DNA from: an uncultured Dyadobacter sp.
GTDB lineage: Bacteria > Bacteroidota > Bacteroidia > Cytophagales > Spirosomataceae
Assembly: GCF_946482605.1 (NCBI RefSeq)
Contig: NZ_CAMLSE010000008.1
Span: 241,269 to 305,268 of the forward strand
Direction of reading: 5' to 3'
DNA: 64,000 nucleotides
Of this stretch, positions 1-64,000 are shown in pieces. Positions within the stretch are counted from its first letter, which is position 1. Each line of letters opens with the position of its first letter. The notes beneath the pieces are model-generated. The model made no database searches and was not told where the DNA came from. It saw only the letters and a list, made by a program, of their open reading frames with translations. The position numbers were made by a program, and so were the translations under genes.

Positions 1-1329
1 GGGCACGGCAGCGGATCGCTCGTGAGCGCGCTGCCGGCTTGGCAGCAGACCATCATTGTACTTTTGTCCGTTTCGGGGATCGTGCTGACGGGCAAGTATT
101 TGTTGAGACCGATTTTTCACATGATGGCGCGCACGGGGTTGCGGGAGATGTTCACGGCAACCGCCTTGCTATTGGTGGTGGGAATCGCCGTATTGATGAC
201 ATCCGTGGGCCTTAGCCCTGCATTAGGCGCTTTTGTTGCCGGGGTGGTGCTGGCCAACAGTGAATACCGTCACGAACTGGAAAGCTCCATTGATCCGTTC
301 AAAGGCTTACTCCTCGGGCTGTTTTTTATTTCCGTCGGCTCTTCTATCGACTTTGGATTGATTGTTTCCAAGCCCTTGGTGATCATAGGCCTGGTAGCGG
401 GGCTGATGATCCTGAAAATGATTATCCTCTTTGTGCTGGGAAAGGTTTTTGAGGTCCGCAATGCGCAGAACTTCATTTTCAGCATTGGGTTAAGCCAGAT
501 AGGAGAATTTGCCTTCGTCCTTTTAAGCTTTTCTGTACAGCAAGGAGTTTTGAGCAAAGACATCACCGACACGATGATGGCCGTAGTCGCTATCAGCATG
601 GCGATGACGCCCCTTGCAATGGTGGTCAACGAGAAATGGATCCTTACCCGTTTCTGTCTGGTGAGTGCGGGGTTGCAGGTGCAACGCCCCAGTGATGTGG
701 AAGAGCAGGATAATCCGGTGATCATAGCCGGTTATGGACATTTTGGTAATACAATTGGGCGTTTCCTCCGGGCCAACAACGTGGAAGCGACCGTTCTGGA
801 TAACGATAGTGACAATGTGGATTTCCTCCGGAGAATGGGCCAAAAGGTATATTATGGCGATGCGACCCGGTACGAGCTGCTGGATATCGCAGGGGCCGGA
901 CGGGCACAAATGATCATCATAGCGATCAACGACGAAGAGAAACGGTTGGAATTAATAGAGACGGTCAAAAAGCACTTTCCGAACCTGCACATGCTCGTGC
1001 GGTCGACAAACCGTAACGATGCCTACGACCTGATGAATGCGGGGATGATGCACATTTACCGGGAGACTTTCGATACCAGTCTGAGATTAGGAGTCGACGC
1101 GCTCAAATTACTGGGACATCGTGCACACGAAGCGACCAGGTCGGCCAAAACTTTTTTTCTCCACGACGAGCGGACATTAAAACACTTGTCAAGTATCAGA
1201 AATGACGAGGAATACATTCATGCGGCCCGGCAGCACATGGAAGAGCTTGAAATCATCATGAAGGCCGACCGTGAAGCCACGCAATTGAATGCCCTGGCAG
1301 GCTGGGACCGGGAATCGGAAACTGCCTGA
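1..1329 (+). CDS. KefB/KefC-type cation:proton antiporter (CPA2), 5'-truncated
   Basis: Inner-membrane monovalent cation/proton antiporter with a cytoplasmic regulatory domain. The frame is open to base 1, so the true start and probably about 200 N-terminal residues lie outside the window; the GTG at 22 is internal. The first ~210 visible residues are hydrophobic helices of the exchanger domain (family-like stretch GLSPALGAFVAGVV). A TrkA-N/RCK Rossmann domain follows, with the glycine motif GYGHFG near residue 245 and an acidic VLDND at the end of the second strand, then a charged tail. Full-length relatives are roughly 600-650 residues. It is convergent with the symporter gene, only 6 bp separating the two stop codons. 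The substrate (K+ or Na+) cannot be told from sequence. Confidence 0.9.
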   Translation, partial: GHGSGSLVSALPAWQQTIIVLLSVSGIVLTGKYLLRPIFHMMARTGLREMFTATALLLVVGIAVLMTSVGLSPALGAFVAGVVLANSEYRHELESSIDPFKGLLLGLFFISVGSSIDFGLIVSKPLVIIGLVAGLMILKMIILFVLGKVFEVRNAQNFIFSIGLSQIGEFAFVLLSFSVQQGVLSKDITDTMMAVVAISMAMTPLAMVVNEKWILTRFCLVSAGLQVQRPSDVEEQDNPVIIAGYGHFGNTIGRFLRANNVEATVLDNDSDNVDFLRRMGQKVYYGDATRYELLDIAGAGRAQMIIIAINDEEKRLELIETVKKHFPNLHMLVRSTNRNDAYDLMNAGMMHIYRETFDTSLRLGVDALKLLGHRAHEATRSAKTFFLHDERTLKHLSSIRNDEEYIHAARQHMEELEIIMKADREATQLNALAGWDRESETA

Positions 1330-1335
1330 AAAGCA

Positions 1336-2721
1336 TTAAGTGCTCAGATGCCGGGAAGCAGGTTTATTGAACAATAACCCAGCCGCCATGCCCAGAAAGC
1401 TTGCCAGCAACCCATATACGAGGGCAGGGTACTCGGTTTCGACGTAAACGCATACCAGCCATACGGTCAATCCCGCGATCATGGACAGCATGCAACCCAG
1501 CGTATTTGTCGCTTTCCAATACAATCCGGCTGCAAGCGGCACGAATAGCGATACCAGGCTGAATGCGGATGATTCAGCTACGAGGTCAAATATGCTTTCC
1601 CGCGTGGCTGCCATGAATATGCATACAGCAGTAATGGCGACAATCCCTATCCTGATGATCTTCAGTAATTGCCGGTCGTCGAGCTGAGGATTGAAAAATT
1701 TGAAGATATTCTCTCCCAGTACAACGGCAGGGGCCATAATGGCGCTGCTGGTGGTGCTGAGAATGGCCGAAACGAGCGCACCGAAAAAGACGATCTGCAG
1801 AGGCAGGTTCATATGCTTCAGGACCATGTTCGGAATGATCATCTGCCCGTCTTTTTCTTCTGCGGGATACAGATGATGCCCGCAAAGCCCGATGAAAAGT
1901 GGCAGCAAGGCTACGGTGAGATACATGAATGAGGACAACAAGGTGGAGCGTACCGAGATGGTGGCGGATTTGGCGGACATTACCCTCTGAAATACATCTT
2001 GCTGGGGTATGGAGCCGAGCCCGATCGTGATCCATGCAGCGAAGTATTCGACGTATGCCTTGAATGTATTTTCGGGATGAAACCGGAAAAATCCTTCCGG
2101 CGCTTCATCGATCAACGGTTTGAAGCCTCCTACCTTATCATACAGTACAGCGGCAACTATGATCAGGCCAACGATGATCATAATGGTTTGGAGAAAATCC
2201 GTAATGGAGATCGACCACATTCCGCCCCATATGGTATAAAGGATTACAACGAAGGAGCTGGCCAGGATACAAGTCAGCAGCGACCAGCCTAGCACTACCT
2301 TCAGCACAATTCCCATGGCGAGGAGCTGGGCGGCGATCCAGCTGAAATACGACGGGATGATCAGAATCGCGGATAGCAGCTCGGCATAGCGGCCGTATCT
2401 GAGCCGGAAGAAATCACAAAACGTGATGATGTTCATCTCGTAAAACCTCCGGGCAAAAAACAAGCCCACCAACAAAAGGCACAGCGAGGCGCCAAACGGG
2501 TCTTCGATCACACCTAAGACGCCATGCGCTACAAATTCTGTCGGTGCGCCCATAATGGTCTCGGATCCGAACCAGGTGGCGAATGTTGCCGAGGCCGCCA
2601 GGGCAAGGGGCAGACGGCGCCCGGCCAGTACAAAATCCCGGGTGGATGAAATTCTTCGTGATGCCCAGAGTCCTATTCCGAGGTTGGCCAGCAAGTAGGC
2701 GAGGATGGAAAACGCCAGCAT
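1336..2721 (-). CDS. Sodium:solute symporter (SSS family)
   Basis: About 461-residue polytopic inner-membrane protein with roughly 13 hydrophobic segments. SSS-like signatures are the early ASRRISSTRDFVLAGRRLP loop after the first helix, the GSETIMGAP stretch, and GGMWSISITDFLQT in the middle. These transporters couple uptake of sugars, amino acids, carboxylates or similar solutes to Na+; the substrate is not predictable. I place the start at the ATG at 2721, whose product begins directly with the first helix. An upstream in-frame start at 2760 would overlap the ligase gene and add a non-hydrophobic leader. The ligase stop lies 19 bp upstream, so the two genes are probably cotranscribed, which hints that the substrate may be something the ligase activates (inference). 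Confidence 0.85.
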   Translation of the reverse strand: MLAFSILAYLLANLGIGLWASRRISSTRDFVLAGRRLPLALAASATFATWFGSETIMGAPTEFVAHGVLGVIEDPFGASLCLLLVGLFFARRFYEMNIITFCDFFRLRYGRYAELLSAILIIPSYFSWIAAQLLAMGIVLKVVLGWSLLTCILASSFVVILYTIWGGMWSISITDFLQTIMIIVGLIIVAAVLYDKVGGFKPLIDEAPEGFFRFHPENTFKAYVEYFAAWITIGLGSIPQQDVFQRVMSAKSATISVRSTLLSSFMYLTVALLPLFIGLCGHHLYPAEEKDGQMIIPNMVLKHMNLPLQIVFFGALVSAILSTTSSAIMAPAVVLGENIFKFFNPQLDDRQLLKIIRIGIVAITAVCIFMAATRESIFDLVAESSAFSLVSLFVPLAAGLYWKATNTLGCMLSMIAGLTVWLVCVYVETEYPALVYGLLASFLGMAAGLLFNKPASRHLST

Positions 2722-2740
2722 TTTTTCAGGATTAATAGTC

Positions 2741-4384
2741 TTAATAAATCTGTTTGGCAAATAATTCCCGCGCTTTGAGACGTTGAATCTTCCCGCTCGA
2801 TGTCTTAGGCAATTTCCCTGGCGCTATCAGAATGATTTCATGCGGAATTAATCCGAATGCAAGTCCGACGCTCTGCGCTATCTGCGTCTTGATCGATTTT
2901 TCATCGTCGGCCGTCTGCGTAACGCGACGCACTTCACTCACGATCATGAGTGCTTCTCCCTGCGTGGTTTCCACGGCAAATGCAGCGGTAGCATTGGGCT
3001 GAATGTCCAGGTGGCTTTCGCTGGCCACTTCTTCAATATCCTGTGGGTAATAGTTGACGCCCCTGATAATGATAAGCTCTTTGGTGCGCCCGGTGATAAA
3101 GAGCAATCCATTATCTATGAACCCCAGGTCACCTGTACGCAGGAACGGGCCGTCTCCGCTGCTGGTGAAGGCCCGGAAAGTGGCGTCCGAAATCTCAGGT
3201 TTTTCCCAATATCCTGTTGCGATGGCTGCATTTTTGACCCATATTTCACCCTCATCCCCTTCACCGAGACGATTAAGATGCGCCGGATCGACAATAGCTA
3301 CCTCCGTGAACTCCACAGGTGGGCCGCAAGCCACTACTTCTTTCGGGTTAAGACCGGTTGTTTTTGCATATGTTGTGGCGGTGCCATTCAAGTGCAGGCT
3401 TACGGCAAGTGTAGCCTCAGCGAGGCCGTAGGCCGGTACCAGACTTTCTTTTTTGAAGCCGCAGACCTTCGTCGCATCTGCGAATCTTTCCAGACTTGAA
3501 ATACGGATAGGCTCCGCGCCTACATACAATACCTGCAATGAGCTGAGATCCAGCGTTTGGAGTTGTTCTTCGGGCACCCGCGCAAGGCAATGGTCGAGAC
3601 CGAAGCCGGGGCCGCCGCAAAATCCGGCCTGGTAGGTGTTGATCGTCTGGAGTAGCAATGCAGGTTTGGTAACGAATAAAAGTGGCGAGATGATAAAACC
3701 TGTTCCGCCTGTAAAAAGCGGCGAGAGCAAACCATCGACCAGACCCATGTCGTGGTAATGCGGAAGCCACGTAACCGACACGCTGTCCACGGTGCGGCCG
3801 AAGCAATTGTTGATCGCGCGTAGATTGGTAGTCAGGTTCGTATGGCTAATCATGACACCCTTGGGCTGACTGGTGGAGCCGGAAGTATATTGAAGATATG
3901 CTGTGTCAACATACTCCTTATGTCGTTTTAACGCGTTGCCCGCATTAGAATGGAAGTCATCGGTGAAAAACCATTCCAGGTCGTACTCCTGCAAGGCAGC
4001 GGTAGCAGCATTCTGCCTTTGAAACAACATTTTGTAGGTCTTCTTATTGGTGATAATACCGGCGGCGCTACAATCCCTGATGATACTTAGAATGCGGTTG
4101 ATCCCGGGTTCCGAATAGCTGATAGGGGTGGGTACTGCGATGATCCCCGCATGCAGCGCTCCAAGGAATGAACAGATGAACGAAGCTTCCGCGGGCAAAA
4201 GGATAAGAACCCGTGAGTTGACTGGAAAGCGTTCGCCAAGTTGGTGAGAGGCTGCTTGTACATGTTGATAAAGTTGGCTGTACAGGAATTGCTCCGTCAA
4301 TTCCCCCTCTTTGCCAATATATCCATATGCAAGTTTGCCTGGATATAGTCCGGCGTTGGTTTTCAGTATGTCGAGAATATCCAT
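2741..4384 (-). CDS. Fatty acyl-AMP ligase (FAAL)-like adenylating enzyme
   Basis: 547-residue ANL-superfamily enzyme. The ATP-binding P-loop reads YTSGSTSQPKGVMISH, a spelling typical of the FAAL branch, followed by the WLPHYHDMGLV motif and, in the C-terminal third, TGDLGFI and the catalytic-lysine hinge LPKTSSGKIQR. FAALs activate fatty acids to acyl-adenylates and usually pass them to an acyl carrier protein rather than to CoA. No carrier protein, polyketide synthase or peptide synthetase is nearby. The ATG at 4384 is preferred over the in-frame TTG at 4393. Transcription probably starts just downstream of the hairpin that ends the preceding gene, and continues into the symporter. An acyl-CoA ligase remains possible if the FAAL-specific insertion is absent. 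Confidence 0.82.
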   Translation of the reverse strand: MDILDILKTNAGLYPGKLAYGYIGKEGELTEQFLYSQLYQHVQAASHQLGERFPVNSRVLILLPAEASFICSFLGALHAGIIAVPTPISYSEPGINRILSIIRDCSAAGIITNKKTYKMLFQRQNAATAALQEYDLEWFFTDDFHSNAGNALKRHKEYVDTAYLQYTSGSTSQPKGVMISHTNLTTNLRAINNCFGRTVDSVSVTWLPHYHDMGLVDGLLSPLFTGGTGFIISPLLFVTKPALLLQTINTYQAGFCGGPGFGLDHCLARVPEEQLQTLDLSSLQVLYVGAEPIRISSLERFADATKVCGFKKESLVPAYGLAEATLAVSLHLNGTATTYAKTTGLNPKEVVACGPPVEFTEVAIVDPAHLNRLGEGDEGEIWVKNAAIATGYWEKPEISDATFRAFTSSGDGPFLRTGDLGFIDNGLLFITGRTKELIIIRGVNYYPQDIEEVASESHLDIQPNATAAFAVETTQGEALMIVSEVRRVTQTADDEKSIKTQIAQSVGLAFGLIPHEIILIAPGKLPKTSSGKIQRLKARELFAKQIY

Positions 4385-4400
4385 AAAACGCAAAATATAA

Positions 4401-4445
4401 AAAAAGCCAGATAACGTCGCTCAACTGACGTCATCTGGCTTTTTT
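4401..4445 (-). terminator. Intrinsic terminator after the Tyr/His-rich lipoprotein gene
   Basis: The arms 4401-4418 and 4428-4445 pair over 18 positions with one wobble, around a short loop, and are flanked by A- and T-runs on both sides. It lies 21 bp after the minus-strand stop at 4466 and just before the acyl ligase start, so it should separate the two transcripts. Confidence 0.8.
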
Positions 4446-4465
4446 TATTCAAAGGTGCAATCAAA

Positions 4466-4765
4466 TTATCGTCTGGGTCCACGGGTTCGACCATTGTTTC
4501 CATAATGGTCGTGACGGCGATATTGTTTTCTGTAAACGCGGTCATGATGCCTGCTGCGTCCGTGCCGATCCGCATAAATGACCCTCCTTGGGGCAGGTTT
4601 TACCACCACAACACGCGGTGGAGGCGGTGGACCATGATAATACCGGTGTCCAGGCCGGTAGCCGTAATCATAGCCCGGTGAATAGGATCGGTAAGTACAG
4701 GATGAAATGGTTATCACTGAGATCATCGCAACGACGATCGACAGCCAGATTCGGTTCGTTTTCAC
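4466..4765 (-). CDS. Small Tyr/His/Arg-rich lipoprotein, unknown function
   Basis: 99-residue predicted lipoprotein. It starts at a GTG (4765); residues 1-22 form a signal peptide ending in a lipobox-like ISSC, so Cys23 would be lipidated. The mature part is extremely biased: repeated Tyr/Gly/His/Arg, a run of five prolines, then VVVV, then a basic C-terminus with many His and Arg. Similar YXXGYRPGH-type repeats occur in short envelope proteins of Bacteroidota, but I do not recognise a named family and assign no function. It has its own terminator, and the DnaA-box intergenic region lies upstream of its start. Composition suggests an exposed, cationic, low-complexity surface protein (inference). 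Confidence 0.7.
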   Translation of the reverse strand: MKTNRIWLSIVVAMISVITISSCTYRSYSPGYDYGYRPGHRYYHGPPPPPRVVVVKPAPRRVIYADRHGRSRHHDRVYRKQYRRHDHYGNNGRTRGPRR

Positions 4766-4865
4766 GGTTTTTCGTTCGTTTTGTACTGTTTATAGAACGA
4801 ACTGGATTCCGGAATAGTGCCGTAGCGGAGTAATGTGAACGGGTTGTACACACTCTTTTTGGGAG

Positions 4866-4976
4866 TTATCCACACTGTGTGTTTAGTGTAAATACATTAT
4901 AAATGACTGAAAGTGTGTGCTTTGCGAATTTATTAACAAGTTATTCACATTTTGGCTGTGGATAACTTGTTAATAA
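4866..4976. promoter_or_regulatory. DnaA-box cluster with 20-bp inverted repeat
   Basis: Within an AT-rich intergenic stretch there are two exact copies of the DnaA-box consensus TTATCCACA (4866-4874 on plus; 4957-4965 on minus) and one single-mismatch copy TTATTCACA (4941-4949). The last two lie inside an inverted repeat with 20-bp arms, 4930-4949 and 4957-4976, matching at 19 of 20 positions around a 7-bp spacer. A third dyad CACACTGTGTG abuts the first box (4871-4881). This could be a DnaA-binding locus (origin, titration or regulatory site). The inverted repeat could also serve as an AT-rich terminator for the gene ending at 4986, but it lacks a GC-rich stem. Confidence 0.55.
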
Positions 4977-4985
4977 GAATCCTGC

Positions 4986-5285
4986 TTACGCTTCTACGTC
5001 GTAAATCAGTACGCGTTCCCACAGGTGGGCGCAATCCTCGATGAATTTTTTATGCAGCGGGTGTACCTGATATACATCGTGCGCCGCCTCATCTTTAAAA
5101 ATCAGGATTTCGGCGAAGTCGTAAGTCGCGTCGATAACCGGTCTGCGGGTGGCGGCGGGAGGACCTATGTATGCCGATTCGACCGATTCAATAGCTTCTA
5201 GCGTTTTGATACCGGCCAGCAGGGCTGCTCTTGCTTCTTCGTTGTCCTTCTCTTTTAGCCAGAAGAATACGTTGTGGATAAACAT
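4986..5285 (-). CDS. Dabb (stress-responsive A/B barrel) family protein
   Basis: 99-residue soluble protein that matches the Dabb ferredoxin-like fold: it opens MFIHNVFFWLKEK (beta strand and conserved His/Phe/Trp), has an internal helix around residues 20-35, a DFAEILIFKDEAA strand-helix, and closes with the family-like HPLHKKFIE stretch. Dabb proteins are small dimeric barrels; known members include stress-induced plant proteins and a polyketide cyclase, but most bacterial members have no known function. The gene begins 27 bp after the sensor kinase stop on the same strand and may share its transcript. The DnaA-box inverted repeat starts 9 bp beyond its stop. Confidence 0.8.
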   Translation of the reverse strand: MFIHNVFFWLKEKDNEEARAALLAGIKTLEAIESVESAYIGPPAATRRPVIDATYDFAEILIFKDEAAHDVYQVHPLHKKFIEDCAHLWERVLIYDVEA

Positions 5286-5312
5286 GGATAATGGTTTATG
5301 GTGTAAAATGAA

Positions 5313-6404
5313 TTAAGGATTCAATTGATTGGCGACATCTTCCTGCTTGCCCTCTGATGTCAGGTGTGTGTATGCCTTTTCAAGCTTGAATGAAAAGGTA
5401 GTACCCTTGTCAGGTTTGGACATGACTGCAATTTTCGTGTCATGGGCGTTCAATATATGTTTTACAATGGCAAGTCCCAAACCGGTTCCGCCAATTTCTT
5501 TGCTCCTGCTCTTGTCAATGCGGTAAAAGCGCTCGAAAATGCGGTTCAAATGTTCATGGGGAATGCCCGGTCCGTTGTCTCTCACAGCCACTTCCACATA
5601 TTTTTTGCCTTCGTTAAGATGGACGATCACCTTTCCTCCTTGATTACCATACTTGATGGCGTTCTCGATCAGGTTGAGCATGACCTGTTCCATCCGGTCC
5701 GCGTCGCCCTTGATCCAAACCTCCGGCATTTCCTCAGGCTTCACCCTTAATGTGACATTCCTGCTTTTCGCGATGTTTTCCAGCCTGCTGAAAATATTGA
5801 TGGTCAGCTGCCGGATGTCCATCGGTGCAATGTTCATCTTGATATCACCGGTTTCCATCTGGGACAGCACGAGGAGATCCTTGACGAGCACATCAAGACT
5901 ATCGAGATTATTTGCTGCCTTTCTTAAAAATCGCTCACGTACTTTTTCATCGTCCATGGCGCCATCCAACAGGGTGTGGATAAATCCCTGGGCGGCGAAA
6001 ATGGGCGTTTTAAATTCGTGCGACACATCGGCCAGAAACTCGCGACGAAACAATTCCAGTTTTTTGAGCTCATCGATCTCCTTTTGCTTTTTAGTGACGT
6101 ACACAAAAATCTCGTCGTTGATGGTCTTGAGCGGATTCGACTCCCGGATCAGTTTTTTCCGGGGAGCCATGTTAAAGTCCCGCATTTTCAGCTTATGAAT
6201 GGTACGGTACATTTTATTAACCTCACGGAAGACGAGAATATCGACGGTGTACAGCACCAGGAAGAAAGAAGAAATAAAGGCGGAAATGGCCGAAACAAAC
6301 AGCATGCCTTTTGAAACGCCATCTACAAATGCCAGGAAGGTGGTCGTGATCAGCGATATAAGGAATGCCAGGATTACGGCAATGAAGCGGGGGCTTAATG
6401 ACAT
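5313..6404 (-). CDS. Sensor histidine kinase (PhoR/WalK-like), no regulator nearby
   Basis: 363-residue two-component sensor. Two N-terminal transmembrane helices (residues ~7-30 and 35-58) are joined by only a few residues, so there is essentially no periplasmic sensing domain. A cytoplasmic linker leads to the HisKA dimerisation helix with the phospho-acceptor in SHEFKTP (about residue 130). The HATPase_c domain has N-box NLIENAIKYG, G1 DNGPGIP, F-box FERFYRID and G2 GGTGLGLAIV. No response-regulator gene is present in the window, so its partner must be encoded elsewhere. With the short loop it probably senses membrane or intracellular state, or is controlled by a partner protein (inference). 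The Dabb gene follows 27 bp downstream. Confidence 0.9.
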   Translation of the reverse strand: MSLSPRFIAVILAFLISLITTTFLAFVDGVSKGMLFVSAISAFISSFFLVLYTVDILVFREVNKMYRTIHKLKMRDFNMAPRKKLIRESNPLKTINDEIFVYVTKKQKEIDELKKLELFRREFLADVSHEFKTPIFAAQGFIHTLLDGAMDDEKVRERFLRKAANNLDSLDVLVKDLLVLSQMETGDIKMNIAPMDIRQLTINIFSRLENIAKSRNVTLRVKPEEMPEVWIKGDADRMEQVMLNLIENAIKYGNQGGKVIVHLNEGKKYVEVAVRDNGPGIPHEHLNRIFERFYRIDKSRSKEIGGTGLGLAIVKHILNAHDTKIAVMSKPDKGTTFSFKLEKAYTHLTSEGKQEDVANQLNP

Positions 6405-6596
6405 GGTACTTTGAGGCTTTCGGCATCAGGCTAAATTTCCGTGATGCCGCGAATCGATAATGAATACTGGATTTGTTGCCTCAAAGTTAACACATTGCTA
6501 TGGACTAAAATTCGGTTCTGTAAGGGAAGTGCTTTATTAAGAAATTGTTAACACCTGATGCTCGTATGATACACCGGCTGCTAAGAGAAGTTGAAC

Positions 6597-6647
6597 AGGC
6601 ATTGCCAGGCGTCATCAATGGAATTGTGACAACACCTGGCGATGCCT
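6597..6647 (-). other. Stem-loop downstream of gdhA, without U-tract
   Basis: Arms 6597-6612 and 6632-6647 pair at 14 of 16 positions with wobbles at the rest, around a 19-nt loop, starting 17 bp after the gdhA stop. There is no T-run on the gdhA side, so it is not a classical intrinsic terminator. It could be a 3' mRNA-protecting hairpin or a factor-dependent end. The rest of the 6405-6663 gap shows only an 8-bp inverted repeat (6421-6428/6442-6449) before the kinase gene. Confidence 0.4.
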
Positions 6648-6663
6648 TGCATGCTAAGCTGGG

Positions 6664-7938
6664 TTAAAATCCGCCCCGATACTTGTAAGTACTTGATACT
6701 TTGTCGATGGCAACTATGTAAGCGGCAATCCGCAGCGATACTTTGTATTTCAATGATGTTTCGTACACTTTGTCGAAGGCATCTTTCATGATCCGGTCGG
6801 TACGGCGGTTGATCCTTTCCAGGTTCCATTTGTAGCCTATACGATTCTGTACCCATTCAAAATAGGAAACCGTTACGCCTCCTGCATTTGCGAGGATATC
6901 CGGAACGACCATAATGCCCTTTTCGTTGATCAGGTCGTCGGCTTTGGAAGAGGTAGGGCCATTTGCACCTTCCACAATCATTCGTGCCTGGATTCCGGCG
7001 ACGTTTTTCCGCGTAATCACATCCTCTTTTGCCGCGGGTACCAGCACATCCACGGGCAGCGTGAGCAAATCATCGCCGGGAATGGCCTCCGCACCGCCGT
7101 AGCCTTCGAGGGAGCCATTGTTATGGTCGCGATAAGCAATGGCGTCCGGGACATCGATTCCCTTGCTGTTGTAATAAGCGCCCGAAATATCGCTGATAGC
7201 GTGAATCGCAACACCGCGCTCGCGCAGGAGCAGGGCTGCGTGTGCCCCCACGTTCCCGAAGCCCTGTACAACGGCCGTCGCCCGGTAAGGATTGATCCGA
7301 AGCTTCTCCATTCCGGCCAGGGCCGACACCATTACACCACGGCCAGTAGCTTCGGTCCGGCCGAGAGAGCCGCCCAGAACAAGCGGCTTGCCGGTCACGA
7401 CGGCTGGAATGGTCATTCCTTTTGATTTGGAATATTCGTCCATCAGCCAGGCCATTTCGCGTGGGCCGGTTCCCATATCAGGCGCAGGAATATCCTGATC
7501 CGGCCCCAGGACATCCAGTAAAGCAGTCGTGTAAGCTCTCATCAGGCGTTCTATTTCACCGGCCGACATTTCTCTGGGGTTACAGGCGACGCCTCCTTTG
7601 GCACCACCATAAGGAATATCTACTACGGCGCATTTCCAGGTCATCCAGGCGGCGAGTGCGCGCACTTCATCCAGGTTTACATCCGGATCAAAACGGATCC
7701 CGCCCTTGCTGGGACCGAGGATGGTGGAATGGATAACGCGGTAGCCTTCAAAAGTCCGGATCTGGCCCGAATCCATCGTCACGGGTAAGCCTACGATGAC
7801 CTGTTTACGCGGTACTTTGAGGATGTGGTACATTTCTTCGGAGATGCCGAGGAGGTCTACGGCTTTGTCAAATCGCTGCATCATGGACTCCAATGGATTC
7901 TCTTTGTCCTTAATCGGAGCAGGCTCTATATATGACAT
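6664..7938 (-). CDS. gdhA: Glutamate dehydrogenase (Glu/Leu/Phe/Val family)
   Basis: 424-residue cytoplasmic dehydrogenase catalysing reversible oxidative deamination of glutamate to 2-oxoglutarate and ammonia. The N-terminal dimerisation/substrate domain has the catalytic-lysine motif PYGGAKGGV (about residue 125), preceded by GPSKGGIRF. The C-terminal domain has the Rossmann motif QGFGNVGAHAA and the conserved VEGANGPT segment. Length fits the hexameric ~420-450-residue class. The ATG at 7938 is followed immediately by a sequence typical of Bacteroidota GDHs (early helix with QRFDKAVDLLG). Cofactor (NAD or NADP) is not decided by what I can see. It is monocistronic: a terminated typA unit lies upstream and a stem-loop follows the stop. 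Confidence 0.92.
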   Translation of the reverse strand: MSYIEPAPIKDKENPLESMMQRFDKAVDLLGISEEMYHILKVPRKQVIVGLPVTMDSGQIRTFEGYRVIHSTILGPSKGGIRFDPDVNLDEVRALAAWMTWKCAVVDIPYGGAKGGVACNPREMSAGEIERLMRAYTTALLDVLGPDQDIPAPDMGTGPREMAWLMDEYSKSKGMTIPAVVTGKPLVLGGSLGRTEATGRGVMVSALAGMEKLRINPYRATAVVQGFGNVGAHAALLLRERGVAIHAISDISGAYYNSKGIDVPDAIAYRDHNNGSLEGYGGAEAIPGDDLLTLPVDVLVPAAKEDVITRKNVAGIQARMIVEGANGPTSSKADDLINEKGIMVVPDILANAGGVTVSYFEWVQNRIGYKWNLERINRRTDRIMKDAFDKVYETSLKYKVSLRIAAYIVAIDKVSSTYKYRGGF

Positions 7939-8181
7939 TGTTAGATTTTTAAAATGTTGATAATAAATCAGTTAGATAACTGATTGCTTTTGTCTGTACA
8001 AACTACGGTATTTGTTTGAATAAAAACAAAAAGCTAATTTTTCTTGAAATAGTATAATAATTTGAGAGACATAGAATGTTTTAGCTATTGCTTCAACACT
8101 AAAATTATACCGGTGTATTTTCTCACAAATCCAAATTTTTTGCCGGAAACCGAAGGAATATTGAAATGGACGGAAAATAAA

Positions 8182-8209
8182 AAAAGGAGGCAAAAAATTG
8201 CCTCCTTTT
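8182..8209 (-). terminator. Intrinsic terminator of typA
   Basis: Perfect 12-bp stem (8182-8193 with 8198-8209) and a 4-nt loop, 25 bp after the typA stop. Read on the minus strand it is followed by a long U-tract. The remaining part of the 7939-8233 gap is AT-rich upstream sequence of gdhA in which I find no clear promoter match. Confidence 0.88.
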
Positions 8210-8233
8210 CGGGTTTGGAATGTCCGGCCTGGA

Positions 8234-10048
8234 TTAAGCCATTTCCATTTTGGACGCGTAGCGCTTGCGCTCGTTTTCGTCCAGGTATATTTTCCGCATA
8301 CGCATGCTCTGCGGTGTTACTTCAAGGTACTCGTCTTTCTGGATGTATTCCATCGATTCTTCCAGCGAGAAGTTGATTTTCGGAGCGATTCTCAACCCGT
8401 CATCCGTACCGGAAGCACGCATGTTGGTCAATTTTTTCGCTTCCTGCAAGTTTACAACGATATCGTTCGGGCGGTTGTGCTCTCCGATAACCTGTCCACC
8501 ATAAATTTCATCGCCCGGCTCTACGAAGAAACGTCCGCGATCCTGCAATTTGTCAATCGTATAACCCGTAGCAGGTCCTGTATTTTTAGAAATGATAGAA
8601 CCACTGATACGTCCCGGGATTGGTCCGCGGAAAGTGCCGAACTCTTTGAAACGGTGCGTCATCACTGCTTCTCCCTGAGTCGCAGTCAATACATTCGAAC
8701 GAAGTCCGATCAAACCTCTTGAAGGAATCACGAATTCAAGGTGTTGCAAATCTCCTTTTGGTTCCATGATCAGCAATTCGCCTTTACGTTGCGTCGCCAG
8801 TTCAATTACTTTACCAGCAGTTGCCTCAGGCACATCCACTACCAACGTTTCGATCGGTTCCAGACGCTCACCGTTTTCATCTTCTTTGAAAAGTACTTGT
8901 GGCTGACCCAATTGCAATTCATAACCTTCACGACGCATTGTTTCGATCAGTACTGACAAGTGAAGGATACCCCGTCCGAAAACCAGGAATTTATCTTCTG
9001 TATCCGTAGGCTCAACACGAAGTGCAAGGTTCTTTTCAGTTTCTTTCATCAGGCGGTCACGAAGGTGACGTGATGTTACAAACTTGCCTTCTTTTCCGAA
9101 GAATGGTGAGTTGTTGATCGTGAAAAGCATGTTCATAGTCGGCTCATCCACGGCAATACGTGCGATTGGCTCCGGATTTTCGAGATCAGCAAGTGTATCA
9201 CCGATTTCAAAATCGTCGATACCCGTTACTGCGCAGATATCACCTGCGGAAACTTCCGCCACTTTCACTCTTCCAAGACCTTCGAAAGTCTGAAGTTCTT
9301 TTACTTTCACTTTCTTGATCACACCGTCGGCTTTGCAAAGAGACAATGTAGATCCTTCTTTAATTGTTCCTCTTTTTACACGACCGATGGCGATACGGCC
9401 AACGAATGCATTGTAGTCAAGGGAAGTAATCTGCATTTGCAAAGTACCTTCGTCGATCACTGGCGCAGGAATAGATTCGATGATCGTATCCAGCAAATAG
9501 GTAATGTTATCAGTTGGTTTCTGCCAATCCGGGCCCATCCAGCCTTGTTTTGAAGAACCATAAACGGTAACAAAGTCCAATTGGTCTTCGGTAGCGCCCA
9601 GGTTGAACATCAAATCAAAAACGTTTTCCTGAACTTCTTCGGGGCGGCAGTTTTCTTTATCTACTTTATTAACAACCACGATCGGTTTCAAACCCAAATC
9701 AATGGCTTTGCCCAATACGAAACGGGTCTGAGGCATTGGTCCCTCAAATGCATCGACCAGCAACAACACGCCATCAGCCATTTTAAGAACACGCTCCACT
9801 TCACCACCGAAGTCTGCGTGACCTGGTGTATCAATTACATTGATTTTAACGTCTTTGTAACGTACCGATACGTTCTTGGAAACAATTGTAATCCCACGCT
9901 CACGTTCCAGATCGTTGTTGTCGAGAATCAGGTCATCGAACTCCTGGTTGTCACGAAACAGCTTTGACGCGTGGATGATTTTGTCAACCAAAGTGGTTTT
10001 ACCGTGGTCAACGTGCGCAATAATTGCGATGTTACGAATGGCTTGCAT
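8234..10048 (-). CDS. typA: Ribosome-associated GTPase TypA/BipA
   Basis: 604-residue translational GTPase of the EF-G/LepA class that binds ribosomes and assists 50S assembly and stress or low-temperature growth. The G domain is complete: G1 AHVDHGKTTLV (residues ~11-21), G2 region ITIVSKN, G3 DTPGHADFGGE, G4 NKVDKENC. It is followed by the beta-barrel domain II, two alpha/beta domains with RGILHLSVLIETMRREG, and the TypA-specific C-terminal domain. Length is normal for the family. A -7 element (10150-10157) and ~95-nt leader lie upstream; a strong hairpin terminates the gene. It is a stand-alone unit between gdhA and the divergent peptidase gene. Confidence 0.96.
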   Translation of the reverse strand: MQAIRNIAIIAHVDHGKTTLVDKIIHASKLFRDNQEFDDLILDNNDLERERGITIVSKNVSVRYKDVKINVIDTPGHADFGGEVERVLKMADGVLLLVDAFEGPMPQTRFVLGKAIDLGLKPIVVVNKVDKENCRPEEVQENVFDLMFNLGATEDQLDFVTVYGSSKQGWMGPDWQKPTDNITYLLDTIIESIPAPVIDEGTLQMQITSLDYNAFVGRIAIGRVKRGTIKEGSTLSLCKADGVIKKVKVKELQTFEGLGRVKVAEVSAGDICAVTGIDDFEIGDTLADLENPEPIARIAVDEPTMNMLFTINNSPFFGKEGKFVTSRHLRDRLMKETEKNLALRVEPTDTEDKFLVFGRGILHLSVLIETMRREGYELQLGQPQVLFKEDENGERLEPIETLVVDVPEATAGKVIELATQRKGELLIMEPKGDLQHLEFVIPSRGLIGLRSNVLTATQGEAVMTHRFKEFGTFRGPIPGRISGSIISKNTGPATGYTIDKLQDRGRFFVEPGDEIYGGQVIGEHNRPNDIVVNLQEAKKLTNMRASGTDDGLRIAPKINFSLEESMEYIQKDEYLEVTPQSMRMRKIYLDENERKRYASKMEMA

Positions 10049-10149
10049 TGTTTTATAGATCAGTTGTTTACGGCGTTGCTACGAAATGGTTAGAACTACG
10101 CGCAAAGCCGTTTGGCTTTTGTCTGGACGGAATTTGGCCAAACAGGGTG

Positions 10150-10157
10150 CAAATGTA
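10150..10157 (-). promoter_or_regulatory. typA promoter -7 element
   Basis: On the minus strand the octamer reads TACATTTG followed by C, an exact match to the Bacteroidota -7 consensus TAnnTTTG. It predicts a start site near 10144 and a ~95-nt leader. The -33 box (TTTG consensus) is weak at the expected distance. Confidence 0.55.
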
Positions 10158-10353
10158 CGCACTTTTTACCTGAATAACAGTATTTTACAATTAAATAATT
10201 GTTATCCCGTGAAAAACAGGCTTTAAACTACGAGAAGTGCAAAAAGTGTAGAAAAATGTTAAATGGATGCAATTTTCTTTTCGGACATCCGGTATAAATT
10301 GTCGGGATCGAAGTCGACACCATTGTCCCAGGTAAGTGTTCCAATTCCCGCAT

Positions 10354-10384
10354 TTTGCAATCGACCCCGTGTTTCGTTAATTTG
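10354..10384 (+). promoter_or_regulatory. Promoter of the M28 peptidase gene
   Basis: TTTG at 10354-10357, a 19-bp spacer and TTAATTTG at 10377-10384 give the Bacteroidota -33/-7 arrangement with one mismatch in the -7 box. The predicted transcription start (~10390) leaves a ~24-nt leader before the ATG at 10414. Confidence 0.6.
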
Positions 10385-10413
10385 TGGGAATTGAATGTCC
10401 ATTTAATCTTAAC

Positions 10414-12036
10414 ATGAACAAAAACCTATTGGCTGGATTATTCCTGTCCCTCAACACATTGGCATTTGCACAGGGTAGCCTGCCTCAGGACCGCCTGCCG
10501 CAGGACGATGCAACCAAATATGCTGAAAGTATCACACCGGCTGACTTGAAAAAACACCTTGTCATTATCGCGTCCGACAGCCTTGAAGGGCGGGATACCG
10601 GATCTCCCGGTCAGAAGAAGGCGGCTGAGTACGTGTCAAAATATTACAAACAATATGGTTTGCAGCCCATTGCCGCGGCGTCCGACGGCTCCAAAAGCTA
10701 TTTGCAGAAGTACAAACTCTACAAGCGCAGCTGGGGTGAAGTGTACGTGAAATCCGATGGCAAAAAGTATGAATTCAATAAGGATTTTTACCTGAATGGC
10801 CTGCTCGATATTCCCGGGGAGGTCAGTACCAATGTAGTGGTAGCCGGTTACGGGATCGATGATTCCAGGTACAATGACTATGCCGACCTGGATGTAAAAG
10901 ACAAGTCGGTCGTTGTTTTTGAAGGAGAGCCGAAAATCTCCGGCGATAAGTATTTGCTGAGCGGCAATTCGGAAAAAAGCAAATGGAGTGGGCCGGTGTC
11001 ATGGCAGGTAAAGGCCAAACTGGCACAGGAGAAAGGGGCAAAATACGTATTCATTATTACGGATAAGACGGGTGAAGATCTCGACAAGGAGATCCGGCAG
11101 CGGGCGGTAATGGCCCGGCGGTTCAGCGCACCCACACTGAAACCGGTGCAGGAAAACCCGGCCGGAATCGCGGCGTTCGTGCTCAGCCCGACTGTTGCGG
11201 CTGAAATACTGGGCACTTCGGCATCCAAACTTTCAAAAGTCAAATCCGATATCGATAAATCAGGCAAGCCTTCTTCCAAAAGCTTTACAGGTAAGGTGGC
11301 CCTGAAAGCGGAACGTGTGAGCGAGACGATCGATACTGAAAATGTAGCGGGTTTTATGGAAGGCAGCGACAAGAAGGATGAGGTGCTGGTTATCAGCGCG
11401 CATTTGGACCATATCGGGATCTCGGCCAATGGAGAAATCAACAATGGCGCTGACGACGACGGCTCAGGAACGGTGACGTTGCTCGAACTGGCAGAGGCAT
11501 TCAGCAAGGCAAAAGCGGAGGGTAAAGGGCCTCGCAGAAGTATTCTGTTCCTGAATGTGACAGGCGAGGAAAAAGGACTGTTTGGTTCGGAGTACTACTC
11601 TGAAAACCCGCTGTTGCCTCTCAAAAATACCATTGCTGATTTGAACATCGATATGATCGGGCGGGTCGACGAGGCGCATAAGAATGACCATCATTACGTC
11701 TATCTGATTGGTTCGGACAAGCTTTCGTCGAAGCTCCACGAGATCAGCGAGGAGGCCAACAAGAAGTATATCAATTTCAAGCTGGACTATACTTTCAACG
11801 ACCCGAAAGACCCTAATCGCTTCTACTACCGGTCGGACCATTACAACTTCGCTAAAATGGGTGTCCCTGTTATTTTCTATTTCACGGGTGTGCATGAGGA
11901 TTACCACCGGCCCGGCGATGATGTCGAAAAGATCCTGTTCGACAAGCAGTCGCAGATCGTGAAACTGGTTTTCCATACCGCCTGGGAATTGGTGAACCGC
12001 GATGAGCGCATTGTGGTGGATAGCAATAAGGAATAG
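10414..12036 (+). CDS. Secreted M28-family zinc aminopeptidase with PA-like insert
   Basis: 540-residue exported peptidase. Residues 1-18 form a signal peptide ending ...TLAFAQ. The first half includes a protease-associated-type region around a VVVAGYGID strand (residues ~125-270). The C-terminal half carries the co-catalytic zinc ligands of family M28: His in SAHLDHIG, bridging Asp in NNGADDDGSG, catalytic Glu pair in TGEEKGLFGSEY, Asp in NIDMIGR and the last His in GVHEDYHRPGDD. Such enzymes trim N-terminal residues from peptides in the periplasm or outside the cell. The ATG at 10414 fits both the signal peptide and the promoter at 10354-10384. The TraB/GumN gene follows after 47 bp on the same strand. 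Confidence 0.92.
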   Translation: MNKNLLAGLFLSLNTLAFAQGSLPQDRLPQDDATKYAESITPADLKKHLVIIASDSLEGRDTGSPGQKKAAEYVSKYYKQYGLQPIAAASDGSKSYLQKYKLYKRSWGEVYVKSDGKKYEFNKDFYLNGLLDIPGEVSTNVVVAGYGIDDSRYNDYADLDVKDKSVVVFEGEPKISGDKYLLSGNSEKSKWSGPVSWQVKAKLAQEKGAKYVFIITDKTGEDLDKEIRQRAVMARRFSAPTLKPVQENPAGIAAFVLSPTVAAEILGTSASKLSKVKSDIDKSGKPSSKSFTGKVALKAERVSETIDTENVAGFMEGSDKKDEVLVISAHLDHIGISANGEINNGADDDGSGTVTLLELAEAFSKAKAEGKGPRRSILFLNVTGEEKGLFGSEYYSENPLLPLKNTIADLNIDMIGRVDEAHKNDHHYVYLIGSDKLSSKLHEISEEANKKYINFKLDYTFNDPKDPNRFYYRSDHYNFAKMGVPVIFYFTGVHEDYHRPGDDVEKILFDKQSQIVKLVFHTAWELVNRDERIVVDSNKE

Positions 12037-12083
12037 GTTTTTTTAATAGAGTGGGAAAGAGGTAACACTATAATGCCTTGTAT

Positions 12084-12944
12084 ATGAGGAGGAAACTACT
12101 GTTGTTTTTTTGTTGCTTCGTGTGCGCCATTGTGCGGGCGCAGGCTCCGGTTGAGAATGCATTGCTCTGGAAGATCAGCGGGCGCGGACTCACAAAGCCC
12201 TCCTATCTGTTTGGCACGATTCACCTGATATGCCCCGCCGATTTTTCACTCAGCGATTCACTGAAAACGGCACTTACCCATTCGCAGCAAGTCGCGCTGG
12301 AAATCGATATGGATGACCCCGGAATGATGGCCGGGATGATGAAAACAATGAATATGAAGGATGGTAACGAGTTGAAGAAGCTCGTTACCACTGAGGAATA
12401 CGAACGGCTGAGCCGTTTTTATAAAGACTCGGTAGGGATGGGTCTGGCGATGTTTGAGCACGCGAAGCCGTTTGTACTGATGGGCCCGCTTTTCAATGCG
12501 GTACTGGATTGTCAGCCGCAATCCTACGAAATGGCGCTGGTGGATCTCGCCGGCAAGCAGAAGTCCGAGGTGATCGGAATTGAAACGCTGGAAGAACAGA
12601 TGGCTATTTTCGATACGATTCCTTATAAAGACCAGATGAAGATGCTGCTCAGCATGATCGACAGTCTGCCGCAGGCGAGAAAGGAATTCAAAAGTCTCGT
12701 GGGTTTATACAAGGATCAGAATATCGGAGAACTGTACCGGATGACTTTGAAAAGCGAGTTTGGGATCGAAGGTAATGAGGAGATCATGCTGTATTCCCGC
12801 AATCAAAAATGGATTCCGCGCGTGCGGAGGATCATGAGTGACAAGCCGACATTTTTTGCTGTTGGTGCGGCGCATTTGGGGGGAGAAAAAGGTGTAATTG
12901 CTTTGCTGAGGAAGGAAGGTTACACTGTGAGGGCGGTCAGGTGA
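12084..12944 (+). CDS. TraB/GumN-family protein, exported
   Basis: 286 residues with an N-terminal signal sequence (basic RRK then a Leu/Phe/Cys-rich core ending near the ...VRAQA site). The family landmarks are the early FGTIHL segment, with a conserved His in the GTIH motif (about residue 46), and the matching C-terminal GAAHLGG motif. The TraB/GumN (TIKI/pheromone-shutdown) fold is related to EreA/ChaN-like domains; eukaryotic TIKI members are metalloproteases, while bacterial members are mostly uncharacterised. The ATG at 12084 is used; a TTG two codons upstream is less likely. No terminator separates it from the upstream peptidase, so the two may be cotranscribed. Confidence 0.8.
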   Translation: MRRKLLLFFCCFVCAIVRAQAPVENALLWKISGRGLTKPSYLFGTIHLICPADFSLSDSLKTALTHSQQVALEIDMDDPGMMAGMMKTMNMKDGNELKKLVTTEEYERLSRFYKDSVGMGLAMFEHAKPFVLMGPLFNAVLDCQPQSYEMALVDLAGKQKSEVIGIETLEEQMAIFDTIPYKDQMKMLLSMIDSLPQARKEFKSLVGLYKDQNIGELYRMTLKSEFGIEGNEEIMLYSRNQKWIPRVRRIMSDKPTFFAVGAAHLGGEKGVIALLRKEGYTVRAVR

Positions 12945-13058
12945 GCAGGGAATTCGTTCGTTGATAATTCATACCTAGCCGTTTGGAAATTGTTGCTGGA
13001 TTGGCATGTGCAATTGGCCGGTAAAGGGGTATGTTTGGATAAATAAACTCCTACACAC

Positions 13059-13508
13059 TTGGCGGATGAACGAGGAAAATACCATCTGAATTTTGAGGAA
13101 GGTTGCTATGCTTTCCGATTCATCAGCGAAGGGCCACGTGGCAAAATTCAGAAGATCATTATTTTCAGGCCGCTTTTGGAAATTGATAACTATTATAATC
13201 TCTCTTTTGGAGATTGGGATGAAGTAACGCAGCAAATCGACGATACGACGATTTCGAATAACCAGGATACGCTAAAGATACTAAGCACTGTGGCCCATGC
13301 TGCGGAATCCTTTTTAGCAGTGAGGCCGGGAGCGGTAATTTTCGCGTCAGGAAATACCCTTTCACGGAACAGATTGTACCGGATGAGCATTGCAAAGCAT
13401 TGGGAGGAAATCAATAGCCGCTTTGTCCTTCGTGGCAGCACCGGGAAAAAATGGCAGTCGTTCAAAAAAGGGGTCGATTATGACGCTTTCTTGCTGTTTC
13501 GCAAATAG
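13059..13508 (+). CDS. DUF6934-family protein
   Basis: 149-residue soluble protein that I recognise as the DUF6934 type found mainly in Bacteroidota. Features are an FRFISEGPRGKIQKII strand near the N-terminus, a central FGDWDEVTQQIDDTTISNN segment, a helix with LSTVAHAAESFL, and the AVIFASGNTLSRNRLYRM stretch. Function is unknown. No ATG is available: the frame is closed by a stop at 13044, and the first usable start is TTG at 13059, unless translation starts at the second residue's vicinity by another codon. A 56-codon gene follows 29 bp downstream on the same strand, which suggests a two-gene module. Confidence 0.7.
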   Translation: MADERGKYHLNFEEGCYAFRFISEGPRGKIQKIIIFRPLLEIDNYYNLSFGDWDEVTQQIDDTTISNNQDTLKILSTVAHAAESFLAVRPGAVIFASGNTLSRNRLYRMSIAKHWEEINSRFVLRGSTGKKWQSFKKGVDYDAFLLFRK

Positions 13509-13537
13509 TAATCTTCAATCTGCTAAAACGCGTTGTT

Positions 13538-13708
13538 ATGAAAAATGAGCAAAACCAGATTTTGGAAGACGGTAACTCCTTCCCACCGCTCCCCGACCTG
13601 TCCAATGATCCTTTTTTAGCCAGAAAGGAAAAAATGGCGATCGAGTTTTTGAAGGAAAATCCCGTTCCCAGACACTTGCTGCCAAAAAGGAAAAAGGCAG
13701 TAAAATAG
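13538..13708 (+). CDS. 56-residue basic companion of the DUF6934 protein
   Basis: ATG at 13538 to TAG at 13706-13708, 29 bp after the DUF6934 gene. The 56-residue product has an acidic/proline-rich first half (LEDGNSFPPLPDLSNDP), a predicted helix (FLARKEKMAIEFLKENP) and a strongly basic end (PKRKKAVK). It has no signal or membrane segment. The frame reads well and the gene sits exactly where a second operon member would, but I know no named family for it. It converges on nuoN with 6 bp between stops. Coding status is inferred from position and composition. Confidence 0.55.
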   Translation: MKNEQNQILEDGNSFPPLPDLSNDPFLARKEKMAIEFLKENPVPRHLLPKRKKAVK

Positions 13709-13714
13709 GGTTTT

Positions 13715-15172
13715 TCAAAATGCCGAAATCCACCGCGTGAGCCATTCCGGGCTGAAAAATAGCATCAGCAATGCAACCAGAAACAGTCCGGCGATCAGTT
13801 TTCCCGAAGTGCTGTTGTTGGTGACAACTGCTTCGGCTCTCACGGTTTTGAAGAACAGCAAATAGGGCAACCGCATGTAGTAGGCCAGCGAAATAGCCGC
13901 ATTCAGAATCCCCCCGACAAGAAGCCAGAGCATCCAGGGAAACTCCTGCTCGTGGTAGCTCTCCCAAAGTGCCGAAAAAACCAGGAATTTTGAAGTAAAT
14001 CCGCCCGTAGGAGGCAGGCCGGCCAAGGCCACCATGACGACGGTCAGAATGCCGGAAATCCAGACGTAGCTGCGACCTAGCCCTTCGAAATCCGTCAGGT
14101 GTGTGTCGGAGCGGGGCTGTAAGAGGTCGACCAGGAAAAAAGCAGCCAGATTGATCACCAGATAGGCGGATGTGTAAAACACGGCAGCTTCAAACCCGAA
14201 CCGGCTGTAAGCGGCAATCCCTACAAGCAGATAGCCGGCTTGTGCAATGGAGGAGTAAGCGAGAAGCCTGCGCGCATTGTTTTGCCACAATGCAGCCACA
14301 TTACCGATGGTCATGCTGATGAGTGCAATACCTCCCAAAACAGGGAAATACTGCGCCGGGAAAATACCTGCAAGGCGCATTAACACCAACACGACAGCCG
14401 CTTTGGGTGCTACGGACAAAAATGATACGAGCGGGGTGGGTGCGGCTTCATAAACGTCGGGTGTCCATACGTGGAAGGGCACCAGGGAAAGCTTAAAAAG
14501 CAATCCTGCGAGTGTCAGTACAATGGTCACCGTTACCACCAGGTCGGGGTTGCTGCCCAGTGTCACGGTAATGGCGTCATTGGTAATATCCAGCGTCCCG
14601 CTCAGTCCGTAGATCAGCGAAATACCGTACAGCATCACAGCGGAACTCGCGGTTCCGAAAAGCAGGTATTTGATGCCCCCTTCCGCTGCTTTTTTGTATG
14701 GCGACAATGCGACGAGCAGGTAGGAGCTAATGGAAATCACTTCCAGGGACAAATATATAGACAGCAAGTGTGTCGACATCGTCAGCAGGTTCATTCCTGC
14801 AACGGCGGCGATCAGCAATGCATGGTATTCGGCCGGGAAATCGTATTTTAGTATCCTGACATGCATTAATGTGAAGATCCAGGCCAGCGTGATCAGTATT
14901 TTGAAGAAGACCGCCTGCCTGTCGAGGAACAGCATAGGCCGGAACCGGAAAGACGGCTCGGCATTCCATTGACCGAGGATCAGCAAGAGTGTAATCAATG
15001 CGCCTGCTAGTGCGATGTTCTGAAGATAGGCCGAAGTTTTTTCCTTACCGATGCGTTTCACCAGCATGATTTCCGTCAGCAGGAAGCCGCAAAAGAAAAT
15101 GGCCAGAAATATTTCAGGTACGATTCCGCCGAGGCTCTGGCGTATATGGATGAGCTGATCGTTGATGTCCAA
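13715..15172 (-). CDS. nuoN: NADH-quinone oxidoreductase subunit N
   Basis: About 485-residue membrane subunit of respiratory complex I, one of the three antiporter-like proton-pumping subunits. It has about 14 hydrophobic helices; diagnostic segments are LTMSTHLLSIYLSLEVISISSY (split here: LLSIYLSLE with the conserved Glu) and FKLSLVPFHVWTPDVYEAAP. Start choice: the frame is open to an ATG at 15265, but that would lie 8 bp from the divergent gene's ATG and add ~31 odd residues. A -7 box at 15195-15202 and a TTG at 15172, giving MDINDQLIHIRQSLGG, fit better. No other nuo gene is in the window, so this subunit is either detached from the main operon or a paralogue. Confidence 0.88.
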   Translation of the reverse strand: MDINDQLIHIRQSLGGIVPEIFLAIFFCGFLLTEIMLVKRIGKEKTSAYLQNIALAGALITLLLILGQWNAEPSFRFRPMLFLDRQAVFFKILITLAWIFTLMHVRILKYDFPAEYHALLIAAVAGMNLLTMSTHLLSIYLSLEVISISSYLLVALSPYKKAAEGGIKYLLFGTASSAVMLYGISLIYGLSGTLDITNDAITVTLGSNPDLVVTVTIVLTLAGLLFKLSLVPFHVWTPDVYEAAPTPLVSFLSVAPKAAVVLVLMRLAGIFPAQYFPVLGGIALISMTIGNVAALWQNNARRLLAYSSIAQAGYLLVGIAAYSRFGFEAAVFYTSAYLVINLAAFFLVDLLQPRSDTHLTDFEGLGRSYVWISGILTVVMVALAGLPPTGGFTSKFLVFSALWESYHEQEFPWMLWLLVGGILNAAISLAYYMRLPYLLFFKTVRAEAVVTNNSTSGKLIAGLFLVALLMLFFSPEWLTRWISAF

Positions 15173-15194
15173 TGGAGCAGGTACAATTTTTGTG

Positions 15195-15202
15195 CAAAAG
15201 TA
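15195..15202 (-). promoter_or_regulatory. nuoN promoter -7 element
   Basis: Minus-strand octamer TACTTTTG matches TAnnTTTG exactly. A start site near 15188 places the TTG codon at 15172 about 16 nt downstream and excludes the longer ATG start at 15265. The -33 box is weak. Confidence 0.5.
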
Positions 15203-15273
15203 CGGAAAGATGGCAGGGAATCCAGCCCTTAGGCTTCCCAAGCCCGAACTTATCAAATTAACCAACTTAAATC

Positions 15274-15942
15274 ATGAAATATCTGCTAAGAATTTTCCTG
15301 CTGTGGCCTGCTATCACCGGGATTCAGGCAATGGCACAGGATTCGACGGGCCTGGCCGGAACACCATATCAGGAAGCACAGCTTTCGGGAGCGGGCGATA
15401 CCTCCCCCTATCTTTTCAAAGAATGGTATTCCGGTACTGTGCGGACCAATGACGACAAGGTACACGATGGTGTTCAGCTGCGTTATGATTTCGCCAAGGA
15501 TGAGGTTGAATATAAAACAGGCTCGGGGCTGTTCCGGTTATCTGCCGGGGTAACTGAATTTACAATACCCACCGGGCTGGATCTGTACACATTCAGGAGC
15601 GGTTACCCTTCGGTTGCTTCGAATACAGAGAAGAGCTTTTACCGGGTGCTCTACGATGGCAACACCAAGCTATTAAAAAAATACACACATCCTATCAAAG
15701 TAGAAAAAGCCAGCGCCACGCGCGAAATGGACGCGGGCGCCAGGCTTTTCCTTTTGAAAGACGATAAAATGAACCCTGTGCAGCTCAGCAACCGCAACAG
15801 TTTTCTGAAATTGCTCACCGACGAACGTAACAAGCTGAACTACGTGATCAAAGAGCAGCAGCTGGATTTTGCCGGCGAGGACGATCTGATCCGACTGCTT
15901 GAAGAGTATGACTCGTACAAAGCGGGGCGGGGCGGCAATTAG
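15274..15942 (+). CDS. Exported protein of unknown function
   Basis: 222 residues with a signal peptide (residues 1-22, cleavage near AMAQ-D). The mature protein is hydrophilic and mostly predicted beta strand; it contains a stretch reading LYTFRSGYPSVASNTEKSFYRVLYDGN and a C-terminal charged helix with two Leu-rich turns (NKLNYVIKEQQLDF). It lacks a lipobox, transmembrane helix or recognisable catalytic motif. Similar ~220-residue periplasmic proteins of Bacteroidota are annotated only as hypothetical, and I assign no role. It is divergent from nuoN and convergent with the phosphodiesterase-like gene, 2 bp between stops, so it is its own transcription unit. Confidence 0.75.
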   Translation: MKYLLRIFLLWPAITGIQAMAQDSTGLAGTPYQEAQLSGAGDTSPYLFKEWYSGTVRTNDDKVHDGVQLRYDFAKDEVEYKTGSGLFRLSAGVTEFTIPTGLDLYTFRSGYPSVASNTEKSFYRVLYDGNTKLLKKYTHPIKVEKASATREMDAGARLFLLKDDKMNPVQLSNRNSFLKLLTDERNKLNYVIKEQQLDFAGEDDLIRLLEEYDSYKAGRGGN

Positions 15943-15944
15943 GC

Positions 15945-17189
15945 CTATTTTTCCACAATCCAGCGGTTAGCGCTGTTGTATCTGCCTTCCAGAACAATCT
16001 TGTAAAAGCCGGATGGATATTTTGAAATATCTATTTCGGCTTTTTCATTGGTAACCTCCACTTCGTCCATCAGGTAATAGAGGTCGCGTCCCCCTTTTTC
16101 AAAGTGATTGGTAGTTGTAAGCCATATTTTCACTTTTCCTTCTTTTTCGACGGCCTTCCACGAAAGATTCACTTTGCCAGCCGATTTCTGCACGGCTGGT
16201 GACAGTACCGAGATCTTGCCTGTAAAAGGAACACCATCGACTTCGAATGCCTGTTCTTTTGGAACATTAATGCCCATATGCCTTGCCACGGTTGGGAAAA
16301 TGTCGACGACGCCGGGCATGGCTTTGAAATTGGGATTCAGATCTTTTGCATTCGTAACAATCCACGTACTGCGCTCGCGGTCGCTCTGGCCTCCGTGGCC
16401 CTTGCCGGTTTTCGCATCGCGGCCGTGATCGGTAGTCACCACGATCAGCCAGTCTTCGTCAAAGTTCTTTTCGCGGTAGGTAATGGATTTCCAAAGTCTG
16501 CCCATTTGATCGTCCATCATCTGAATCGCTTTATGGAATTGCTCGCTGTCGCCGTATTTGTGGCCCATATCATCAGTGTATTCCAAATAGACCCACGACA
16601 GATCCGGCCCGTTGTCGTGAATATACGCCGAGGCTTCGTTCACCACTTTTTCATCGATTTGATGAATGTATTCACTTTGCTTGTCATGCTTGAAATGCAC
16701 GGTATCGAGTTCAAAACCGTCGTACGAATAATCCAATTGCAGTTTATTGGTCTGAGGCAGGTTCGTGCCGACGAGTTTGGTGCGGTTATCGAGCCAGGTC
16801 GAGAAGACGGCGGTCCTTTTGTGGGGGTATTGTTCTTCTAAAAAGCGGAATAATGTCCAGTAATTGTAGTTCGGTTCCTTAATATCGTTATCCCAAACGT
16901 TGTGTTTGTTGACCCAGGTTCCGGTTAGCAAACTGTTGTATCCCACGGCTGAAATGGTCGGTGTTTGCGAGTAGGTGCCCTTACCGCCGCCAACGTGGGC
17001 GCGGGTGTAGCCGCCCACTTTCGCGATGGCGTCGAGATGAGGCGTCGCAATTTTTTCTTTGCTGTCGCTTGAAATGCCATCCACGATGACGAAGACGACT
17101 TTCTTGGTTTTGGCGTTCTGAGAGAAAGCATTGGGAAGGGTGCTAATGGCCAGCAACGCCCCAAAAAACAGGTATAACCGCTTTTTCAT
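15945..17189 (-). CDS. Alkaline phosphatase superfamily enzyme (NPP-like), exported
   Basis: 414 residues with a signal peptide (1-23, ending NAFSQ). The alkaline-phosphatase fold shows the first metal Asp in FVIVDGISSD, the nucleophile region TYSQTPTISAVGYNSLLTG (Thr/Ser), a second metal site in YLEYTDDMGHKYG, and the last in VTTDHGRDAKTGKGHGG. The family hydrolyses phosphate mono- or diesters (nucleotide pyrophosphatase/phosphodiesterase or phosphoglycerate mutase-like members); the exact substrate is open. A ~90-residue C-terminal beta domain follows the catalytic part and might bind carbohydrate or aid secretion (inference). The gene is separated from the upstream outer-membrane-like gene by a hairpin terminator. 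Confidence 0.82.
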   Translation of the reverse strand: MKKRLYLFFGALLAISTLPNAFSQNAKTKKVVFVIVDGISSDSKEKIATPHLDAIAKVGGYTRAHVGGGKGTYSQTPTISAVGYNSLLTGTWVNKHNVWDNDIKEPNYNYWTLFRFLEEQYPHKRTAVFSTWLDNRTKLVGTNLPQTNKLQLDYSYDGFELDTVHFKHDKQSEYIHQIDEKVVNEASAYIHDNGPDLSWVYLEYTDDMGHKYGDSEQFHKAIQMMDDQMGRLWKSITYREKNFDEDWLIVVTTDHGRDAKTGKGHGGQSDRERSTWIVTNAKDLNPNFKAMPGVVDIFPTVARHMGINVPKEQAFEVDGVPFTGKISVLSPAVQKSAGKVNLSWKAVEKEGKVKIWLTTTNHFEKGGRDLYYLMDEVEVTNEKAEIDISKYPSGFYKIVLEGRYNSANRWIVEK

Positions 17190-17210
17190 AAATTGAATGA
17201 CTGTTTAATA

Positions 17211-17258
17211 AAAAATCCCCCAAATTAACGGCAAATTCGCCGGATTTAGGGGATTTTT
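17211..17258 (-). terminator. Intrinsic terminator after the small outer-membrane-like gene
   Basis: The arms 17211-17220 and 17249-17258 pair perfectly over 10 bp, with an inner CGGC/GCCG hairpin. A-runs on the left give a U-tract in minus-strand RNA. It ends the ffh-containing unit about 45 bp after the stop at 17305. Confidence 0.8.
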
Positions 17259-17304
17259 AAAGCTAAGAAATTATTATCAAACAGAATTTTTCAATCCTTT
17301 TTCG

Positions 17305-17808
17305 TCAGGGGTTGGCTGGTTGCTCGGACGCGGCTTCGGTTTTCTTCTTCTTGCCAAAAGCGTATATCAGTCCGAAATGGCTTTTAAGAACGCCGCTGTC
17401 GAATTTATCCTTTACATAGGGGTTTAATTCCAGCGCCAGCTGTATCCGCCGGTTCTGCTTCAATGGCGCAATGCGGACACCTACGTTCACCGAATAACCG
17501 TCGATGGTGATCAGATCAGCCTCGGAATCGGCAATGCGGTACAATGGGTTCAGGCGAAGACCGCCTCCAAGATACCACTGCACTATCTCCCCCCGTTTCA
17601 GGTTGACCATCGGCAGCAAGTCGATGCTCAGGCTGCTGAACAGCGAGTTGGTTTGCATTCGCGTGTCCAGCCAGATCGCTTTTTTGGCATTGGTACTCAC
17701 CGTCAGCAGGCTGCTCCACGGATAGTAACCGACCGACGCCTGCGCCCGGAGCTTTTGATGGCTCGCGAGGAGGAGGAGCAGTGACAACACCTGAAGGGTA
17801 CGTTTCAT
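17305..17808 (-). CDS. Small predicted outer-membrane beta-barrel-like protein
   Basis: 167 residues with a signal peptide (1-22, ending LRAQA). The mature part alternates polar and hydrophobic residues in the manner of a small barrel (QWYLGGGLRLNPLY, VNVGVRIAPL, IQLALELNPYV), and ends with GLIYAFGKKKK, the usual last aromatic strand, followed by a short basic/acidic tail. I recognise no named family. It begins 10 bp after the ffh stop, so it is very likely translated from the same mRNA as ffh; a signal-recognition-particle gene with a barrel companion is not a functional clue by itself. Confidence 0.7.
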   Translation of the reverse strand: MKRTLQVLSLLLLLASHQKLRAQASVGYYPWSSLLTVSTNAKKAIWLDTRMQTNSLFSSLSIDLLPMVNLKRGEIVQWYLGGGLRLNPLYRIADSEADLITIDGYSVNVGVRIAPLKQNRRIQLALELNPYVKDKFDSGVLKSHFGLIYAFGKKKKTEAASEQPANP

Positions 17809-17818
17809 CGGGGAGTGT

Positions 17819-19141
17819 TTATCGGCGCATGGCTTTGCCCAACTTGCCGGCAGCCTGCATGGTATTCATTTTCTTCATCATTTTCCGCATTTCATCAAAC
17901 TGTTTGATCAGATTGTTGACTTGCAGAATGGAGGTGCCGCTACCTGTTGCAATCCGCTTCTTGCGGCTGCCATCGATGATATCGGGGTTCTCTCTCTCTT
18001 TTTTGGTCATCGACTGGATGATCGCCTCAATGGGTTTGAATGACTCATTGTCGATGTCGAGGTTTTTGATGGCGCTGCCCATTCCGGGGATCATGCCGAT
18101 GAGGTCTTTGACATTACCCATCTTTTTGATCTGCTGCAACTGGCCGAGGAAGTCGTCAAAATCAAATTTGTTCTGACGCATTTTGGCGTTGATACGCTTC
18201 GCCTCGTCTTCATCGAACGCCTGTTGCGCACGTTCCACGAGGGAGATCACGTCACCCATACCCAGGATCCGGCTCGCCATACGATCGGGGTAGAAAGAGT
18301 CGAGCGCCTCCATTTTTTCCCCGGTACTGATGTATTTGATCGGTTTTTCGACCACCTGACGAATCGAAAGCGCCGCACCACCGCGGGCATCACCGTCGAG
18401 TTTTGTCAGAACGACCCCGTCGAAATCGAGTCTTTCATTGAACGTCTTGGCTGTATTCACGGCATCCTGACCGGTCATGGAGTCAACCACGAAGAGGATT
18501 TCGGATGGTTTTACAGAGGATTTAATGTCCTCTACCTCTTTCATCATGACTTCGTCTACCGCCAAACGACCCGCGGTATCGACGATCACGATCTTCTTGC
18601 CCGATTTTCTGGCGTGTGCCACGGCATTCTGGGCGATGTGGACAGCATTCTTGTTTTCAGGCTCGGAATATACCTCCACGCCGATCTGCTCGCCGAGTAC
18701 TTTCAGCTGGTCGATCGCCGCGGGGCGGTACACGTCGCAGGCGGTGAGGAGCACCTGGCGGCCTTGTTTTTTGAGTAATGCAGCCAGCTTCCCGGAGAAA
18801 GTAGTTTTACCGGAACCTTGCAAGCCCGCGATCAGGATCACGGCCGGGTCGCCTTTGATATTGATCCCCTCGGCGTTACCGCCCATGAGTTCGGTCAGTT
18901 CTTCCTGCACAATTTTGACGAACATCTGCCCGGGCTCAACGGAAATCAGGATTTTCCTGTCGATAGCTTTCTCGCGGATGCGGTCTGTAATTTCTTTAGC
19001 TACCTTGAAGTTAACATCGGCGTCGACCAGTGCTTTACGGACTTCCTTGGTAGTAGCGGCAACATTTATATCGGATATCCTGTCCTTTCCTTTTAGTGTG
19101 CGAAAGGCGTTATTAAGCTTGTCCTGTAAGTTTTCAAACAT
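17819..19141 (-). CDS. ffh: Signal recognition particle protein Ffh
   Basis: 440-residue SRP54 homologue that binds 4.5S RNA and delivers membrane and secretory ribosome complexes to FtsY. It has an N-terminal helical domain, then the GTPase domain with G1 LQGSGKTTFSGKL (residues ~107-119), G3 DTAGRLAVDE and G4 TKLDGDARGG, and a C-terminal Met-rich M domain (MRKMMKKMNTMQAAGK). The start is the ATG at 19141 giving MFENLQDKLNNAFRTL; a longer open frame upstream has no homology to the family. A -7 box lies at 19185-19192. A barrel-like gene follows 10 bp downstream. Confidence 0.96.
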   Translation of the reverse strand: MFENLQDKLNNAFRTLKGKDRISDINVAATTKEVRKALVDADVNFKVAKEITDRIREKAIDRKILISVEPGQMFVKIVQEELTELMGGNAEGINIKGDPAVILIAGLQGSGKTTFSGKLAALLKKQGRQVLLTACDVYRPAAIDQLKVLGEQIGVEVYSEPENKNAVHIAQNAVAHARKSGKKIVIVDTAGRLAVDEVMMKEVEDIKSSVKPSEILFVVDSMTGQDAVNTAKTFNERLDFDGVVLTKLDGDARGGAALSIRQVVEKPIKYISTGEKMEALDSFYPDRMASRILGMGDVISLVERAQQAFDEDEAKRINAKMRQNKFDFDDFLGQLQQIKKMGNVKDLIGMIPGMGSAIKNLDIDNESFKPIEAIIQSMTKKERENPDIIDGSRKKRIATGSGTSILQVNNLIKQFDEMRKMMKKMNTMQAAGKLGKAMRR

Positions 19142-19184
19142 GGAATAATATCTATGAATCTGAACCTGAATTTGAAATAAAACA

Positions 19185-19192
19185 CAAAGGTA
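19185..19192 (-). promoter_or_regulatory. ffh promoter -7 element
   Basis: Minus-strand octamer TACCTTTG matches TAnnTTTG exactly, 44 bp upstream of the ffh ATG and just beyond the mscS terminator. The -33 region overlaps that hairpin and matches poorly. Confidence 0.5.
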
Positions 19193-19196
19193 TAAA

Positions 19197-19242
19197 TAAA
19201 ATGAGGAGTACAGGAAGGTTGGCATCCGTACTCCTCATTTTA
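19197..19242 (-). terminator. Intrinsic terminator of the MscS gene
   Basis: Perfect 15-bp stem (19197-19211 with 19228-19242) around a 16-nt loop, 21 bp after the mscS stop at 19263. The minus-strand 3' side is U-rich. Confidence 0.85.
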
Positions 19243-19262
19243 TTGGGCTCGCTAAGGCTTGT

Positions 19263-20075
19263 CTATTGTTTCAATGCGACGCTCAATTCGGCGGGTTTAG
19301 GAGCCTGAATGCCATCCTGCGCGAATTGCCGGCTGATGCCTTCGTGTACGTTATAATAGGTTTCCCAATACGTGGCGCTGGGGGTCCATACCCGCACGTC
19401 GAAGAAAATGGCATTTTCTGTGAGTTTGGTAACGAGGATGTCGTGCTGGATATCTTTCAATGCAGTAGGGCAGGCGTCCACGACTTTTTGTACCGACGTT
19501 CTGATTTTATCGACGCCATTCTGACTTCCGGCCGCAAAGACCATATCGACGCGAATCTTGCCCTTGCCTGAAATGTTGGTGATCGGTGAAGTGGAAAGTG
19601 ACCCGTTGGGCAGGATAATGGTCTTGTTGTCGGGCGTTACCAGGATGGTGTTGAAGATCTGAACACCCTCCACTGTGCCAGTAAAGCCCTGTGCATTGAT
19701 CAGGTCACCTACCCGGTACGGTTTGAAAATGAGAATGAGCACACCGCCCGCGAAATTGGCAAGGCTTCCCTGCAATGCCAGACCGACGGCCAGACCAGCG
19801 GCACCGAGTACTGCTACGAATGAGGAAGTTTCGATCCCGACGATACCGGCAATGCTGAGGAGCAGCATGACGTTGAGGAGGACTACGATAAGAGAGCTCA
19901 AAAATGGCTGCACATCGCGGTCCACATGCCGTTTCTCCATCACATTACTGAGCAGCGAGCTGATTTTGCCGATAATGAGTCTTCCAATAATGAACGCGAC
20001 GAGCGCCAGCAAGATCTTTCCGCCATACAGCGTCACCAGGGTCCAGATTTGCGCTTTGATAATGTCAAAATCCAT
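19263..20075 (-). CDS. Small-conductance mechanosensitive channel (MscS family)
   Basis: 270-residue inner-membrane channel that opens under membrane tension to release solutes during hypo-osmotic shock. Three N-terminal helices include the pore helix with its small-residue pattern (GAAGLAVGLALQGSLANFAGG, about residues 90-110), followed by the beta domain starting FKPYRVGDLI and a C-terminal alpha/beta domain. The ATG at 20075 (MDFDIIKAQIW) matches the usual short N-terminus; an extended frame to 20186 is non-homologous. It is a single-gene unit ended by a perfect 15-bp hairpin. Confidence 0.92.
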   Translation of the reverse strand: MDFDIIKAQIWTLVTLYGGKILLALVAFIIGRLIIGKISSLLSNVMEKRHVDRDVQPFLSSLIVVLLNVMLLLSIAGIVGIETSSFVAVLGAAGLAVGLALQGSLANFAGGVLILIFKPYRVGDLINAQGFTGTVEGVQIFNTILVTPDNKTIILPNGSLSTSPITNISGKGKIRVDMVFAAGSQNGVDKIRTSVQKVVDACPTALKDIQHDILVTKLTENAIFFDVRVWTPSATYWETYYNVHEGISRQFAQDGIQAPKPAELSVALKQ

Positions 20076-20235
20076 GTGTTGCAGAGGTTTTTGTGAATAA
20101 CTAATGGATATGTGAAGCGTGTAAGCAGCTGAGTTGCTTACAGATGCAAAGTCTATCATTCCGGTGACATTCGCAATGCTGATCATGCATATTGGTTGTC
20201 ATAATTATTCGACTTTGCCAGCACGATTACGAAAA

Positions 20236-20273
20236 AAGGGTGAGCGACGCCTTATTGGCAATCGCTCACCCTT
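20236..20273 (-). terminator. Intrinsic terminator of the DUF6787 gene
   Basis: Perfect 12-bp stem (20236-20247 with 20262-20273) and 14-nt loop, followed on the minus strand by a U-run. It lies ~21 bp after the stop at 20295 and marks the downstream end of the copper-locus strand block. Confidence 0.85.
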
Positions 20274-20294
20274 AACTGTATACTTTTATAAAAA

Positions 20295-20624
20295 TTATTT
20301 TTTGAATTTACCGGCGATCCATCGGAACATTTTCTTCTCTTTTTCCCAGAAAAACGAGAACTGGCCGAGGAGGAAACCGTATAACAGCAGCAATGTCTGG
20401 TAAGTCGGAAAAATGAAAAGGATATAGGTGATGGTTTTGAGCCAGAGCGGTGTCGTATCGTCGTATCCCAGGAGATGGAACAGGCCTTTCCGAAGCCACA
20501 CTACCGATGAACCCGACAAGCTGAAAACGGCAAGTACCAGTAAAACCTGCCTGGTTGTTTCCAATCCCCATTTTTCCTGCATTTTTCCCAACCAGGGCTG
20601 TGCATTCTTTTCTCCGCTTTGCAT
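20295..20624 (-). CDS. DUF6787-family membrane protein
   Basis: 109 residues. A short cytoplasmic start (MQEKWGLE-type motif after ~13 residues) leads to a helix (QVLLVLAVFSLSGSSVVWL), a loop, a second hydrophobic stretch with Pro-Thr (FIFPTYQTLLLLYGFLLG), and a basic tail after QFSFFWEKEKK. The pattern, W-G near the start and a QF-x-FFW-E-K end, fits the Bacteroidota DUF6787 family; no function is known. I use the ATG at 20624; an in-frame TTG at 20660 would add 12 residues. It follows the PepSY gene by ~110 bp and may be the last gene of that transcript. Confidence 0.7.
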   Translation of the reverse strand: MQSGEKNAQPWLGKMQEKWGLETTRQVLLVLAVFSLSGSSVVWLRKGLFHLLGYDDTTPLWLKTITYILFIFPTYQTLLLLYGFLLGQFSFFWEKEKKMFRWIAGKFKK

Positions 20625-20734
20625 ATAGTAATGTATTGACTGCTTCTGAATTTCCTGCAAAGAAACAACGCGAATCGCAAAAATCCTTGGTTTTAATGAA
20701 GGTTTAATGGTGGAGTTCGTGAAAGGCGGGCCAT

Positions 20735-22270
20735 TTATTTCACCTTCAAAAACACCAGCAACCCCAGCACACTAACAATCAAAACGCTCGCCGCGGCTGC
20801 GGTCATCACTCCATCGCGCGCATTTTTGCCCAGGAAGTCCAATCCGCTGTATTTGTGGAGGAATGCGAAGCTGAAACCTTCACGGCGATTGCGATCTTCG
20901 ACCTTCGTGGATAGCCGGGCCGTGGTCGTTTCAATGTAGTAGGTGGTGTGGTCCGGCGTGTTGTAGGCTAATTTCACCACGGGCAGTCGTTTGTTGACGA
21001 AACCATATTCACCCGCAAAACTGGTCACCAGGGAGGCTTTTTCGACTTCCGCGTCCGAAATGGGCGACGAGATTTGCGCTTCCATCAGGTCGCAGCAGCT
21101 TTCGGCATTGCGTTCTTGCTGCGCGGCAAACTTGCGCGCGAGGTATTTGGCGAAGCGGATATTGCCGTCTTCCAGCTTTTTGCCGTCGCGGATGTTGGTA
21201 TAATCCACAATCGTTTTGTCGGTTTCCCAGTCTTTCCTCACGGTTTGCCAGAATATGTTTTCACCCCATTTGATCAGGCCGACGTTTGAAACACCTTTGA
21301 GGTCGATCATGGAGGCCTGGGCTACTTCTCCGGTTTTGATCACGGGGTCATACACATACTTTTGGCGCTCGTCGGGGTCGAGTTTCTGAACGGCATGATA
21401 GGCGCCCGAGAATGCGAAAGTGAAGGTGAAAATGCTGCACCAGATGCCGATCGAGCGATGGTACTTTCGGAGTACGCCACGTTGACTACCCGGGCGACTG
21501 GTCTTGAATTTTTTCCACATTAACCCATAAACCAGCACCCCGGCGACCGCGGAAAGGATAATGAGGCTAAGGAACGTCACCATCACGACAATGCGGATCG
21601 TGTTGTTAGCGATCATATCCATGAAACCCCAGTTATGGAAGGTGCCAAATACCCAAATGAACGCCTTGCGGCCCTTGTCGTTGAACGTGGCAAAGCGGCT
21701 CTGCCCGGTTTCAACATAAATATCCATCTTCCGGTCGTCGTCGAAGCTGACTTTCCACACCGGCAGAAAGCGGTTTACATATTTGTACTGGTCGGTGAAT
21801 GTGATCAGCAATGTGCTGGAAACGATCTTCGATTGCTGGTCGCCGAGCATGTAGCGGGCCATATGCTCCGCATATGTACGATCGCCGTCGGCGAGTTTGA
21901 TACCGGAAACGGCGTTGAAATAGGTCAGTTTGTCATCAGGGCCTTTGATCTGATAATAGCCTTTCCCTCCGAATTTGACAAGTCTGAAATTTTTAAATTC
22001 AGTCACTTTGTTTTGCAAAAGTACTTGACCCAGCGACAATGCAACGTCGCTTTGCGCCACAGGCTCCGCCTTGTAAAATTCGTTGGCAATGCTGGTTTTG
22101 AACCAATGCGACATAAAAGGATGCATTACGCCGGAAGCGGTCCAGAAGATGGTCGGGATAATAGCCAGCAGCCCGAGCATGCGGTGCCAGCGGTAAATGT
22201 TCCGGCGGATCGTTTTTTTAGCCTTCGTTTTGAACGACTCCCTTGGTTGAATAGCAATATCGTCGATCAT
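20735..22270 (-). CDS. PepSY-associated TM-helix protein (metal uptake, reductase-like)
   Basis: 511-residue inner-membrane protein. Helix 1 has the family motif RWHRMLGLLAIIPTIFW (about residues 28-44) with a conserved His. Two periplasmic PepSY-like lobes are separated by a helix pair near residues 220-290, including RKYHRSIGIWCSIF, and a last helix closes the protein. PepSY_TM proteins beside TonB receptors are thought to reduce or strip metal from imported chelates; the paired membrane His residues could hold heme (inference). A periplasmic CC pair (ESCCDLME, about residue 394) is a further metal-binding candidate. The start overlaps the receptor's end by 4 bp (ATGA), so the two are translationally coupled. 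Confidence 0.88.
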   Translation of the reverse strand: MIDDIAIQPRESFKTKAKKTIRRNIYRWHRMLGLLAIIPTIFWTASGVMHPFMSHWFKTSIANEFYKAEPVAQSDVALSLGQVLLQNKVTEFKNFRLVKFGGKGYYQIKGPDDKLTYFNAVSGIKLADGDRTYAEHMARYMLGDQQSKIVSSTLLITFTDQYKYVNRFLPVWKVSFDDDRKMDIYVETGQSRFATFNDKGRKAFIWVFGTFHNWGFMDMIANNTIRIVVMVTFLSLIILSAVAGVLVYGLMWKKFKTSRPGSQRGVLRKYHRSIGIWCSIFTFTFAFSGAYHAVQKLDPDERQKYVYDPVIKTGEVAQASMIDLKGVSNVGLIKWGENIFWQTVRKDWETDKTIVDYTNIRDGKKLEDGNIRFAKYLARKFAAQQERNAESCCDLMEAQISSPISDAEVEKASLVTSFAGEYGFVNKRLPVVKLAYNTPDHTTYYIETTTARLSTKVEDRNRREGFSFAFLHKYSGLDFLGKNARDGVMTAAAASVLIVSVLGLLVFLKVK

Positions 22271-24621
22271 AGCCCTCTGTTTTTGCCGGTGAATGTGTAT
22301 TGAACCCCAAACACAAATGTCCTCGGAGCTGCCGCATTGTAAGTAGTGCGGTCGGTCGCATTATTCCCGCGCGTCGCATTCGTGGCATACAGCGCGTCGT
22401 TGAGGTTGAGGATGTTGGAAAACAATTCGATACCCTTCCAGTTGTAGCCGAGCCTCAAATTGAGGACATCATACCCTTCGTATTGGACGGTATTGATCTG
22501 ATTCTGGTAGTAGGAGGCTACATGCTGCCATTCTACCGACGAACGGAAGTTTTTGAACCATTTGGGATAATAGCTGAATTCCGTATTCCAAAGCCAGCGT
22601 GGCGATGAAGGCATGTCCTTACCATTCACGTTCTTGACCGCATCGGATTCCCGGTTGCTGAGCGCAAATTCTTCATACCGGTGCATGGCAGTTGTTCCCC
22701 CGAAACGGAAGAAGAGTTCTTTCGTCGGTTTGTAGGTCAGGCCAAACTCAATGCCCCGGTGAAGCGTTTTGCCGGCGGACTGGTAGTCGTAGGAATTGTC
22801 CGGCAGGCGCACATTGAGTAGTTCGTTGCGGCCATTCATCTGGTAAAAAGCAAGATCGATATAGACCTTGTTGTTGAACACCGATGCCCATCCGCCGATT
22901 TCGGCGTTGTTGAACTGGGCGGGTTCCAGGTTGTAATAAAACAAATCGCCATTTGGCAGCGGCGTGGTACGCTTCCGGAATACCGACGTCAACCCAGGGG
23001 GTGAAAAGCCTCTTGAGTAATTGGCATAAATACCTTTTCCTTTACCCAGGTCATATGTCGCGCCGATCTTGGGAGTGACTTTACTGTACGATTTGCTGCC
23101 CGAGGTACTATCCAGAAAATTGGTGTAGCTGAATGACATCCGGTCGTAGCGCAGCCCCGCGGACACACGGAGTTTGGGCAGCAACTCGAAATCATATTGC
23201 GTGTAGGCAGCCGTGTTTTTGATATCCGCATCATAATCGGCATTCCTGATATCCGGCCGCTCTTTTATAATGGAATATTTTTCGACCGATTTCTTGTCGG
23301 GCCTCAGTTCAGCAGCCAGATCGACCTGGTACGACCAGTAATTGGATGGCGAAAAGTCAAAAACACCACCGGTAATCAGTTTGGAGTTCAGAAAACTGAA
23401 CCGCTGGCTATGCTGGGCAATGAGGCCTAGGCTCTTGAAATTGCTGGAATTAATCTCGCCCTTTGCGGTCGTTTGGCCCGTTGTCCAGCGGATACCGTAG
23501 TTGGGGTTCTGGCCATGCTCATTTTTTCGGGCAAATGCCGTAATGAATGTCTGTGAGCCATTTTTCCAGTCTTTTTCAAATGTGAGCCGACTGCGCAGCG
23601 CATTCGATTTACGGTAAGTAAAGTCCGTCGTGCTTACATATTGGCGGGAATAGAATGCGACGCTGTCGACACTGCCGCTGGTTTGCGAGTCATATTTGCT
23701 GTATGCAAATGTGTAGATCAGGCGTGAGGACGGAGTGAAATGGTATTCCAAACGTGCGTTCACCGAATTTTTATCGTAGTCCGAGTTCTTCATCCAGCTG
23801 TCGCGCTGCCTGGCCACGAAGCCACCCACATATACGCCAAACTTGCCTGCCATTCCGCCTGCACCATACTGGAGTCGCTGGTAGCCCCATTGATCAGCCT
23901 GTATGCCGATTTTGGCTGTTGGCAGGATCGTTGGGCGTTGGGTGATGAAATTAATGGCGCCACCTACGGCCTCAGGACCATAAATAGAAGAAACGGGTCC
24001 CTTTACAACCTCCACGGAGCTAATGGCGAACTGGTTGAATTCGAGGATCGAATTGTGGTTGAAAACACCCATGGGGCGGATCGGGACGCCATCCTCCATG
24101 TAGAGGAAGTAGGCATTGGTTGTGAAAGGCTGACGGATCGCCATCGAGTGCTGTTCATTGCCGAGGTTGACCATCATGACGCCCGGTACCTTGTTTACGA
24201 TCTCGTACATCGCCGTCGGTTTCGCTTCATCGATCATCCGGGGTGTGAGCTTCGAAATGGCGATGGGGCTGTCGGTCCGCAATGTAGCTTCGCGATTACC
24301 GGTGACTACAACCGACTGCAAATTTTCGGCAGCGGCATCGAGTCCGACGGTAATGCGCTTTGTCTCGCCGATCTGGATTTCCCGGGTCGAAAAGCCGACA
24401 CTAGAAATGCGGACTTTTGCATCCGGGAAATTTTCTCTGAATGCAAAATGCCCATTGTTATCGGTAGTGGTCCCAAACGGCGAGGATAGTATCTGAACGG
24501 TGGCGCCGGGAATCGGCTCTTTGGTTTGGGAGTCGAATACGCTGCCTTCGATTCCCTGCGCGATCGACGCATGCGCGCATACATACAGGAGTAGGGCCTG
24601 TAAAAATATTTTCAGGTTCAT
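22267..24621 (-). CDS. TonB-dependent outer-membrane receptor (metal/chelate type)
   Basis: 784 residues: signal peptide (1-21), a carboxypeptidase-regulatory-like domain (~22-105, with PIPGATVQILSS and TTTDNNGHFAF), a plug domain (~110-225, with PVSSIYGPEAVGGAINFITQRP) and a 22-strand-type barrel ending in the aromatic FVFGVQYTF. The overall size and lack of a SusD partner suggest a siderophore/metallophore-type receptor rather than a SusC glycan porin. It overlaps the PepSY gene by 4 bp and follows the first Cys-motif gene by 48 bp. With MbnP/MbnH upstream, a copper-binding ligand is the favoured substrate (inference); iron chelates remain possible. Confidence 0.92.
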   Translation of the reverse strand: MNLKIFLQALLLYVCAHASIAQGIEGSVFDSQTKEPIPGATVQILSSPFGTTTDNNGHFAFRENFPDAKVRISSVGFSTREIQIGETKRITVGLDAAAENLQSVVVTGNREATLRTDSPIAISKLTPRMIDEAKPTAMYEIVNKVPGVMMVNLGNEQHSMAIRQPFTTNAYFLYMEDGVPIRPMGVFNHNSILEFNQFAISSVEVVKGPVSSIYGPEAVGGAINFITQRPTILPTAKIGIQADQWGYQRLQYGAGGMAGKFGVYVGGFVARQRDSWMKNSDYDKNSVNARLEYHFTPSSRLIYTFAYSKYDSQTSGSVDSVAFYSRQYVSTTDFTYRKSNALRSRLTFEKDWKNGSQTFITAFARKNEHGQNPNYGIRWTTGQTTAKGEINSSNFKSLGLIAQHSQRFSFLNSKLITGGVFDFSPSNYWSYQVDLAAELRPDKKSVEKYSIIKERPDIRNADYDADIKNTAAYTQYDFELLPKLRVSAGLRYDRMSFSYTNFLDSTSGSKSYSKVTPKIGATYDLGKGKGIYANYSRGFSPPGLTSVFRKRTTPLPNGDLFYYNLEPAQFNNAEIGGWASVFNNKVYIDLAFYQMNGRNELLNVRLPDNSYDYQSAGKTLHRGIEFGLTYKPTKELFFRFGGTTAMHRYEEFALSNRESDAVKNVNGKDMPSSPRWLWNTEFSYYPKWFKNFRSSVEWQHVASYYQNQINTVQYEGYDVLNLRLGYNWKGIELFSNILNLNDALYATNATRGNNATDRTTYNAAAPRTFVFGVQYTFTGKNRGL

Positions 24622-24669
24622 TATAAGTCATGTAGAAGATAAAAATTCAGTTAGGTAACCTTTGAATTT

Positions 24670-25047
24670 TTATCTCCTGGGCGGGCGCAACAGTTTACCC
24701 AGCGGTGCCGAGTAGAACAGCAACTGGTGGGCGAAACGGACGGGTTCGAGGAATGAGACCGCCGCAGATTCAAATGAGTAAGTGTTGGTAGAGGGAGTAA
24801 ATAGCTGAATAACAGGTGTATTGCGTACCTTTTCCGAGGTTTCCTTATCCTGTTTTTCCTGCTGTTGTTTCAGTTTTTTGGCGAGGTAACACTTGCCATT
24901 ACAACGCATTTGCGGTCGATTTCGGTTTTCGCACAGCACTTTGGCGATATATTCCCGGTTCAGTTTGAAATACGCAATCGTCCCCCACGGGCTGAGCGTG
25001 GGCAGCATAATAGCGAGGAGCAATATGTATGCTATGAGGGGGCGCAT
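24670..25047 (-). CDS. Small membrane-anchored C-x9-C-x3-C protein, copy A
   Basis: 125 residues. An N-terminal hydrophobic segment (residues 2-27) acts as anchor or uncleaved signal. It is followed by a conserved block REYIAKVLCENRNRPQMRC plus NGKCYLAKKL, placing Cys39, Cys49 and Cys53 with Met47 between them. A Lys/Gln/Glu-rich linker follows and then a C-terminal region ending in PP-R-R. A second gene at 27222-27617 repeats the same block. Cys/Met spacing suggests a thiol/thioether Cu(I) site, but the family is unnamed to me. The ATG at 25047 is chosen; an upstream frame runs into the heptamer repeat element. It lies between the di-heme enzyme and the receptor. Confidence 0.72.
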   Translation of the reverse strand: MRPLIAYILLLAIMLPTLSPWGTIAYFKLNREYIAKVLCENRNRPQMRCNGKCYLAKKLKQQQEKQDKETSEKVRNTPVIQLFTPSTNTYSFESAAVSFLEPVRFAHQLLFYSAPLGKLLRPPRR

Positions 25048-25056
25048 ATTTTTACT

Positions 25057-25137
25057 TCGGCAATCGGCTGTCGGCAATCGGCTTTTGGCATTGGCTGTTA
25101 ATGGTTTGATTGCCGATGGCCGAAAGCCGACTGCCAC
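25057..25137. repeat. Heptamer-phased inverted repeat (TCGGCnn / nnGCCGA)
   Basis: TCGGC occurs at 25057, 25064, 25071 and 25078, TTGGC at 25085 and (off phase) 25091, all but the last exactly 7 bp apart. After a 16-bp gap, GCCGA occurs at 25112, 25119 and 25126 and GCC again at 25133, also 7 bp apart. The two half-arrays are complementary and can fold into a long imperfect hairpin. The element fills the gap between the di-heme enzyme's stop and the Cys-motif gene. It could be a dispersed mini-repeat, a processing hairpin or an attenuator. Confidence 0.6.
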
Positions 25138-26264
25138 TAAAACGATGTCCCTATTCCGGGATCGGAGAAACGTTTGTCTTTGATAAAATCGTCGTCATTT
25201 AAAGTGCTCAGAAAGGCAATGATCGATTGCTTTTCCGAGGTGGTCAGGCTGATCCCTTGTTTTTGTCCCGTCACGTTCAGCAACGGGTCTAATGTGGGCG
25301 AATCGAAAATGGTGCTTTTGCCGGGCTGGTCATTGGCATAATGATTAAGAACCTGCTGCAAGGTGGTAAAGCGGCCATCGTGCATGTAAGGCGCCGTGAG
25401 CCCTACGTTGCGCAGGCTGGGAACCTTGAATTTCAGCCGGTCATTCTCGTTCAGGGTAATGTCGTATCGTCCCTGGTCATTGATCTTGTTCGTCGGCAAG
25501 CCATTATTCCGGAATTTTTGATCGGAAAACAATTCCCCGCTGTGACAGGTAGCGCACTTTTGTTTGAAAATAGCCAAACCATCCTTTTCCTGGGCAGTCA
25601 GTGCGGAGGCATCTCCGCGGACGGAGTAGTCGTAGCGCGATGTGGCCGATACCATCGACATCATAAATTGGGACAATGCCTGCATCATCCGGTCCGCATT
25701 GATCTCATCGGTTCCAAAAGCGGCCTTAAACATCTTAGGGTAATCGACCTGCTTGGCTGCGCCTGCAACGGGTGTCTTTTTCAGCTTATCGATCACATTC
25801 GAAACGCGTTCGTCCATTTCCACTTTGTTCTGAATAGGCACGGGCGGAACCATATCCATGTCATGCACGCCCCCATCCCAGAAGAATGAGGTATTCCAAG
25901 CCATATTTTGAACTGAGGGGGCATTGCGGGTGCCTATCAGATCGTCGACGCCGTGACTGAGGTCATGGCCGTGGTGGGTAAACGCAGCCTGCTGCTGGTG
26001 ACAGGTCCCGCAGCCTATTTTATCGGTTCTGGACAGGATGCCGTCGTAAAACAGAAATCGGCCCAGTTCCACACCTTCGACCGTCATGGGGTTTTTGGAC
26101 AGGTCATATACCGGATCAGGAAAATGGGAGGGCTTGGTCCATTGCAGCGGAGTCGGTTTGCCGGTCGGAAGAACCGGTTCAGGGTTGCCGGACCCCTTAT
26201 TGCAAGAGACCGCCAGTCCTAAAAAGGCCGCTATTAAACCACAAATGCCGATAACCTGCTTCAT
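25137..26264 (-). CDS. Di-heme cytochrome c enzyme, MbnH/MauG/CCP family, lipoprotein
   Basis: 375-residue exported lipoprotein (lipobox Cys21). It has two covalent heme sites, Cys85-Gly-Thr-Cys-His89 and Cys236-Ala-Thr-Cys-His240, spaced as in bacterial cytochrome c peroxidase/MauG enzymes, and an APYMHDGRF segment near residue 290. MbnH members pair with MbnP and oxidise a tryptophan of MbnP to kynurenine using peroxide, which creates a copper site; this is known for the methanotroph proteins. Here the stop of the MbnP gene is only 9 bp from this ATG, the expected arrangement. The YMHDG Met is a peroxidase-like feature, so plain H2O2 detoxification is the alternative. Confidence 0.87.
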   Translation of the reverse strand: MKQVIGICGLIAAFLGLAVSCNKGSGNPEPVLPTGKPTPLQWTKPSHFPDPVYDLSKNPMTVEGVELGRFLFYDGILSRTDKIGCGTCHQQQAAFTHHGHDLSHGVDDLIGTRNAPSVQNMAWNTSFFWDGGVHDMDMVPPVPIQNKVEMDERVSNVIDKLKKTPVAGAAKQVDYPKMFKAAFGTDEINADRMMQALSQFMMSMVSATSRYDYSVRGDASALTAQEKDGLAIFKQKCATCHSGELFSDQKFRNNGLPTNKINDQGRYDITLNENDRLKFKVPSLRNVGLTAPYMHDGRFTTLQQVLNHYANDQPGKSTIFDSPTLDPLLNVTGQKQGISLTTSEKQSIIAFLSTLNDDDFIKDKRFSDPGIGTSF

Positions 26265-26273
26265 TCCTTGTGA

Positions 26274-27101
26274 TTAATTGAGATCGATCCGGTCAAAACT
26301 GAACATCGTCGCATAGTTGTCGGCTATGGTTGCCGAGAACGGCGTAAACATCACTCCTGAATTTTCCTTAATGCTGAATGGCTTGGGGCCATTGAATATC
26401 TTCAGAATATCGGCTTTGAGATAGACATCAGAAACGAGCGTAGTCGTTACGATCGCTTTCTGGCTGGTGAAATTCAGCTTTATTGTTCTGATGTTGTTTA
26501 ACGTCCGTTCGGTAAGACCTCCAAAGCCGCCGATATGATAGTAGTAGTTACCGTTCGGCGTACTGGCCGAATCGGCGCTGCCTTCCATTTTCAGGAAAAT
26601 ATAGCCCGGGTTCCAGTCCCAGTACATAGCCTCTTCATTGGTTGGCCCCATATCTTTATCCAGAATGCCCTTCCGTTTCGAAATGTCTGCAACACTCCGA
26701 AGACTGTCGACCCCGATCATAAATTCCATACCGATATACTCGCCGGTCAGGACGTGGTTAATACGGATTTTGCGGGACGAAGCATCGCCTTCGCGGACCA
26801 GAAAATAGCTCGAATCCTGCGGGACAGTAAATGCAGAACCGTCAATTTTGATCAGCTTGATATTCGAAATGTAGTAATTGAGCTTGTTCACGGTAAACTC
26901 TTCACCCGCCGCATTGGTATACTTTGTACTATCCAATTGCAAATCCCGGTCGCCGACTACATTATCCAGGTTGATGCGAATGGAGCCAGTCTCGATCGGA
27001 TCGGTATCATCGTCTTCATCTGGGAAAGAGCATGATACCGCAAGGATCCCTACTGTTAACGAAAGTGCGGAAAGGGATAGAAATGAAAATATGCTTTTCA
27101 T
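26274..27101 (-). CDS. MbnP-family copper-binding lipoprotein
   Basis: 275 residues. Signal peptide with lipobox AVSC (Cys24), then an acidic linker (PDEDDDTDP) and a beta-rich domain. Family landmarks are LNYYISNIKL, the IGVDSL strand, the motif MYWDWNPGYIFLKMEG and YYYHIGGFGG. The only two tryptophans of the whole protein are in the W-D-W motif, consistent with a dedicated oxidation target, and the mature protein has just two His residues, potential metal ligands. MbnP proteins bind copper after the partner enzyme converts Trp to kynurenine. The partner gene is 9 bp downstream. The ATG at 27101 is chosen by the signal peptide; a 22-residue longer frame is not signal-like. Confidence 0.87.
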   Translation of the reverse strand: MKSIFSFLSLSALSLTVGILAVSCSFPDEDDDTDPIETGSIRINLDNVVGDRDLQLDSTKYTNAAGEEFTVNKLNYYISNIKLIKIDGSAFTVPQDSSYFLVREGDASSRKIRINHVLTGEYIGMEFMIGVDSLRSVADISKRKGILDKDMGPTNEEAMYWDWNPGYIFLKMEGSADSASTPNGNYYYHIGGFGGLTERTLNNIRTIKLNFTSQKAIVTTTLVSDVYLKADILKIFNGPKPFSIKENSGVMFTPFSATIADNYATMFSFDRIDLN

Positions 27102-27131
27102 AGAGCTATGTGTTATGAAATATGACTCATG

Positions 27132-27147
27132 TGCACGACCTCGTGCA
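27132..27147. promoter_or_regulatory. Dyad upstream of the MbnP gene
   Basis: TGCACGA, 2 bp, TCGTGCA forms a perfect 16-bp dyad 30 bp upstream of the MbnP ATG, in the 120-bp gap after the second Cys-motif gene. It could be an operator for a metal-responsive regulator. I see no clear TAnnTTTG element here. Confidence 0.35.
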
Positions 27148-27221
27148 AGGAGTCGGCAAAATTGCAAAGAGATTTGTTCTAACTGATGTCAGAACTCATG
27201 ATGGGGCCGTTTTATGCGAAA

Positions 27222-27617
27222 TTAAGCCAGCGGAGGATGAAAAATATCGTCCGGAGCGATACGGGGTATGAATAACGGGAGAGAGGCGAAGTTTGCAGCT
27301 GAAGTCGTGTGCAGTATAACAGCGTTGGTTTTGAAATCAAATCCAGAGCGCTGGTCCATTACCTGGTCCAGGAGTTTGAACATATAACTTTTTTCGGCCT
27401 GCCGCTTTTCATGCTCATCCAATGCGGCAATGCGTTTGGCGAGGTAACATTTACCGTCGCAATGCATTTGGGGGCGTGCCCGGTTTTCGCATAGATTGGC
27501 AACGATATACTCCCTTCTGATCTCAAAATCCAGGTATAACAAGGGAATCACCCATACTTTGATCAGCATGAGGCTCAGCAGGCTGAGCGATATCCATTGT
27601 TTACAAGAATTTCTCAC
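27222..27617 (-). CDS. Small membrane-anchored C-x9-C-x3-C protein, copy B
   Basis: 131 residues from a GTG at 27617. Hydrophobic residues 8-30 form an N-terminal anchor, followed by REYIVANLCENRARPQMHC and DGKCYLAKRI: Cys43, Cys53 and Cys57 in the same C-x9-C-x3-C spacing as the copy at 24670, with Met51 and His52 adjacent. A charged helix (DEHEKRQAEKSY) follows, then a C-terminus ending HPPLA. The shared block of ~20 residues and identical position relative to the anchor make the two genes paralogues. Its GTG overlaps the end of the preceding gene by 17 bp. Function unknown; a periplasmic copper chaperone or thiol reductant role is inference. Confidence 0.72.
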   Translation of the reverse strand: MRNSCKQWISLSLLSLMLIKVWVIPLLYLDFEIRREYIVANLCENRARPQMHCDGKCYLAKRIAALDEHEKRQAEKSYMFKLLDQVMDQRSGFDFKTNAVILHTTSAANFASLPLFIPRIAPDDIFHPPLA

Positions 27618-28218
27618 AATAACAGAAACGAAGGAAACGCGGGAAATGGTGTTTCGATGGCAAAGGTAATGATGAATACGTATAAAGTCGTCGGAATGTT
27701 AAACGCAGGAGCCAGTTAGCCGCCAATTTGAAATCAAACCCAAAATAGCCTTCGATTCCCAAAGCGACATTGTTACTTTGCTTAAAGCGGCCTTCATAAT
27801 CGCCAAACGTCGGGCCTTTAATACGGAACTTGCCTTCGTATCCGGCAAGTGAAACGACCGGGCCATAGCCGGCATAGAGGATTCTCCTTGTGTTGCGCAT
27901 TCGCCTTACTTCATACGCAGCGTGTAAATACGCACCCGTGAATGCCTGTGAAGGGTCAGAATCGACGTATTGATGCGTGGACCCACTTGCAAAGCCTGCT
28001 CCGAGGTACAGTCGTCGGCCGGGCTTCTTCAAACTGAGCAGATAATGTGGCTCTACGATGACAGCGTTCCGTATGTAATATTGTTTGGGAAAAATGAATG
28101 AGGGCAAGCTATTGATCACATCGAGGCCAATGTAGGAAGCTCTTCTCGCAAGCGTGTCCTGCGCCTGTGAACACAGGGATGTAGTCATCAGGATAACTAT
28201 TGTAACGAATCTTTTCAT
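27601..28218 (-). CDS. Outer-membrane protein, DUF6048-like
   Basis: 205 residues with signal peptide (1-19, ending CSQAQ). The remainder alternates strand-like segments (YIRNAVIVEPHYLLSL, RRLYLGAGFASGS, RILYAGYGPVVSL, IEGYFGFDFKL), as in small barrels. Its position directly after a DUF6452-type lipoprotein, a pairing known in Bacteroidota, supports DUF6048. The final ~30 residues (after TFRRLYTYSSLPL) look unlike a barrel end and are rich in Phe/Cys/Arg, so a late frameshift or natural divergence is possible. The start overlaps the lipoprotein stop by 4 bp. Confidence 0.65.
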   Translation of the reverse strand: MKRFVTIVILMTTSLCSQAQDTLARRASYIGLDVINSLPSFIFPKQYYIRNAVIVEPHYLLSLKKPGRRLYLGAGFASGSTHQYVDSDPSQAFTGAYLHAAYEVRRMRNTRRILYAGYGPVVSLAGYEGKFRIKGPTFGDYEGRFKQSNNVALGIEGYFGFDFKLAANWLLRLTFRRLYTYSSLPLPSKHHFPRFLRFCYCEKFL

Positions 28219-28694
28219 GGCGTGATTCGGATTAGAATTCCTCCGCCAGGTACAGGACTTGTCCAGGATAGTTTACCTGGGCGAACGTAAGTGTCGTAAA
28301 TGATTTCGACCGAACGGAATGTGCTTTCGTAATGCTTCTCTTGTGACGGCTCGATAGCATCGTTTATGAATCCGCAGCCTCCTTTGTAACGGAACGTCCG
28401 TCTGTAATAAATGGAGAGGGTATCAATACGATTGGCAAACCGAAATATGTAAGTGGTTGTGTCCGAGCGAAGGGAGATGGGAAGATCTAATTCAAGATAA
28501 GACACTTTGGTTTTTGGGAGCTGTGCATTCGTAGCCTGTTGATTAAATGCGTTCAGTGCGTGTATCGAATCGAGGCGTATGGAGTCTCCCGAAAAGTTAA
28601 TCCTTGCCGTGAGCTCGGCTTGTGGTCCGCAATCCTCGCAGCTTTGGAGAGCAATGACTGCAAATAGGAATACAATCAGTAAAAGATATTTCAT
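28215..28694 (-). CDS. DUF6452-family lipoprotein
   Basis: 159 residues. Signal peptide with lipobox LQSC (Cys19), then CEDCG. The family-like core reads LDLPISLRSDTTTYIFRF and IDTLSIYY, with a later GGCGFIND segment carrying a conserved Cys, matching DUF6452 as I know it. Function is unknown; with its barrel partner it is presumably an outer-membrane assembly or surface pair. I choose the ATG at 28694 because the signal peptide begins there; an in-frame start at 28745 would add 17 hydrophilic residues. It appears to be the first gene of the minus-strand block that runs through the copper locus. Confidence 0.72.
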   Translation of the reverse strand: MKYLLLIVFLFAVIALQSCEDCGPQAELTARINFSGDSIRLDSIHALNAFNQQATNAQLPKTKVSYLELDLPISLRSDTTTYIFRFANRIDTLSIYYRRTFRYKGGCGFINDAIEPSQEKHYESTFRSVEIIYDTYVRPGKLSWTSPVPGGGILIRITP

Positions 28695-28804
28695 AAAGAT
28701 GGAAAAGGTTTTGCGCAGCTTCTGAGACACATTTTCTTCTGGCAACGTTGCCTACCGCAGGATAATCGCTGGATTTATGTGTTCTGGATTTGCCTTTTTA
28801 AAGT

Positions 28805-28812
28805 TATATTTG
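28805..28812 (+). promoter_or_regulatory. Promoter -7 element of the Uma2 gene
   Basis: TATATTTG at 28805-28812 is an exact TAnnTTTG match, 14 bp before the ATG at 28827, giving a very short leader. The -33 box is not clear. Confidence 0.45.
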
Positions 28813-28826
28813 GTAAAAAGCACACT

Positions 28827-29441
28827 ATGGCAACACTTGCACTTTCACAATCGACCATGTACTCAGAAGAGGAATATCTCCGGCTCGAAAACGACGCATT
28901 GGAAAAAAGTGAATATTTCCAGGGGAAGATCGTCATGATGGCTGGGGGGACGCCGAACCACAATCGCGTTAAGGAAAATATTATTGGCGAAATTTATCCC
29001 ATCCTTAAAAAGCAGAGATCCTGCAAAAGTTATTCGAGCGATCAGCGGATCCACATTCCTTCCAATTCTCTATACACCTATCCCGACATTGCGATCGTGT
29101 GCGGACCCAACCGGTATGCGGAGTTGGACCGGAATAGTATCGTCAACCCGTCTGTGATTATTGAAATAATGTCTGCCGGTACGGGAGATTATGATCTCGG
29201 CGAGAAGTTCAGGTTGTACCGCGACATCGAATCTTTACAGGAGTATATCACCATCCATTCTCTGCATGTAGAAGCGGAAGTGTGGAGGCGCACTGCGGAC
29301 AATCACTGGCTCCTTGCCGATGACGCCTTTTCGTTAAATGACTCCATTACCATTCAATCCATTGGCGCTACCCTGCAAATGGCCGATCTTTACGATGGCA
29401 CCGAGAATGTAGGCAGTCTCTTTCCGGCTCCCAAAGAGTAA
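28827..29441 (+). CDS. Uma2-family putative nuclease-fold protein (copy 1)
   Basis: 204-residue protein of the PD-(D/E)xK-like Uma2 family. It shows the N-terminal MYSEEEYLRLEN helix, the GKIVMMAGGTPNHNRV block with conserved His, the metal-site Asp in YPDIAIVCG and Glu in VIIEIMSAGTGDYD, followed by the conserved K-F-x-x-Y-R segment. Uma2 proteins are common and multicopy in Cyanobacteria and Spirosomaceae, and their biological role is not established. The usual VEVLSPST is replaced by IEIMSAGT. The ATG at 28827 fits the -7 element at 28805. It is a single-gene unit; the exbB promoter begins just after its stop. Confidence 0.85.
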   Translation: MATLALSQSTMYSEEEYLRLENDALEKSEYFQGKIVMMAGGTPNHNRVKENIIGEIYPILKKQRSCKSYSSDQRIHIPSNSLYTYPDIAIVCGPNRYAELDRNSIVNPSVIIEIMSAGTGDYDLGEKFRLYRDIESLQEYITIHSLHVEAEVWRRTADNHWLLADDAFSLNDSITIQSIGATLQMADLYDGTENVGSLFPAPKE

Positions 29442-29447
29442 TTTTCC

Positions 29448-29455
29448 TATATTTG
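29448..29455 (+). promoter_or_regulatory. exbB promoter -7 element
   Basis: TATATTTG followed by C is an exact TAnnTTTG match 7 bp after the Uma2 stop. It predicts a ~100-nt leader for exbB. The -33 match is weak. Confidence 0.5.
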
Positions 29456-29561
29456 CCCTTTGAACAATAAGGGCCCTTTCGCTCCGTTTATTTTCAAAAT
29501 TGTTTTTTTGTAGAATCGACCTCTGTTCCATTCGCTTAACCATTCACTTTTTACTTCTCAT

Positions 29562-30242
29562 ATGATGCTTCTGCAAGCACTTACTGACTCTACTGCGGCT
29601 GCACCCGTCGCTGAGCAGGGCCTTTCTGTAATCGATCTTCTTGCAAAAGGGGGCTGGGTGATGTTGCCACTCGGGCTGTTGTTTCTGGCCACATTATTTC
29701 TCATTATCGAGCGTTTCCTGGGAATTGGAGCTAACGGAAAGATAGAGCTTCAATTTGTGGATAATGTCAAAGATTTTATTCAACAGGGAAACCTGAAATC
29801 GGCTGAGTCGCTTTGCAGGAATCAACGTAATGCAGCAGGACGCATTTTGGAAAGGGCGATTGGACGCATTGGTTATCCGATCAAGGATATTGAGACCACG
29901 ATCGAGAATGCAAGCCAGATCGAGATTCAGAGAATGGAAGGTAATTTGCCTTACCTGGGGGTTATCGCCGGTATCGCGCCGATGCTCGGGTTTGTGGGAA
30001 CGATTTCCGGTATCATCCGTATCTTCTACGACATTTCAATTTCAAACGATTTCAATATCAGCACCATCGCGGGTGGTATGTACGAAAAAATGATCACGTC
30101 CGGCTCCGGTCTGATCATCGGTCTGATCGCCTATGCCGGCTACCACTTGCTGAACATGAAAATCGACCGGTTTGCTTTGCGCCTGCAAATGGCTGCTTCC
30201 GATTTTCTGGATGTGCTTCAAAAGCCGGTTGCCGCGAAATAG
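29562..30242 (+). CDS. exbB: ExbB/TolQ/MotA-family proton channel
   Basis: 226-residue inner-membrane subunit that uses the proton gradient, with ExbD, to energise TonB. Helix 1 lies near residues 30-50 (GGWVMLPLGLLFLATLFLI). A long cytoplasmic loop follows, then helices 2 and 3 with GNLPYLGVIAGIAPMLGFVGT and the conserved GLIIGLIAYAGYHLL. The TM2/TM3 pattern with TPxLGLxGT-like Ala-Pro-Met-Leu-Gly is family-typical. The partner exbD gene starts 66 bp downstream; no free-standing TonB gene is present here. Promoter -7 at 29448-29455. Confidence 0.9.
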   Translation: MMLLQALTDSTAAAPVAEQGLSVIDLLAKGGWVMLPLGLLFLATLFLIIERFLGIGANGKIELQFVDNVKDFIQQGNLKSAESLCRNQRNAAGRILERAIGRIGYPIKDIETTIENASQIEIQRMEGNLPYLGVIAGIAPMLGFVGTISGIIRIFYDISISNDFNISTIAGGMYEKMITSGSGLIIGLIAYAGYHLLNMKIDRFALRLQMAASDFLDVLQKPVAAK

Positions 30243-30308
30243 ATATTTAAGGTCCTGGAATGTCTGTAAGGCCGGCCAGGGCTGACAACCCAATATTTTT
30301 CCTCAAAT

Positions 30309-30701
30309 ATGAAAATACGTCGGAAGAGCCGGTTTGCCCCGGAAGTGTTTACGCACTCGCTCAACGATATCATGTTCTTCCTGCTGTTGTTCTTTTTGAT
30401 CATCTCTACGATGTCCAATCCGAACGTGATCAAACTGATGCTGCCGAAAGCATCAGCGACTCAGCAGATGTACAAAAAGCAAATTACATTGTCGGTTGAC
30501 GATAAAAAGGCATATTTCATCGATAAGGAGCCCATTCCGTTTGACAGGCTGGAAGCGGAATTGCAGAATATCTTCGCAAATGTGGAGGAACGCACCGTCG
30601 TGTTGCGTGTTGATAAGAACCTCGCAGTGCAGGACCTGGTGGACGTTCTCGAAATCGGTGCCAAAAACGATATTAAGATGGTAATGGCTACGGCCAAATA
30701 A
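30309..30701 (+). CDS. exbD: ExbD/TolR-family protein
   Basis: 130 residues with one N-terminal transmembrane helix (residues ~19-37, DIMFFLLLFFLIISTM) carrying the conserved Asp at its cytoplasmic start, which takes part in proton flow. A periplasmic alpha/beta domain follows, with VVLRVDKNLAVQDLVDVLE typical of ExbD/TolR. It pairs with the preceding exbB. Only one ExbD is present, whereas many Bacteroidota carry two exbD and a tonB in the same cluster. The nearby M56 proteins with TonB domains may be the clients (inference). A bidirectional hairpin ends the operon. Confidence 0.88.
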   Translation: MKIRRKSRFAPEVFTHSLNDIMFFLLLFFLIISTMSNPNVIKLMLPKASATQQMYKKQITLSVDDKKAYFIDKEPIPFDRLEAELQNIFANVEERTVVLRVDKNLAVQDLVDVLEIGAKNDIKMVMATAK

Positions 30702-30730
30702 AATAGGAGACAGAAAGAGGGGATGAAAGA

Positions 30731-30766
30731 AAAAGGGTTTGAAGATTTCGGTCTTCAAGCCCTTTT
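30731..30766. terminator. Bidirectional terminator between exbD and the Gfo/Idh gene
   Basis: Arms 30731-30745 and 30752-30766 pair over 15 positions with one wobble, around TTTCGG-like loop bases, with A/T runs outside on both sides. It serves the two convergent genes. Confidence 0.85.
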
Positions 30767-30772
30767 ATGTTT

Positions 30773-31801
30773 TTAATGGTTTGCTGCACTTTGGTATATC
30801 AGTTCCACGATCGATTGGAGGACAGCGCCTTCTTCGGCGGTGCATATCTGGGCAGGCTTGCTGTCGCAGAGGTCGAGAAAGGCTCTGGTGTTTTCGAGCT
30901 GGAAATCGACCTCGCTCAAATGCGGAAACCGGATATCGGCAAGTTCGCCTGCTACTTCGGTGTGAACAGACAACGGGAACAGTCTCGCTCCGCCTTTGCT
31001 GCCAAAAATTTCAAGGTTGATCACTTCTTCATCCTGCATGTTCAGCGCGAATGAAGTGGAAAGGGATACGCTTACATTGCCAGGAAACGAAAGGTAGGCG
31101 AAGCAGGCGTCTTCCACTTCGAAGCTTGCCGGATCCCATGCGCCTTTGAGGCCTTTCCCGCCGGCCTTACCGATAAAATCGTAGGTATTCGCCACAACAC
31201 GGTCGGGTTGCTGATAGCCTGTCAGACCCAATGCAAGGTCAAGGATGTGTACGCCAAGGTCTATCATCGCCCCTCCGCCCTGGATGGTTTTATTGGTGAA
31301 ATTCCCCCAGCCCGGAATGCCGCGGCGGCGCAGGTAATGGGCTTTAACATGGTAAATCTCTCCCAGATGGCCGAGCGCATCGTAGTTTTTCAGCGTCGTG
31401 TATTCGGGAGCATGGCGGCGTTGAAAGTTATAAGCCAGCACTAAGCCATTCTTTTTGGCCAGATCGGCCATTTCACGTGCTTCACGGGCATTCATAGCCG
31501 GTGGTTTCTCACAGAAAACATGACAGCCGTTTTCGAGCGCCTGCATTGTGAATGGATAATGCAGGTTATTCGCCGTGCAATTGATCACAATGTCGGGCTT
31601 GCCTTCGCTCCGGTACATTTCATCAGGATTATCGAAAGCGAACGGGACGCCGTGCTTGTCTGAGAGTGCAGCGGCCTTGTGAATGTCGCGGCTGCATATG
31701 GCTATCGCCTTCACCCTGTCGGAAAGCTTTGCCAATGCAGGAAGGTGGTTCTGATCGGCAATATGCCCGCCGCCGATGATTGCCGCTTTAAGAATAGACA
31801 T
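30773..31801 (-). CDS. Gfo/Idh/MocA-family oxidoreductase
   Basis: 342-residue NAD(P)-dependent dehydrogenase, usually acting on sugars or sugar derivatives. The N-terminal Rossmann fold has GGGHIADQNHLPAL (residues ~10-23), the catalytic-loop motif VFCEKPPAM (about 94-102) with the conserved Lys, and the C-terminal domain has GGGAMIDLGVHILDLAL with the family His/Asp. The substrate is unknown. It is a single gene, convergent with exbD across a shared terminator and separated from the M56 gene by ~95 bp in which I see nothing definite. Confidence 0.88.
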   Translation of the reverse strand: MSILKAAIIGGGHIADQNHLPALAKLSDRVKAIAICSRDIHKAAALSDKHGVPFAFDNPDEMYRSEGKPDIVINCTANNLHYPFTMQALENGCHVFCEKPPAMNAREAREMADLAKKNGLVLAYNFQRRHAPEYTTLKNYDALGHLGEIYHVKAHYLRRRGIPGWGNFTNKTIQGGGAMIDLGVHILDLALGLTGYQQPDRVVANTYDFIGKAGGKGLKGAWDPASFEVEDACFAYLSFPGNVSVSLSTSFALNMQDEEVINLEIFGSKGGARLFPLSVHTEVAGELADIRFPHLSEVDFQLENTRAFLDLCDSKPAQICTAEEGAVLQSIVELIYQSAANH

Positions 31802-31896
31802 GAACTGGAAGAATAGGTTATGGTTTTATTCTTCCAAATATCATGAATTAAGTTCAGAAAGCGGTTTTTGGGGCAATCGTTGTGGCCGGCGAATGA

Positions 31897-33723
31897 CTAC
31901 TCCCTGGCCTCGGCATTGTGATCGCGGCGCCAACTATACCGCTTTGAGGTAAATCCGTAATTGAGATATCTGTACTTTTCTTTTTCCATCATTACGGCCT
32001 CGCTAGCAGGATTGAGGGAAAGCATTGAGGGATTAGTGACATAATTGACTTCCGGCTTTTTGCCGGAGGGTGACAAGTCCACCGAGCCGTTGAACATCGC
32101 CCCGAATTCAGCTATTGCACTAAGCGCCTTCAATCCCGTCGCATTAAAATTCATAAAGCCCTGGCGCTTGTCCTGCTCATTTTTTTCAATTTTAAAGTTG
32201 ACTTCCAAAGTGTATTCCATCTCAACCGGCTTGCCGTTTTGCACCGCCGGATTCCATCTTGGCATTTCGTTCACCACGCGCAGTGCTTCCTTATCGATGC
32301 CGTAGCCGATGTTTTTAAGACTTTTCGCATTGCGGATATCGCCGGCTTTGTCAACGGTGAAGGAAACCAATGCGATCGCCTCCACATTAGCCCGACGTGC
32401 CACTTCCGGATATTTCAGATTTTGAAGCAGATATTGCATCAATGCCTCGTTGCCACCGGGAAACGCGGGCCGCTGCTCGGCCACTTTCATATCGTCATCA
32501 TTGGTCGGGGACGAGGTGGATGCAGGAGTAACCGTATTTTCGGGAGCCATCGTCCGACCGACAATCACAGGGCCCGTGATTTGGTTTGCCGCCTTTTTAA
32601 TGATCATTCCCAGCTCCTGATTGTTATCTGTAAGCTTAAATTCCTGCGTTTCATATGCAACGTGCGTGATGACCAGCTTTGAATTCGCAGGCACATTGTG
32701 CAGCTCAAACCGGCCATTCCGGTCTGTGGTTGTGCCGCGGGTCGTTCCCGCTATGATGATGGTGGCATCCTCGACCGGCCCGTCGATTTCATCGGCAATG
32801 AGCCCTCTGACCCGTATGGTTTGTTCAACTGCTGCTTTGAGCTGACCGATAGCCTGCATGGGCGGACGCGAAGCGGAAATGGCAACCGAAGATACCACAA
32901 CGGGTAAAATCAGTAAATACTTGGTCAATAACCACCGTGAACTGCGTTTCTTGTAAATCATCTGGATCCGGCGTTTTAGCAATGATGAATTAAAAAAATG
33001 ATTGGCAATAGCGATGTCCGGACTGCGCATTGCATACGCGACGAGGAATGAGGCATAATCGTTCCGGTCCGGAACAGGCTGATCGGCCAGGTATTCGTGG
33101 ACGCTTTCAATGGAGCGCTTGTACAGCCACACGATAGGATTTGCCCAGAAGCATATTTTCAGCAACTCGATCAAAAGGACGTCGGCGGTGTGCCATTGGC
33201 GGATGTGCTCGTGTTCGTGCCGGATGACGGCATCGGGATTATGGTAGTAATCATGAGGGCTTAAAAACAGCCAGTGAAAGAATGAAAACGAGCTCCCGCC
33301 CTGAATGCCTGTGTTTTCGGGTAATATTAGTAATGTGTAATGATCCATATCGATCCTTTCGCTTCTCCCGGCCATTTTGTAAAGCTTGAAAACGCCCGAA
33401 GCGAATTTCCAGACCAAGGCCAATGCGAAGGCGACATAGAGTCCGGCAACCCAGTGCCATATGTTTATGCCCGCTTCGGGAGCTTTGTCGGCGACTACGG
33501 CCACCGAAATCGTGGCTTTCTGGTAGACCGTTTCCGGCACATAGATGGTTGTGATCGGCTCGTTCAAATGGACCGCGGGTAAAGCAAATGCGATCAGCAG
33601 CGTCCCCAGCAAGTAAAGCCGGTTCCAGTGAAAGAAGGTATGCTTTCGAAGCAGAAGCCAATAGCAGGCATAAAAGAGTAGCCAGTATGCATTGACTTTC
33701 GCCAGATAGAGGAGCGTTTCCAT
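31897..33723 (-). CDS. M56 (BlaR1-like) metallopeptidase with CarboxypepD and TonB domains
   Basis: 608 residues. N-terminal helices frame an M56 peptidase domain with the zinc motif HEHEHIRQWH (about residue 168) in a membrane context, and a further helix near residue 275. The periplasmic part holds a carboxypeptidase-regulatory-like domain (~300-370: VRGLIADEIDG, TTTDRNGRFEL) and then a TonB C-terminal domain (~415-520: AFPGGNEALMQYLLQNLKYP, GYGIDKEALRVV). M56 proteins sense a signal and cleave a BlaI-type repressor; the TonB domain suggests a second role at the envelope. It starts 20 bp after the second M56 gene and is the last of the blaI operon. Confidence 0.87.
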   Translation of the reverse strand: METLLYLAKVNAYWLLFYACYWLLLRKHTFFHWNRLYLLGTLLIAFALPAVHLNEPITTIYVPETVYQKATISVAVVADKAPEAGINIWHWVAGLYVAFALALVWKFASGVFKLYKMAGRSERIDMDHYTLLILPENTGIQGGSSFSFFHWLFLSPHDYYHNPDAVIRHEHEHIRQWHTADVLLIELLKICFWANPIVWLYKRSIESVHEYLADQPVPDRNDYASFLVAYAMRSPDIAIANHFFNSSLLKRRIQMIYKKRSSRWLLTKYLLILPVVVSSVAISASRPPMQAIGQLKAAVEQTIRVRGLIADEIDGPVEDATIIIAGTTRGTTTDRNGRFELHNVPANSKLVITHVAYETQEFKLTDNNQELGMIIKKAANQITGPVIVGRTMAPENTVTPASTSSPTNDDDMKVAEQRPAFPGGNEALMQYLLQNLKYPEVARRANVEAIALVSFTVDKAGDIRNAKSLKNIGYGIDKEALRVVNEMPRWNPAVQNGKPVEMEYTLEVNFKIEKNEQDKRQGFMNFNATGLKALSAIAEFGAMFNGSVDLSPSGKKPEVNYVTNPSMLSLNPASEAVMMEKEKYRYLNYGFTSKRYSWRRDHNAEARE

Positions 33724-33743
33724 GCAGAGAGCAGTTACAGGGC

Positions 33744-35345
33744 CTATTTATCTTTGGTGGTGATGGAAACCACACCATTCGCGCCTTTCGAGCCGTAGAT
33801 TTTCGTTGCTTCTGCGCCTTTGAATACGTTGATACTCTCAATTGTATTCGAATCCATTGTTTTGATCAGGCTGGCATCTTCCAACACTTCGCCATCCAAT
33901 ATATATAATGGTTGGCTTTCAGTAAATGGCTGCCCTTCCGGCCAGCGGATTTGAATGTTTGAACTGAATCTTTCTCCTGTACGCATCTCAGGTTGTGCTT
34001 CCAAAGTCTTACCGGGCAGGATAACTTCGTTCCCGATTTTTTGCGCCGTAGGCTTTGAAACAGGTTTGAAACTTACAACCGTTGTCTCCTTCTCTTTTTT
34101 GGGATCCAAAGCTGTATCCTCTCCCTCATCTGCCAGCATAAAGTTGATAGGTACTGTAAACTTCACGCTAACGGCTTTCCCGTCCTGCTTACCGGGTGTC
34201 CATTTAGGAAACTTGGAAATCACACGGATCGCTTCTTCGTCGCAGCCAAAGCCAATGCCTTTCAGAATTTTTACGTCTTCAATATCTCCGGTAGACGTCA
34301 CGATGAAGTTGACAAAAACCTTTCCTTCTACGTTAGCTTTGGAGGCTGGTGTAGGATATTTGATATTCCGGCCCAGAAATTTGAACATTTCTTCATTTCC
34401 TCCGGGATATTCCGGAGCTTCTTCCACAACCGCGAAAATGGGTTCTTTGCCTCCCTTTTTCGCTTTCGTCTGCACGGTATCGTTTTCTTTTGACACCTGG
34501 CTTTCGCAGCCGGCGACGAGCAATGCGCTGGTTCCGATCATCGTTGCGGCAGCCACGTAGGTGCCCAGCATCCATTTGGATGTGCGGTTTTTATAGATCA
34601 TCTGGATACGGTTTTTTAATTGAGATGGTTTGAAAAAGTGGTTGGTCAGCGACGCAACAGGCGCATTGAGCGCATATGCGACGAGGAATTGGGCATAATA
34701 CTCACGGTTCGGGGCTTGCGCATCGGCCAGGTACTCGTGAATTTCTTGCAGCGACCGCTTGTACAACAGCAGCACGGGGTTGAACCAGAAAATGGTTCGT
34801 ATGATTTCGATTAAGAGAATGTCGACACTGTGGCGCTGTTCGGTATGCACCATTTCGTGCCGCAAAATGGCGTCGAAGTGGTTTTCGTAATCATTATGGT
34901 TGATCACGATCCATTTCAGGAATGAAAACGAACCTACGTCGTTGGAGTTGATCAGGATCACCGTGCAATCTTCCAGCTCGATGAGCTCGCCTGAGCGCAG
35001 GTATTTGACGAGCTGGGCGATGTTGCGGGCCAGTTGGAAGGCAGCTACGGCCAGTCCGGCGGCATAGATCATCTTCAGGATCTGTATCCATGTCCAGGCC
35101 TGCTGCTTTTCAGGAGCGTTGCTTACCACCGCAAACGCCGAGGCATTCATTTCGTACACTACGGGCAGTTCCGGCGCCGCCGCAGGATAAATGATCTCTG
35201 GTAATGCAAAGGCGATCAGCAGAGAGCCGATCAGATACCAGCGGTTCCACTGAAAGAACGTATGCTTGCGCAGCATCAGCCAGTAACAAGCATAGAGTAG
35301 CGTCCAGTAAAGGCTGACCTTGCCGATGTATAATAAAGTTTCCAT
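33744..35345 (-). CDS. M56 (BlaR1-like) metallopeptidase with TonB and receptor-plug domains
   Basis: 533 residues and paralogous to its downstream neighbour. The membrane peptidase part has the zinc motif HEMVHTEQRHS (about residue 167), and a last helix lies near residue 265 with a Cys after it. The periplasmic part has a TonB C-terminal domain (~305-390, EYPGGNEEMFKFLGRNIKYP) and ends with a TonB-receptor plug-like domain (PLYILDGEVL, INVFKGAEATKIYGSKGANG). This plug ending replaces the carboxypeptidase-like domain of the other copy. Both likely belong to a BlaI/BlaR1-type signalling operon led by the 124-residue regulator 13 bp upstream. Confidence 0.87.
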   Translation of the reverse strand: METLLYIGKVSLYWTLLYACYWLMLRKHTFFQWNRWYLIGSLLIAFALPEIIYPAAAPELPVVYEMNASAFAVVSNAPEKQQAWTWIQILKMIYAAGLAVAAFQLARNIAQLVKYLRSGELIELEDCTVILINSNDVGSFSFLKWIVINHNDYENHFDAILRHEMVHTEQRHSVDILLIEIIRTIFWFNPVLLLYKRSLQEIHEYLADAQAPNREYYAQFLVAYALNAPVASLTNHFFKPSQLKNRIQMIYKNRTSKWMLGTYVAAATMIGTSALLVAGCESQVSKENDTVQTKAKKGGKEPIFAVVEEAPEYPGGNEEMFKFLGRNIKYPTPASKANVEGKVFVNFIVTSTGDIEDVKILKGIGFGCDEEAIRVISKFPKWTPGKQDGKAVSVKFTVPINFMLADEGEDTALDPKKEKETTVVSFKPVSKPTAQKIGNEVILPGKTLEAQPEMRTGERFSSNIQIRWPEGQPFTESQPLYILDGEVLEDASLIKTMDSNTIESINVFKGAEATKIYGSKGANGVVSITTKDK

Positions 35346-35358
35346 GGCTAACAGTGGT

Positions 35359-35733
35359 TTACTGGTCGTTTTTGTGTTGATTGATCAGCTTCATAATCTC
35401 GTCCAGCTCCTTGGTGTTGAGGTCGTTGTCCTTCACGAAAAAGGAAACCAGATTGGGGAGCGAATTATCAAAGTAGTTAACCATCAGTTGCTTCATCTCA
35501 TGACGTTTGTATTCTTCTTCCGTGATGAGGGGAAAGTATTCATGCGTTTTTCCGTAGGCATTGTATCCCACCACCTCCTTTTTTTCAAGTATCCGGATAA
35601 TGGTCGATACGGTGTTATATGCGGGCTTGGGTTCCGGCATTTCGGCGAGAATGTCTTTCACAAAGGCCTTTCTGAGTTGCCAGAGAATCCTCATGACTTC
35701 TTCTTCTGCCCGCGTCAGGTTACGGATTTCCAT
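35359..35733 (-). CDS. BlaI/MecI/CopY-family repressor
   Basis: 124-residue winged-helix repressor: N-terminal LTRAEEEVMRILWQL helix, recognition region PKPAYNTVSTIIRILEKK, wing VVGYNAYGKTHEYFPL, then a C-terminal dimerisation helix (NLVSFFVKDN). Such repressors bind dyad operators as dimers and are inactivated by proteolysis after BlaR1-type M56 signalling, or by metal in CopY. No C-terminal CXC metal motif is present, so the proteolytic mode fits better. Two M56 genes follow directly (13 bp and 20 bp gaps). Two 16-bp dyads overlap its promoter (35785-35820). Confidence 0.92.
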   Translation of the reverse strand: MEIRNLTRAEEEVMRILWQLRKAFVKDILAEMPEPKPAYNTVSTIIRILEKKEVVGYNAYGKTHEYFPLITEEEYKRHEMKQLMVNYFDNSLPNLVSFFVKDNDLNTKELDEIMKLINQHKNDQ

Positions 35734-35774
35734 AGTGTTCTTTCTTTAAAATGGGTTACTAATAATAGGTAATT

Positions 35775-35820
35775 CAAATGTATGACTATTTGATTAGTTT
35801 CAAAACTATTTTATTAGTTA
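35775..35820 (-). promoter_or_regulatory. blaI promoter with twin repressor dyads
   Basis: On the minus strand the -7 box TACATTTG is at 35775-35782, and TTTG (-33) at 35801-35804, with an 18-bp spacer. A 16-bp direct repeat at 35785-35800 and 35805-35820 (20 bp apart, two helical turns) contains ACTA-N6-TAGT dyads. One dyad fills the spacer and the other overlaps the -33 side. This is a plausible autorepression site for the BlaI-type protein. Confidence 0.6.
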
Positions 35821-35825
35821 TTTGA

Positions 35826-35861
35826 AAAAAATAAAAAACCGCCTCAGGAAATGTGACGGTT
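35826..35861 (-). terminator. Intrinsic terminator of the second Uma2 gene
   Basis: Arms 35837-35843 and 35855-35861 pair over 7 positions with one wobble and are followed on the minus strand by a long U-rich tract, ~30 bp after the stop at 35893. It separates Uma2 from the blaI promoter. Confidence 0.7.
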
Positions 35862-35892
35862 AAAACCTGATTTCGCTATCTGGAATATCTTA

Positions 35893-36516
35893 TTATGCAA
35901 ATCCTGAACCTTTGCTGCGAAGATATTGGCCTTCATTACACATAGCGCCGGGCATGATCGCTACCTGGTGGTCCCAGTCAAAGGTTGTCCAGTTGCCTGG
36001 TGTGGCTATCATTACTTGTTTTGTTTCTGTAAAAAACCAGATTACTTTCTCCACGCCGAATTCGAGTAACTTCATCGTTTTTAATGCTACATACTTGCTC
36101 TCTGTGGCGTCTTCAAGCTCAATGCGGGTGTCGACTTCGATCGAGATTGTGGGAGGGACTTGTACATAATTTAGATCGATTTTGTCAATTGTGAGCACAT
36201 CTTTGTCAAAGATCATGATATCAGCGGCGAGATTGTTTCTCCGGTTAATATGCAAACCGGGCTCATTCGTAGCAATTATGTATCTGCCGCGATTGACCTG
36301 GTCAAAAAGGATACCAAGAAGATAACTGATAATATAAGTTTGTAGACCACTGCAACCCATGACGCCTTCCTCATTAATATTGCCCGCAAGAACTTCCTGA
36401 TAGCCCTTGTAGTAGTAAGGTTTGCCATCAATAATCTCGCGGATCAGCGATGTAGGAATGCTTTCTTCAAGAGCGCTTTCAGGAATATCGAAGCCAGGTG
36501 TAGGTGAAGCTATCAT
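35893..36516 (-). CDS. Uma2-family putative nuclease-fold protein (copy 2)
   Basis: 207-residue Uma2-type protein, not closely similar to the copy at 28827. It has the N-terminal LIREIIDGKPYYYKGYQEVL block, a long insertion with GCSGLQTYIISYLLGIL, the metal Asp in NNLAADIMIFDKD, Glu in PPTISIEVDT, and the C-terminal Lys segment LLEFGVEKVIWFF. Active-site-like residues are kept. The role of Uma2 proteins is unknown, although the fold resembles restriction-type nucleases. It is a single gene, flanked by a terminator and by the pyk hairpin. Confidence 0.82.
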   Translation of the reverse strand: MIASPTPGFDIPESALEESIPTSLIREIIDGKPYYYKGYQEVLAGNINEEGVMGCSGLQTYIISYLLGILFDQVNRGRYIIATNEPGLHINRRNNLAADIMIFDKDVLTIDKIDLNYVQVPPTISIEVDTRIELEDATESKYVALKTMKLLEFGVEKVIWFFTETKQVMIATPGNWTTFDWDHQVAIMPGAMCNEGQYLRSKGSGFA

Positions 36517-36620
36517 AGGTTGATATCGGTTAGCTACTATTGAATATACAAAAAATAAACATGGATATTCAGCCAGATGTGCAAAGTAACCCGTTAGATG
36601 ATCAAACGGGCCCGCAAAAT

Positions 36621-36652
36621 AAAAAGCGCCGGAATAAACTTCCGACGCCTTT
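36621..36652 (-). terminator. Intrinsic terminator of pyk
   Basis: Arms 36621-36634 and 36640-36652 pair with one bulge and one wobble; the minus-strand 3' side reads U-rich. It lies ~28 bp after the pyk stop. Confidence 0.7.
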
Positions 36653-36679
36653 GCCTAGTATAATGTATCGTGATCGATT

Positions 36680-38119
36680 CTACTCCACCACGCTCAATTT
36701 CACCGTATTCGTCTTGCGTTGTCTTGAAACCGGCATGCTCAGGGTGTTGATGAATACATCTCCTTTTTGCAATTCTCCTTTTTCGACCAGGAATGATTTG
36801 ATATCCTCGATCAGATCATCGGTAGAAACACCCTGATCGCGATCGTAAAAGAATACCTTCGTTCCCCAGTATAATGCGAGCTGGTTCATCAGCATTTTAT
36901 TGGATGTGAAAATCAGCAGATTGGCCTTTGGGCGGTGGTGCGACAAACGGAATGACGTATAGCCAGACCGTGTAATACCGATGATCGCCGCAGCTTGTGT
37001 ATCGCGCGCCAGACGGCATGCGCTCATCACCACATTGTCATTCAGTTTGTAGGTTCCAGGGGTGTCGTTAACAGCCGCGTGGTGTTTGAAATAAATGCTT
37101 TTGCTGTTAGCTTCCACTTTCTCAATGGTCCGGGTCATGCTTTCCACGGCCAGAAGCGGGTATTTACCGGAAGCAGTTTCAGCTGAAAGCATTACTGCAT
37201 CGGCACCGTCGAGTACCGAGTTCGCTACGTCGTTCAGCTCGGCGCGGGTTGCACGCGGGCTTTCGATCATACTTTCGAGCATTTGCGTAGCCACGATCAC
37301 AGGCTTGCCTGCGCGGTTGCATTTCTCGACGATCATTTTCTGGATCATCGGAACTTCTTCTGCCGGAAGTTCCACACCGAGGTCACCACGGGCAACCATG
37401 ATACCGTCCGTAGCTTCGATGATCTCATCGATATTCAGGATTGCTTCAGGCTTCTCGATTTTCGCTACAACGCGGGCGATCTTACCTTTGTTGGCAATAT
37501 ATTCCTTCACTTTTGTGATTTCTTCCGCAGTGCGAACGAACGACAAAGCGATCCATTCTACATTGTTTTCAAGACCGAAATCCAGATCTTCCCAGTCTTT
37601 CGGTGTTACCGAAGGCATCGAAACCCGCGTATTAGGCAGATTTACACCCTTTTTAGATTTCAGGTAACCACCATAAATAACCTCCGTGATTACATCCGTT
37701 CCTTCGATTCCGGTTACCAGCACTTCCAGTTTACCATCATCCATCAACACGCGGTCACCGATTTTTACATCATTGTACATTCCATCGTAAGGCGTGCTCA
37801 CTTTCTCGGCAGTACCCAGCACTTCGGTATTCGAAAGGATCAGTTTCTTTCCTGATTCGATCAGAACGCCGTCTTTCTCAGCTACAAGACCGATACGGAT
37901 CTTGGGGCCCTGCAAATCCTGAAGAATAGCCAGGTTAAGGCCGTGCTCTTCGTTGATTTCGCGGATGTTGGTAAGTCTTTCCAGATGGTCAGCGTGGGTG
38001 CCGTGGGAGAAGTTCAAACGGAACACGTTCACTCCTGCTTTGGCCAATGCGTATAATGTTTCTTTCGATTCCGAGGTAGGACCTACGGTTGCAACAATTC
38101 TGGTTTTTTTGGAAGACAT
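36680..38119 (-). CDS. pyk: Pyruvate kinase
   Basis: 479-residue glycolytic enzyme that transfers phosphate from phosphoenolpyruvate to ADP. Motifs: TRIVATVGPTSESKETL and VFRLNFSHGTHADH near the start, the catalytic segment VVAKIEKPEAILNIDEII, ATDGIMVARGDLGVELP, and MLSAETASGKYP; a B-domain lies between. The ATG at 38119 (MSSKKTRIVATVGP) is the family start; an in-frame upstream extension is non-homologous. It starts 28 bp after the priA stop on the same strand, so the two may be cotranscribed. Terminated by a hairpin. Confidence 0.96.
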   Translation of the reverse strand: MSSKKTRIVATVGPTSESKETLYALAKAGVNVFRLNFSHGTHADHLERLTNIREINEEHGLNLAILQDLQGPKIRIGLVAEKDGVLIESGKKLILSNTEVLGTAEKVSTPYDGMYNDVKIGDRVLMDDGKLEVLVTGIEGTDVITEVIYGGYLKSKKGVNLPNTRVSMPSVTPKDWEDLDFGLENNVEWIALSFVRTAEEITKVKEYIANKGKIARVVAKIEKPEAILNIDEIIEATDGIMVARGDLGVELPAEEVPMIQKMIVEKCNRAGKPVIVATQMLESMIESPRATRAELNDVANSVLDGADAVMLSAETASGKYPLLAVESMTRTIEKVEANSKSIYFKHHAAVNDTPGTYKLNDNVVMSACRLARDTQAAAIIGITRSGYTSFRLSHHRPKANLLIFTSNKMLMNQLALYWGTKVFFYDRDQGVSTDDLIEDIKSFLVEKGELQKGDVFINTLSMPVSRQRKTNTVKLSVVE

Positions 38120-38147
38120 AAAGTTAATGTGCAGTAAAAATGATGTT

Positions 38148-40643
38148 TTATAAACAATCCACGTCAATCACGACCTGGATGCTTTTTAGCGTCTTGTCAG
38201 TCAGTATGTCAATTACTTTTTCCTGAATAAATGACTTTGCCGCCTTAAAATTAATCTTTTCTCGTTCAAGTTTCACGAGAATGTCGAACAAAAACTGATT
38301 TCTTACTCTTTCTACGAGCGGAGGTTGTGGTCCTAAAACCCTGCTCGCGCCCAAATGGGCCGTCAGCTTTTCGGCCAATGCTTTTGCGGCCCGGCTGGCT
38401 GTTCCCTCGTCGACATGCTTGACTGTGACCTTTATCAACCGCGTGAAAGGCGGGTAGCTAAACTTCTCACGTTCTGCGATTTCTGCTTCATACATGCCCT
38501 CGTAGTCATTATTGATGATTTTCTCAAGCAATGGCTGGCCGGGATTAGCGGTTTGGATCAAAACCTTTCCGGGCTTGTCGGCCCGCCGGCCCGCGCGCCC
38601 GCTTACCTGCGTAAGCATCTGGAATGCGCGTTCGGATGCCCGGAATTCGGGGAAGTGGATAATGCGGTCGGCATCGAAAATACCAACCACGCTTACATTA
38701 TCGAAATCGAGTCCTTTGCTGACCATTTGGGTTCCCACCAGGATATCGATCCCGCCTTCCTCAAAATCCTGGATAATCTGCTGATAGGCATTCTTCGCCC
38801 TCGTAGTGTCGAGGTCCATCCGCTGCACACGCGCCTCCGGATACATGACGTTGATTTCCTCTTCGATCTTTTCAGTTCCGTACCCCATGGTCTTCACCTT
38901 GGGCGATCCGCAATGCGGACAGGTACGGGGGACTTCTTCCTTATGTCCGCAGTAATGGCAGCGTAATTCACGTGCCTTCATATGATAAGTAAGGCTTACG
39001 TCGCAATTGCCGCATTGCGAGATCCAGTTGCATTCTTCGCATTGCAGGTAGGGCGAATAGCCTCTGCGGTTCTGGAAGAGTATGGTCTGCTCTTTGTTTT
39101 TAAGGTTATATTCCAGATGATTCAGCAAGACAGATGAAAATTCATTCTTCATCTGTTTCTGCCTTTTTTCTTTCTTCGTATCGATCAGTTCGAAACGTGG
39201 CAATGCAGCATTGCCAAAACGTTGTTTGATTTCCACTAGCCCGTAACGGCCGCTTTTTGCATGGAAATAGCTTTCCAGGGATGGCGTCGCAGAGCCAAGA
39301 AGCGTTTTGCCCCGATGCATGTAGGACATAATGACGGCAACATCGCGTGCATTGTAACGGGGAGCCGGGTCGTGTTGTTTATAGGATGTTTCGTGCTCTT
39401 CGTCCACAATGATCAAGCCCAGGTTGTCGAAGGGCAGGAAAATGGCAGATCGTACGCCCACCACGAATTGAAATTTGCCGTCCAGAATGCCTTTCCATAC
39501 CTCCACACGTTCGTTGTCGGAGAATTTGGAATGGTAAATGCCCATTACATCGCCAAATACCTTTCGCAGCCTTACCACAATTTGTGTGGTCAAAGCGATT
39601 TCAGGGAGCAGGAACAGTACTTGCGAACCACTTTCCAGCACTTGTTTGATGAGTTCGATATAGACCTCTGTTTTTCCACTTCCGGTAATGCCATGGAGGA
39701 GTACGACCTCTTTTTCCTGAAAGAGCGCATGGATCTGCTGAGTCGCTTCCTGCTGCGAGTCCGTGAGCGTAATGTTTCCCAAAGTACTCGCCGGAATGTC
39801 ATCAAACCGGGATACGAATATTTCGAATTGCTCGAATATGCCTTTCTTAATCAGCGTGTTCAGGGAAGCATCCGAAATGCTGTCGTCCTGTGTGAATATG
39901 GATTTGTCGAGGCCTTTGTGATTTAATTCTGGATTATTGTAAACAGGAATGAAGCTGAGGTATTTCAGCAGAATCTCCTGTTGTTTGGGTGTTTTGTCAA
40001 GATCGTTGGCCAGTTTGGAAAGCACTTCACCGCTTGTGTACCGGGACGTTAACCTTATTTTCTTCGCTACTTTGGGCTTGTAACGTTCTTTCACCTCTTC
40101 ATACAGGATCACTGCTCTTTTCCCGACCAGCGATTTGATGATGGAGGTGATATTGGACTTTTGCAACAGTCTTTCCACCTCTTCATAGGAGAGGGTCTGG
40201 TGCTTCCGGATCTCTTCGAGGACTATGCGCTCCTGGTCGGTGAGCAAATCATCATATTCAAATTCCGGATTCAGTTGTATCCTTGATTGACTGGTTATTT
40301 TGAGTCCGGCCGGCAGCGCTACATTCATGACCTCGCCAATATTGCAGAGGTAATAGTCTGCGATCCAGTTGAACAGTTCCAGCTGATGGGAGGTGACGAT
40401 CGGCTGCTCATCCAGCAATTCCAGGATGTATTTGGCCTGGTATTTCACAGGCGGGTTGGAATGCAACTGCGCGACGACGGCCGTAATGACCCTTTTTTGC
40501 CCAAACTGCACGATAACCCTTGCACCGATTTTGATCAATGCCGTCATTTCCCTCGGAACCCGGTAGGTAAACAGGGAGGGAATGGGTACCGGCAGGATCA
40601 GGTCGGCAAAAAGAGTAGTTTCTTCCTCGAAAAGGGAGGTCAT
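38148..40643 (-). CDS. priA: Primosomal protein N' (replication restart helicase PriA)
   Basis: 831-residue superfamily 2 DNA helicase that reloads the replisome at stalled forks. The N-terminal 3'-DNA-binding and winged-helix region is followed by the helicase core with Walker A GITGSGKTEVY (about residue 325), DEEH box IVDEEHETSYKQHDPAPRYNARD, and motif VSGRAGRRADKPGKV. Between helicase lobes is the zinc-binding region, with Cys pairs CEECNWISQCGNC and CHYCGHKEE-(...)-CPHCG. The length is typical of Bacteroidota PriA (slightly over 800). pabC lies upstream on the same strand with ~42 bp between, and pyk downstream. Confidence 0.96.
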   Translation of the reverse strand: MTSLFEEETTLFADLILPVPIPSLFTYRVPREMTALIKIGARVIVQFGQKRVITAVVAQLHSNPPVKYQAKYILELLDEQPIVTSHQLELFNWIADYYLCNIGEVMNVALPAGLKITSQSRIQLNPEFEYDDLLTDQERIVLEEIRKHQTLSYEEVERLLQKSNITSIIKSLVGKRAVILYEEVKERYKPKVAKKIRLTSRYTSGEVLSKLANDLDKTPKQQEILLKYLSFIPVYNNPELNHKGLDKSIFTQDDSISDASLNTLIKKGIFEQFEIFVSRFDDIPASTLGNITLTDSQQEATQQIHALFQEKEVVLLHGITGSGKTEVYIELIKQVLESGSQVLFLLPEIALTTQIVVRLRKVFGDVMGIYHSKFSDNERVEVWKGILDGKFQFVVGVRSAIFLPFDNLGLIIVDEEHETSYKQHDPAPRYNARDVAVIMSYMHRGKTLLGSATPSLESYFHAKSGRYGLVEIKQRFGNAALPRFELIDTKKEKRQKQMKNEFSSVLLNHLEYNLKNKEQTILFQNRRGYSPYLQCEECNWISQCGNCDVSLTYHMKARELRCHYCGHKEEVPRTCPHCGSPKVKTMGYGTEKIEEEINVMYPEARVQRMDLDTTRAKNAYQQIIQDFEEGGIDILVGTQMVSKGLDFDNVSVVGIFDADRIIHFPEFRASERAFQMLTQVSGRAGRRADKPGKVLIQTANPGQPLLEKIINNDYEGMYEAEIAEREKFSYPPFTRLIKVTVKHVDEGTASRAAKALAEKLTAHLGASRVLGPQPPLVERVRNQFLFDILVKLEREKINFKAAKSFIQEKVIDILTDKTLKSIQVVIDVDCL

Positions 40644-40685
40644 TGTATAAAATCTTTAAATCTGCGGCAAGTAAGCAATTTGTGT

Positions 40686-41279
40686 TCAAGCAATCAATGA
40701 AACTTCGAGGGTAGCTGCGTGCTCCCAGTCGACCATTGCGTTGAACAGTCTGATATGGCTGAACGCTGGGATGTCTTCTTCCCTGATTTCAGCCGCTTCG
40801 ATCTCCCCGCGATCCAGCAGGAGCGCGCGTTGGGTACCGGGTAACAGCGGGGCGCTCGGCGTAAACCATCTTGTTCCGTCGAAGAACGCCACATTGCAAT
40901 AGTTGGAGTCGGTTACGAGACCTTTTTTTATGATCAGAATCTCATCGGCATCTCCGCGCATCGCAAAGAGCGTGTTCAGCGTATCCCGGTTGTCGTATTT
41001 GTAGGAATAATCAATTTTATCATGATAAACCCGGCGTATTTTATGGATTGATCGCCGCGCATAGGGCTCCCATTTAATGACTTCCACCTGGCTGCTGTAA
41101 GAAAGTCTGCATTTATACATTCCCTCGCCGACGTTTGCCGGAATTTCGAGGAGTTCGGCCAAAGTCCAGACATCTGTATGGCCAAACAGCTCGTGACGGG
41201 TTTTGTTCAGGCGTGCTTCGTGGTAGGGCAGGTTTTTTAAATGTCGATTTTCAACACAAATGGTTTCAAAGCACAGCAT
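40686..41279 (-). CDS. pabC: Aminotransferase class IV, likely aminodeoxychorismate lyase
   Basis: 197-residue PLP enzyme, shorter than the ~270 residues of E. coli PabC, as is common in Bacteroidota. It has a DYSYKYDNRDTL segment with the candidate Schiff-base Lys (about residue 93), the VTDSNYCNVAFFDG motif and the PLLPGTQRALLLDRG stretch. It converts aminodeoxychorismate to p-aminobenzoate and pyruvate for folate synthesis. The assignment rests on overlap with pabB: its ATG lies inside the pabB end (14 bp overlap). A branched-chain or D-amino-acid transaminase would be the alternative from the fold alone. Confidence 0.85.
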   Translation of the reverse strand: MLCFETICVENRHLKNLPYHEARLNKTRHELFGHTDVWTLAELLEIPANVGEGMYKCRLSYSSQVEVIKWEPYARRSIHKIRRVYHDKIDYSYKYDNRDTLNTLFAMRGDADEILIIKKGLVTDSNYCNVAFFDGTRWFTPSAPLLPGTQRALLLDRGEIEAAEIREEDIPAFSHIRLFNAMVDWEHAATLEVSLIA

Positions 41280-42294
41280 GCGGGACGTAGCTAAACGGGA
41301 GATAAACTTTATCGATGACTTCCTGATACTCGCTCAGTGCATTGCTGAGTGCGGTAATGCCGCCACCACTTTTAAATACCATACCTTTTTCATCCTGTTC
41401 GATGAAGCGGATCATCACAGCACTTTCGAAATGCTGCCCGTCGAAATAGCCCATTACGCCGGTGTAGTAACCTCTCTCATAGCCTTCGGCTTGCCGGATG
41501 ATTTGCAATGTGCTGGGTTTCGGCGCACCGGTTATGGAACCAGCCGGCAAAAGTTTCATTAGCAGATCACCGTATTGGCCATCGAATGAGCCGGGGAGTA
41601 AGCCTGCAATTTCAGAACTCACCTGCAAAAGTGTTTTGTCATGCGTATGAATGCGGTCGATGTACCGGTATCTTTCCACCCATACCTTTTCCGCGACCAT
41701 ACTGATGTCATTGCGGATCAGGTCCACGATCGTCGCGTGCTCGGCCGTTTCTTTATGATCGGAAAGAATTACATTTTCCGCGTCAGGCACGGAAGCGTCA
41801 ATGGTGCCTTTCATCGGAAATGAGGCAATGCGATTGCCCTTGATCCGAACGAATATCTCCGGTGAAAAACAGGCAAATTCATTTTTATAGAACAGCCGGT
41901 AAGGCGCCTCGCTGTGTTGAAAGATCTGTTGAAGTGTCAGGTTCGTTGTAATAGGGGTAGGAACCGAAAGGTTTACCAGAAATGAGTTGCCTGCCCTCAG
42001 ATTGTCCAGCACACAATTGAACCTGGCCTGGTAAGCATCGAATGCAATGGGTTGTTTGTCGAAATAAACGTGTTCGGGTAGCTCGCCCCGTTGCGCGTCA
42101 TCGTAATTCGTAAAGCCATTCAGGTTGAAGAGCATTTCGGATGGATCGACTTCGCTCAGCTTCCATGCAACTGGTTTTTGAAACTGATAATCCACCAAAA
42201 AAACGAAAGGGGTTTTTGCCCTGCCCCATTCATTTAATTTTTCGGTAAAGTCGCTGACCGCGTTTTTCAAGCTAAAATTGGTATTATCAGACAT
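41266..42294 (-). CDS. pabB: Aminodeoxychorismate synthase component I
   Basis: 342-residue chorismate-binding enzyme that makes 4-amino-4-deoxychorismate with ammonia from a PabA subunit, the folate p-aminobenzoate branch. Motifs: SFPMKGTIDAS, LSDHKETAEHATIVDLIRND and the chorismate site GSITGAPKPSTLQIIRQAE, YERGYYTGVMGYFDG, with FKSGGGITALSNALSEYQE at the C-terminus. It lacks the first ~100 residues of E. coli PabB, a common Bacteroidota form. PabA is not in the window. It overlaps pabC by 14 bp. Anthranilate synthase is a weaker alternative since pabC is adjacent. Confidence 0.87.
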   Translation of the reverse strand: MSDNTNFSLKNAVSDFTEKLNEWGRAKTPFVFLVDYQFQKPVAWKLSEVDPSEMLFNLNGFTNYDDAQRGELPEHVYFDKQPIAFDAYQARFNCVLDNLRAGNSFLVNLSVPTPITTNLTLQQIFQHSEAPYRLFYKNEFACFSPEIFVRIKGNRIASFPMKGTIDASVPDAENVILSDHKETAEHATIVDLIRNDISMVAEKVWVERYRYIDRIHTHDKTLLQVSSEIAGLLPGSFDGQYGDLLMKLLPAGSITGAPKPSTLQIIRQAEGYERGYYTGVMGYFDGQHFESAVMIRFIEQDEKGMVFKSGGGITALSNALSEYQEVIDKVYLPFSYVPHAVL

Positions 42295-42397
42295 CCTGAA
42301 CAGCTAGCGAATTTACAAAGTTCAGAAACCAATATCTAAATTAGGGGGTTAAAAGAGAGGCAAAGGCCGAAACCGGCCGAAGGATAGCTGAACCAAA

Positions 42398-43405
42398 ATG
42401 CACATTTACGACGCAATTATCATCGGAGGCGGTCCCTGCGGCCTCGCAATGGGTGTTGAGCTGGCCAAGAGCGGCCTCGACTACCTGATTCTTGAAAAAG
42501 GAAACCTGACGGAGTCTATCCGGCGCTATCCGCGGCGGATGAAGTTTTTCTCAACCGCCGAGAATATCGAAATCGGAGGGATTCCCTTCGCGATCTCCGA
42601 CGTAAAAGCCAACCGTAACGAGGCATTGCAGTATTATCGCAAGGTAGCCGGTTATTTTCACCTGAATTTCAGGTTGTTTGTCGATGTGGATCGAAGCGAA
42701 AAGCAGGCCGACGGTACATTTCTGACGTATTCCAATGACGGTCAGGTTTTTCAATCGAAAAAGGTAATTCTGGCAACCGGCTATTTTGATGTCCCTCGCA
42801 TGCTGAATGTGCCGGGTGAAGCCCTCCCGCATGTTTCGCATTATTATGATGAGCCATTCCGGTACTCCTACACCAATGTGGTGCTGGTAGGAGGCTCCAA
42901 TTCGTCTGTGGAGGCGGCACTGGAATTGTACCGCCATGATGCGCGCGTTACGATCGTGCATAAGGAGGCCGATTTTCGCACTAAAGTAAAATACTGGCTG
43001 ATCCCGGACGTGAAGAACAGGGTCAAGGAGGGAAAGATCCACACGCGGTTTAATTCCATCACGAAGGCCATTGAGCCCGGGAGAATGCTGATTGAAAACA
43101 CCGAAACCGGTGAGGAAGAATGGTTACCCGCTGATTTCGTCTTCTTACTGGTAGGTTACCTGCCCGACGAACATTTGCTTGCACGATGTGGTGTTACGCT
43201 TGATCCGGCCACCAAAGTGCCGGAGTACGACCGGGATACTTTTGAGACGAACGTGCCGGGATTGTACCTCTGCGGTACCGTGCTGGCTGGGGTATTTACA
43301 GAAAAGGTGTTCATTGAAAACGGGCGTGACCATGCAGCCGCCATCGCCGATCATCTGGCAGGACGTGAAGTGCGTAAGGTGAAGGAGCTGATCGACCGGA
43401 TTTAA
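42398..43405 (+). CDS. ypdA: YpdA-type bacillithiol disulfide reductase
   Basis: 335-residue flavoprotein with an N-terminal FAD motif AIIIGGGPCGLAMGVELAKSG (split: GGGPCGLAMG, residues ~9-18), the family sequence ESIRRYPRRMKFFSTAENIEIGG region, an NADPH-type VVLVGGSNSSVEAALEL motif (about residue 165), and a C-terminal GTVLAGVFTEKVFIENGR. YpdA reduces oxidised bacillithiol with NADPH. Bacillithiol is reported from several Bacteroidota, but no bshA-C gene is here. It is a single gene, divergent from pabB. A small GC palindrome (GGCCGAAACCGGCC) lies in its leader. Confidence 0.8.
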   Translation: MHIYDAIIIGGGPCGLAMGVELAKSGLDYLILEKGNLTESIRRYPRRMKFFSTAENIEIGGIPFAISDVKANRNEALQYYRKVAGYFHLNFRLFVDVDRSEKQADGTFLTYSNDGQVFQSKKVILATGYFDVPRMLNVPGEALPHVSHYYDEPFRYSYTNVVLVGGSNSSVEAALELYRHDARVTIVHKEADFRTKVKYWLIPDVKNRVKEGKIHTRFNSITKAIEPGRMLIENTETGEEEWLPADFVFLLVGYLPDEHLLARCGVTLDPATKVPEYDRDTFETNVPGLYLCGTVLAGVFTEKVFIENGRDHAAAIADHLAGREVRKVKELIDRI

Positions 43406-43441
43406 GAAGCCTATGCAGCCGTAAACCGTTAAAACAAAGAT

Positions 43442-44593
43442 TTACTCGTTTACAAATACCAGTTTACGCTTTTTCTTTTTGGTGGAAATCTTCTCGATTT
43501 TACCAATTAATCCGTTAGCTCCAACGCCGTAGCCGACGTTACCGGCGAAGCTAAGCGAATGAAAACCTTCTTTTCCCAATACTCCCCAGGTTTTGCCGCG
43601 ATCGAGCGATACGCTGCTGCCCGACGGGCCGGATGCTACCAGGACATAGTTGTCGGAGCGGATCTGGGTGTCGCCATTCCAGGTTGCATTGGTTTTATGG
43701 TAAATGGTCACGGATTCCTTTAATCCTGCGGGTTTGGTCATGCCGGCCAGGGTCCAGGTAACGCCTCCATCGGTGGTCAGAAGCACATTTTGCGTGGAAT
43801 CTGTGGTTTTTTTATAATCTCCTCCTACTGCAATCCCATTCTTTTTAGACCAGAAATGCAAACCGAAAATGCCGCTGGTTGGTCCTGCGGGTAATGGCGT
43901 CGCCGAAACCTGCCAGGTCTGGCCGTAATCTTCCGATCGGAAAACGCGGGCCATTTTGCCGCCGCCTGTGCCTATGAACGCCACGCCGTTTCCGTTCGTG
44001 ACAATGGAAGTACCGCTGGCGGCAAAGCACGCTTCGCCGGGTTCGGCTGCCGGGCGTTTGTCGAGCGGGAGTTCCTGCCAGCTTTTACCGCCATCATCCG
44101 TAGTGAGTACAAACAATTTGTTTTGAACGGGATCGCCCAGGCAAATGCCTTTATTTTTATCCCAAAAGTCGATTCCATCCAGAAAAACCCCATTTTGTGT
44201 AGTTTGGTACACAAGCTTCCAACTTTCGCCACCGTCCTCGGTCCTGTAAATACGGGCCTTATCCTTCTCAGATTCTCCGGCGCTCATGGCAACGGCTACC
44301 TGTTTGTCGAAAGCATGGATATCGCGAAAGTCAAGGGAATCGGCACCTGACACTTTATAGGTGGTCCAGGTATGCCCGCCGTTCGTTGTTTTCAGAACAG
44401 TACCCTTTGTACCTCCGATCCAGCAAATAGTAGGAGCCACGGCATGTACTGCGCGCATATGGATCTTCGTTTTGATATCGATGACGTTCCATTGCGCGTG
44501 GGTGAAGCTTGTTGTCAGGGAGAAAAAGAGTGGCAGGATAACTGAACAAAAGCCGTTCAATGGAAATTGGGACGCTGATTTGCGAAGTGGCAC
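43442..44593 (-). CDS. Exported BNR/Ycf48-like beta-propeller protein
   Basis: 383 residues from a GTG at 44593, with a signal segment ending ...TTSFTHAQW near residue 37. The rest contains several BNR (Asp-box) repeats: TTNGGHTWTTY, TEDGGESWKLV, TTDDGGKSWQEL, SEDYGQTWQV, TTDGGVTWTLAG and LDRGKTWGVL, typical of sialidase/Ycf48-like six- to seven-bladed propellers. The C-terminus is basic (KIEKISTKKKKRKL). No catalytic residues are evident. A sugar-binding or assembly role is possible; homologues are called photosystem-stability-factor-like proteins, not meaningful here. It is divergent from YtxH. Confidence 0.82.
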   Translation of the reverse strand: MPLRKSASQFPLNGFCSVILPLFFSLTTSFTHAQWNVIDIKTKIHMRAVHAVAPTICWIGGTKGTVLKTTNGGHTWTTYKVSGADSLDFRDIHAFDKQVAVAMSAGESEKDKARIYRTEDGGESWKLVYQTTQNGVFLDGIDFWDKNKGICLGDPVQNKLFVLTTDDGGKSWQELPLDKRPAAEPGEACFAASGTSIVTNGNGVAFIGTGGGKMARVFRSEDYGQTWQVSATPLPAGPTSGIFGLHFWSKKNGIAVGGDYKKTTDSTQNVLLTTDGGVTWTLAGMTKPAGLKESVTIYHKTNATWNGDTQIRSDNYVLVASGPSGSSVSLDRGKTWGVLGKEGFHSLSFAGNVGYGVGANGLIGKIEKISTKKKKRKLVFVNE

Positions 44594-44649
44594 AGTATTT
44601 TGTTATTTTTCAGTTCTAATGATTTATTAACACAAAATAGGAAATTCAT

Positions 44650-44952
44650 ATGAACAAGAACCAAAAATTTTTGATCGGCTCAATCGGAGCATTGTTGACA
44701 GGCATTGCGATTGGCCTTCTGGTGGCTCCTAAAAATGGTAAGGATACCCGCAAGTTGCTCAAAAATAAGGCGAATGATCTGGGCGGTACAGCCAAAGACA
44801 AGTATGAAAGAAGCCTCGAAGAACTTTCTCATCTGGCCGACAAGCTCAAAGAAGGATTCGTTAAGAACGTAAATACTGCAAAAGACAAGGCAAATACGGT
44901 GGCTGACAATGTGAACGAGAGGGTTCGCAGCGCGGTCAACAACAATGCTTGA
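44650..44952 (+). CDS. YtxH-domain protein
   Basis: 100 residues. A short basic start (NKNQKF) precedes a single hydrophobic helix with glycine pattern (LIGSIGALLTGIAIGLLVAPKNG), followed by a long charged amphipathic helix rich in Lys/Asp/Ala (KDKYERSLEELSHLADKLKEG). This is the general-stress YtxH/gas-vesicle-like architecture; the function is structural or stress-related and unproven. It is divergent from the BNR gene (56 bp) and ended by a bidirectional hairpin shared with the DUF4136 gene. Confidence 0.85.
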   Translation: MNKNQKFLIGSIGALLTGIAIGLLVAPKNGKDTRKLLKNKANDLGGTAKDKYERSLEELSHLADKLKEGFVKNVNTAKDKANTVADNVNERVRSAVNNNA

Positions 44953-44978
44953 TAACTACTCCGATATTCACGACATTG

Positions 44979-45010
44979 AAAGGGCTGTTTCTTACGGGAA
45001 CCGGCCCTTT
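44979..45010. terminator. Bidirectional terminator between YtxH and DUF4136 genes
   Basis: AAAGGGC at 44979-44985 pairs with GCCCTTT at 45004-45010, with further imperfect inner pairing. T-rich flanks on the plus side and A-rich on the minus side serve the two convergent genes. Confidence 0.65.
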
Positions 45011-45020
45011 TTAATTACAA

Positions 45021-45566
45021 TCAGGGGATTTTTGCCAGTACCTCACTGATCGCCTGATTGATGTCTTCCTTGAAATTCTTTGTTTTTTCAGGAATGATCC
45101 CGCTGGCGCCTCCCTGCCACACCATCTGGTTGTTGGCTGCATCCACAAGATCGACAACGATTGTTCCTTCGCGGTATTTGCCCGTTACCACTTCCTCGCT
45201 TTTCCAGGAATAGCGCCGCTGTCCCATGTAGCGTGGTAGCCCGTCGGTACGGAAGTCGGTTTGCCGGGTTTGTACCTGGTCTTTCACATTCAGGGCAATA
45301 TTAATTTTCAGGCTTGGATCACGTGCTTCGTCCAGGCCACGTGCCTGGAGGTTTTTAGCAATTGCTTCTTTGATAATGCCGACGTTCTGTTCATAATTTC
45401 CAGACAGCGTGTCCCCTGTGGCTTCAATGTCAAAAAAACCATAGGTGGAATAGTCCGAAAGCTTGAAGGACTCTGCCTTCTTGGTTTTCAGGATTTTGTA
45501 GGACGATCCGCAAGCGGTCAGCAAGATAGATAAGCTGAGTAAGGCCAAAAACAACGCGTTTTTCAT
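45021..45566 (-). CDS. DUF4136-domain lipoprotein
   Basis: 181 residues. Signal peptide with lipobox LTAC (Cys19), then the DUF4136 domain: KLSDYSTYGFFDIEA near the start, an amphipathic helix IIKEAIAKNLQARGL, SLKINIALNVKDQV strand, the GTIVVDLVDAANNQMVWQGGASG segment and a final helix INQAISEVLAKIP. The domain is a periplasmic envelope fold of unknown role, possibly related to lipoprotein-like stress systems. It lies 22 bp after the dnaG stop on the same strand. Confidence 0.88.
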   Translation of the reverse strand: MKNALFLALLSLSILLTACGSSYKILKTKKAESFKLSDYSTYGFFDIEATGDTLSGNYEQNVGIIKEAIAKNLQARGLDEARDPSLKINIALNVKDQVQTRQTDFRTDGLPRYMGQRRYSWKSEEVVTGKYREGTIVVDLVDAANNQMVWQGGASGIIPEKTKNFKEDINQAISEVLAKIP

Positions 45567-45588
45567 AACTGGCGAATATGTAGTTGAA

Positions 45589-47583
45589 TTATCCGATAAC
45601 GCTTCCGAGTTCTTTCGCCGCTGCCATGCTGATGCCTTTATAGAACATGAATTCTGTCATGACAGCAAGCTGCTCGTCTTCCGTGCGTGCCTGCGTTGCT
45701 TGCTGGAGACATACTTTCATTTTCTCTTCGATAAAGGCCTTTTTAAGCCTTAGAATATTGTTGAATGCGGTTTTGTCCAGTACGTCGGTTTCGAAAGGCA
45801 CGTAGATCTCGTACTTGTCCTTCCACAATTCACTCAACTCATGCTTCTGGGTGAGCCATTCTATGGTAAGGTTCCTGATTTCCGCCTCATGATGTTGGAG
45901 GAAATAGTTGGTCGACAATACTTGCCTGCGATTGAAATTCTCCCGGAAGAGCGTCAGCAAATGTTGGAATATAGGGTCTTTCAAATCGATGCCTTCGATT
46001 TGCTCCAGCACATACTGACACACGGTAATACTGGGTTCCAGCTCCCGGGCGCCGTGGACGACGAGCAACTTCACGAATGCCTCTTCCTGGTAATGCAGTT
46101 TTGTCCTCTGAAATGATTCGGGGGCAGCTTCCTCAGGTGCGAATGGGTTAACGGATGGCTCTCCCGCGCCTGGTCCGAACCCGTCGCTGAACAATGCATC
46201 GAGGTCATCGGGACCTTCGGGTGGCGCATTGAATGGCCGGGATTGTCTTTCAGCCGGTTTAGCGGTGTGCTGTTTGCGCAGCAACTTGTTCCCTTCCGTG
46301 ATCAGCATTTGCTCGTCTACCCGCATCATTTCCGAGGTGCGATGGAAGAACACCTGCCGCTTGATTGCGTCCGGAATTTTGACAATGCTGTTGACAACCT
46401 CCTGAATTACCGCTGCGAGCCGGAAAGGGTCATTCCCGGCATCCTGCAAAAGGATTTCCGTTTTAAAGGTAATGAAGTCCTTGGAGGCTTTTTTGAGATG
46501 CTCTTTGAAGGCTTCGGCACCTACTCTTCTGACATAACTGTCGGGGTCTTCGCCATCGGGAAAAAGAACGACGCTTACATTCAAACCCTCTTCTAAAACA
46601 AGGTCCAGCCCGCGTAATGCGGCCTTGATCCCTGCCATATCGCCATCATATAGAATCGTAATATTGGGCGTAAAGCGACCGATGAGCCGGATCTGCTCGA
46701 CCGTCAGCGAAGTGCCCGAGGAAGCCACAACGTTTTCGATCCCAGCCTGATGCAGGGAAATTACGTCGGTGTAGCCCTCCACCAGATAGCAATGCTCGAC
46801 CTGCCGGATTGCATTCTTGGCCTGATATATGCCGTAAAGTACTTCGCTTTTGTGATAGACCTCGGTTTCGGGGGAATTGAGATATTTAGGTTGATTTTTG
46901 TCCGACTTCAATATCCTCGCCCCGAATGCGATCGTTTTCCCGGCGATGTTATGGATCGGGAAAATTACCCTGCCCCTGAAACGGTCATAACCGGCGGTCT
47001 GGCTGCCCTCTTTGTGGATAAGAAGGCCCGCCTTTTCCAGCACTTCGGCAGAATAACCCTTTTCTAATGCTTCTTTGGAGAAAGCATCCCAATTATCAAG
47101 ACTGTAACCGAGCTCGAATTTCTTACGGATTTCGTTTGTAAATCCTCGCTCGCGGAAATAGCTTAAACCGATAGCCTGGCCTTCGTCGCTATTGTGCAGC
47201 TGGTGCTGATAGTAGTTTTTCGCGTAGTTTAGGATGATGTATAAACTCTCCCGCGCGTTCTGCCGGACGGTTTCCTCGTCTGTAAGTTCTTCCTCTTCAA
47301 TTTCAATATTGTACTTGCCAGCCAGGTAGCGTAATGCCTCGCCATAGCCGATCCCGTCCACATCCATCACAAATTTGATAGAATCGCCTGCGGCTCCACA
47401 GCCGAAGCATTTGTAAATCTGCCGGGAGGGATTGACGTTGAAGGATGGTGTTTTCTCGTTGTGAAACGGGCAGCAAGCGGAATAATTGGCCCCTTTCTTT
47501 TTCAGGGACACAAAATCCCCGACAACCTCCACAATATCTGCGGCGTGCTTGATCCTTTCGACGGTTTCGGGATTGATGCGCAT
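45589..47583 (-). CDS. dnaG: DNA primase
   Basis: 664-residue RNA-primer synthase for DNA replication. The N-terminal zinc domain has CPFHNEKTPSFNVNPSR and CFGCG (about residues 39-63), the RNA polymerase/TOPRIM core has YLVEGYTDVISLHQAG and YDGDMAGIKAALRG, and the C-terminal helicase-binding domain (~500-664) is helical. A 50-residue linker with RPFNAPPEGPDDLDALF follows the catalytic core. Length is typical. It overlaps no other gene; the TerC gene lies 13 bp upstream and DUF4136 downstream. Confidence 0.96.
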   Translation of the reverse strand: MRINPETVERIKHAADIVEVVGDFVSLKKKGANYSACCPFHNEKTPSFNVNPSRQIYKCFGCGAAGDSIKFVMDVDGIGYGEALRYLAGKYNIEIEEEELTDEETVRQNARESLYIILNYAKNYYQHQLHNSDEGQAIGLSYFRERGFTNEIRKKFELGYSLDNWDAFSKEALEKGYSAEVLEKAGLLIHKEGSQTAGYDRFRGRVIFPIHNIAGKTIAFGARILKSDKNQPKYLNSPETEVYHKSEVLYGIYQAKNAIRQVEHCYLVEGYTDVISLHQAGIENVVASSGTSLTVEQIRLIGRFTPNITILYDGDMAGIKAALRGLDLVLEEGLNVSVVLFPDGEDPDSYVRRVGAEAFKEHLKKASKDFITFKTEILLQDAGNDPFRLAAVIQEVVNSIVKIPDAIKRQVFFHRTSEMMRVDEQMLITEGNKLLRKQHTAKPAERQSRPFNAPPEGPDDLDALFSDGFGPGAGEPSVNPFAPEEAAPESFQRTKLHYQEEAFVKLLVVHGARELEPSITVCQYVLEQIEGIDLKDPIFQHLLTLFRENFNRRQVLSTNYFLQHHEAEIRNLTIEWLTQKHELSELWKDKYEIYVPFETDVLDKTAFNNILRLKKAFIEEKMKVCLQQATQARTEDEQLAVMTEFMFYKGISMAAAKELGSVIG

Positions 47584-47596
47584 AATTCCAGTTGGT

Positions 47597-48349
47597 TCAG
47601 TTGACGTGGTCCCGCAACTTCACCGGATTTTTTGTTTTTTTATCGAGCTTCATGTTCAGCAGTTCCACAAGGAATGAAAAGGCCATTGCGAAATAGGCGT
47701 AGCCTTTCGGAATTTCGTAGTGGAATGCTTCTGCTACGAGGAGCGTACCAATCATCAACAAAAATGACAGCGCCAAAATTTTGATAGAGGGGTGATTATT
47801 TACAAAATCGCCGATTTTGGCCGCAAAAGCGATCATAATAAATGTGGAGGCGATGACAGCAATGATCATAATCGGGACTTCTTTCACTAATCCGACCGCG
47901 GTGAGTACGGAATCGAAGGAAAATATGATATTGAGCAATGCGATCTGTATCAGCGCATTGCCGAAAGTCATCGACTTTTTTTGAGAAATATCACCGGACG
48001 GTAAATCCTCAGGCTCACCTTCCAGCTTGTGATGTATTTCTTTAGTGGTGCTGTAAAGCAGGAACAAGCCGCCTCCCAGCAGGATAAGGTCGCGACCACT
48101 GAACCCATGGCCGAAAAGATTGATCAGATCGTGTTTCAGGCCAATAACCCAGGAAATCGCAAAGAGCAGTGCAATTCTAAGTACCAGGGCAATAAGGAGT
48201 CCGTTGTTTTGTGCTTTCTTCCTTTGGTCAACCGGGAGCTTGCCTGAAACAATTGTGATGAAAATGACGTTATCTATTCCCAGAACGACTTCAAGCAGGG
48301 TAAGGGTGAGTAGGCTGATAAGTGCGTCTGTTGTCAAAAGTGATTCCAT
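47597..48349 (-). CDS. TerC-family integral membrane protein
   Basis: 250 residues, about 7 transmembrane helices. The family aspartates lie in VVLGIDNVIFITI (about residue 27) and in FSFDSVLTAVGLVKE (about residue 144), the paired motifs at the two halves that are thought to bind metal. An acidic/His loop (HHKLEGEPEDLP) lies between. TerC relatives act in tellurite resistance and in manganese/calcium homeostasis or metalation of exported enzymes. The basic C-terminal tail follows the last helix. dnaG starts 13 bp downstream on the same strand, so they may share a transcript. Confidence 0.9.
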   Translation of the reverse strand: MESLLTTDALISLLTLTLLEVVLGIDNVIFITIVSGKLPVDQRKKAQNNGLLIALVLRIALLFAISWVIGLKHDLINLFGHGFSGRDLILLGGGLFLLYSTTKEIHHKLEGEPEDLPSGDISQKKSMTFGNALIQIALLNIIFSFDSVLTAVGLVKEVPIMIIAVIASTFIMIAFAAKIGDFVNNHPSIKILALSFLLMIGTLLVAEAFHYEIPKGYAYFAMAFSFLVELLNMKLDKKTKNPVKLRDHVN

Positions 48350-48440
48350 GTAATGAGTTTGGTAAGTCTTGGTTTCGCGAAAGTAATCAGGCAGAGATGT
48401 TTGAACAATAATTACGCCAATTTTCCGTAATTTTGACGTA

Positions 48441-48525
48441 TAGGGAATCTGAAGGAGAAAATTTTTATGGAAATGTCCATTATTTTCTCATTAGAATTTT
48501 GAAATTCGCTCCCTAAAGTTTTTTT
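48441..48525 (+). ncRNA. Candidate small structured RNA (~85 nt)
   Basis: Downstream of an exact -7 box TAATTTTG (48428-48435) the predicted transcript starts with TAGGGA (48441-48446), which pairs with TCCCTA (48510-48515). Nested inside are GAGAAAAT/ATTTTCTC (48455-48462 with 48482-48489) and ATGGA/TCCAT (48467-48471 with 48476-48480) around a 4-nt loop. A seven-T run (48519-48525) follows, as expected for an intrinsic end. Promoter, closed helix and U-tract in the right order support a compact RNA; the -33 box is not convincing. Not recognised as a known family. Confidence 0.45.
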
Positions 48526-48630
48526 CTGATTACTTTAGTTTGTTATTTTGCGGTATTGAAATGTAACAGGAAATTTATCAAATCGATATATAGATATTAA
48601 AAATATAGTGTGTGTATAGTGTGAAACAGG

Positions 48631-48657
48631 GCATGGAAATTTTTCTATGCCTTTGTT
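48631..48657 (+). terminator. Hairpin with T-run on plus strand
   Basis: GGCATGGAAA pairs with TTTCTATGCC with one wobble, followed on the plus strand by TTTGTTTTTTG. No plus-strand gene precedes it except the RNA candidate region, so it either ends a second small transcript or acts as a weak end for the minus-strand glycan operon, whose stop is 20 bp away. Confidence 0.4.
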
Positions 48658-48675
48658 TTTTGTACTGATCATCAG

Positions 48676-49647
48676 TTATTTACAACACATCACCTTTAGC
48701 AACCTATAAATATCCGTCAAAGCACCTACCGGGTCTTCGTGCCTCGCGGGGGTGGTACGAAGCTCGCGAGCCTGGGCAAGACTCTCTTCCAAATCAATCT
48801 TAGAAAACGTTTCGAAAACAGCGCAAAATGCCGGTCGATCAACCGCGTTTGAGGCTATGACAGGCACGCTCAGTTCCCGCGCTTCGTGAACAGACAGGGA
48901 GACCCCGTCCGTCGTCGTGTTACGGATGAAGGCATCAGATAATTTCAGGATTTGCCGGAATTCATGCGGTTGATCAACAAATAGCACATTGTCAGGTATT
49001 TGACTGAAATGTCTTCCGATAAATTTCCGATAGCTTCCCGATGGGTCGGATACCAGCAGCAGGTGTTCCGGATAATCCGAAAACCGGCGTACCATTTCCG
49101 AAATGCCATATATCTCATTACCGGCTTTGTCGAATGTCACATTCCAGGCATTCGTGCAGAAAGTGTACTTATAATTAGCCTGCCTATCCGCTATTTCATT
49201 GGCCAGGAGCGGGGATAGCGGATCCATTTCAGGAGAGGAAATGAAGGTTGAGATCTGCCTGGAATGCCTGTTTCGTAACCTTGCGGCGTATAGGCTTGCA
49301 CGATCCTGTAAAATGGGAACTGACGCCAGTACGGAAGAAAGCATCACCAGGTAATTCCCAAAGACATTATACCTTCCCCATTGCCCATGATAGGTGATGA
49401 TCAGCTTTTTGCGCGTGAGGCAACAAAAAAATGCAAACACCAGTTGGAGCCAGGGCCTTGAAAAATGGATATGGATAATCCGATGGATGAAAATTTCCGT
49501 CAAAACGGTTATGGTCGGATCTTTCCCGGGATCGCAAAAAGTGAAGTTAAAACCTCTTTTCCGCAAGCTTTCCGTCAGCCTCTTTACATGGATCGTCACT
49601 CCGCCAATGGGCGGTGGTATTTTGCCAACAATCAGGACTTTATGCAT
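48676..49647 (-). CDS. Glycosyltransferase, GT4-like
   Basis: 323 residues. The start VLIVGKIPPPIGGVTIHVKRL is the GT-B/GT4 N-terminal strand and glycine loop. The C-terminal half has LLLVSDPSGSYRKF, NVLFVDQPHEFRQILKLSDAFIRNT and the GVSLSVHEARELSVPVIASN motif with the family Glu for nucleotide-sugar binding. It transfers a sugar during assembly of a surface polysaccharide. The start overlaps the end of the polymerase gene by 8 bp and it is the last gene of the cluster. The donor sugar is unknown. Confidence 0.85.
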   Translation of the reverse strand: MHKVLIVGKIPPPIGGVTIHVKRLTESLRKRGFNFTFCDPGKDPTITVLTEIFIHRIIHIHFSRPWLQLVFAFFCCLTRKKLIITYHGQWGRYNVFGNYLVMLSSVLASVPILQDRASLYAARLRNRHSRQISTFISSPEMDPLSPLLANEIADRQANYKYTFCTNAWNVTFDKAGNEIYGISEMVRRFSDYPEHLLLVSDPSGSYRKFIGRHFSQIPDNVLFVDQPHEFRQILKLSDAFIRNTTTDGVSLSVHEARELSVPVIASNAVDRPAFCAVFETFSKIDLEESLAQARELRTTPARHEDPVGALTDIYRLLKVMCCK

Positions 49648-51034
49648 CGGTATGGCGCGTTAACCGGATGTTTTTTCCATAAAAATGAAGAGACAAAAGC
49701 AGGATCGGAGCAATGCAGTTAATGGTTACGCTTCTGGCCGGGATGATGACAAACACGCTGCCGACCGAATGTACAAATACCAGATAGGCGATAAGGGCTA
49801 ATAAAAGCAAGGACAGTTTTTTATCCGTTACCACAAGTTGGAAAAGATTGTAACCAAGGCCTGTCAAAACGGAGTACACGTAGATCGCACCAACCAGACC
49901 TTGCTCAGCCAGGAGCGTGAAAAACATGGAATGCGCTTCACGGTATCCCGGCCCGAGCACTTCGAAACTACCTATTCCGTGGCCGTAGACCGGACTGTCC
50001 AGAAAGAGCCGGTAAGCCATTGAACGGATCTCGGAGCGGCCACTGGCCTCCTGTAACTGTTGTAGGGCGGGAGTAAAGTACTGAAAATCAGCGAAACGTA
50101 ATTGCCAGGAATACGCAAGCTCTTCATTGATCATGGCGACGAGTTTTGCGGCATAAGGCACCAGCAGAACTCCTGACAACATGAGCACTGCAAAACGCCA
50201 AAGCCCCCCGGCCAATAAAATGGAACTGGCGAGGTAAGGGCTGACAATGAATACGGCACCGCGTGAAAATGATAGCAATACCACACCGGCGAAAATCAAT
50301 GTCATCACCGGAATCCAAAAAGAACTATTGACAAGACGCCTGAAAAAAAGCAGTACAAATGGCCATAACAGCACAAAGTAGGCCATTGTAACATTAGTAT
50401 CTGAAATATTTCTGGTTACAAGCAGATTATCCGATCCTTTGTACCGGGCACCGGCGAATACCAGACCGAAAGTTCCGACGGCAAGGATCAGAAAAACCAT
50501 ACACAGCGATTTTTCGAGTTCGGAGTCGAAGCCGGGAATTTTGGATAGTGCGTTCAGGTATATATAATACATTGGAATTGTAACGAGGAAAAGGGTGAAT
50601 GCCCCCGCGATGATAGCGGACAGATTGGGAGAAATAATGAGGTAAATAAAATGGAGCAGGAGCCATGAAGCGGTCAATAGTTTCTCGGAGCTGTCGAGCC
50701 TTGATTTGTGCCTGAGAATAAAATTGAACAGATACATGTCCAGGAACAGGAATGGCATAAGTCGCCATAAAGAGTTAGCACCCGCCGGGAAATCATATTT
50801 TTGAAACAAATGCAAGAATTGTGTCAGAACGGGAATGCTGAGAACATGAAAGACTTTATGATTGGAATTGAAAAATAACGCAAGGAAGCAGTACAGGTAG
50901 AAAGCCAGGACAATAGTCGCCTGAATGGAATCACCGCCAAGAGCCGCAAGGGCTTCAAACCAAGTTGTTGACGGCCATGCGATGGCAAGAGCGAGCAATG
51001 CTTTGAAAGATGCTTCGCAAATCAACTTAACCAT
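49640..51034 (-). CDS. O-antigen ligase/polymerase-like (Wzy) membrane protein
   Basis: 464 residues with about 11-12 hydrophobic helices and a larger periplasmic loop around residues 310-375, in which SPVYGHGIGSFEVLGPGYREAHS lies: the G-H-G-x-G-S-F and H(S) motif typical of the Wzy/WaaL family, split here into GHGIGSFEVLG and REAHS. Such proteins polymerise or ligate lipid-linked oligosaccharide repeats in the inner membrane. Overlaps: 13 bp with the upstream glycan protein, 8 bp with the GT4 gene. No flippase or initiating transferase is in this window. Confidence 0.85.
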   Translation of the reverse strand: MVKLICEASFKALLALAIAWPSTTWFEALAALGGDSIQATIVLAFYLYCFLALFFNSNHKVFHVLSIPVLTQFLHLFQKYDFPAGANSLWRLMPFLFLDMYLFNFILRHKSRLDSSEKLLTASWLLLHFIYLIISPNLSAIIAGAFTLFLVTIPMYYIYLNALSKIPGFDSELEKSLCMVFLILAVGTFGLVFAGARYKGSDNLLVTRNISDTNVTMAYFVLLWPFVLLFFRRLVNSSFWIPVMTLIFAGVVLLSFSRGAVFIVSPYLASSILLAGGLWRFAVLMLSGVLLVPYAAKLVAMINEELAYSWQLRFADFQYFTPALQQLQEASGRSEIRSMAYRLFLDSPVYGHGIGSFEVLGPGYREAHSMFFTLLAEQGLVGAIYVYSVLTGLGYNLFQLVVTDKKLSLLLLALIAYLVFVHSVGSVFVIIPARSVTINCIAPILLLSLHFYGKNIRLTRHTDA

Positions 51035-52368
51035 CTATAAATAAATTGTTTAGTGAGCTCTGTCGACACTGGTTTGGCATGATGAATGAAAGCGGTAATC
51101 GAATTTTTATAATCCGGCGTTCCGTCAGGCGCACTCAGGATATCATTGAGGCATCGGAACAATTCCTGCCTGGTGTGAACCCGGTGATCTATCCGGAGAT
51201 TATTGAGCCTTACTTGATGTGAGTAGTCATAAAGCCTGGCGGCAGATCGATGGTGGGAGTTATCGCGTGCGTCATAAACAACACTGATAACCGGTTTGTC
51301 ACATGCTGCTGCATCCAGGCGCATTGTGGATGCTATCTGCACACATACATGGCATGCCCGAAGCTGCGCCTCAAGGGACTGTAGAAAATCGGGAGGCGGG
51401 ATCCGGCCGTTGAATAAGGAGTCCTGAAAAGGCGAAATGAGGTGTAGATTAGGAATATGGGCAAACTGCTGATAAGCCGCCTGATCGTCGCCCGGATGGC
51501 AACGTACCCATATGACCAGGTTGGATTTAGTCGATGCGTATTCGATAAGGTGTTCAAGAATGTAGCGCTGGCAGGCGATGTGCCTGGTGGCACTGGTCGC
51601 GAATAGAATTATTTTTTCTTCGGGCCTGACGATTAGTTGCCGCTGAGGGGCACATGATTTTTCCCGGAAGTATATGTCAAATCGGGGAATGCCGGTAATT
51701 CTGATCTGCCCGTTTATGCCAAATATCGAATAGAACCGACGATACTCATCTGCCATGGAGCTGTTCCAAACGATAATGAGGTCATGGTCTGCATTGATCA
51801 GACCTTTGGAAGTAAGATTATCCCAACTGATTACTATCGGTGCCTTCTTAATTTTCAGAGAGTTAACGACTTCATTTTCTCGGATGTCCAGCGGGGATGT
51901 GGAAATGACACCAAGAAAGCGGTGTCGACTTAGGATGGAATAACGTTGTGGTCGTGTTAGTAGTCTGATCAATATTTTTCGGGTCAGTATAAGCACCAGT
52001 CTTATCAGGTGCAGGATGGTATGATTCTCCGAGATTGTCAGAATTATCCGCCTTAGCAATCTGGAACGCTGCATCATCTTGATATCCAGCGTTTCAATTT
52101 TGAAAAAGGAGTAGAACAGCAATTTTTGCGAAATGCGTAGCCATCTCACAGGTTTGTCTACATGTGGAATGGGCGTGGGGATCAGCTGCATTGTTGTCTG
52201 GAAATGCGCGTTTAAATGTCCGGCATCTCTGTGCGTAATCACATCGGACATGATCAATACCGTGTATTCCTCTTCCAGTTTTTTCAGTAGACCCGAATGA
52301 ATGACATTAATGGCAGCGAAAATGTTGGTGATGATGATCAGGATATTGCCTTTTGTTTCTCGTTCCAT
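51022..52368 (-). CDS. GT-B-fold polysaccharide biosynthesis protein
   Basis: 448 residues from the ATG at 52368 (an upstream start at 52398 is possible). The N-terminal NILIIITNIFAAINVIHSG is a GT-B beta-strand/loop. The C-terminal half reads KIILFATSATRHIACQRY, LVIWVRCHPGDDQAAY, LRACHVCVQIASTMRLDAAACDKPVISVVYD, as in surface-carbohydrate or CDP-glycerol-like glycosyltransferases, with conserved His-Pro-Gly-Asp and the STMRLDAAA segment. The precise substrate is unknown. It overlaps neuA by 31 bp and the polymerase by 13 bp. Confidence 0.7.
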   Translation of the reverse strand: MERETKGNILIIITNIFAAINVIHSGLLKKLEEEYTVLIMSDVITHRDAGHLNAHFQTTMQLIPTPIPHVDKPVRWLRISQKLLFYSFFKIETLDIKMMQRSRLLRRIILTISENHTILHLIRLVLILTRKILIRLLTRPQRYSILSRHRFLGVISTSPLDIRENEVVNSLKIKKAPIVISWDNLTSKGLINADHDLIIVWNSSMADEYRRFYSIFGINGQIRITGIPRFDIYFREKSCAPQRQLIVRPEEKIILFATSATRHIACQRYILEHLIEYASTKSNLVIWVRCHPGDDQAAYQQFAHIPNLHLISPFQDSLFNGRIPPPDFLQSLEAQLRACHVCVQIASTMRLDAAACDKPVISVVYDARDNSHHRSAARLYDYSHQVRLNNLRIDHRVHTRQELFRCLNDILSAPDGTPDYKNSITAFIHHAKPVSTELTKQFIYRWLS

Positions 52369-53054
52369 TCTTGTATCATGTTTTCTGCCCGAATCCAATC
52401 GACATGAGTGTCGATATTGATGTTTGCGGCATGATCGTCGATCAGCGCTGATATCTTGCCTCCTGTCATAATCCCTTCCTGAATGAGCGTCGTTCTTGTG
52501 ATGTAGATCTGGCCGTCCCGGGAGTAGGCAGTCGGCAAATCCTGTCGTCTGGTGATGACCGTGCCCGGGAGCTTTTTTTCAAGGAAATTTTCCTTTTCCT
52601 GATAAGCCCAGTGCGGGTTAAACTGTTCCGGTATTTTTCGGACGGTCACCAGACTATCCGCGCCCTGGTCAAGGATTTGACGAATAGCTTTATCGATAAG
52701 GCCTGGCTTCCGGAATGGGGACGTCGGTTGGAGCAGCACGACGAAGTCAAAGTAATGCCCGGCACTGCCATAGTAATCAATAGCATGCCGGACCACCTCT
52801 ATCATGGGTGTATGGTCTGTTGCGAGTGCGTCGGGTCGAAGGAAGGGAGCGGCGACGCAGTGGAATTGTCGTGCAAAACGGCTCGTTTCCGAGCTATCGG
52901 TGGACACTGCCAGGGTGTGCAGCAAATCGGATTGCTGCGCCGATTCTATGGTGTATTGAATGAGCGGCTTTCCTCCCAGCACTTTCATATTCTTGCCGGG
53001 AATTCCTTTTGAACCCATTCTGGCAGGGATTAGTCCGAGCGTTTTTGATTTCAT
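52338..53054 (-). CDS. neuA: CMP-nonulosonate (sialic acid) cytidylyltransferase
   Basis: 238 residues. The nucleotide-binding motif LGLIPARMGSKGIPGKNMKV (residues ~6-24) is the classic NeuA start, followed by LQPTSPFRKPGLIDKAI and a C-terminal segment with INIDTHVDWIRAE. It activates a nonulosonic acid (Neu5Ac or a legionaminic/pseudaminic type) with CTP to give a CMP-sugar donor. The ATG at 53054 is fixed by a 4-bp overlap (ATGA) with the neuC stop; the longer frame upstream is unsupported. Together with neuB and neuC it completes a three-step route. Confidence 0.9.
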   Translation of the reverse strand: MKSKTLGLIPARMGSKGIPGKNMKVLGGKPLIQYTIESAQQSDLLHTLAVSTDSSETSRFARQFHCVAAPFLRPDALATDHTPMIEVVRHAIDYYGSAGHYFDFVVLLQPTSPFRKPGLIDKAIRQILDQGADSLVTVRKIPEQFNPHWAYQEKENFLEKKLPGTVITRRQDLPTAYSRDGQIYITRTTLIQEGIMTGGKISALIDDHAANINIDTHVDWIRAENMIQEWNEKQKAIS

Positions 53055-54199
53055 AAGGCAGGGAGAACATGTTTTTCTACAATGAGGGGTGTTGTGGCCA
53101 ACAAGCGGGCGATTTTTGTCCCTGCATCTCCGTTTCCGTAAAGATGTACCGGCTCGTAGGGACCGTGAGCGAGCTGGTATCGGACGGCTGATATGATGGA
53201 TCCGGTTTCCGGTTTGCAGTCTACCACATTGGTGCTCCTTTCGCGTCCGCACTGCCGGCTTCCGATATTCACCACCGGGATTCCCATTGAACTGCCTTCG
53301 CGGATTCCCACGCTCGAATTACCAATCAGGCAGGCGCATTTTTTCAGCAACGCTAGAAAATGTGCGGATTCCATATGCTTGAAGAAGTGGACAGGGGCCT
53401 TCACGTTTCGCTCCCTGAATGCCCTGATACCTTGCGAGATGCCCGTGCTTCCGGGATCGGCGTTTGGCCAGAACCAAATTGTGGAAATTTTCAATGCTTC
53501 GATCGCTTCCAAAGTACATTCGATCTGCCATCTTGAATGCTCGGCCTCGGTGGTGACTGGGTGCTGAAGAACAACGAGGTATGGGAAATGCAAATCGGGT
53601 TTTGCTCCTACGCCCCCGTAAGTGTCGTAAGGATCGAAGTGGATAGGTTCATGATGATGAACGAGATCAATGGAGGGACATCCTGTGCAATGAATTCGGG
53701 CAGGCGGAATTCCGCGGCCGATCAGATGTTTTTTCGATTGCTCGGTAGCTACGAAATGGAGATCTGCAAGCTGGGTGACTCCATTCCTGATTTTGTCATC
53801 GATGCTGCCTGTCACCTCGCCACCCTGAATATGCACCAGAGGGACGTTCATGTTGATCGCAGCAATGGCAGTGGCAATGGTTTCAAACCGGTCTGCTATT
53901 GTGATCACCATATCCGGTCGATGGTTTGCGAAGAAAGTCGCAAGTTCTATCACGGCCAGACCGGTCGTCTTGGCCGAGGAGGTCAGGCTTTCCACCTCCA
54001 TTAGATTGGCAATGCTGCCTGCAATTTCAAAACCTGCTGCCCGGAGGTGTGGAATAATGTTGCCGAACCTGCCGAGTAGCGCACTACTGGTCACCACAAT
54101 CTGGTAATCGAGGGAAGGATGGGCCTTGATCGCTTCCAGCACTGTTTTTATACGGCTGTAACTTGCCCTGGCAGTAATGACGATACAAATTTTACGCAT
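53051..54199 (-). CDS. neuC: UDP-GlcNAc 2-epimerase, hydrolysing (NeuC/LegG-type)
   Basis: 382 residues. GT-B-like epimerase start KICIVITARASYSRIKTVL, then VTIADRFETIATAIAAINM, VHIQGGEVTGSIDDKIRN (the family His/Gly/Glu/Asp motif) and a C-terminal LIGNSSVGIREGSSMGIPVVNIG. The hydrolysing enzymes turn UDP-GlcNAc (or a 2,4-diacetamido analogue) into ManNAc (or its analogue) plus UDP. Since no LegB/LegC-type genes are in the window, plain UDP-GlcNAc to ManNAc is favoured (inference). Overlaps: 8 bp with neuB, 4 bp with neuA. Confidence 0.9.
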   Translation of the reverse strand: MRKICIVITARASYSRIKTVLEAIKAHPSLDYQIVVTSSALLGRFGNIIPHLRAAGFEIAGSIANLMEVESLTSSAKTTGLAVIELATFFANHRPDMVITIADRFETIATAIAAINMNVPLVHIQGGEVTGSIDDKIRNGVTQLADLHFVATEQSKKHLIGRGIPPARIHCTGCPSIDLVHHHEPIHFDPYDTYGGVGAKPDLHFPYLVVLQHPVTTEAEHSRWQIECTLEAIEALKISTIWFWPNADPGSTGISQGIRAFRERNVKAPVHFFKHMESAHFLALLKKCACLIGNSSVGIREGSSMGIPVVNIGSRQCGRERSTNVVDCKPETGSIISAVRYQLAHGPYEPVHLYGNGDAGTKIARLLATTPLIVEKHVLPAL

Positions 54200-55229
54200 T
54201 GCTAAGATGTGTTTGAGTGATGAATTCCCATTGTTGTATGTCCCGGGTCAGGGTTTTCTCCACTACCTCCTGATAATGTTTTGGAGGAATCCCATAGCCG
54301 GCCGGTTTTTTGGATTCCAGATCCTCCTGACGTACCCGATCACCTTTTTGCAGATGCTTGTTTACAGAGAGCGATTTCCCGAAAAGGGTCTTTAATGGGC
54401 CAAATCCGGCGTTGTTGTTTTTGTCAACCGGGGAGTTCAAAGCAGTTTCGATTTGCCGTATGCCGGTAATCATCGTTTTTGCCTGCTCGATGGTGATGGA
54501 TGACGATGTATCGGGACCTTCTATCATTTTATCGAAAACGACATGAAATTCCAGGACTTCGGCTTTTAACGCGGCAGCGGCGAGGCAGGCAAACGTATCC
54601 CCGGAATGGTCGGAAAGGCCCGCAGGTACCTGATATCGTTTTTTTAGTTCGCTGATCACATTCAAACCCCATTGATGAGGCTGTGCAGGATAGGATGATG
54701 TGCACTGAAGAACTGAAAAACAGACATTCCGCGCCCTTAGAAAAGCCACGGTGTCGTCGAGCTCGTGCCATGAGCTCATGCCGGAAGACAGTATCACTTC
54801 CTTGCCCGTGGATGCAATTTTGTCCAGCATCAGGTAATTATCGATTTCTCCTGAACCGATTTTGAATTTAGATACATCCATTTCCTGTAAAACAGCCACA
54901 GCAGCTATTGAAAACGGGCTGACTATGAAATCCAAACCCACATTGTCGCAATGGACCTTTAGTCCGTGCCAATCATTGATTGAAAATTCCATTGTTTTCC
55001 AGTAGTCGGTTCGCGAGCCGCTGTAATTGGGAATGGGGGTTCTGAAACTTTCATGGATACTGCTCTCGGCATCAGCGATGTGCATTTGAAATTTGACTGC
55101 ATCGACGCCCGCCTTCGCCAACGCATCGATGTAGCAATGTGCCAGCGCAACGCTTCCGGCGTGGGCCTGGCCCACCTCACCAATCAGGTAGAATTCTTTC
55201 TTTACAGGTGTCGGTATCATTTCGGTCAT
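54192..55229 (-). CDS. neuB: N-acetylneuraminate synthase (NeuB/LegI-type)
   Basis: 345 residues with a TIM-barrel N-domain: IGEVGQAHAGSVALAH (residues ~12-27), VDAVKFQMHIADAESS, KIGSGEIDNYLML, VILSSGMSSWHELDD, GLSDHSGDTFACL and FDKMIEGPDTSSSI, and a C-terminal SAF/antifreeze-like domain (~285-345). It condenses ManNAc (or analogue) with phosphoenolpyruvate to a nine-carbon nonulosonic acid. The C-terminus ends near residue 345, as in typical NeuB. It overlaps the kinase gene by 4 bp (ATGA) and neuC by 8 bp. Neu5Ac versus legionaminic/pseudaminic acid is not resolved. Confidence 0.92.
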   Translation of the reverse strand: MTEMIPTPVKKEFYLIGEVGQAHAGSVALAHCYIDALAKAGVDAVKFQMHIADAESSIHESFRTPIPNYSGSRTDYWKTMEFSINDWHGLKVHCDNVGLDFIVSPFSIAAVAVLQEMDVSKFKIGSGEIDNYLMLDKIASTGKEVILSSGMSSWHELDDTVAFLRARNVCFSVLQCTSSYPAQPHQWGLNVISELKKRYQVPAGLSDHSGDTFACLAAAALKAEVLEFHVVFDKMIEGPDTSSSITIEQAKTMITGIRQIETALNSPVDKNNNAGFGPLKTLFGKSLSVNKHLQKGDRVRQEDLESKKPAGYGIPPKHYQEVVEKTLTRDIQQWEFITQTHLSNA

Positions 55230-57499
55230 GAGTTATTGGAATAGTAACTGTATTGATAGGAATGCAGATGTTTCATGCCATTGACGACCAGATAGATGTC
55301 CGGAAGCTGCGATTCGACCACCATTTTTTGAATGTCAGCCAACTGGTGCCGGAACGTGAAATCCTGACGAATAATGTAAAGCGTCATGTCGGCTTGCCGG
55401 CCCAGAATACGGGCGTCGGACACGAGACCAATCGGAGGACTGTCGAGCAGGATGTAATCATAGCGGTCGCGAAACGTCCGGATCATCTCACCGATTTTCG
55501 ATGAGAGAAGTAATTCACCGGGGTGGGGGTGCTGACGGCCCGAGGCCAGAAAATCAAAAGAGGAGGCGGGCCGGCTACGCTGTACAATGAGTTCTTTGTC
55601 GCCGGTTAGAAAATCCGTCAGCCCTATGCTGTCAAATTGGAGATTACGGGCTAGCGAAGGTTTTCGAAGGTCAAAATCGATGAGCAGTATCGTTTTACCC
55701 GCAAGGGCGAGCGAGCGGCTGAGGTGTGCAGCTACAAAGGATTTACCTTCTCCCGCCATTGCGGATGTAAGCAGAATGACTTTATGACGGCTGGATTCGG
55801 CCACAAACTGGATATTGGTCCGCAGCGTCCTGAATTGTTCTGCGATAAGACTCTTGCCTTCGGAACGGTACGGGTTACCTGACGTTCGCTGTTGCTGGCT
55901 GAGCTCTCCGATAATGACTGCGTCACATTCCTCCTGGATATCATCTTTGGAAGCCACCCGATCGTTGAAGACCTGCTTGCAATACAGCGCGATAAGAGGA
56001 CAAGTAATTCCGATCAGGAAGGAGATCAGCATCGTGAGTGATTTGTCAGGTGTTATAGGCATTCGGCCGGCTTCGGGCTGATCTACGGTTCGGGCATTAG
56101 GAATATTGGAGGAGCGGGAAATTGCGGTTTCCATTCGTTTTTTAAGAAGAAACAGATATAATTCCTGTTGGATGCTTTGCTCGCGTGATCTGCTGAGCAA
56201 TTGCTTTTCCTGTCCAGGAATCCGACTGATCTCGGCATTATATTCATTTCGGTAATCCCGAACCGACGCGATGCTGATAGCGAGTTCTTTCTGCTGATAC
56301 CCGACGCCGGTAATAAGGTTGTTCCGGATCGTTTCGAGCTGACTGTCAATTGCTGTTATGTCCGGATGCTGGCTGGGTAAGGAGACCAGTTTACGAGCTT
56401 TTTGCACCTGCATTTCATTGTACTTTATCGCCAGGTCGACAAAACCACTTGCCTGTTGGTATAATGAGGATGGGATGACGCTTTCCGGGTGTTGAGAAAG
56501 ATGGTCGGCCAATGCGACGATAATTTTAAGCCTCACCGTCAATTCCTTTTCTTCTGCTTCGTAGCGGCCGAAATTTTGCAATGCTTGCCGGCTGTCTTCC
56601 GCGATGTCAACGACCCGGTTTTTTCTTCGAAAGCTTTCAATCCCCGTCTCGACCTTTGCGAGCTGTGCTGAAATCTTTTCCAGATTGTTGTTGATAAATG
56701 TGATGGTGTTATCGGCTATTTTGTTTTTCTCGTCAATGCTTGCTTTTTGATAGTCCAGGATCAGCTGTTGAAGGATTGCTTTTCCTTTTGCAGGTAAAAC
56801 GTCCCGGAGAGAGAGATTGACGAGACTTGCCGCTTTATTGGGTGCAGTGACGGTCAGGGCCTTTTCATATTCGTCGAGCACGTCCGCTTTCCTGGATGTG
56901 CTGAAAAAATAGTTGCAATCCGTCGCTGGTTTAAAATGGGTTTGGTTGATGACTGCCAATCCGTTTGCCAGGCGTAAAGTATCACCGAAATGACCATTGA
57001 TACCGCCTTTTGCTGTTTCGAGCGTGAAGGTATCGTTGCTTCCTAAGGTCAGCCAGTGGGTCTCCGGAGTTTCGGAGGTTCTGCTGATAAATCTTAATGT
57101 AACGGGTGCTTTTTCGTAGAGTTCTGTTGTTTTCAACGTACCACTGGCGAAGCAGCGGGTTGTCAGTTGCAGGTCATCGATTACCTGGCTCAGCAGTGTA
57201 CGGCTTTTCAGAATCTCGATTTCATTTTCAACACTGCTCGCCGCGGCTGGAAAACCAAGGCTTTCCAGCAGTGCAGCTTCCTGAAAATCGCTTCCTCTTG
57301 AATCATCCCGAACGAGTAGCGAAGCTGTGATAAGATAGTGCGGTGTTTTATACCGCAGGTACAGAAACCCCGAGAGTATCGACGCAAGGGATGAAAATGC
57401 AAACCAGTATTTGTAGATTTTAACGCTTTTCCAGAACGGGTTGCTAAGCCAGTCGTGTATTCTCCTGCTCTCGGGTATTTCGAACTTCTGTGTGTGCAT
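55226..57499 (-). CDS. Polysaccharide co-polymerase/tyrosine autokinase (Wzc-like)
   Basis: 757 residues. A Wzz domain opens the protein (helix ~30-50, then periplasmic strands and a long coiled helical part, ~200-460), closed by a second helix near residue 495. The cytoplasmic BY-kinase has Walker A TSAMAGEGKSFVAAHL (about residue 580), Walker A' LLIDFDLRKP and Walker B YDYILLDSPPIG. The tail is Tyr-rich (SYQYSYYSNNS), the autophosphorylation cluster. It controls chain length and export of the polysaccharide made by the following genes. No Wza or Wzb is in the window. It is the first gene of the overlapping cluster. Confidence 0.92.
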   Translation of the reverse strand: MHTQKFEIPESRRIHDWLSNPFWKSVKIYKYWFAFSSLASILSGFLYLRYKTPHYLITASLLVRDDSRGSDFQEAALLESLGFPAAASSVENEIEILKSRTLLSQVIDDLQLTTRCFASGTLKTTELYEKAPVTLRFISRTSETPETHWLTLGSNDTFTLETAKGGINGHFGDTLRLANGLAVINQTHFKPATDCNYFFSTSRKADVLDEYEKALTVTAPNKAASLVNLSLRDVLPAKGKAILQQLILDYQKASIDEKNKIADNTITFINNNLEKISAQLAKVETGIESFRRKNRVVDIAEDSRQALQNFGRYEAEEKELTVRLKIIVALADHLSQHPESVIPSSLYQQASGFVDLAIKYNEMQVQKARKLVSLPSQHPDITAIDSQLETIRNNLITGVGYQQKELAISIASVRDYRNEYNAEISRIPGQEKQLLSRSREQSIQQELYLFLLKKRMETAISRSSNIPNARTVDQPEAGRMPITPDKSLTMLISFLIGITCPLIALYCKQVFNDRVASKDDIQEECDAVIIGELSQQQRTSGNPYRSEGKSLIAEQFRTLRTNIQFVAESSRHKVILLTSAMAGEGKSFVAAHLSRSLALAGKTILLIDFDLRKPSLARNLQFDSIGLTDFLTGDKELIVQRSRPASSFDFLASGRQHPHPGELLLSSKIGEMIRTFRDRYDYILLDSPPIGLVSDARILGRQADMTLYIIRQDFTFRHQLADIQKMVVESQLPDIYLVVNGMKHLHSYQYSYYSNNS

Positions 57500-57588
57500 G
57501 GGCGTACGGGACTAATCTTCGTACGGTTTAGACGCAGGATTGTAATTAAAGTAACGGAGTTTGTGAGATTTTTTTTCTTGATGCAAGC

Positions 57589-57624
57589 AAAAGCGCCCGT
57601 TTCAATGAAGAAACGGGCGCTTTT
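57589..57624 (-). terminator. Intrinsic terminator of glf
   Basis: Perfect 15-bp stem (57589-57603 with 57610-57624), 6-nt loop, 16 bp after the glf stop. It separates glf from the polysaccharide operon, which must start at a promoter in 57500-57588; there a direct repeat CGTACGG occurs twice but no TAnnTTTG match is seen. Confidence 0.85.
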
Positions 57625-57639
57625 GAGTATTTGGGTTTC

Positions 57640-58746
57640 CTAAGAGTCGAAGTGAACTTTCACTTTTTTGAGGGCCGATGCCACGACTTGATGCATGTCG
57701 TAATAGCGGTACTCGGCCAACCTTCCTCCGAAGATTACATTTTTTTCGTCGGAAGCAAGCGCCTTGTATTGGTTAAAAACGGCCGTATTCTTGTCGTCGT
57801 TAACGGGATAGTAAGGTTCCGCACCTTTTACCCATTCCTGGGGATACTCGTGCGTGATGACCGTTTTCGGTTGCGTACCGAATTCGAAATGCTTGTGCTC
57901 TATGATCCGGGTAAAAGCTGTCTCTCCATCAGTGTAGTTGACAACTGCATTACCCTGGTAGTTTTCTGTATCCAGAAGTTGGTTTTCGAAACGAAGGCTA
58001 CGATACTCCAACTGGCCAAAGCGGAACGCAAAGTATTCATCGATGGGTCCGGTATAAACGGTGGTTTCAGCCAATGCGGTCAGCGCTTCTCTTTCCTGGA
58101 AGAAATCGACGCCCAGTCTTACTTCCACATCTTTTAAAAGACCTTCGGTAAGCTTGTTGTAACCTCCGATCGGAATGCCCTGATAACGGTCATTAAAGTA
58201 ATTATTATCGAAAGTAAACCTGACCGGGAGCCGCTTGATGATGAAAGCCGGAAGTTCTGAGGCTTTCCTTCCCCATTGTTTCTCGGTATATGCTTTGATC
58301 AGTTTTTCATAAATGTCCGTTCCAACCAGCGAAATGGCTTGTTCTTCGAGATTTTGAGGATCTTTGATCCCTGCTTCCTCAACTTGCTGACGGATTTTTT
58401 CCTTGGCTTCTTCCGGTGTGCGTACTTTCCACAACTGGTAGAAAGTGTTCATGTTGAAAGGAAGATTATACAGCTCTCCTTTGAAGTTGGCAACGGGAGA
58501 GTTGGTATAGCGGTTGAATTCGACGAAAGAATTGACATAGTCCCAAATGTCCTTGTCATTAGTGTGGAATATATGTGCGCCATATTTATGCACATTGATC
58601 CCTTCGACATTCTCGCAGTAGACATTGCCGCCTATATGGTCCCGTCGATCAATGACCAGGCATCGTTTTCCTCGTTTGGTTGCCTCGTGAGCAAAGACTG
58701 AACCCCATAAACCTGCACCTACTATCAGATAATCGTATTGTTTCAT
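57640..58746 (-). CDS. glf: UDP-galactopyranose mutase
   Basis: 368-residue flavoenzyme that interconverts UDP-galactopyranose and UDP-galactofuranose. FAD Rossmann motif YLIVGAGLWGSVFAHEA (residues ~5-21), followed by RDHIGGNVYCENVEGINVHKYGAHIFHT with the family substrate-loop His, and later EKQWGRKASELPA and YFAFRFGQLEYRSL; a C-terminal GRLAEYRYYDMHQV stretch completes the FAD site. Length is normal. It provides galactofuranose for the surface polysaccharide made by the adjacent cluster, though it has its own terminator and is a separate unit. Confidence 0.95.
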   Translation of the reverse strand: MKQYDYLIVGAGLWGSVFAHEATKRGKRCLVIDRRDHIGGNVYCENVEGINVHKYGAHIFHTNDKDIWDYVNSFVEFNRYTNSPVANFKGELYNLPFNMNTFYQLWKVRTPEEAKEKIRQQVEEAGIKDPQNLEEQAISLVGTDIYEKLIKAYTEKQWGRKASELPAFIIKRLPVRFTFDNNYFNDRYQGIPIGGYNKLTEGLLKDVEVRLGVDFFQEREALTALAETTVYTGPIDEYFAFRFGQLEYRSLRFENQLLDTENYQGNAVVNYTDGETAFTRIIEHKHFEFGTQPKTVITHEYPQEWVKGAEPYYPVNDDKNTAVFNQYKALASDEKNVIFGGRLAEYRYYDMHQVVASALKKVKVHFDS

Positions 58747-58815
58747 TAATCCTCTGCTTGCTTTATGTGATGATGTGGCCTATTAATTCCTTTCAATAAG
58801 TGTGTGAATATATTA

Positions 58816-58852
58816 AAAAGAGAAAGGCTCCCGACGGGAGCCTTTCTCTTTT
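58816..58852 (-). terminator. Intrinsic terminator of the OmpA-family gene
   Basis: Perfect 17-bp stem (58816-58832 with 58836-58852) with a 3-nt loop, 18 bp after the stop at 58870. The strength fits a highly expressed gene. Confidence 0.9.
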
Positions 58853-58869
58853 AGTCGTTTCCTAAACGA

Positions 58870-60327
58870 TTAAGGAAGAAGTTTAAGTTCTACGCGACGG
58901 TTTTTCTGTAAACCTGCGCGGGTAGCGCTGTCTGCGATAGGCTTGAACGATCCGAAGTAATCTACGATCACTTTGCTTGGGTCAGAAAGACCAGCTTCGT
59001 TGATCAGGAAGTTTTTCACTGCATCTACACGACGGCGTGACAATGCTACATTGTAGCGGTCAGACGCGCGGCGGTCGGTGTGTCCAGCCAGTTGCAGGCG
59101 GCATCCGTTTTTGTTCATCAGAGCAGCAACGTTTTTCAACATTTCCTGATACTCAGGCTTGATCACGTTTTTGTCTGTATCGAATGCAACGTTCGCGAAG
59201 ATTTCGCTGCAAGCTGCACCGGTTGCCAATGCATTTTTCACGTAAGAGTCAAAGTCAAGGACGCGACCGCTACCGTCAACAATACTTCCGGCAGGTGAGT
59301 TAGGCTCTTTATCGAAGAAGTCGGAAACACCATCACCATCGGTATCAAGCAGCAAACGTGGGTCGATATCTTTTGGACGGTTTGCTTTTGCAACAGAGTC
59401 CATTTCTTCGAGTGTAAGGATTTTCGGAGGCTTAACCAGTACACGTGGATCTGTGTAACGCAGGTGGTAGTATCCGCCTTCATCAGGTTTGTAATCCCAT
59501 TTGCCATCCACTTTCGCAACTTTGAGCGCCTTCTTGCCCAATTTGTAAGTTACCTGGATCGCACCGTATCCGTAACTATCCAATTCAGAATTTCCTTTGT
59601 GGGAAGTTTTAACCTGATCTTTGATTTCAATGTTGTTTGGAGTTCTGTCGTAGTCGCCGCCGTAAGTAGCGTCAAGGTAGTCAGAGTTGGTATGGGTCAA
59701 ACGGAAGTCAAGACCGATGTCGATTCTTGGGGTTACTTCATAATTAATGTTCAAACCGGTAGGAACGATCCAGTCGTTCATTTTGCCTGTTTTGCGAAGC
59801 TCAACACCACCTGTCAGATCATATGCGGTTGCATCATAAAACACCTGACCGATACCTGCATACGCGTCGATTTTCCAACGCTTCATTTTATTAGGACCCA
59901 TCAGAAGCCCTTTCAGGTTCACAGTTCCCGAGAGCGATACATCGAAATAATTGCCTTCGAAATAGCGGCTATAGTTACGACGTTTCATACCTCTGAGGTT
60001 ACCCAAAGATGCATCCAGACGTGCTCCGAAAAGGTATGAAAGTTGTTTGTTCAGTGTGAGGCCTCCTTGAAAAGTTCCGGATTCCTTGTGGCTGTCAGAG
60101 TTAGTTTTGGTAACAGGCCAGAAGTCATATTCTCTAAGGTCACCAAAAAACAGCGTCGGGCCAAAGTGTGCTGAAATTGACCAAGTGTTCAATTTGTAAG
60201 GGCCATCGTACGTCGCTTTTGGGTTGTAATCCGGAGAATTCGGTTGCACCAGCGGTTGTGCAAATGATGGCAGCGCCATCATTGCTCCCAAGGCAAACGA
60301 ACCAATCAACTGGGATACTTTTTTCAT
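58870..60327 (-). CDS. OmpA-family outer-membrane protein with Ca-binding linker
   Basis: 485 residues. Signal peptide (1-23, ending SFAQ), then a membrane-barrel-like region (~35-280; strands such as WSISAHFGPTLFFGDL), a thrombospondin type-3-like calcium linker (DTDGDGVSDFFDKEP, about residue 335) and a C-terminal OmpA peptidoglycan-binding domain (~375-485) with FDTDKNVIKPEY, LAGHTDRRASDRYN and RRVDAVKNFL. It links the outer membrane to peptidoglycan. Start: ATG at 60327; a TTG at 60336 would add only three residues. A -7 box is at 60445-60452, giving a long leader, and a strong terminator follows. Confidence 0.92.
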   Translation of the reverse strand: MKKVSQLIGSFALGAMMALPSFAQPLVQPNSPDYNPKATYDGPYKLNTWSISAHFGPTLFFGDLREYDFWPVTKTNSDSHKESGTFQGGLTLNKQLSYLFGARLDASLGNLRGMKRRNYSRYFEGNYFDVSLSGTVNLKGLLMGPNKMKRWKIDAYAGIGQVFYDATAYDLTGGVELRKTGKMNDWIVPTGLNINYEVTPRIDIGLDFRLTHTNSDYLDATYGGDYDRTPNNIEIKDQVKTSHKGNSELDSYGYGAIQVTYKLGKKALKVAKVDGKWDYKPDEGGYYHLRYTDPRVLVKPPKILTLEEMDSVAKANRPKDIDPRLLLDTDGDGVSDFFDKEPNSPAGSIVDGSGRVLDFDSYVKNALATGAACSEIFANVAFDTDKNVIKPEYQEMLKNVAALMNKNGCRLQLAGHTDRRASDRYNVALSRRRVDAVKNFLINEAGLSDPSKVIVDYFGSFKPIADSATRAGLQKNRRVELKLLP

Positions 60328-60444
60328 ACTATTCAAGTTAGCGTTATTAAGATTAACTAGGATTGAGCTATAGTCAATTTATGAGTAAAGTTATATTATT
60401 TATTTCACGGCTAATCGCAACATTAACCAAATGCCTAGTGCGCA

Positions 60445-60452
60445 CAAAAATA
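60445..60452 (-). promoter_or_regulatory. OmpA-gene promoter -7 element
   Basis: Minus-strand TATTTTTG is an exact TAnnTTTG match. At the expected 20-bp distance there is GTTG, three of four -33 bases. The predicted start (~60439) gives a ~110-nt leader. Confidence 0.55.
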
Positions 60453-60552
60453 GGTTATCAATATCACTTAATCAACCGAAGTTGATACAAATGGGAAAGT
60501 TTCTGATTTTTAATTCAAAATTTACCCGAAAGAAACCTCCTTTTATGAACTT

Positions 60553-61686
60553 TCAAAGCCGTTGAATTAATTTTTTTTCCATTTCCCGCTTCCAGGACGC
60601 GAAATTTCCCTCTATTATTTTCTCTCTCGCGCTGTTAACCAGCCACAAATAGAAGGTCAGGTTATGGATGCTGGCGATCTGTGATCCCAGCATTTCGCCG
60701 GATTTTACAAGATGCCTGAGATACGCCTTACTATAAAATGTACTAACGTATCCACCCAGTCCCGCGTCTATCGGCGACAAATCATCCTTCCACTTTTCAT
60801 TGCGGATATTTATAATACCCTCTGTTGTAAAAATCATGCCATTGCGTGCATTGCGTGTGGGCATTACACAGTCGAACATATCTACTCCCAGCGAAATGCA
60901 TTCCAGTATATTGGCCGGTGTACCTACGCCCATAAGGTAACGGGGCTTATTTTTGGGCAGGATGTCGCAGACGACCTCGGTAAGTTCGTACATGATTTCG
61001 GCAGGTTCGCCGACCGACAACCCACCGATCGCATTGCCTTCCCGGTCGCATGATGCGATAAATTCGGCGGATTGCTTTCTGAGGTCCTTGTACACACTTC
61101 CCTGAACGATAGGGAATAACGTTTGGCTATGATCGTATAGGGGAGAAGTATTGTCAAATCTTGCGCAGCAGCGAAGCAGCCAGCGATGCGTCATGTCCAT
61201 GGATTTTCGCGCATAGGTGAAATCACATGGGTAGGGTGTGCATTCGTCAAACGCCATGATAATGTCGGCGCCGATGGTCCGCTGTATGTCCATGACGCCC
61301 TCCGGTGTGAATGTGTGTACGCCACCGTCAATGTGTGACTTAAATACCACACCTTCTTCATTGATTTTTCTGCCTGTTCCGGCGAGTGAATACACCTGAT
61401 ATCCGCCGCTGTCTGTGAGGATGGGCCTATCCCAACCATTAAAAGCATGCAATCCGCCCGCCTTCTTCATGATATCGAGGCCAGGACGGAGGTATAAATG
61501 GTAAGTATTTCCTAGAATGATCTGAGCTTTAACGTCTTCTTTCAGCTCCCGCTGATGCACGGCCTTAACGGTCCCGGCGGTACCTACAGGCATGAAGATG
61601 GGAGTCTGGATTACCCCATGATCCGTCTCGATCAGGCCAGCTCTCGCTTTCGACTGGGGATCCTCAACTTGTAATGTAAACTTCAT
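60553..61686 (-). CDS. tgt: tRNA-guanine transglycosylase (Tgt), zinc-cysteine-deficient
   Basis: 377-residue enzyme that exchanges guanine-34 for preQ1 in queuosine tRNAs. Core motifs are complete: LTDSGGYQVYSLAG with the catalytic Asp, GLSVGEPAEIMYEL, and DMFDCVMPTRNARNG with the nucleophile Asp. The usual C-terminal zinc site CxCxxC is missing: at the aligned place it reads DAGLGGYVSTFYSKAYLRHL, with Leu310, Gly312 and Ser315 where Cys would be. The fourth ligand His341 is kept (SIHNL). The same may hold across Bacteroidota. A -7 box lies at 61712-61719. The gene is divergent from the GT2 gene. Confidence 0.93.
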   Translation of the reverse strand: MKFTLQVEDPQSKARAGLIETDHGVIQTPIFMPVGTAGTVKAVHQRELKEDVKAQIILGNTYHLYLRPGLDIMKKAGGLHAFNGWDRPILTDSGGYQVYSLAGTGRKINEEGVVFKSHIDGGVHTFTPEGVMDIQRTIGADIIMAFDECTPYPCDFTYARKSMDMTHRWLLRCCARFDNTSPLYDHSQTLFPIVQGSVYKDLRKQSAEFIASCDREGNAIGGLSVGEPAEIMYELTEVVCDILPKNKPRYLMGVGTPANILECISLGVDMFDCVMPTRNARNGMIFTTEGIINIRNEKWKDDLSPIDAGLGGYVSTFYSKAYLRHLVKSGEMLGSQIASIHNLTFYLWLVNSAREKIIEGNFASWKREMEKKLIQRL

Positions 61687-61711
61687 TAAAAGGTTTTAAA
61701 TTGCTGATGTG

Positions 61712-61719
61712 CAAAAATA
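61712..61719 (-). promoter_or_regulatory. tgt promoter -7 element
   Basis: Minus-strand TATTTTTG is an exact TAnnTTTG match, about 25 bp upstream of the tgt ATG. The -33 box is not clear. Confidence 0.45.
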
Positions 61720-61746
61720 GGGGTATCGTCTCGAACATTCCTGACA

Positions 61747-62928
61747 ATGACAGTATATTTGCATGAATATGGAAAAATTTTACATCTCTCTTCTGTTGTG
61801 GCCGATTATTTACTCTATGCGCTAGGGGCGTTTGTAGCTGTTCAGTTATTCTATTATCTCTTCTTTTTTACACGGCTGGCATTTTATGGTAAAGGCGCTA
61901 ACTACGGCAACACGATGCCGGGCGTTACGGTGCTGGTTTGTGCATGGAATGAAAGGGAGAACCTGACGGAGCTGATCCCTTTGCTCGATGCACAGGAATA
62001 TCCGGAGTTTGAGGTAATTCTGCTGGATGATCGTTCCGACGATGGCAGTGAGGAGTACATCCGGGAAAATATCAATGGCTGGAAGCACATCCGCTATATC
62101 CGCATCAATGATCAGTTTGATCATGTAACTCCTAAAAAATATGCGTTGACGGTTGGAATGAAACAGGCAAAGTACCCCATTGCATTGATGACCGACGCTG
62201 ATTGCCGGCCAACATCCGAGCACTGGATTACCGCTATGACATCCCGCGTAGCCGAGGACAAAGACATCGTGTTGGGATTCTCACCCTATTTCAGGCAAAA
62301 GGGTTTGCTGAACTGGTTTATCCGCTGCGAAACGTTCTACACAGCCGTGCAGTACCTGTCGTTTGCGCTCGCGGGACTTACCTATATGGGTGTCGGGCGC
62401 AACATATTATATAAGCGTTCGGTCTTTTTCGCCAACAAGGGCTTTTATACCCATAAGCATGTGTTTGGCGGAGACGACGATATCTTCCTGAACGAGGTAG
62501 CGACAAGTTCGAACACTACGATCTCGGTAGAAGAAGATTCATTTGTGTATTCTGTACCCAAAACAAACTGGAAAGACTGGTTTCGTCAGAAGCGGCGGCA
62601 TATTTCAGTAAGCAGATACTATAAAATGCGTAACAAGATATTGCTCGGAATGCTTTCGGGATCACATATGGCGGTTTGGCTGCTGGGGTTGCTTACGTTG
62701 GCATTTGGGTTGATAACCAAAGATATGTGGTTGCTGCAATGTCTTGGCATTGTTTTCGGAGCCAGGTGGATCATCCAGTGGTTCCTGCTGATCATTATTA
62801 ATGTAAAGCTCGACAAGACCGTGGAGTGGTTCAGCTTTTTATTGATGGACTTTGCGCTTTTTGCTTATTATCTCGTTTTCGGGTTTTTGACCATGACGAG
62901 TAGAAAACCCCGTAAATCATGGAATTGA
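61747..62928 (+). CDS. Membrane glycosyltransferase, family 2
   Basis: 393 residues. An N-terminal helix (~20-45), a GT2 catalytic domain with VTVLVCAWNERENLTELIP (residues ~57-75), the DDRSDDGSEEYI diphosphate/metal segment, LMTDADCRPTSEHW and a C-terminal helix pair (~300-380) following the KRRHISVSRYY acceptor-site motif. The DxD-like D-A-D and QKRRH (QxxRW-like) features suggest a processive or dolichol-type transferase. A -7 box (TATATTTG, 61754-61761) lies inside the first codons; a GTG at 61798 would fit a downstream transcription start. rsmG overlaps its end by 10 bp. Confidence 0.85.
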   Translation: MTVYLHEYGKILHLSSVVADYLLYALGAFVAVQLFYYLFFFTRLAFYGKGANYGNTMPGVTVLVCAWNERENLTELIPLLDAQEYPEFEVILLDDRSDDGSEEYIRENINGWKHIRYIRINDQFDHVTPKKYALTVGMKQAKYPIALMTDADCRPTSEHWITAMTSRVAEDKDIVLGFSPYFRQKGLLNWFIRCETFYTAVQYLSFALAGLTYMGVGRNILYKRSVFFANKGFYTHKHVFGGDDDIFLNEVATSSNTTISVEEDSFVYSVPKTNWKDWFRQKRRHISVSRYYKMRNKILLGMLSGSHMAVWLLGLLTLAFGLITKDMWLLQCLGIVFGARWIIQWFLLIIINVKLDKTVEWFSFLLMDFALFAYYLVFGFLTMTSRKPRKSWN

Positions 62929-63539
62929 TTGATAAATATTTCCCGGAACTTACCGCCGAACAGCGTGATAAATTCGGGCAGATGGGAGAATTGTATGCGT
63001 ATTGGAACGCCCGTGTGAATGTGATTTCAAGGCAGGACATCGAAACGCTGTACGAGCGTCATATCCTGCATTCGCTGGGGATTGCCAAGGTTCAGGCATT
63101 TCGCCCGAACACGAACATTCTGGATGTCGGAACAGGTGGGGGATTCCCCGGGATACCTCTGGCGATCATGTTTCCGGAAGCTAAATTTCACCTGGTCGAT
63201 AGCATCGGCAAAAAGATCCGCGTCGTGCAGGAGATCGCCCAGGCGCTGAAACTCGACAATGTCGTGGCGGAACAGGTGCGTGCCGAGAAATTGGAAGAAA
63301 GCTACGAATTCGTGGTTAGCAGGGCTGTCACGCGGATGGCACCATTTGTTGGCTGGGTGAGGAAGAACATCAGCCGGAATTCCTTCCATGAGCTCAGGAA
63401 TGGAATTTTATATCTCAAAGGGGGCGACCTGGCTGAGGAGCTTTCCGAGATTCCCCAAAAGGCCCGAACCTACGAGCTTTCCGGCTTTTTTAAAGAGGAC
63501 TTCTTTGAAACCAAGAAAGTTGTATATGTACCTTTGTAA
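62919..63539 (+). CDS. rsmG: 16S rRNA (guanine527-N7)-methyltransferase RsmG
   Basis: 206-residue SAM-dependent methyltransferase. Motifs: an N-terminal helix with DKFGQMGELYAYWNARVNVIS, the HILHSLGI segment, SAM motif I LDVGTGGGFPGIPLAIM (residues ~70-86), HLVDSIGKKIRVV, and VVSRAVTRMAPFVGW. It modifies G527 of 16S rRNA; loss in other bacteria gives low-level streptomycin resistance. It overlaps the GT2 gene end by 10 bp, so the two may be translated together. Confidence 0.95.
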   Translation: MELIDKYFPELTAEQRDKFGQMGELYAYWNARVNVISRQDIETLYERHILHSLGIAKVQAFRPNTNILDVGTGGGFPGIPLAIMFPEAKFHLVDSIGKKIRVVQEIAQALKLDNVVAEQVRAEKLEESYEFVVSRAVTRMAPFVGWVRKNISRNSFHELRNGILYLKGGDLAEELSEIPQKARTYELSGFFKEDFFETKKVVYVPL

Positions 63540-63564
63540 CTCATTATTTAAATAACCTATCCAT

Positions 63565-63846
63565 ATGAACGAACGATTCAGCGCCAGTGGGCTCATGAAC
63601 CCGTTTTTCCCAGATGAAGTCACATTCGGCGAGAAAGGCGTAACCTTTAAGGTCAGAAAGCTATTCAAAAGCACGGATAACTTTGTTTTTTATTCTGACA
63701 TCTCAGGGGTGGAAATCGAGAGTGGCGTGTTCTTTTCAACCATCCGGATCATTCCGCGCATGCGTCCTGAAATTATTATGAATAATTTTACGAAGGGAGA
63801 TGCGAAGAAAGTCAAGGAGTTAATACTTGCCAAAGTACAGGGCTAA
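63565..63846 (+). CDS. Conserved small protein, unknown
   Basis: 93 residues, soluble, no signal. Sequence has a beta-rich run: EVTFGEKGVTFKVRKLF, FVFYSDISGVEIESGVFFSTIRIIP, reminiscent of PH-like or bPH domains, ending with a Lys-rich helix (KKVKELILAKV). I know no named family. It follows rsmG by 25 bp and may be cotranscribed; a tRNA gene follows. Confidence 0.65.
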   Translation: MNERFSASGLMNPFFPDEVTFGEKGVTFKVRKLFKSTDNFVFYSDISGVEIESGVFFSTIRIIPRMRPEIIMNNFTKGDAKKVKELILAKVQG

Positions 63847-63889
63847 TAAATTTTTAGTCTTTTGACTTGCGCTGTATGAATTGAATTAT

Positions 63890-63897
63890 TAGCTTTG
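63890..63897 (+). promoter_or_regulatory. tRNA-Asn promoter -7 element
   Basis: TAGCTTTG followed by C is an exact TAnnTTTG match, 34 bp before the tRNA 5' end. The -33 match is weak. Confidence 0.45.
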
Positions 63898-63931
63898 CAC
63901 CACAATTCGAGTACAACAACCGGATAATGAT

Positions 63932-64000
63932 TCCCGAATAGCTCAGCCGGTTAGAGCATCTGACTGTTAATCAGAGGGTCGCTGGTTCGAGCCCAGCTTC
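63932..64000 (+). tRNA. tRNA-Asn (anticodon GTT), 3'-truncated by window edge
   Basis: Acceptor 5' half TCCCGAA, D-arm GCTC..GAGC, anticodon stem TCTGA/TCAGA with loop CTGTTAA (anticodon GTT at 63966-63968), variable GGGTC, T-arm GCTGG-TTCGAGC-CCAGC and the first three bases of the 3' acceptor strand. The last ~5 bases and CCA fall outside the window. Confidence 0.97.

What the first reader, a model, noticed from the sequence alone, without database searches (positions are those of the whole stretch)
20735..28694. Eight-gene copper-type acquisition locus built around MbnP and MbnH without methanobactin genes
On one strand lie a DUF6452 lipoprotein, a barrel, a C-x9-C-x3-C protein, an MbnP-family protein, its di-heme MbnH-like partner (9 bp apart), a second C-x9-C-x3-C protein, a TonB-dependent receptor and a PepSY protein (4-bp overlap). 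MbnP/MbnH make a copper site by oxidising a Trp to kynurenine (known from the methanotroph pair). The MbnP here has only two Trp, both in one W-D-W motif. The set would import, hold and reduce copper or a copper chelate.
Basis: partly seen in the sequence, partly recalled or inferred. Interest (0 to 1): 0.78.

Follow-up and report, generated by a model that had tools for sequence, protein, structure and literature searches.

The report
Copper locus with two leader-peptide switches
A Dyadobacter bacterium carries a copper gene cluster in which two small cysteine proteins look like copper-sensing leader peptides, one ahead of a copper-binding protein pair and one ahead of an import pair, rather than parts of the import machine.

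The parts
28215..28694 (-). DUF6452-like lipoprotein gene (159 aa); accessory, weak family match
   Evidence: PF20050 19.8 bits, below cut-off 27.1; with the barrel in 8 of 22 Dyadobacter loci
27601..28218 (-). small outer-membrane-barrel-like protein (205 aa), 4-bp overlap with the DUF6452 gene; accessory
27222..27617 (-). CxC1: candidate copper-sensing leader ORF (131 aa, GTG start): N-terminal hydrophobic helix, C-x9-C-x-G-x-C, C-terminal H-P-P-L-A-stop
   Evidence: family features; AF2 helix 2-33, low confidence C-terminal part
27231..27236 (-). Pro-Pro codons of CxC1, two codons before the stop
   Evidence: sequence
27102..27221 (-). 120-bp CxC1-MbnP intergenic leader
   Evidence: no conserved RNA structure found
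26274..27101 (-). MbnP-family copper-binding lipoprotein (275 aa) with M159-x-W161-x-W163 and H189
25137..26264 (-). MbnH-like di-haem MauG-family enzyme (375 aa), CGTCH 85 and CATCH 237
24670..25047 (-). CxC2: second candidate copper-sensing leader ORF (125 aa): C-x9-C-x-G-x-C, C-terminal R-P-P-R-R-stop
   Evidence: family features
24634..24678 (-). stem-loop between CxC2 and the receptor; 5' arm begins at the first codon after Pro-Pro and covers the stop codon
   Evidence: MFE -17 kcal/mol, z -4.5; 95.5% of cells paired over 12 Dyadobacter leaders, at most 67.7% when slid
22267..24621 (-). TonB-dependent receptor (784 aa) with N-terminal carboxypeptidase-regulatory-like domain
20735..22270 (-). 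PepSY_TM protein (511 aa), candidate haem-dependent metal reductase; 4-bp overlap with the receptor gene
   Evidence: PF03929 57.8 bits; nine His
29562..30701 (+). divergent ExbB/ExbD-like genes, neighbours in most of the Dyadobacter loci
   Evidence: named by reading the sequence; no family scan

Best explanation
This is a copper-handling locus made of two independent units, each headed by its own copper-sensing leader ORF. Unit A is CxC1-MbnP-MbnH: MbnH is inferred to oxidise W161 of MbnP to kynurenine and so create a Cu(I) site. Unit B is CxC2-TBDT-PepSY: the receptor imports a metal chelate and PepSY reduces it. The CxC proteins are inserted in the membrane during translation, and their Cys cluster meets copper outside while the ribosome is slowed at the C-terminal Pro-Pro. 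When copper is scarce, a ribosome paused on Pro-Pro keeps the downstream leader RNA open (for CxC2 it would sit on the 5' arm of a stem-loop) and the uptake genes are expressed. When Cys-bound copper releases the pause, downstream expression falls. Shown here: gene content, motifs, the Pro-Pro ending, fixed spacing, gene neighbourhoods and the CxC2 stem-loop. Inferred: copper binding, ribosome pausing, direction of control, kynurenine formation and the imported substrate.
For: (1) 137 of 137 non-redundant CxC proteins (202 ORFs in the loci held) end in Pro-Pro, 122 with 2-4 residues after it; third Cys to Pro-Pro is 67.0 +/- 1.9 residues (62-71) in the 129 with C-x9-C-x3-C; the other 8 have C-x6-C-x3-C. 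A model of the N-terminal half alone finds the same 202 ORFs, so the ending was not selected for; 4 of 191 control ORFs have Pro-Pro in the last 13 residues. Middle regions of equal length are on average 14% identical. (2) Of 79 CxC genes not near MbnP, 55 have a TonB receptor as next large gene (27 by similarity to the window receptor, 28 by Pfam Plug). A seed-based count gives 57 of 79 against 4 of 228 control genes, but 49 of the 57 were themselves seeds; an independent Pfam scan of 19 of the 20 distinct control next genes of 500 aa or more finds 3 receptors. Other neighbours: PepSY_TM 15, SCO1 6, YtkA 5, PCuAC 2 of 72 downstream; SCO1 3 of 68 upstream. (3) CxC directly upstream of MbnP at 42 or more of 121 MbnP places in 395 genomes and in 30 of 76 loci. 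(4) Gap after CxC median 94 bp (n 71) against 37 bp (n 385). (5) Known precedents with the same anatomy: CruR (PMC9426467) and CutF (PMC9973294). (6) In two Bacteroidota genomes with no CxC match, a DUF2946-like ORF ending in RGPP lies just upstream of MbnP (G246 above, G396 below the Pfam cut-off). (7) CxC2 stem-loop.
Against: No profile similarity to DUF2946: 0 of 35 at E 10, hhalign probability 1.3%. The residue before Pro-Pro is mostly His (79 of 137) or Arg (26), not the proven RAPP/RGPP. Spacing is 67, not CruR's 45, and CruR's export signal is dispensable for its control. The Pro-rich end of CutF did not act as a strong stalling sequence in its test. A stop-overlapping helix is not enriched family-wide (41 of 136 against 35 of 140); the CxC1-MbnP leader has no conserved structure. 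CxC heads its unit only weakly more often than controls (44 of 77 against 143 of 326, p 0.04), and in the window CxC1 overlaps the barrel gene. Seven of 22 Dyadobacter MbnP loci lack CxC1, and 46 of 76 loci have no CxC within 600 nt upstream of MbnP. No expression data exist here.
Confidence: 0.6

Rival explanations
1. The CxC proteins are ordinary membrane-anchored periplasmic copper chaperones that pass Cu(I) between receptor, MbnP and SCO1; the Pro-Pro end is a protein feature.
For: CxxxC is also the Sco-type copper motif (recalled); same neighbourhoods; the AF2 model has an N-terminal helix and a second helix after the Cys cluster (pTM 0.48).
Against: A chaperone does not obviously need Pro-Pro close to the stop at a fixed distance across a poorly conserved stretch; each of the two units in the window has its own copy; long gap after the gene.
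Confidence: 0.25
2. Unit B is an iron/siderophore uptake module that happens to sit beside a copper pair.
For: With a profile of 17 receptors the best solved match is a siderophore receptor, 5fp1 (184 bits); the copper receptor CrtA 9rvq is sixth (150 bits), after two PQQ and two more iron receptors. TBDT, DUF4374 and PepSY form the iron-regulated xenosiderophore locus of B. thetaiotaomicron (PMC10434189, passages).
Against: CxC recurs with SCO1, PCuAC and MbnP and on a plasmid as CxC-hypothetical-SCO-PepSY; with the window receptor alone CrtA is the second-best solved match; no DUF4374 hit among the eight proteins.
Confidence: 0.12
3. CxC acts in the opposite sense, CutF-like: copper strengthens the pause and induces the downstream genes (copper defence rather than acquisition).
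For: CutF shares CxxxC, export and a stem-loop right after the ORF (PMC9973294); one plasmid unit B lies next to CusA/CzcA efflux genes.
Against: Downstream genes are mostly import and assembly genes (TBDT, SCO1, PCuAC); CruR, which heads such genes, lowers them with copper (PMC9426467).
Confidence: 0.15

Closest known systems
MbnP/MbnH of Methylosinus trichosporium (7l6g; 6e1c recalled as its MbnH) and MopE/CorA with their di-haem partners
   Different: No methanobactin genes recognised among the eight; 14% identity over aligned residues to 7l6g; below the NCBIfam cut-offs
CruR (DUF2946) - CrtA - CrpH operon of Bordetella pertussis
   Same: Small exported Cys protein ending in Pro-Pro, then TBDT, then PepSY_TM; SCO, PCuAC and MbnPH as further partners of the DUF2946 family (PMC9426467, PMC12914433, PMC13038864)
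   Different: No sequence homology detected; C-x9-C-x3-C not CXXC; mostly HPP or RPP not RAPP; Cys-PP spacing 67 not 45; receptor not shown to be CrtA-type
CutF of Rhodobacter capsulatus and the CutF-like proteins of PMC9973294
   Same: CxxxC, Pro-Pro within 15 residues of the end, under 150 aa, downstream gene close, stem-loop after the ORF (CxC2); that survey reports 19% of its 5,334 list-D proteins from Bacteroidota (not normalised)
   Different: CutF precedes a multicopper oxidase and copper induces it; whether the CxC family is one of its clusters could not be checked (no supplement look-ups)
RAPP/RGPP arrest peptides (PMC12992588, one section and passages seen)
   Same: C-terminal Pro-Pro, upstream of TonB and copper genes; TonB-related ones reported throughout Gram-negatives
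   Different: That survey took RAPP/RGPP only and reports Cu-related uORFs missing in Bacteroidota; CxC ends mostly in HPP, RPP, PPP or QPP
XusABC-type iron loci of Bacteroides
   Same: TonB receptor plus PepSY
   Different: no DUF4374 protein found here; CxC leader present

Membership tests
MbnP family (PF20243 / TIGR04052) | Pfam profile match | tested here: met
   PF20243 164.2 bits, cut-off 27
MbnP family (PF20243 / TIGR04052) | NCBIfam TIGR04052 cut-off of 140 bits | tested here: not met
   43.2 bits
MbnP family (PF20243 / TIGR04052) | WxW motif (first Trp oxidised to Kyn in M. trichosporium; recalled) | tested here: met
   W161-D-W163; both Trp kept in 57 of 57 with MbnH and 21 of 22 without
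MbnP family (PF20243 / TIGR04052) | MbnP fold | tested here: met
MbnP family (PF20243 / TIGR04052) | kynurenine and one Cu(I) | not testable with these tools
   needs mass spectrometry and metal analysis
MbnH (TIGR04039) | two CxxCH haem sites, MauG/CcP domain, MbnP neighbour | tested here: met
   CGTCH 85, CATCH 237; PF03150 170 bits; 9 bp from MbnP
MbnH (TIGR04039) | NCBIfam cut-off of 362.85 bits | tested here: not met
   230.5 bits; only 3 of 395 Bacteroidota genomes reach it
CruR / DUF2946 | PF11162 profile | tested here: not met
   0 of 35 CxC at E up to 10; hhalign probability 1.3%
CruR / DUF2946 | CXXC and RAPP motifs | tested here: not met
   CxC has C-x9-C-x3-C and mostly HPP
CruR / DUF2946 | Pro-Pro just before the end, fixed Cys-Pro spacing | tested here: met
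   137 of 137; 67 +/- 1.9; value differs from CruR's 45
CruR / DUF2946 | copper-dependent control in cis | not testable with these tools
   needs reporter fusions
CutF-like proteins (rules of PMC9973294) | under 150 aa, PP within last 15 residues, metal-binding Cys, co-directional gene within 1,000 nt | tested here: met
   131 and 125 aa; PP 2 residues from the end; gaps 120 and 48 bp
CutF-like proteins (rules of PMC9973294) | N-terminal signal peptide | tested here: inconclusive
   hydrophobic N-terminus in 113 of 129 and helix 2-33 in CxC1; cleavage not predicted here
CrtA copper receptors | CrtA sequence cluster and its ligand-site residues | tested here: inconclusive
   window receptor alone: 9rvq second; profile of 17 receptors: 9rvq sixth at 150 bits; site residues not mapped
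PepSY_TM reductases | PF03929 and paired His | tested here: inconclusive
   PF03929 57.8 bits, cut-off 28.8; nine His; pairing not modelled
Methanobactin operon | MbnB family protein | tested here: inconclusive
   window genome not held; PF05114 in 2 of 6 relatives' genomes, a broad family; none of the eight proteins matches it

The most novel reading that the evidence does not exclude
Bacteroidota own a separate, widespread family of copper-sensing arrest peptides (C-x9-C-x3-C ... mostly [HRQ]PP then stop), unrelated in detectable sequence to CruR and outside the reach of RAPP/RGPP surveys. With 67 residues between the Cys cluster and the Pro-Pro, against 45 in CruR, the cluster would be at or near the outer mouth of the translocon when the ribosome pauses (tunnel and translocon lengths recalled), so the nascent chain reads periplasmic copper. 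Copper units such as MbnP-MbnH, TBDT-PepSY, SCO1 and PCuAC carry their own private copies of the switch.
Probability: 0.45. Interest if true: 0.78.

Novelty: new variant of a known kind. Interest (0 to 1): 0.62.

Why it matters
Few bacterial copper uptake systems are known (so PMC12914433 and PMC13038864), and in the papers seen here I met none with its regulator from Bacteroidota. If right, one short gene family without a family model marks and controls copper uptake and copper-protein maturation across much of the phylum, gives a genome-wide label for copper receptors and SCO1/MbnP units, and suggests that copper-sensing leader peptides with the same length rule exist without detectable common ancestry. 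It also makes the role of MbnP/MbnH pairs testable in non-methanotroph bacteria.

Tried and rejected
Treated as one conserved eight-gene operon: rejected by gene order in relatives. CxC as divergent DUF2946: rejected by profile tests. A family-wide stop-overlapping stem-loop: not supported, although median folding z was lower than in controls (-1.49 against -0.47; z below -3 in 19 of 136 against 21 of 140). Conserved structure in the CxC1-MbnP leader: none. The receptor as a CrtA orthologue: not shown. PepSY as evidence for copper: weak, since iron loci have it too. Receptor hits on an Acinetobacter and a Pseudoalteromonas plasmid gave no informative copper context. An order search for proteobacterial DUF2946 around L044 failed because that genome groups with Bacteroidota. 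An attempt to align leaders of the other Dyadobacter receptor type gave nothing clear. Co-occurrence statistics are not corrected for relatedness.

Counts that were cut or biased: at most 10 candidates per genome were scored and 150 places were listed with more not listed, so CxC counts are lower bounds. Of 90 listed places not within 8 kb of an MbnP place I selected 87 and fetched 80; one (L180) had no CxC gene called, leaving 79. One search scanned 47 of 48 downstream genes (L129 dropped, runs off its contig). One search scanned 68 of 97 upstream neighbours. The receptor detector was seeded with the long genes after CxC, and 49 of its 57 hits are seeds; the Pfam-based count is 55 of 79. The control scan lists only 25 of 215 families; SCO1 and PepSY_TM are not among them, which means at most 2 of 140 each. 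One search folded 6 of the 12 CxC2 leaders and 3 of the 13 CxC1 leaders one by one.

Full report
Observation. All eight genes are present on the minus strand at the stated place. Domain scans support MbnP (PF20243 164 bits), the MauG-type di-haem enzyme (170 bits), the TonB receptor and the PepSY_TM protein; DUF6452 and the barrel are below their cut-offs; the two small Cys proteins match no Pfam or NCBIfam model at E 0.01. The closest named proteins are from Dyadobacter.

Gene order. In 22 Dyadobacter loci MbnP-MbnH is always present; CxC1 in 15; CxC2-receptor-PepSY in 11; DUF6452-barrel in 8. Where unit B is absent, MbnH is followed by DUF6787 in several loci (for example L011, L012, L014), and 8 of 8 such genomes checked carry a CxC-receptor pair of another type elsewhere. 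Two Hymenobacter plasmids carry CxC-receptor-PepSY as a trio with receptors about 55% identical to the window's; a Spirosoma plasmid carries CxC-hypothetical-SCO-PepSY. So the locus is two units side by side, plus an accessory pair.

The CxC family. An alignment of 35 members shows an N-terminal hydrophobic stretch, invariant C43, C53, G55 and C57, and invariant P128 P129 near the end. In 395 Bacteroidota genomes it is found in 157 (a lower bound), MbnP in 97, both in 72 (Fisher p 2e-15, not corrected for relatedness). At 42 of 121 MbnP places a listed CxC gene lies directly upstream, 145-449 bp between profile matches. Away from MbnP, 55 of 79 CxC genes are followed by a TonB receptor as next large gene (27 by similarity to the window receptor, 28 by Pfam Plug). 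A seed-based comparison gave 57 of 79 against 4 of 228 control genes from the same loci; 49 of the 57 hits were seeds themselves, but a Pfam scan of 19 of the 20 distinct large next genes of the controls found only 3 receptors. Other downstream neighbours are PepSY_TM (15 of 72), SCO1/SenC (6), YtkA (5), BNR_2 (5), YHS (3) and PCuAC (2); upstream SCO1 3 of 68; in 140 control genes SCO1 and PepSY are not among the listed families, at most 2 each. This ties the family to copper more than to iron.

Why a leader peptide. Of 137 non-redundant CxC proteins all end in Pro-Pro, 122 with two to four residues left; the distance from the third Cys is 67.0 +/- 1.9 residues in the 129 with C-x9-C-x3-C, the other 8 having C-x6-C-x3-C. 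A model of the N-terminal half alone recovers the same 202 ORFs, so the ending was not selected for; 4 of 191 control ORFs have Pro-Pro in the last 13 residues. The stretch between is on average 14% identical between pairs of equal length. The gap after CxC is longer than other co-directional gaps (median 94 against 37 bp). [quoted passage not shown]); its export signal was dispensable for control. Arrest of CruR on its Pro-Pro was shown in vitro in PMC12992588 (section 13 and passages). CutF of Rhodobacter has CxxxC, a Pro-rich end and a stem-loop over the next gene's start, and senses copper outside the cytoplasm; its Pro-rich end alone was not a strong stalling sequence (PMC9973294, abstract, sections 10 and 11, passages). 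CxC shares this anatomy but no detectable sequence homology with DUF2946. In two Bacteroidota genomes without a CxC match a DUF2946-like ORF takes the place upstream of MbnP, one of them below the Pfam cut-off.

RNA. Between CxC2 and the receptor a stem-loop begins at the first codon after Pro-Pro and covers the stop codon (window z -4.5; five relatives -2.7 to -3.5). Over 12 Dyadobacter leaders 95.5% of cells pair, with two pairs changed on both sides; slid controls reach at most 67.7%. A paused ribosome would cover the 5' arm. Against a general rule, such helices are not enriched over the whole family (41 of 136 against 35 of 140) and the CxC1-MbnP leader shows no conserved structure.

What remains open. 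The receptor is not placed: alone, its second-best solved match is the copper receptor CrtA (9rvq, identified by PMC12914433), but with a profile of 17 receptors three iron/siderophore and two PQQ receptors score higher, and TBDT-PepSY pairs also serve iron in Bacteroides (PMC10434189, passages). The sign of regulation is inferred from the kind of genes controlled. Direct sensing and pausing are untested.

Novelty. MbnP/MbnH outside methanobactin loci and copper leader peptides are known kinds. PMC9973294 reports many CutF-like proteins in Bacteroidota, and I could not see whether the CxC family is among its clusters; PMC12992588 reports Cu-related RAPP/RGPP uORFs missing in Bacteroidota but TonB-related ones present throughout Gram-negatives. 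The listings of ten paper searches showed no paper on this family, but none searched for the motif itself and most subscription papers are not held. CrtA and CrpH papers were seen as abstract, one or two sections and passages. I therefore rate it a new variant of a known kind.

Noticed in passing
L047, L050, L057, L063, L066, L072, L075: Bacteroidota MbnP genes that directly follow a 70-84-aa YidD-like gene and have no MbnH next door, yet keep the WxW motif; who modifies them, if anyone, is unclear (YidD named by eye).
   Followed up: no
L039, L040, L041, L043, L044, L049: A second recurrent set: CxC, then a ~300-aa protein with a CDxC motif, then MbnP; in L039, L040, L041 and L049 also a 130-156-aa lipoprotein between them, with weak DUF4625/Big_7 similarity in the one scanned.
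   Followed up: partly
L044: Record titled Azovibrio restrictus MAG carries Bacteroidota-type CxC and MbnP; its order search returned genomes also drawn in the Bacteroidota sample, so the title looks wrong.
   Followed up: partly
L138, L145: CxC-receptor pairs followed by a BNR-repeat protein instead of PepSY, a possible different receptor type (BNR_2 in 5 of 72 neighbours).
   Followed up: no
L130, L146, L152, L154, L167: CxC followed by a YtkA-like protein (two scanned singly; the others by likeness) and then a ~665-682-aa protein, without Pfam match in the one scanned; another copper-type neighbourhood.
   Followed up: no
two of the 19 control next genes, in CxC loci: Match the nitrous oxide reductase propeller model, a copper enzyme, near CxC genes.
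   Followed up: no
window 29562-30701: ExbB/ExbD-like genes diverge from the locus and stay there in Dyadobacter loci that lack the receptor (L011-L018), so they are not specific to it.
   Followed up: partly
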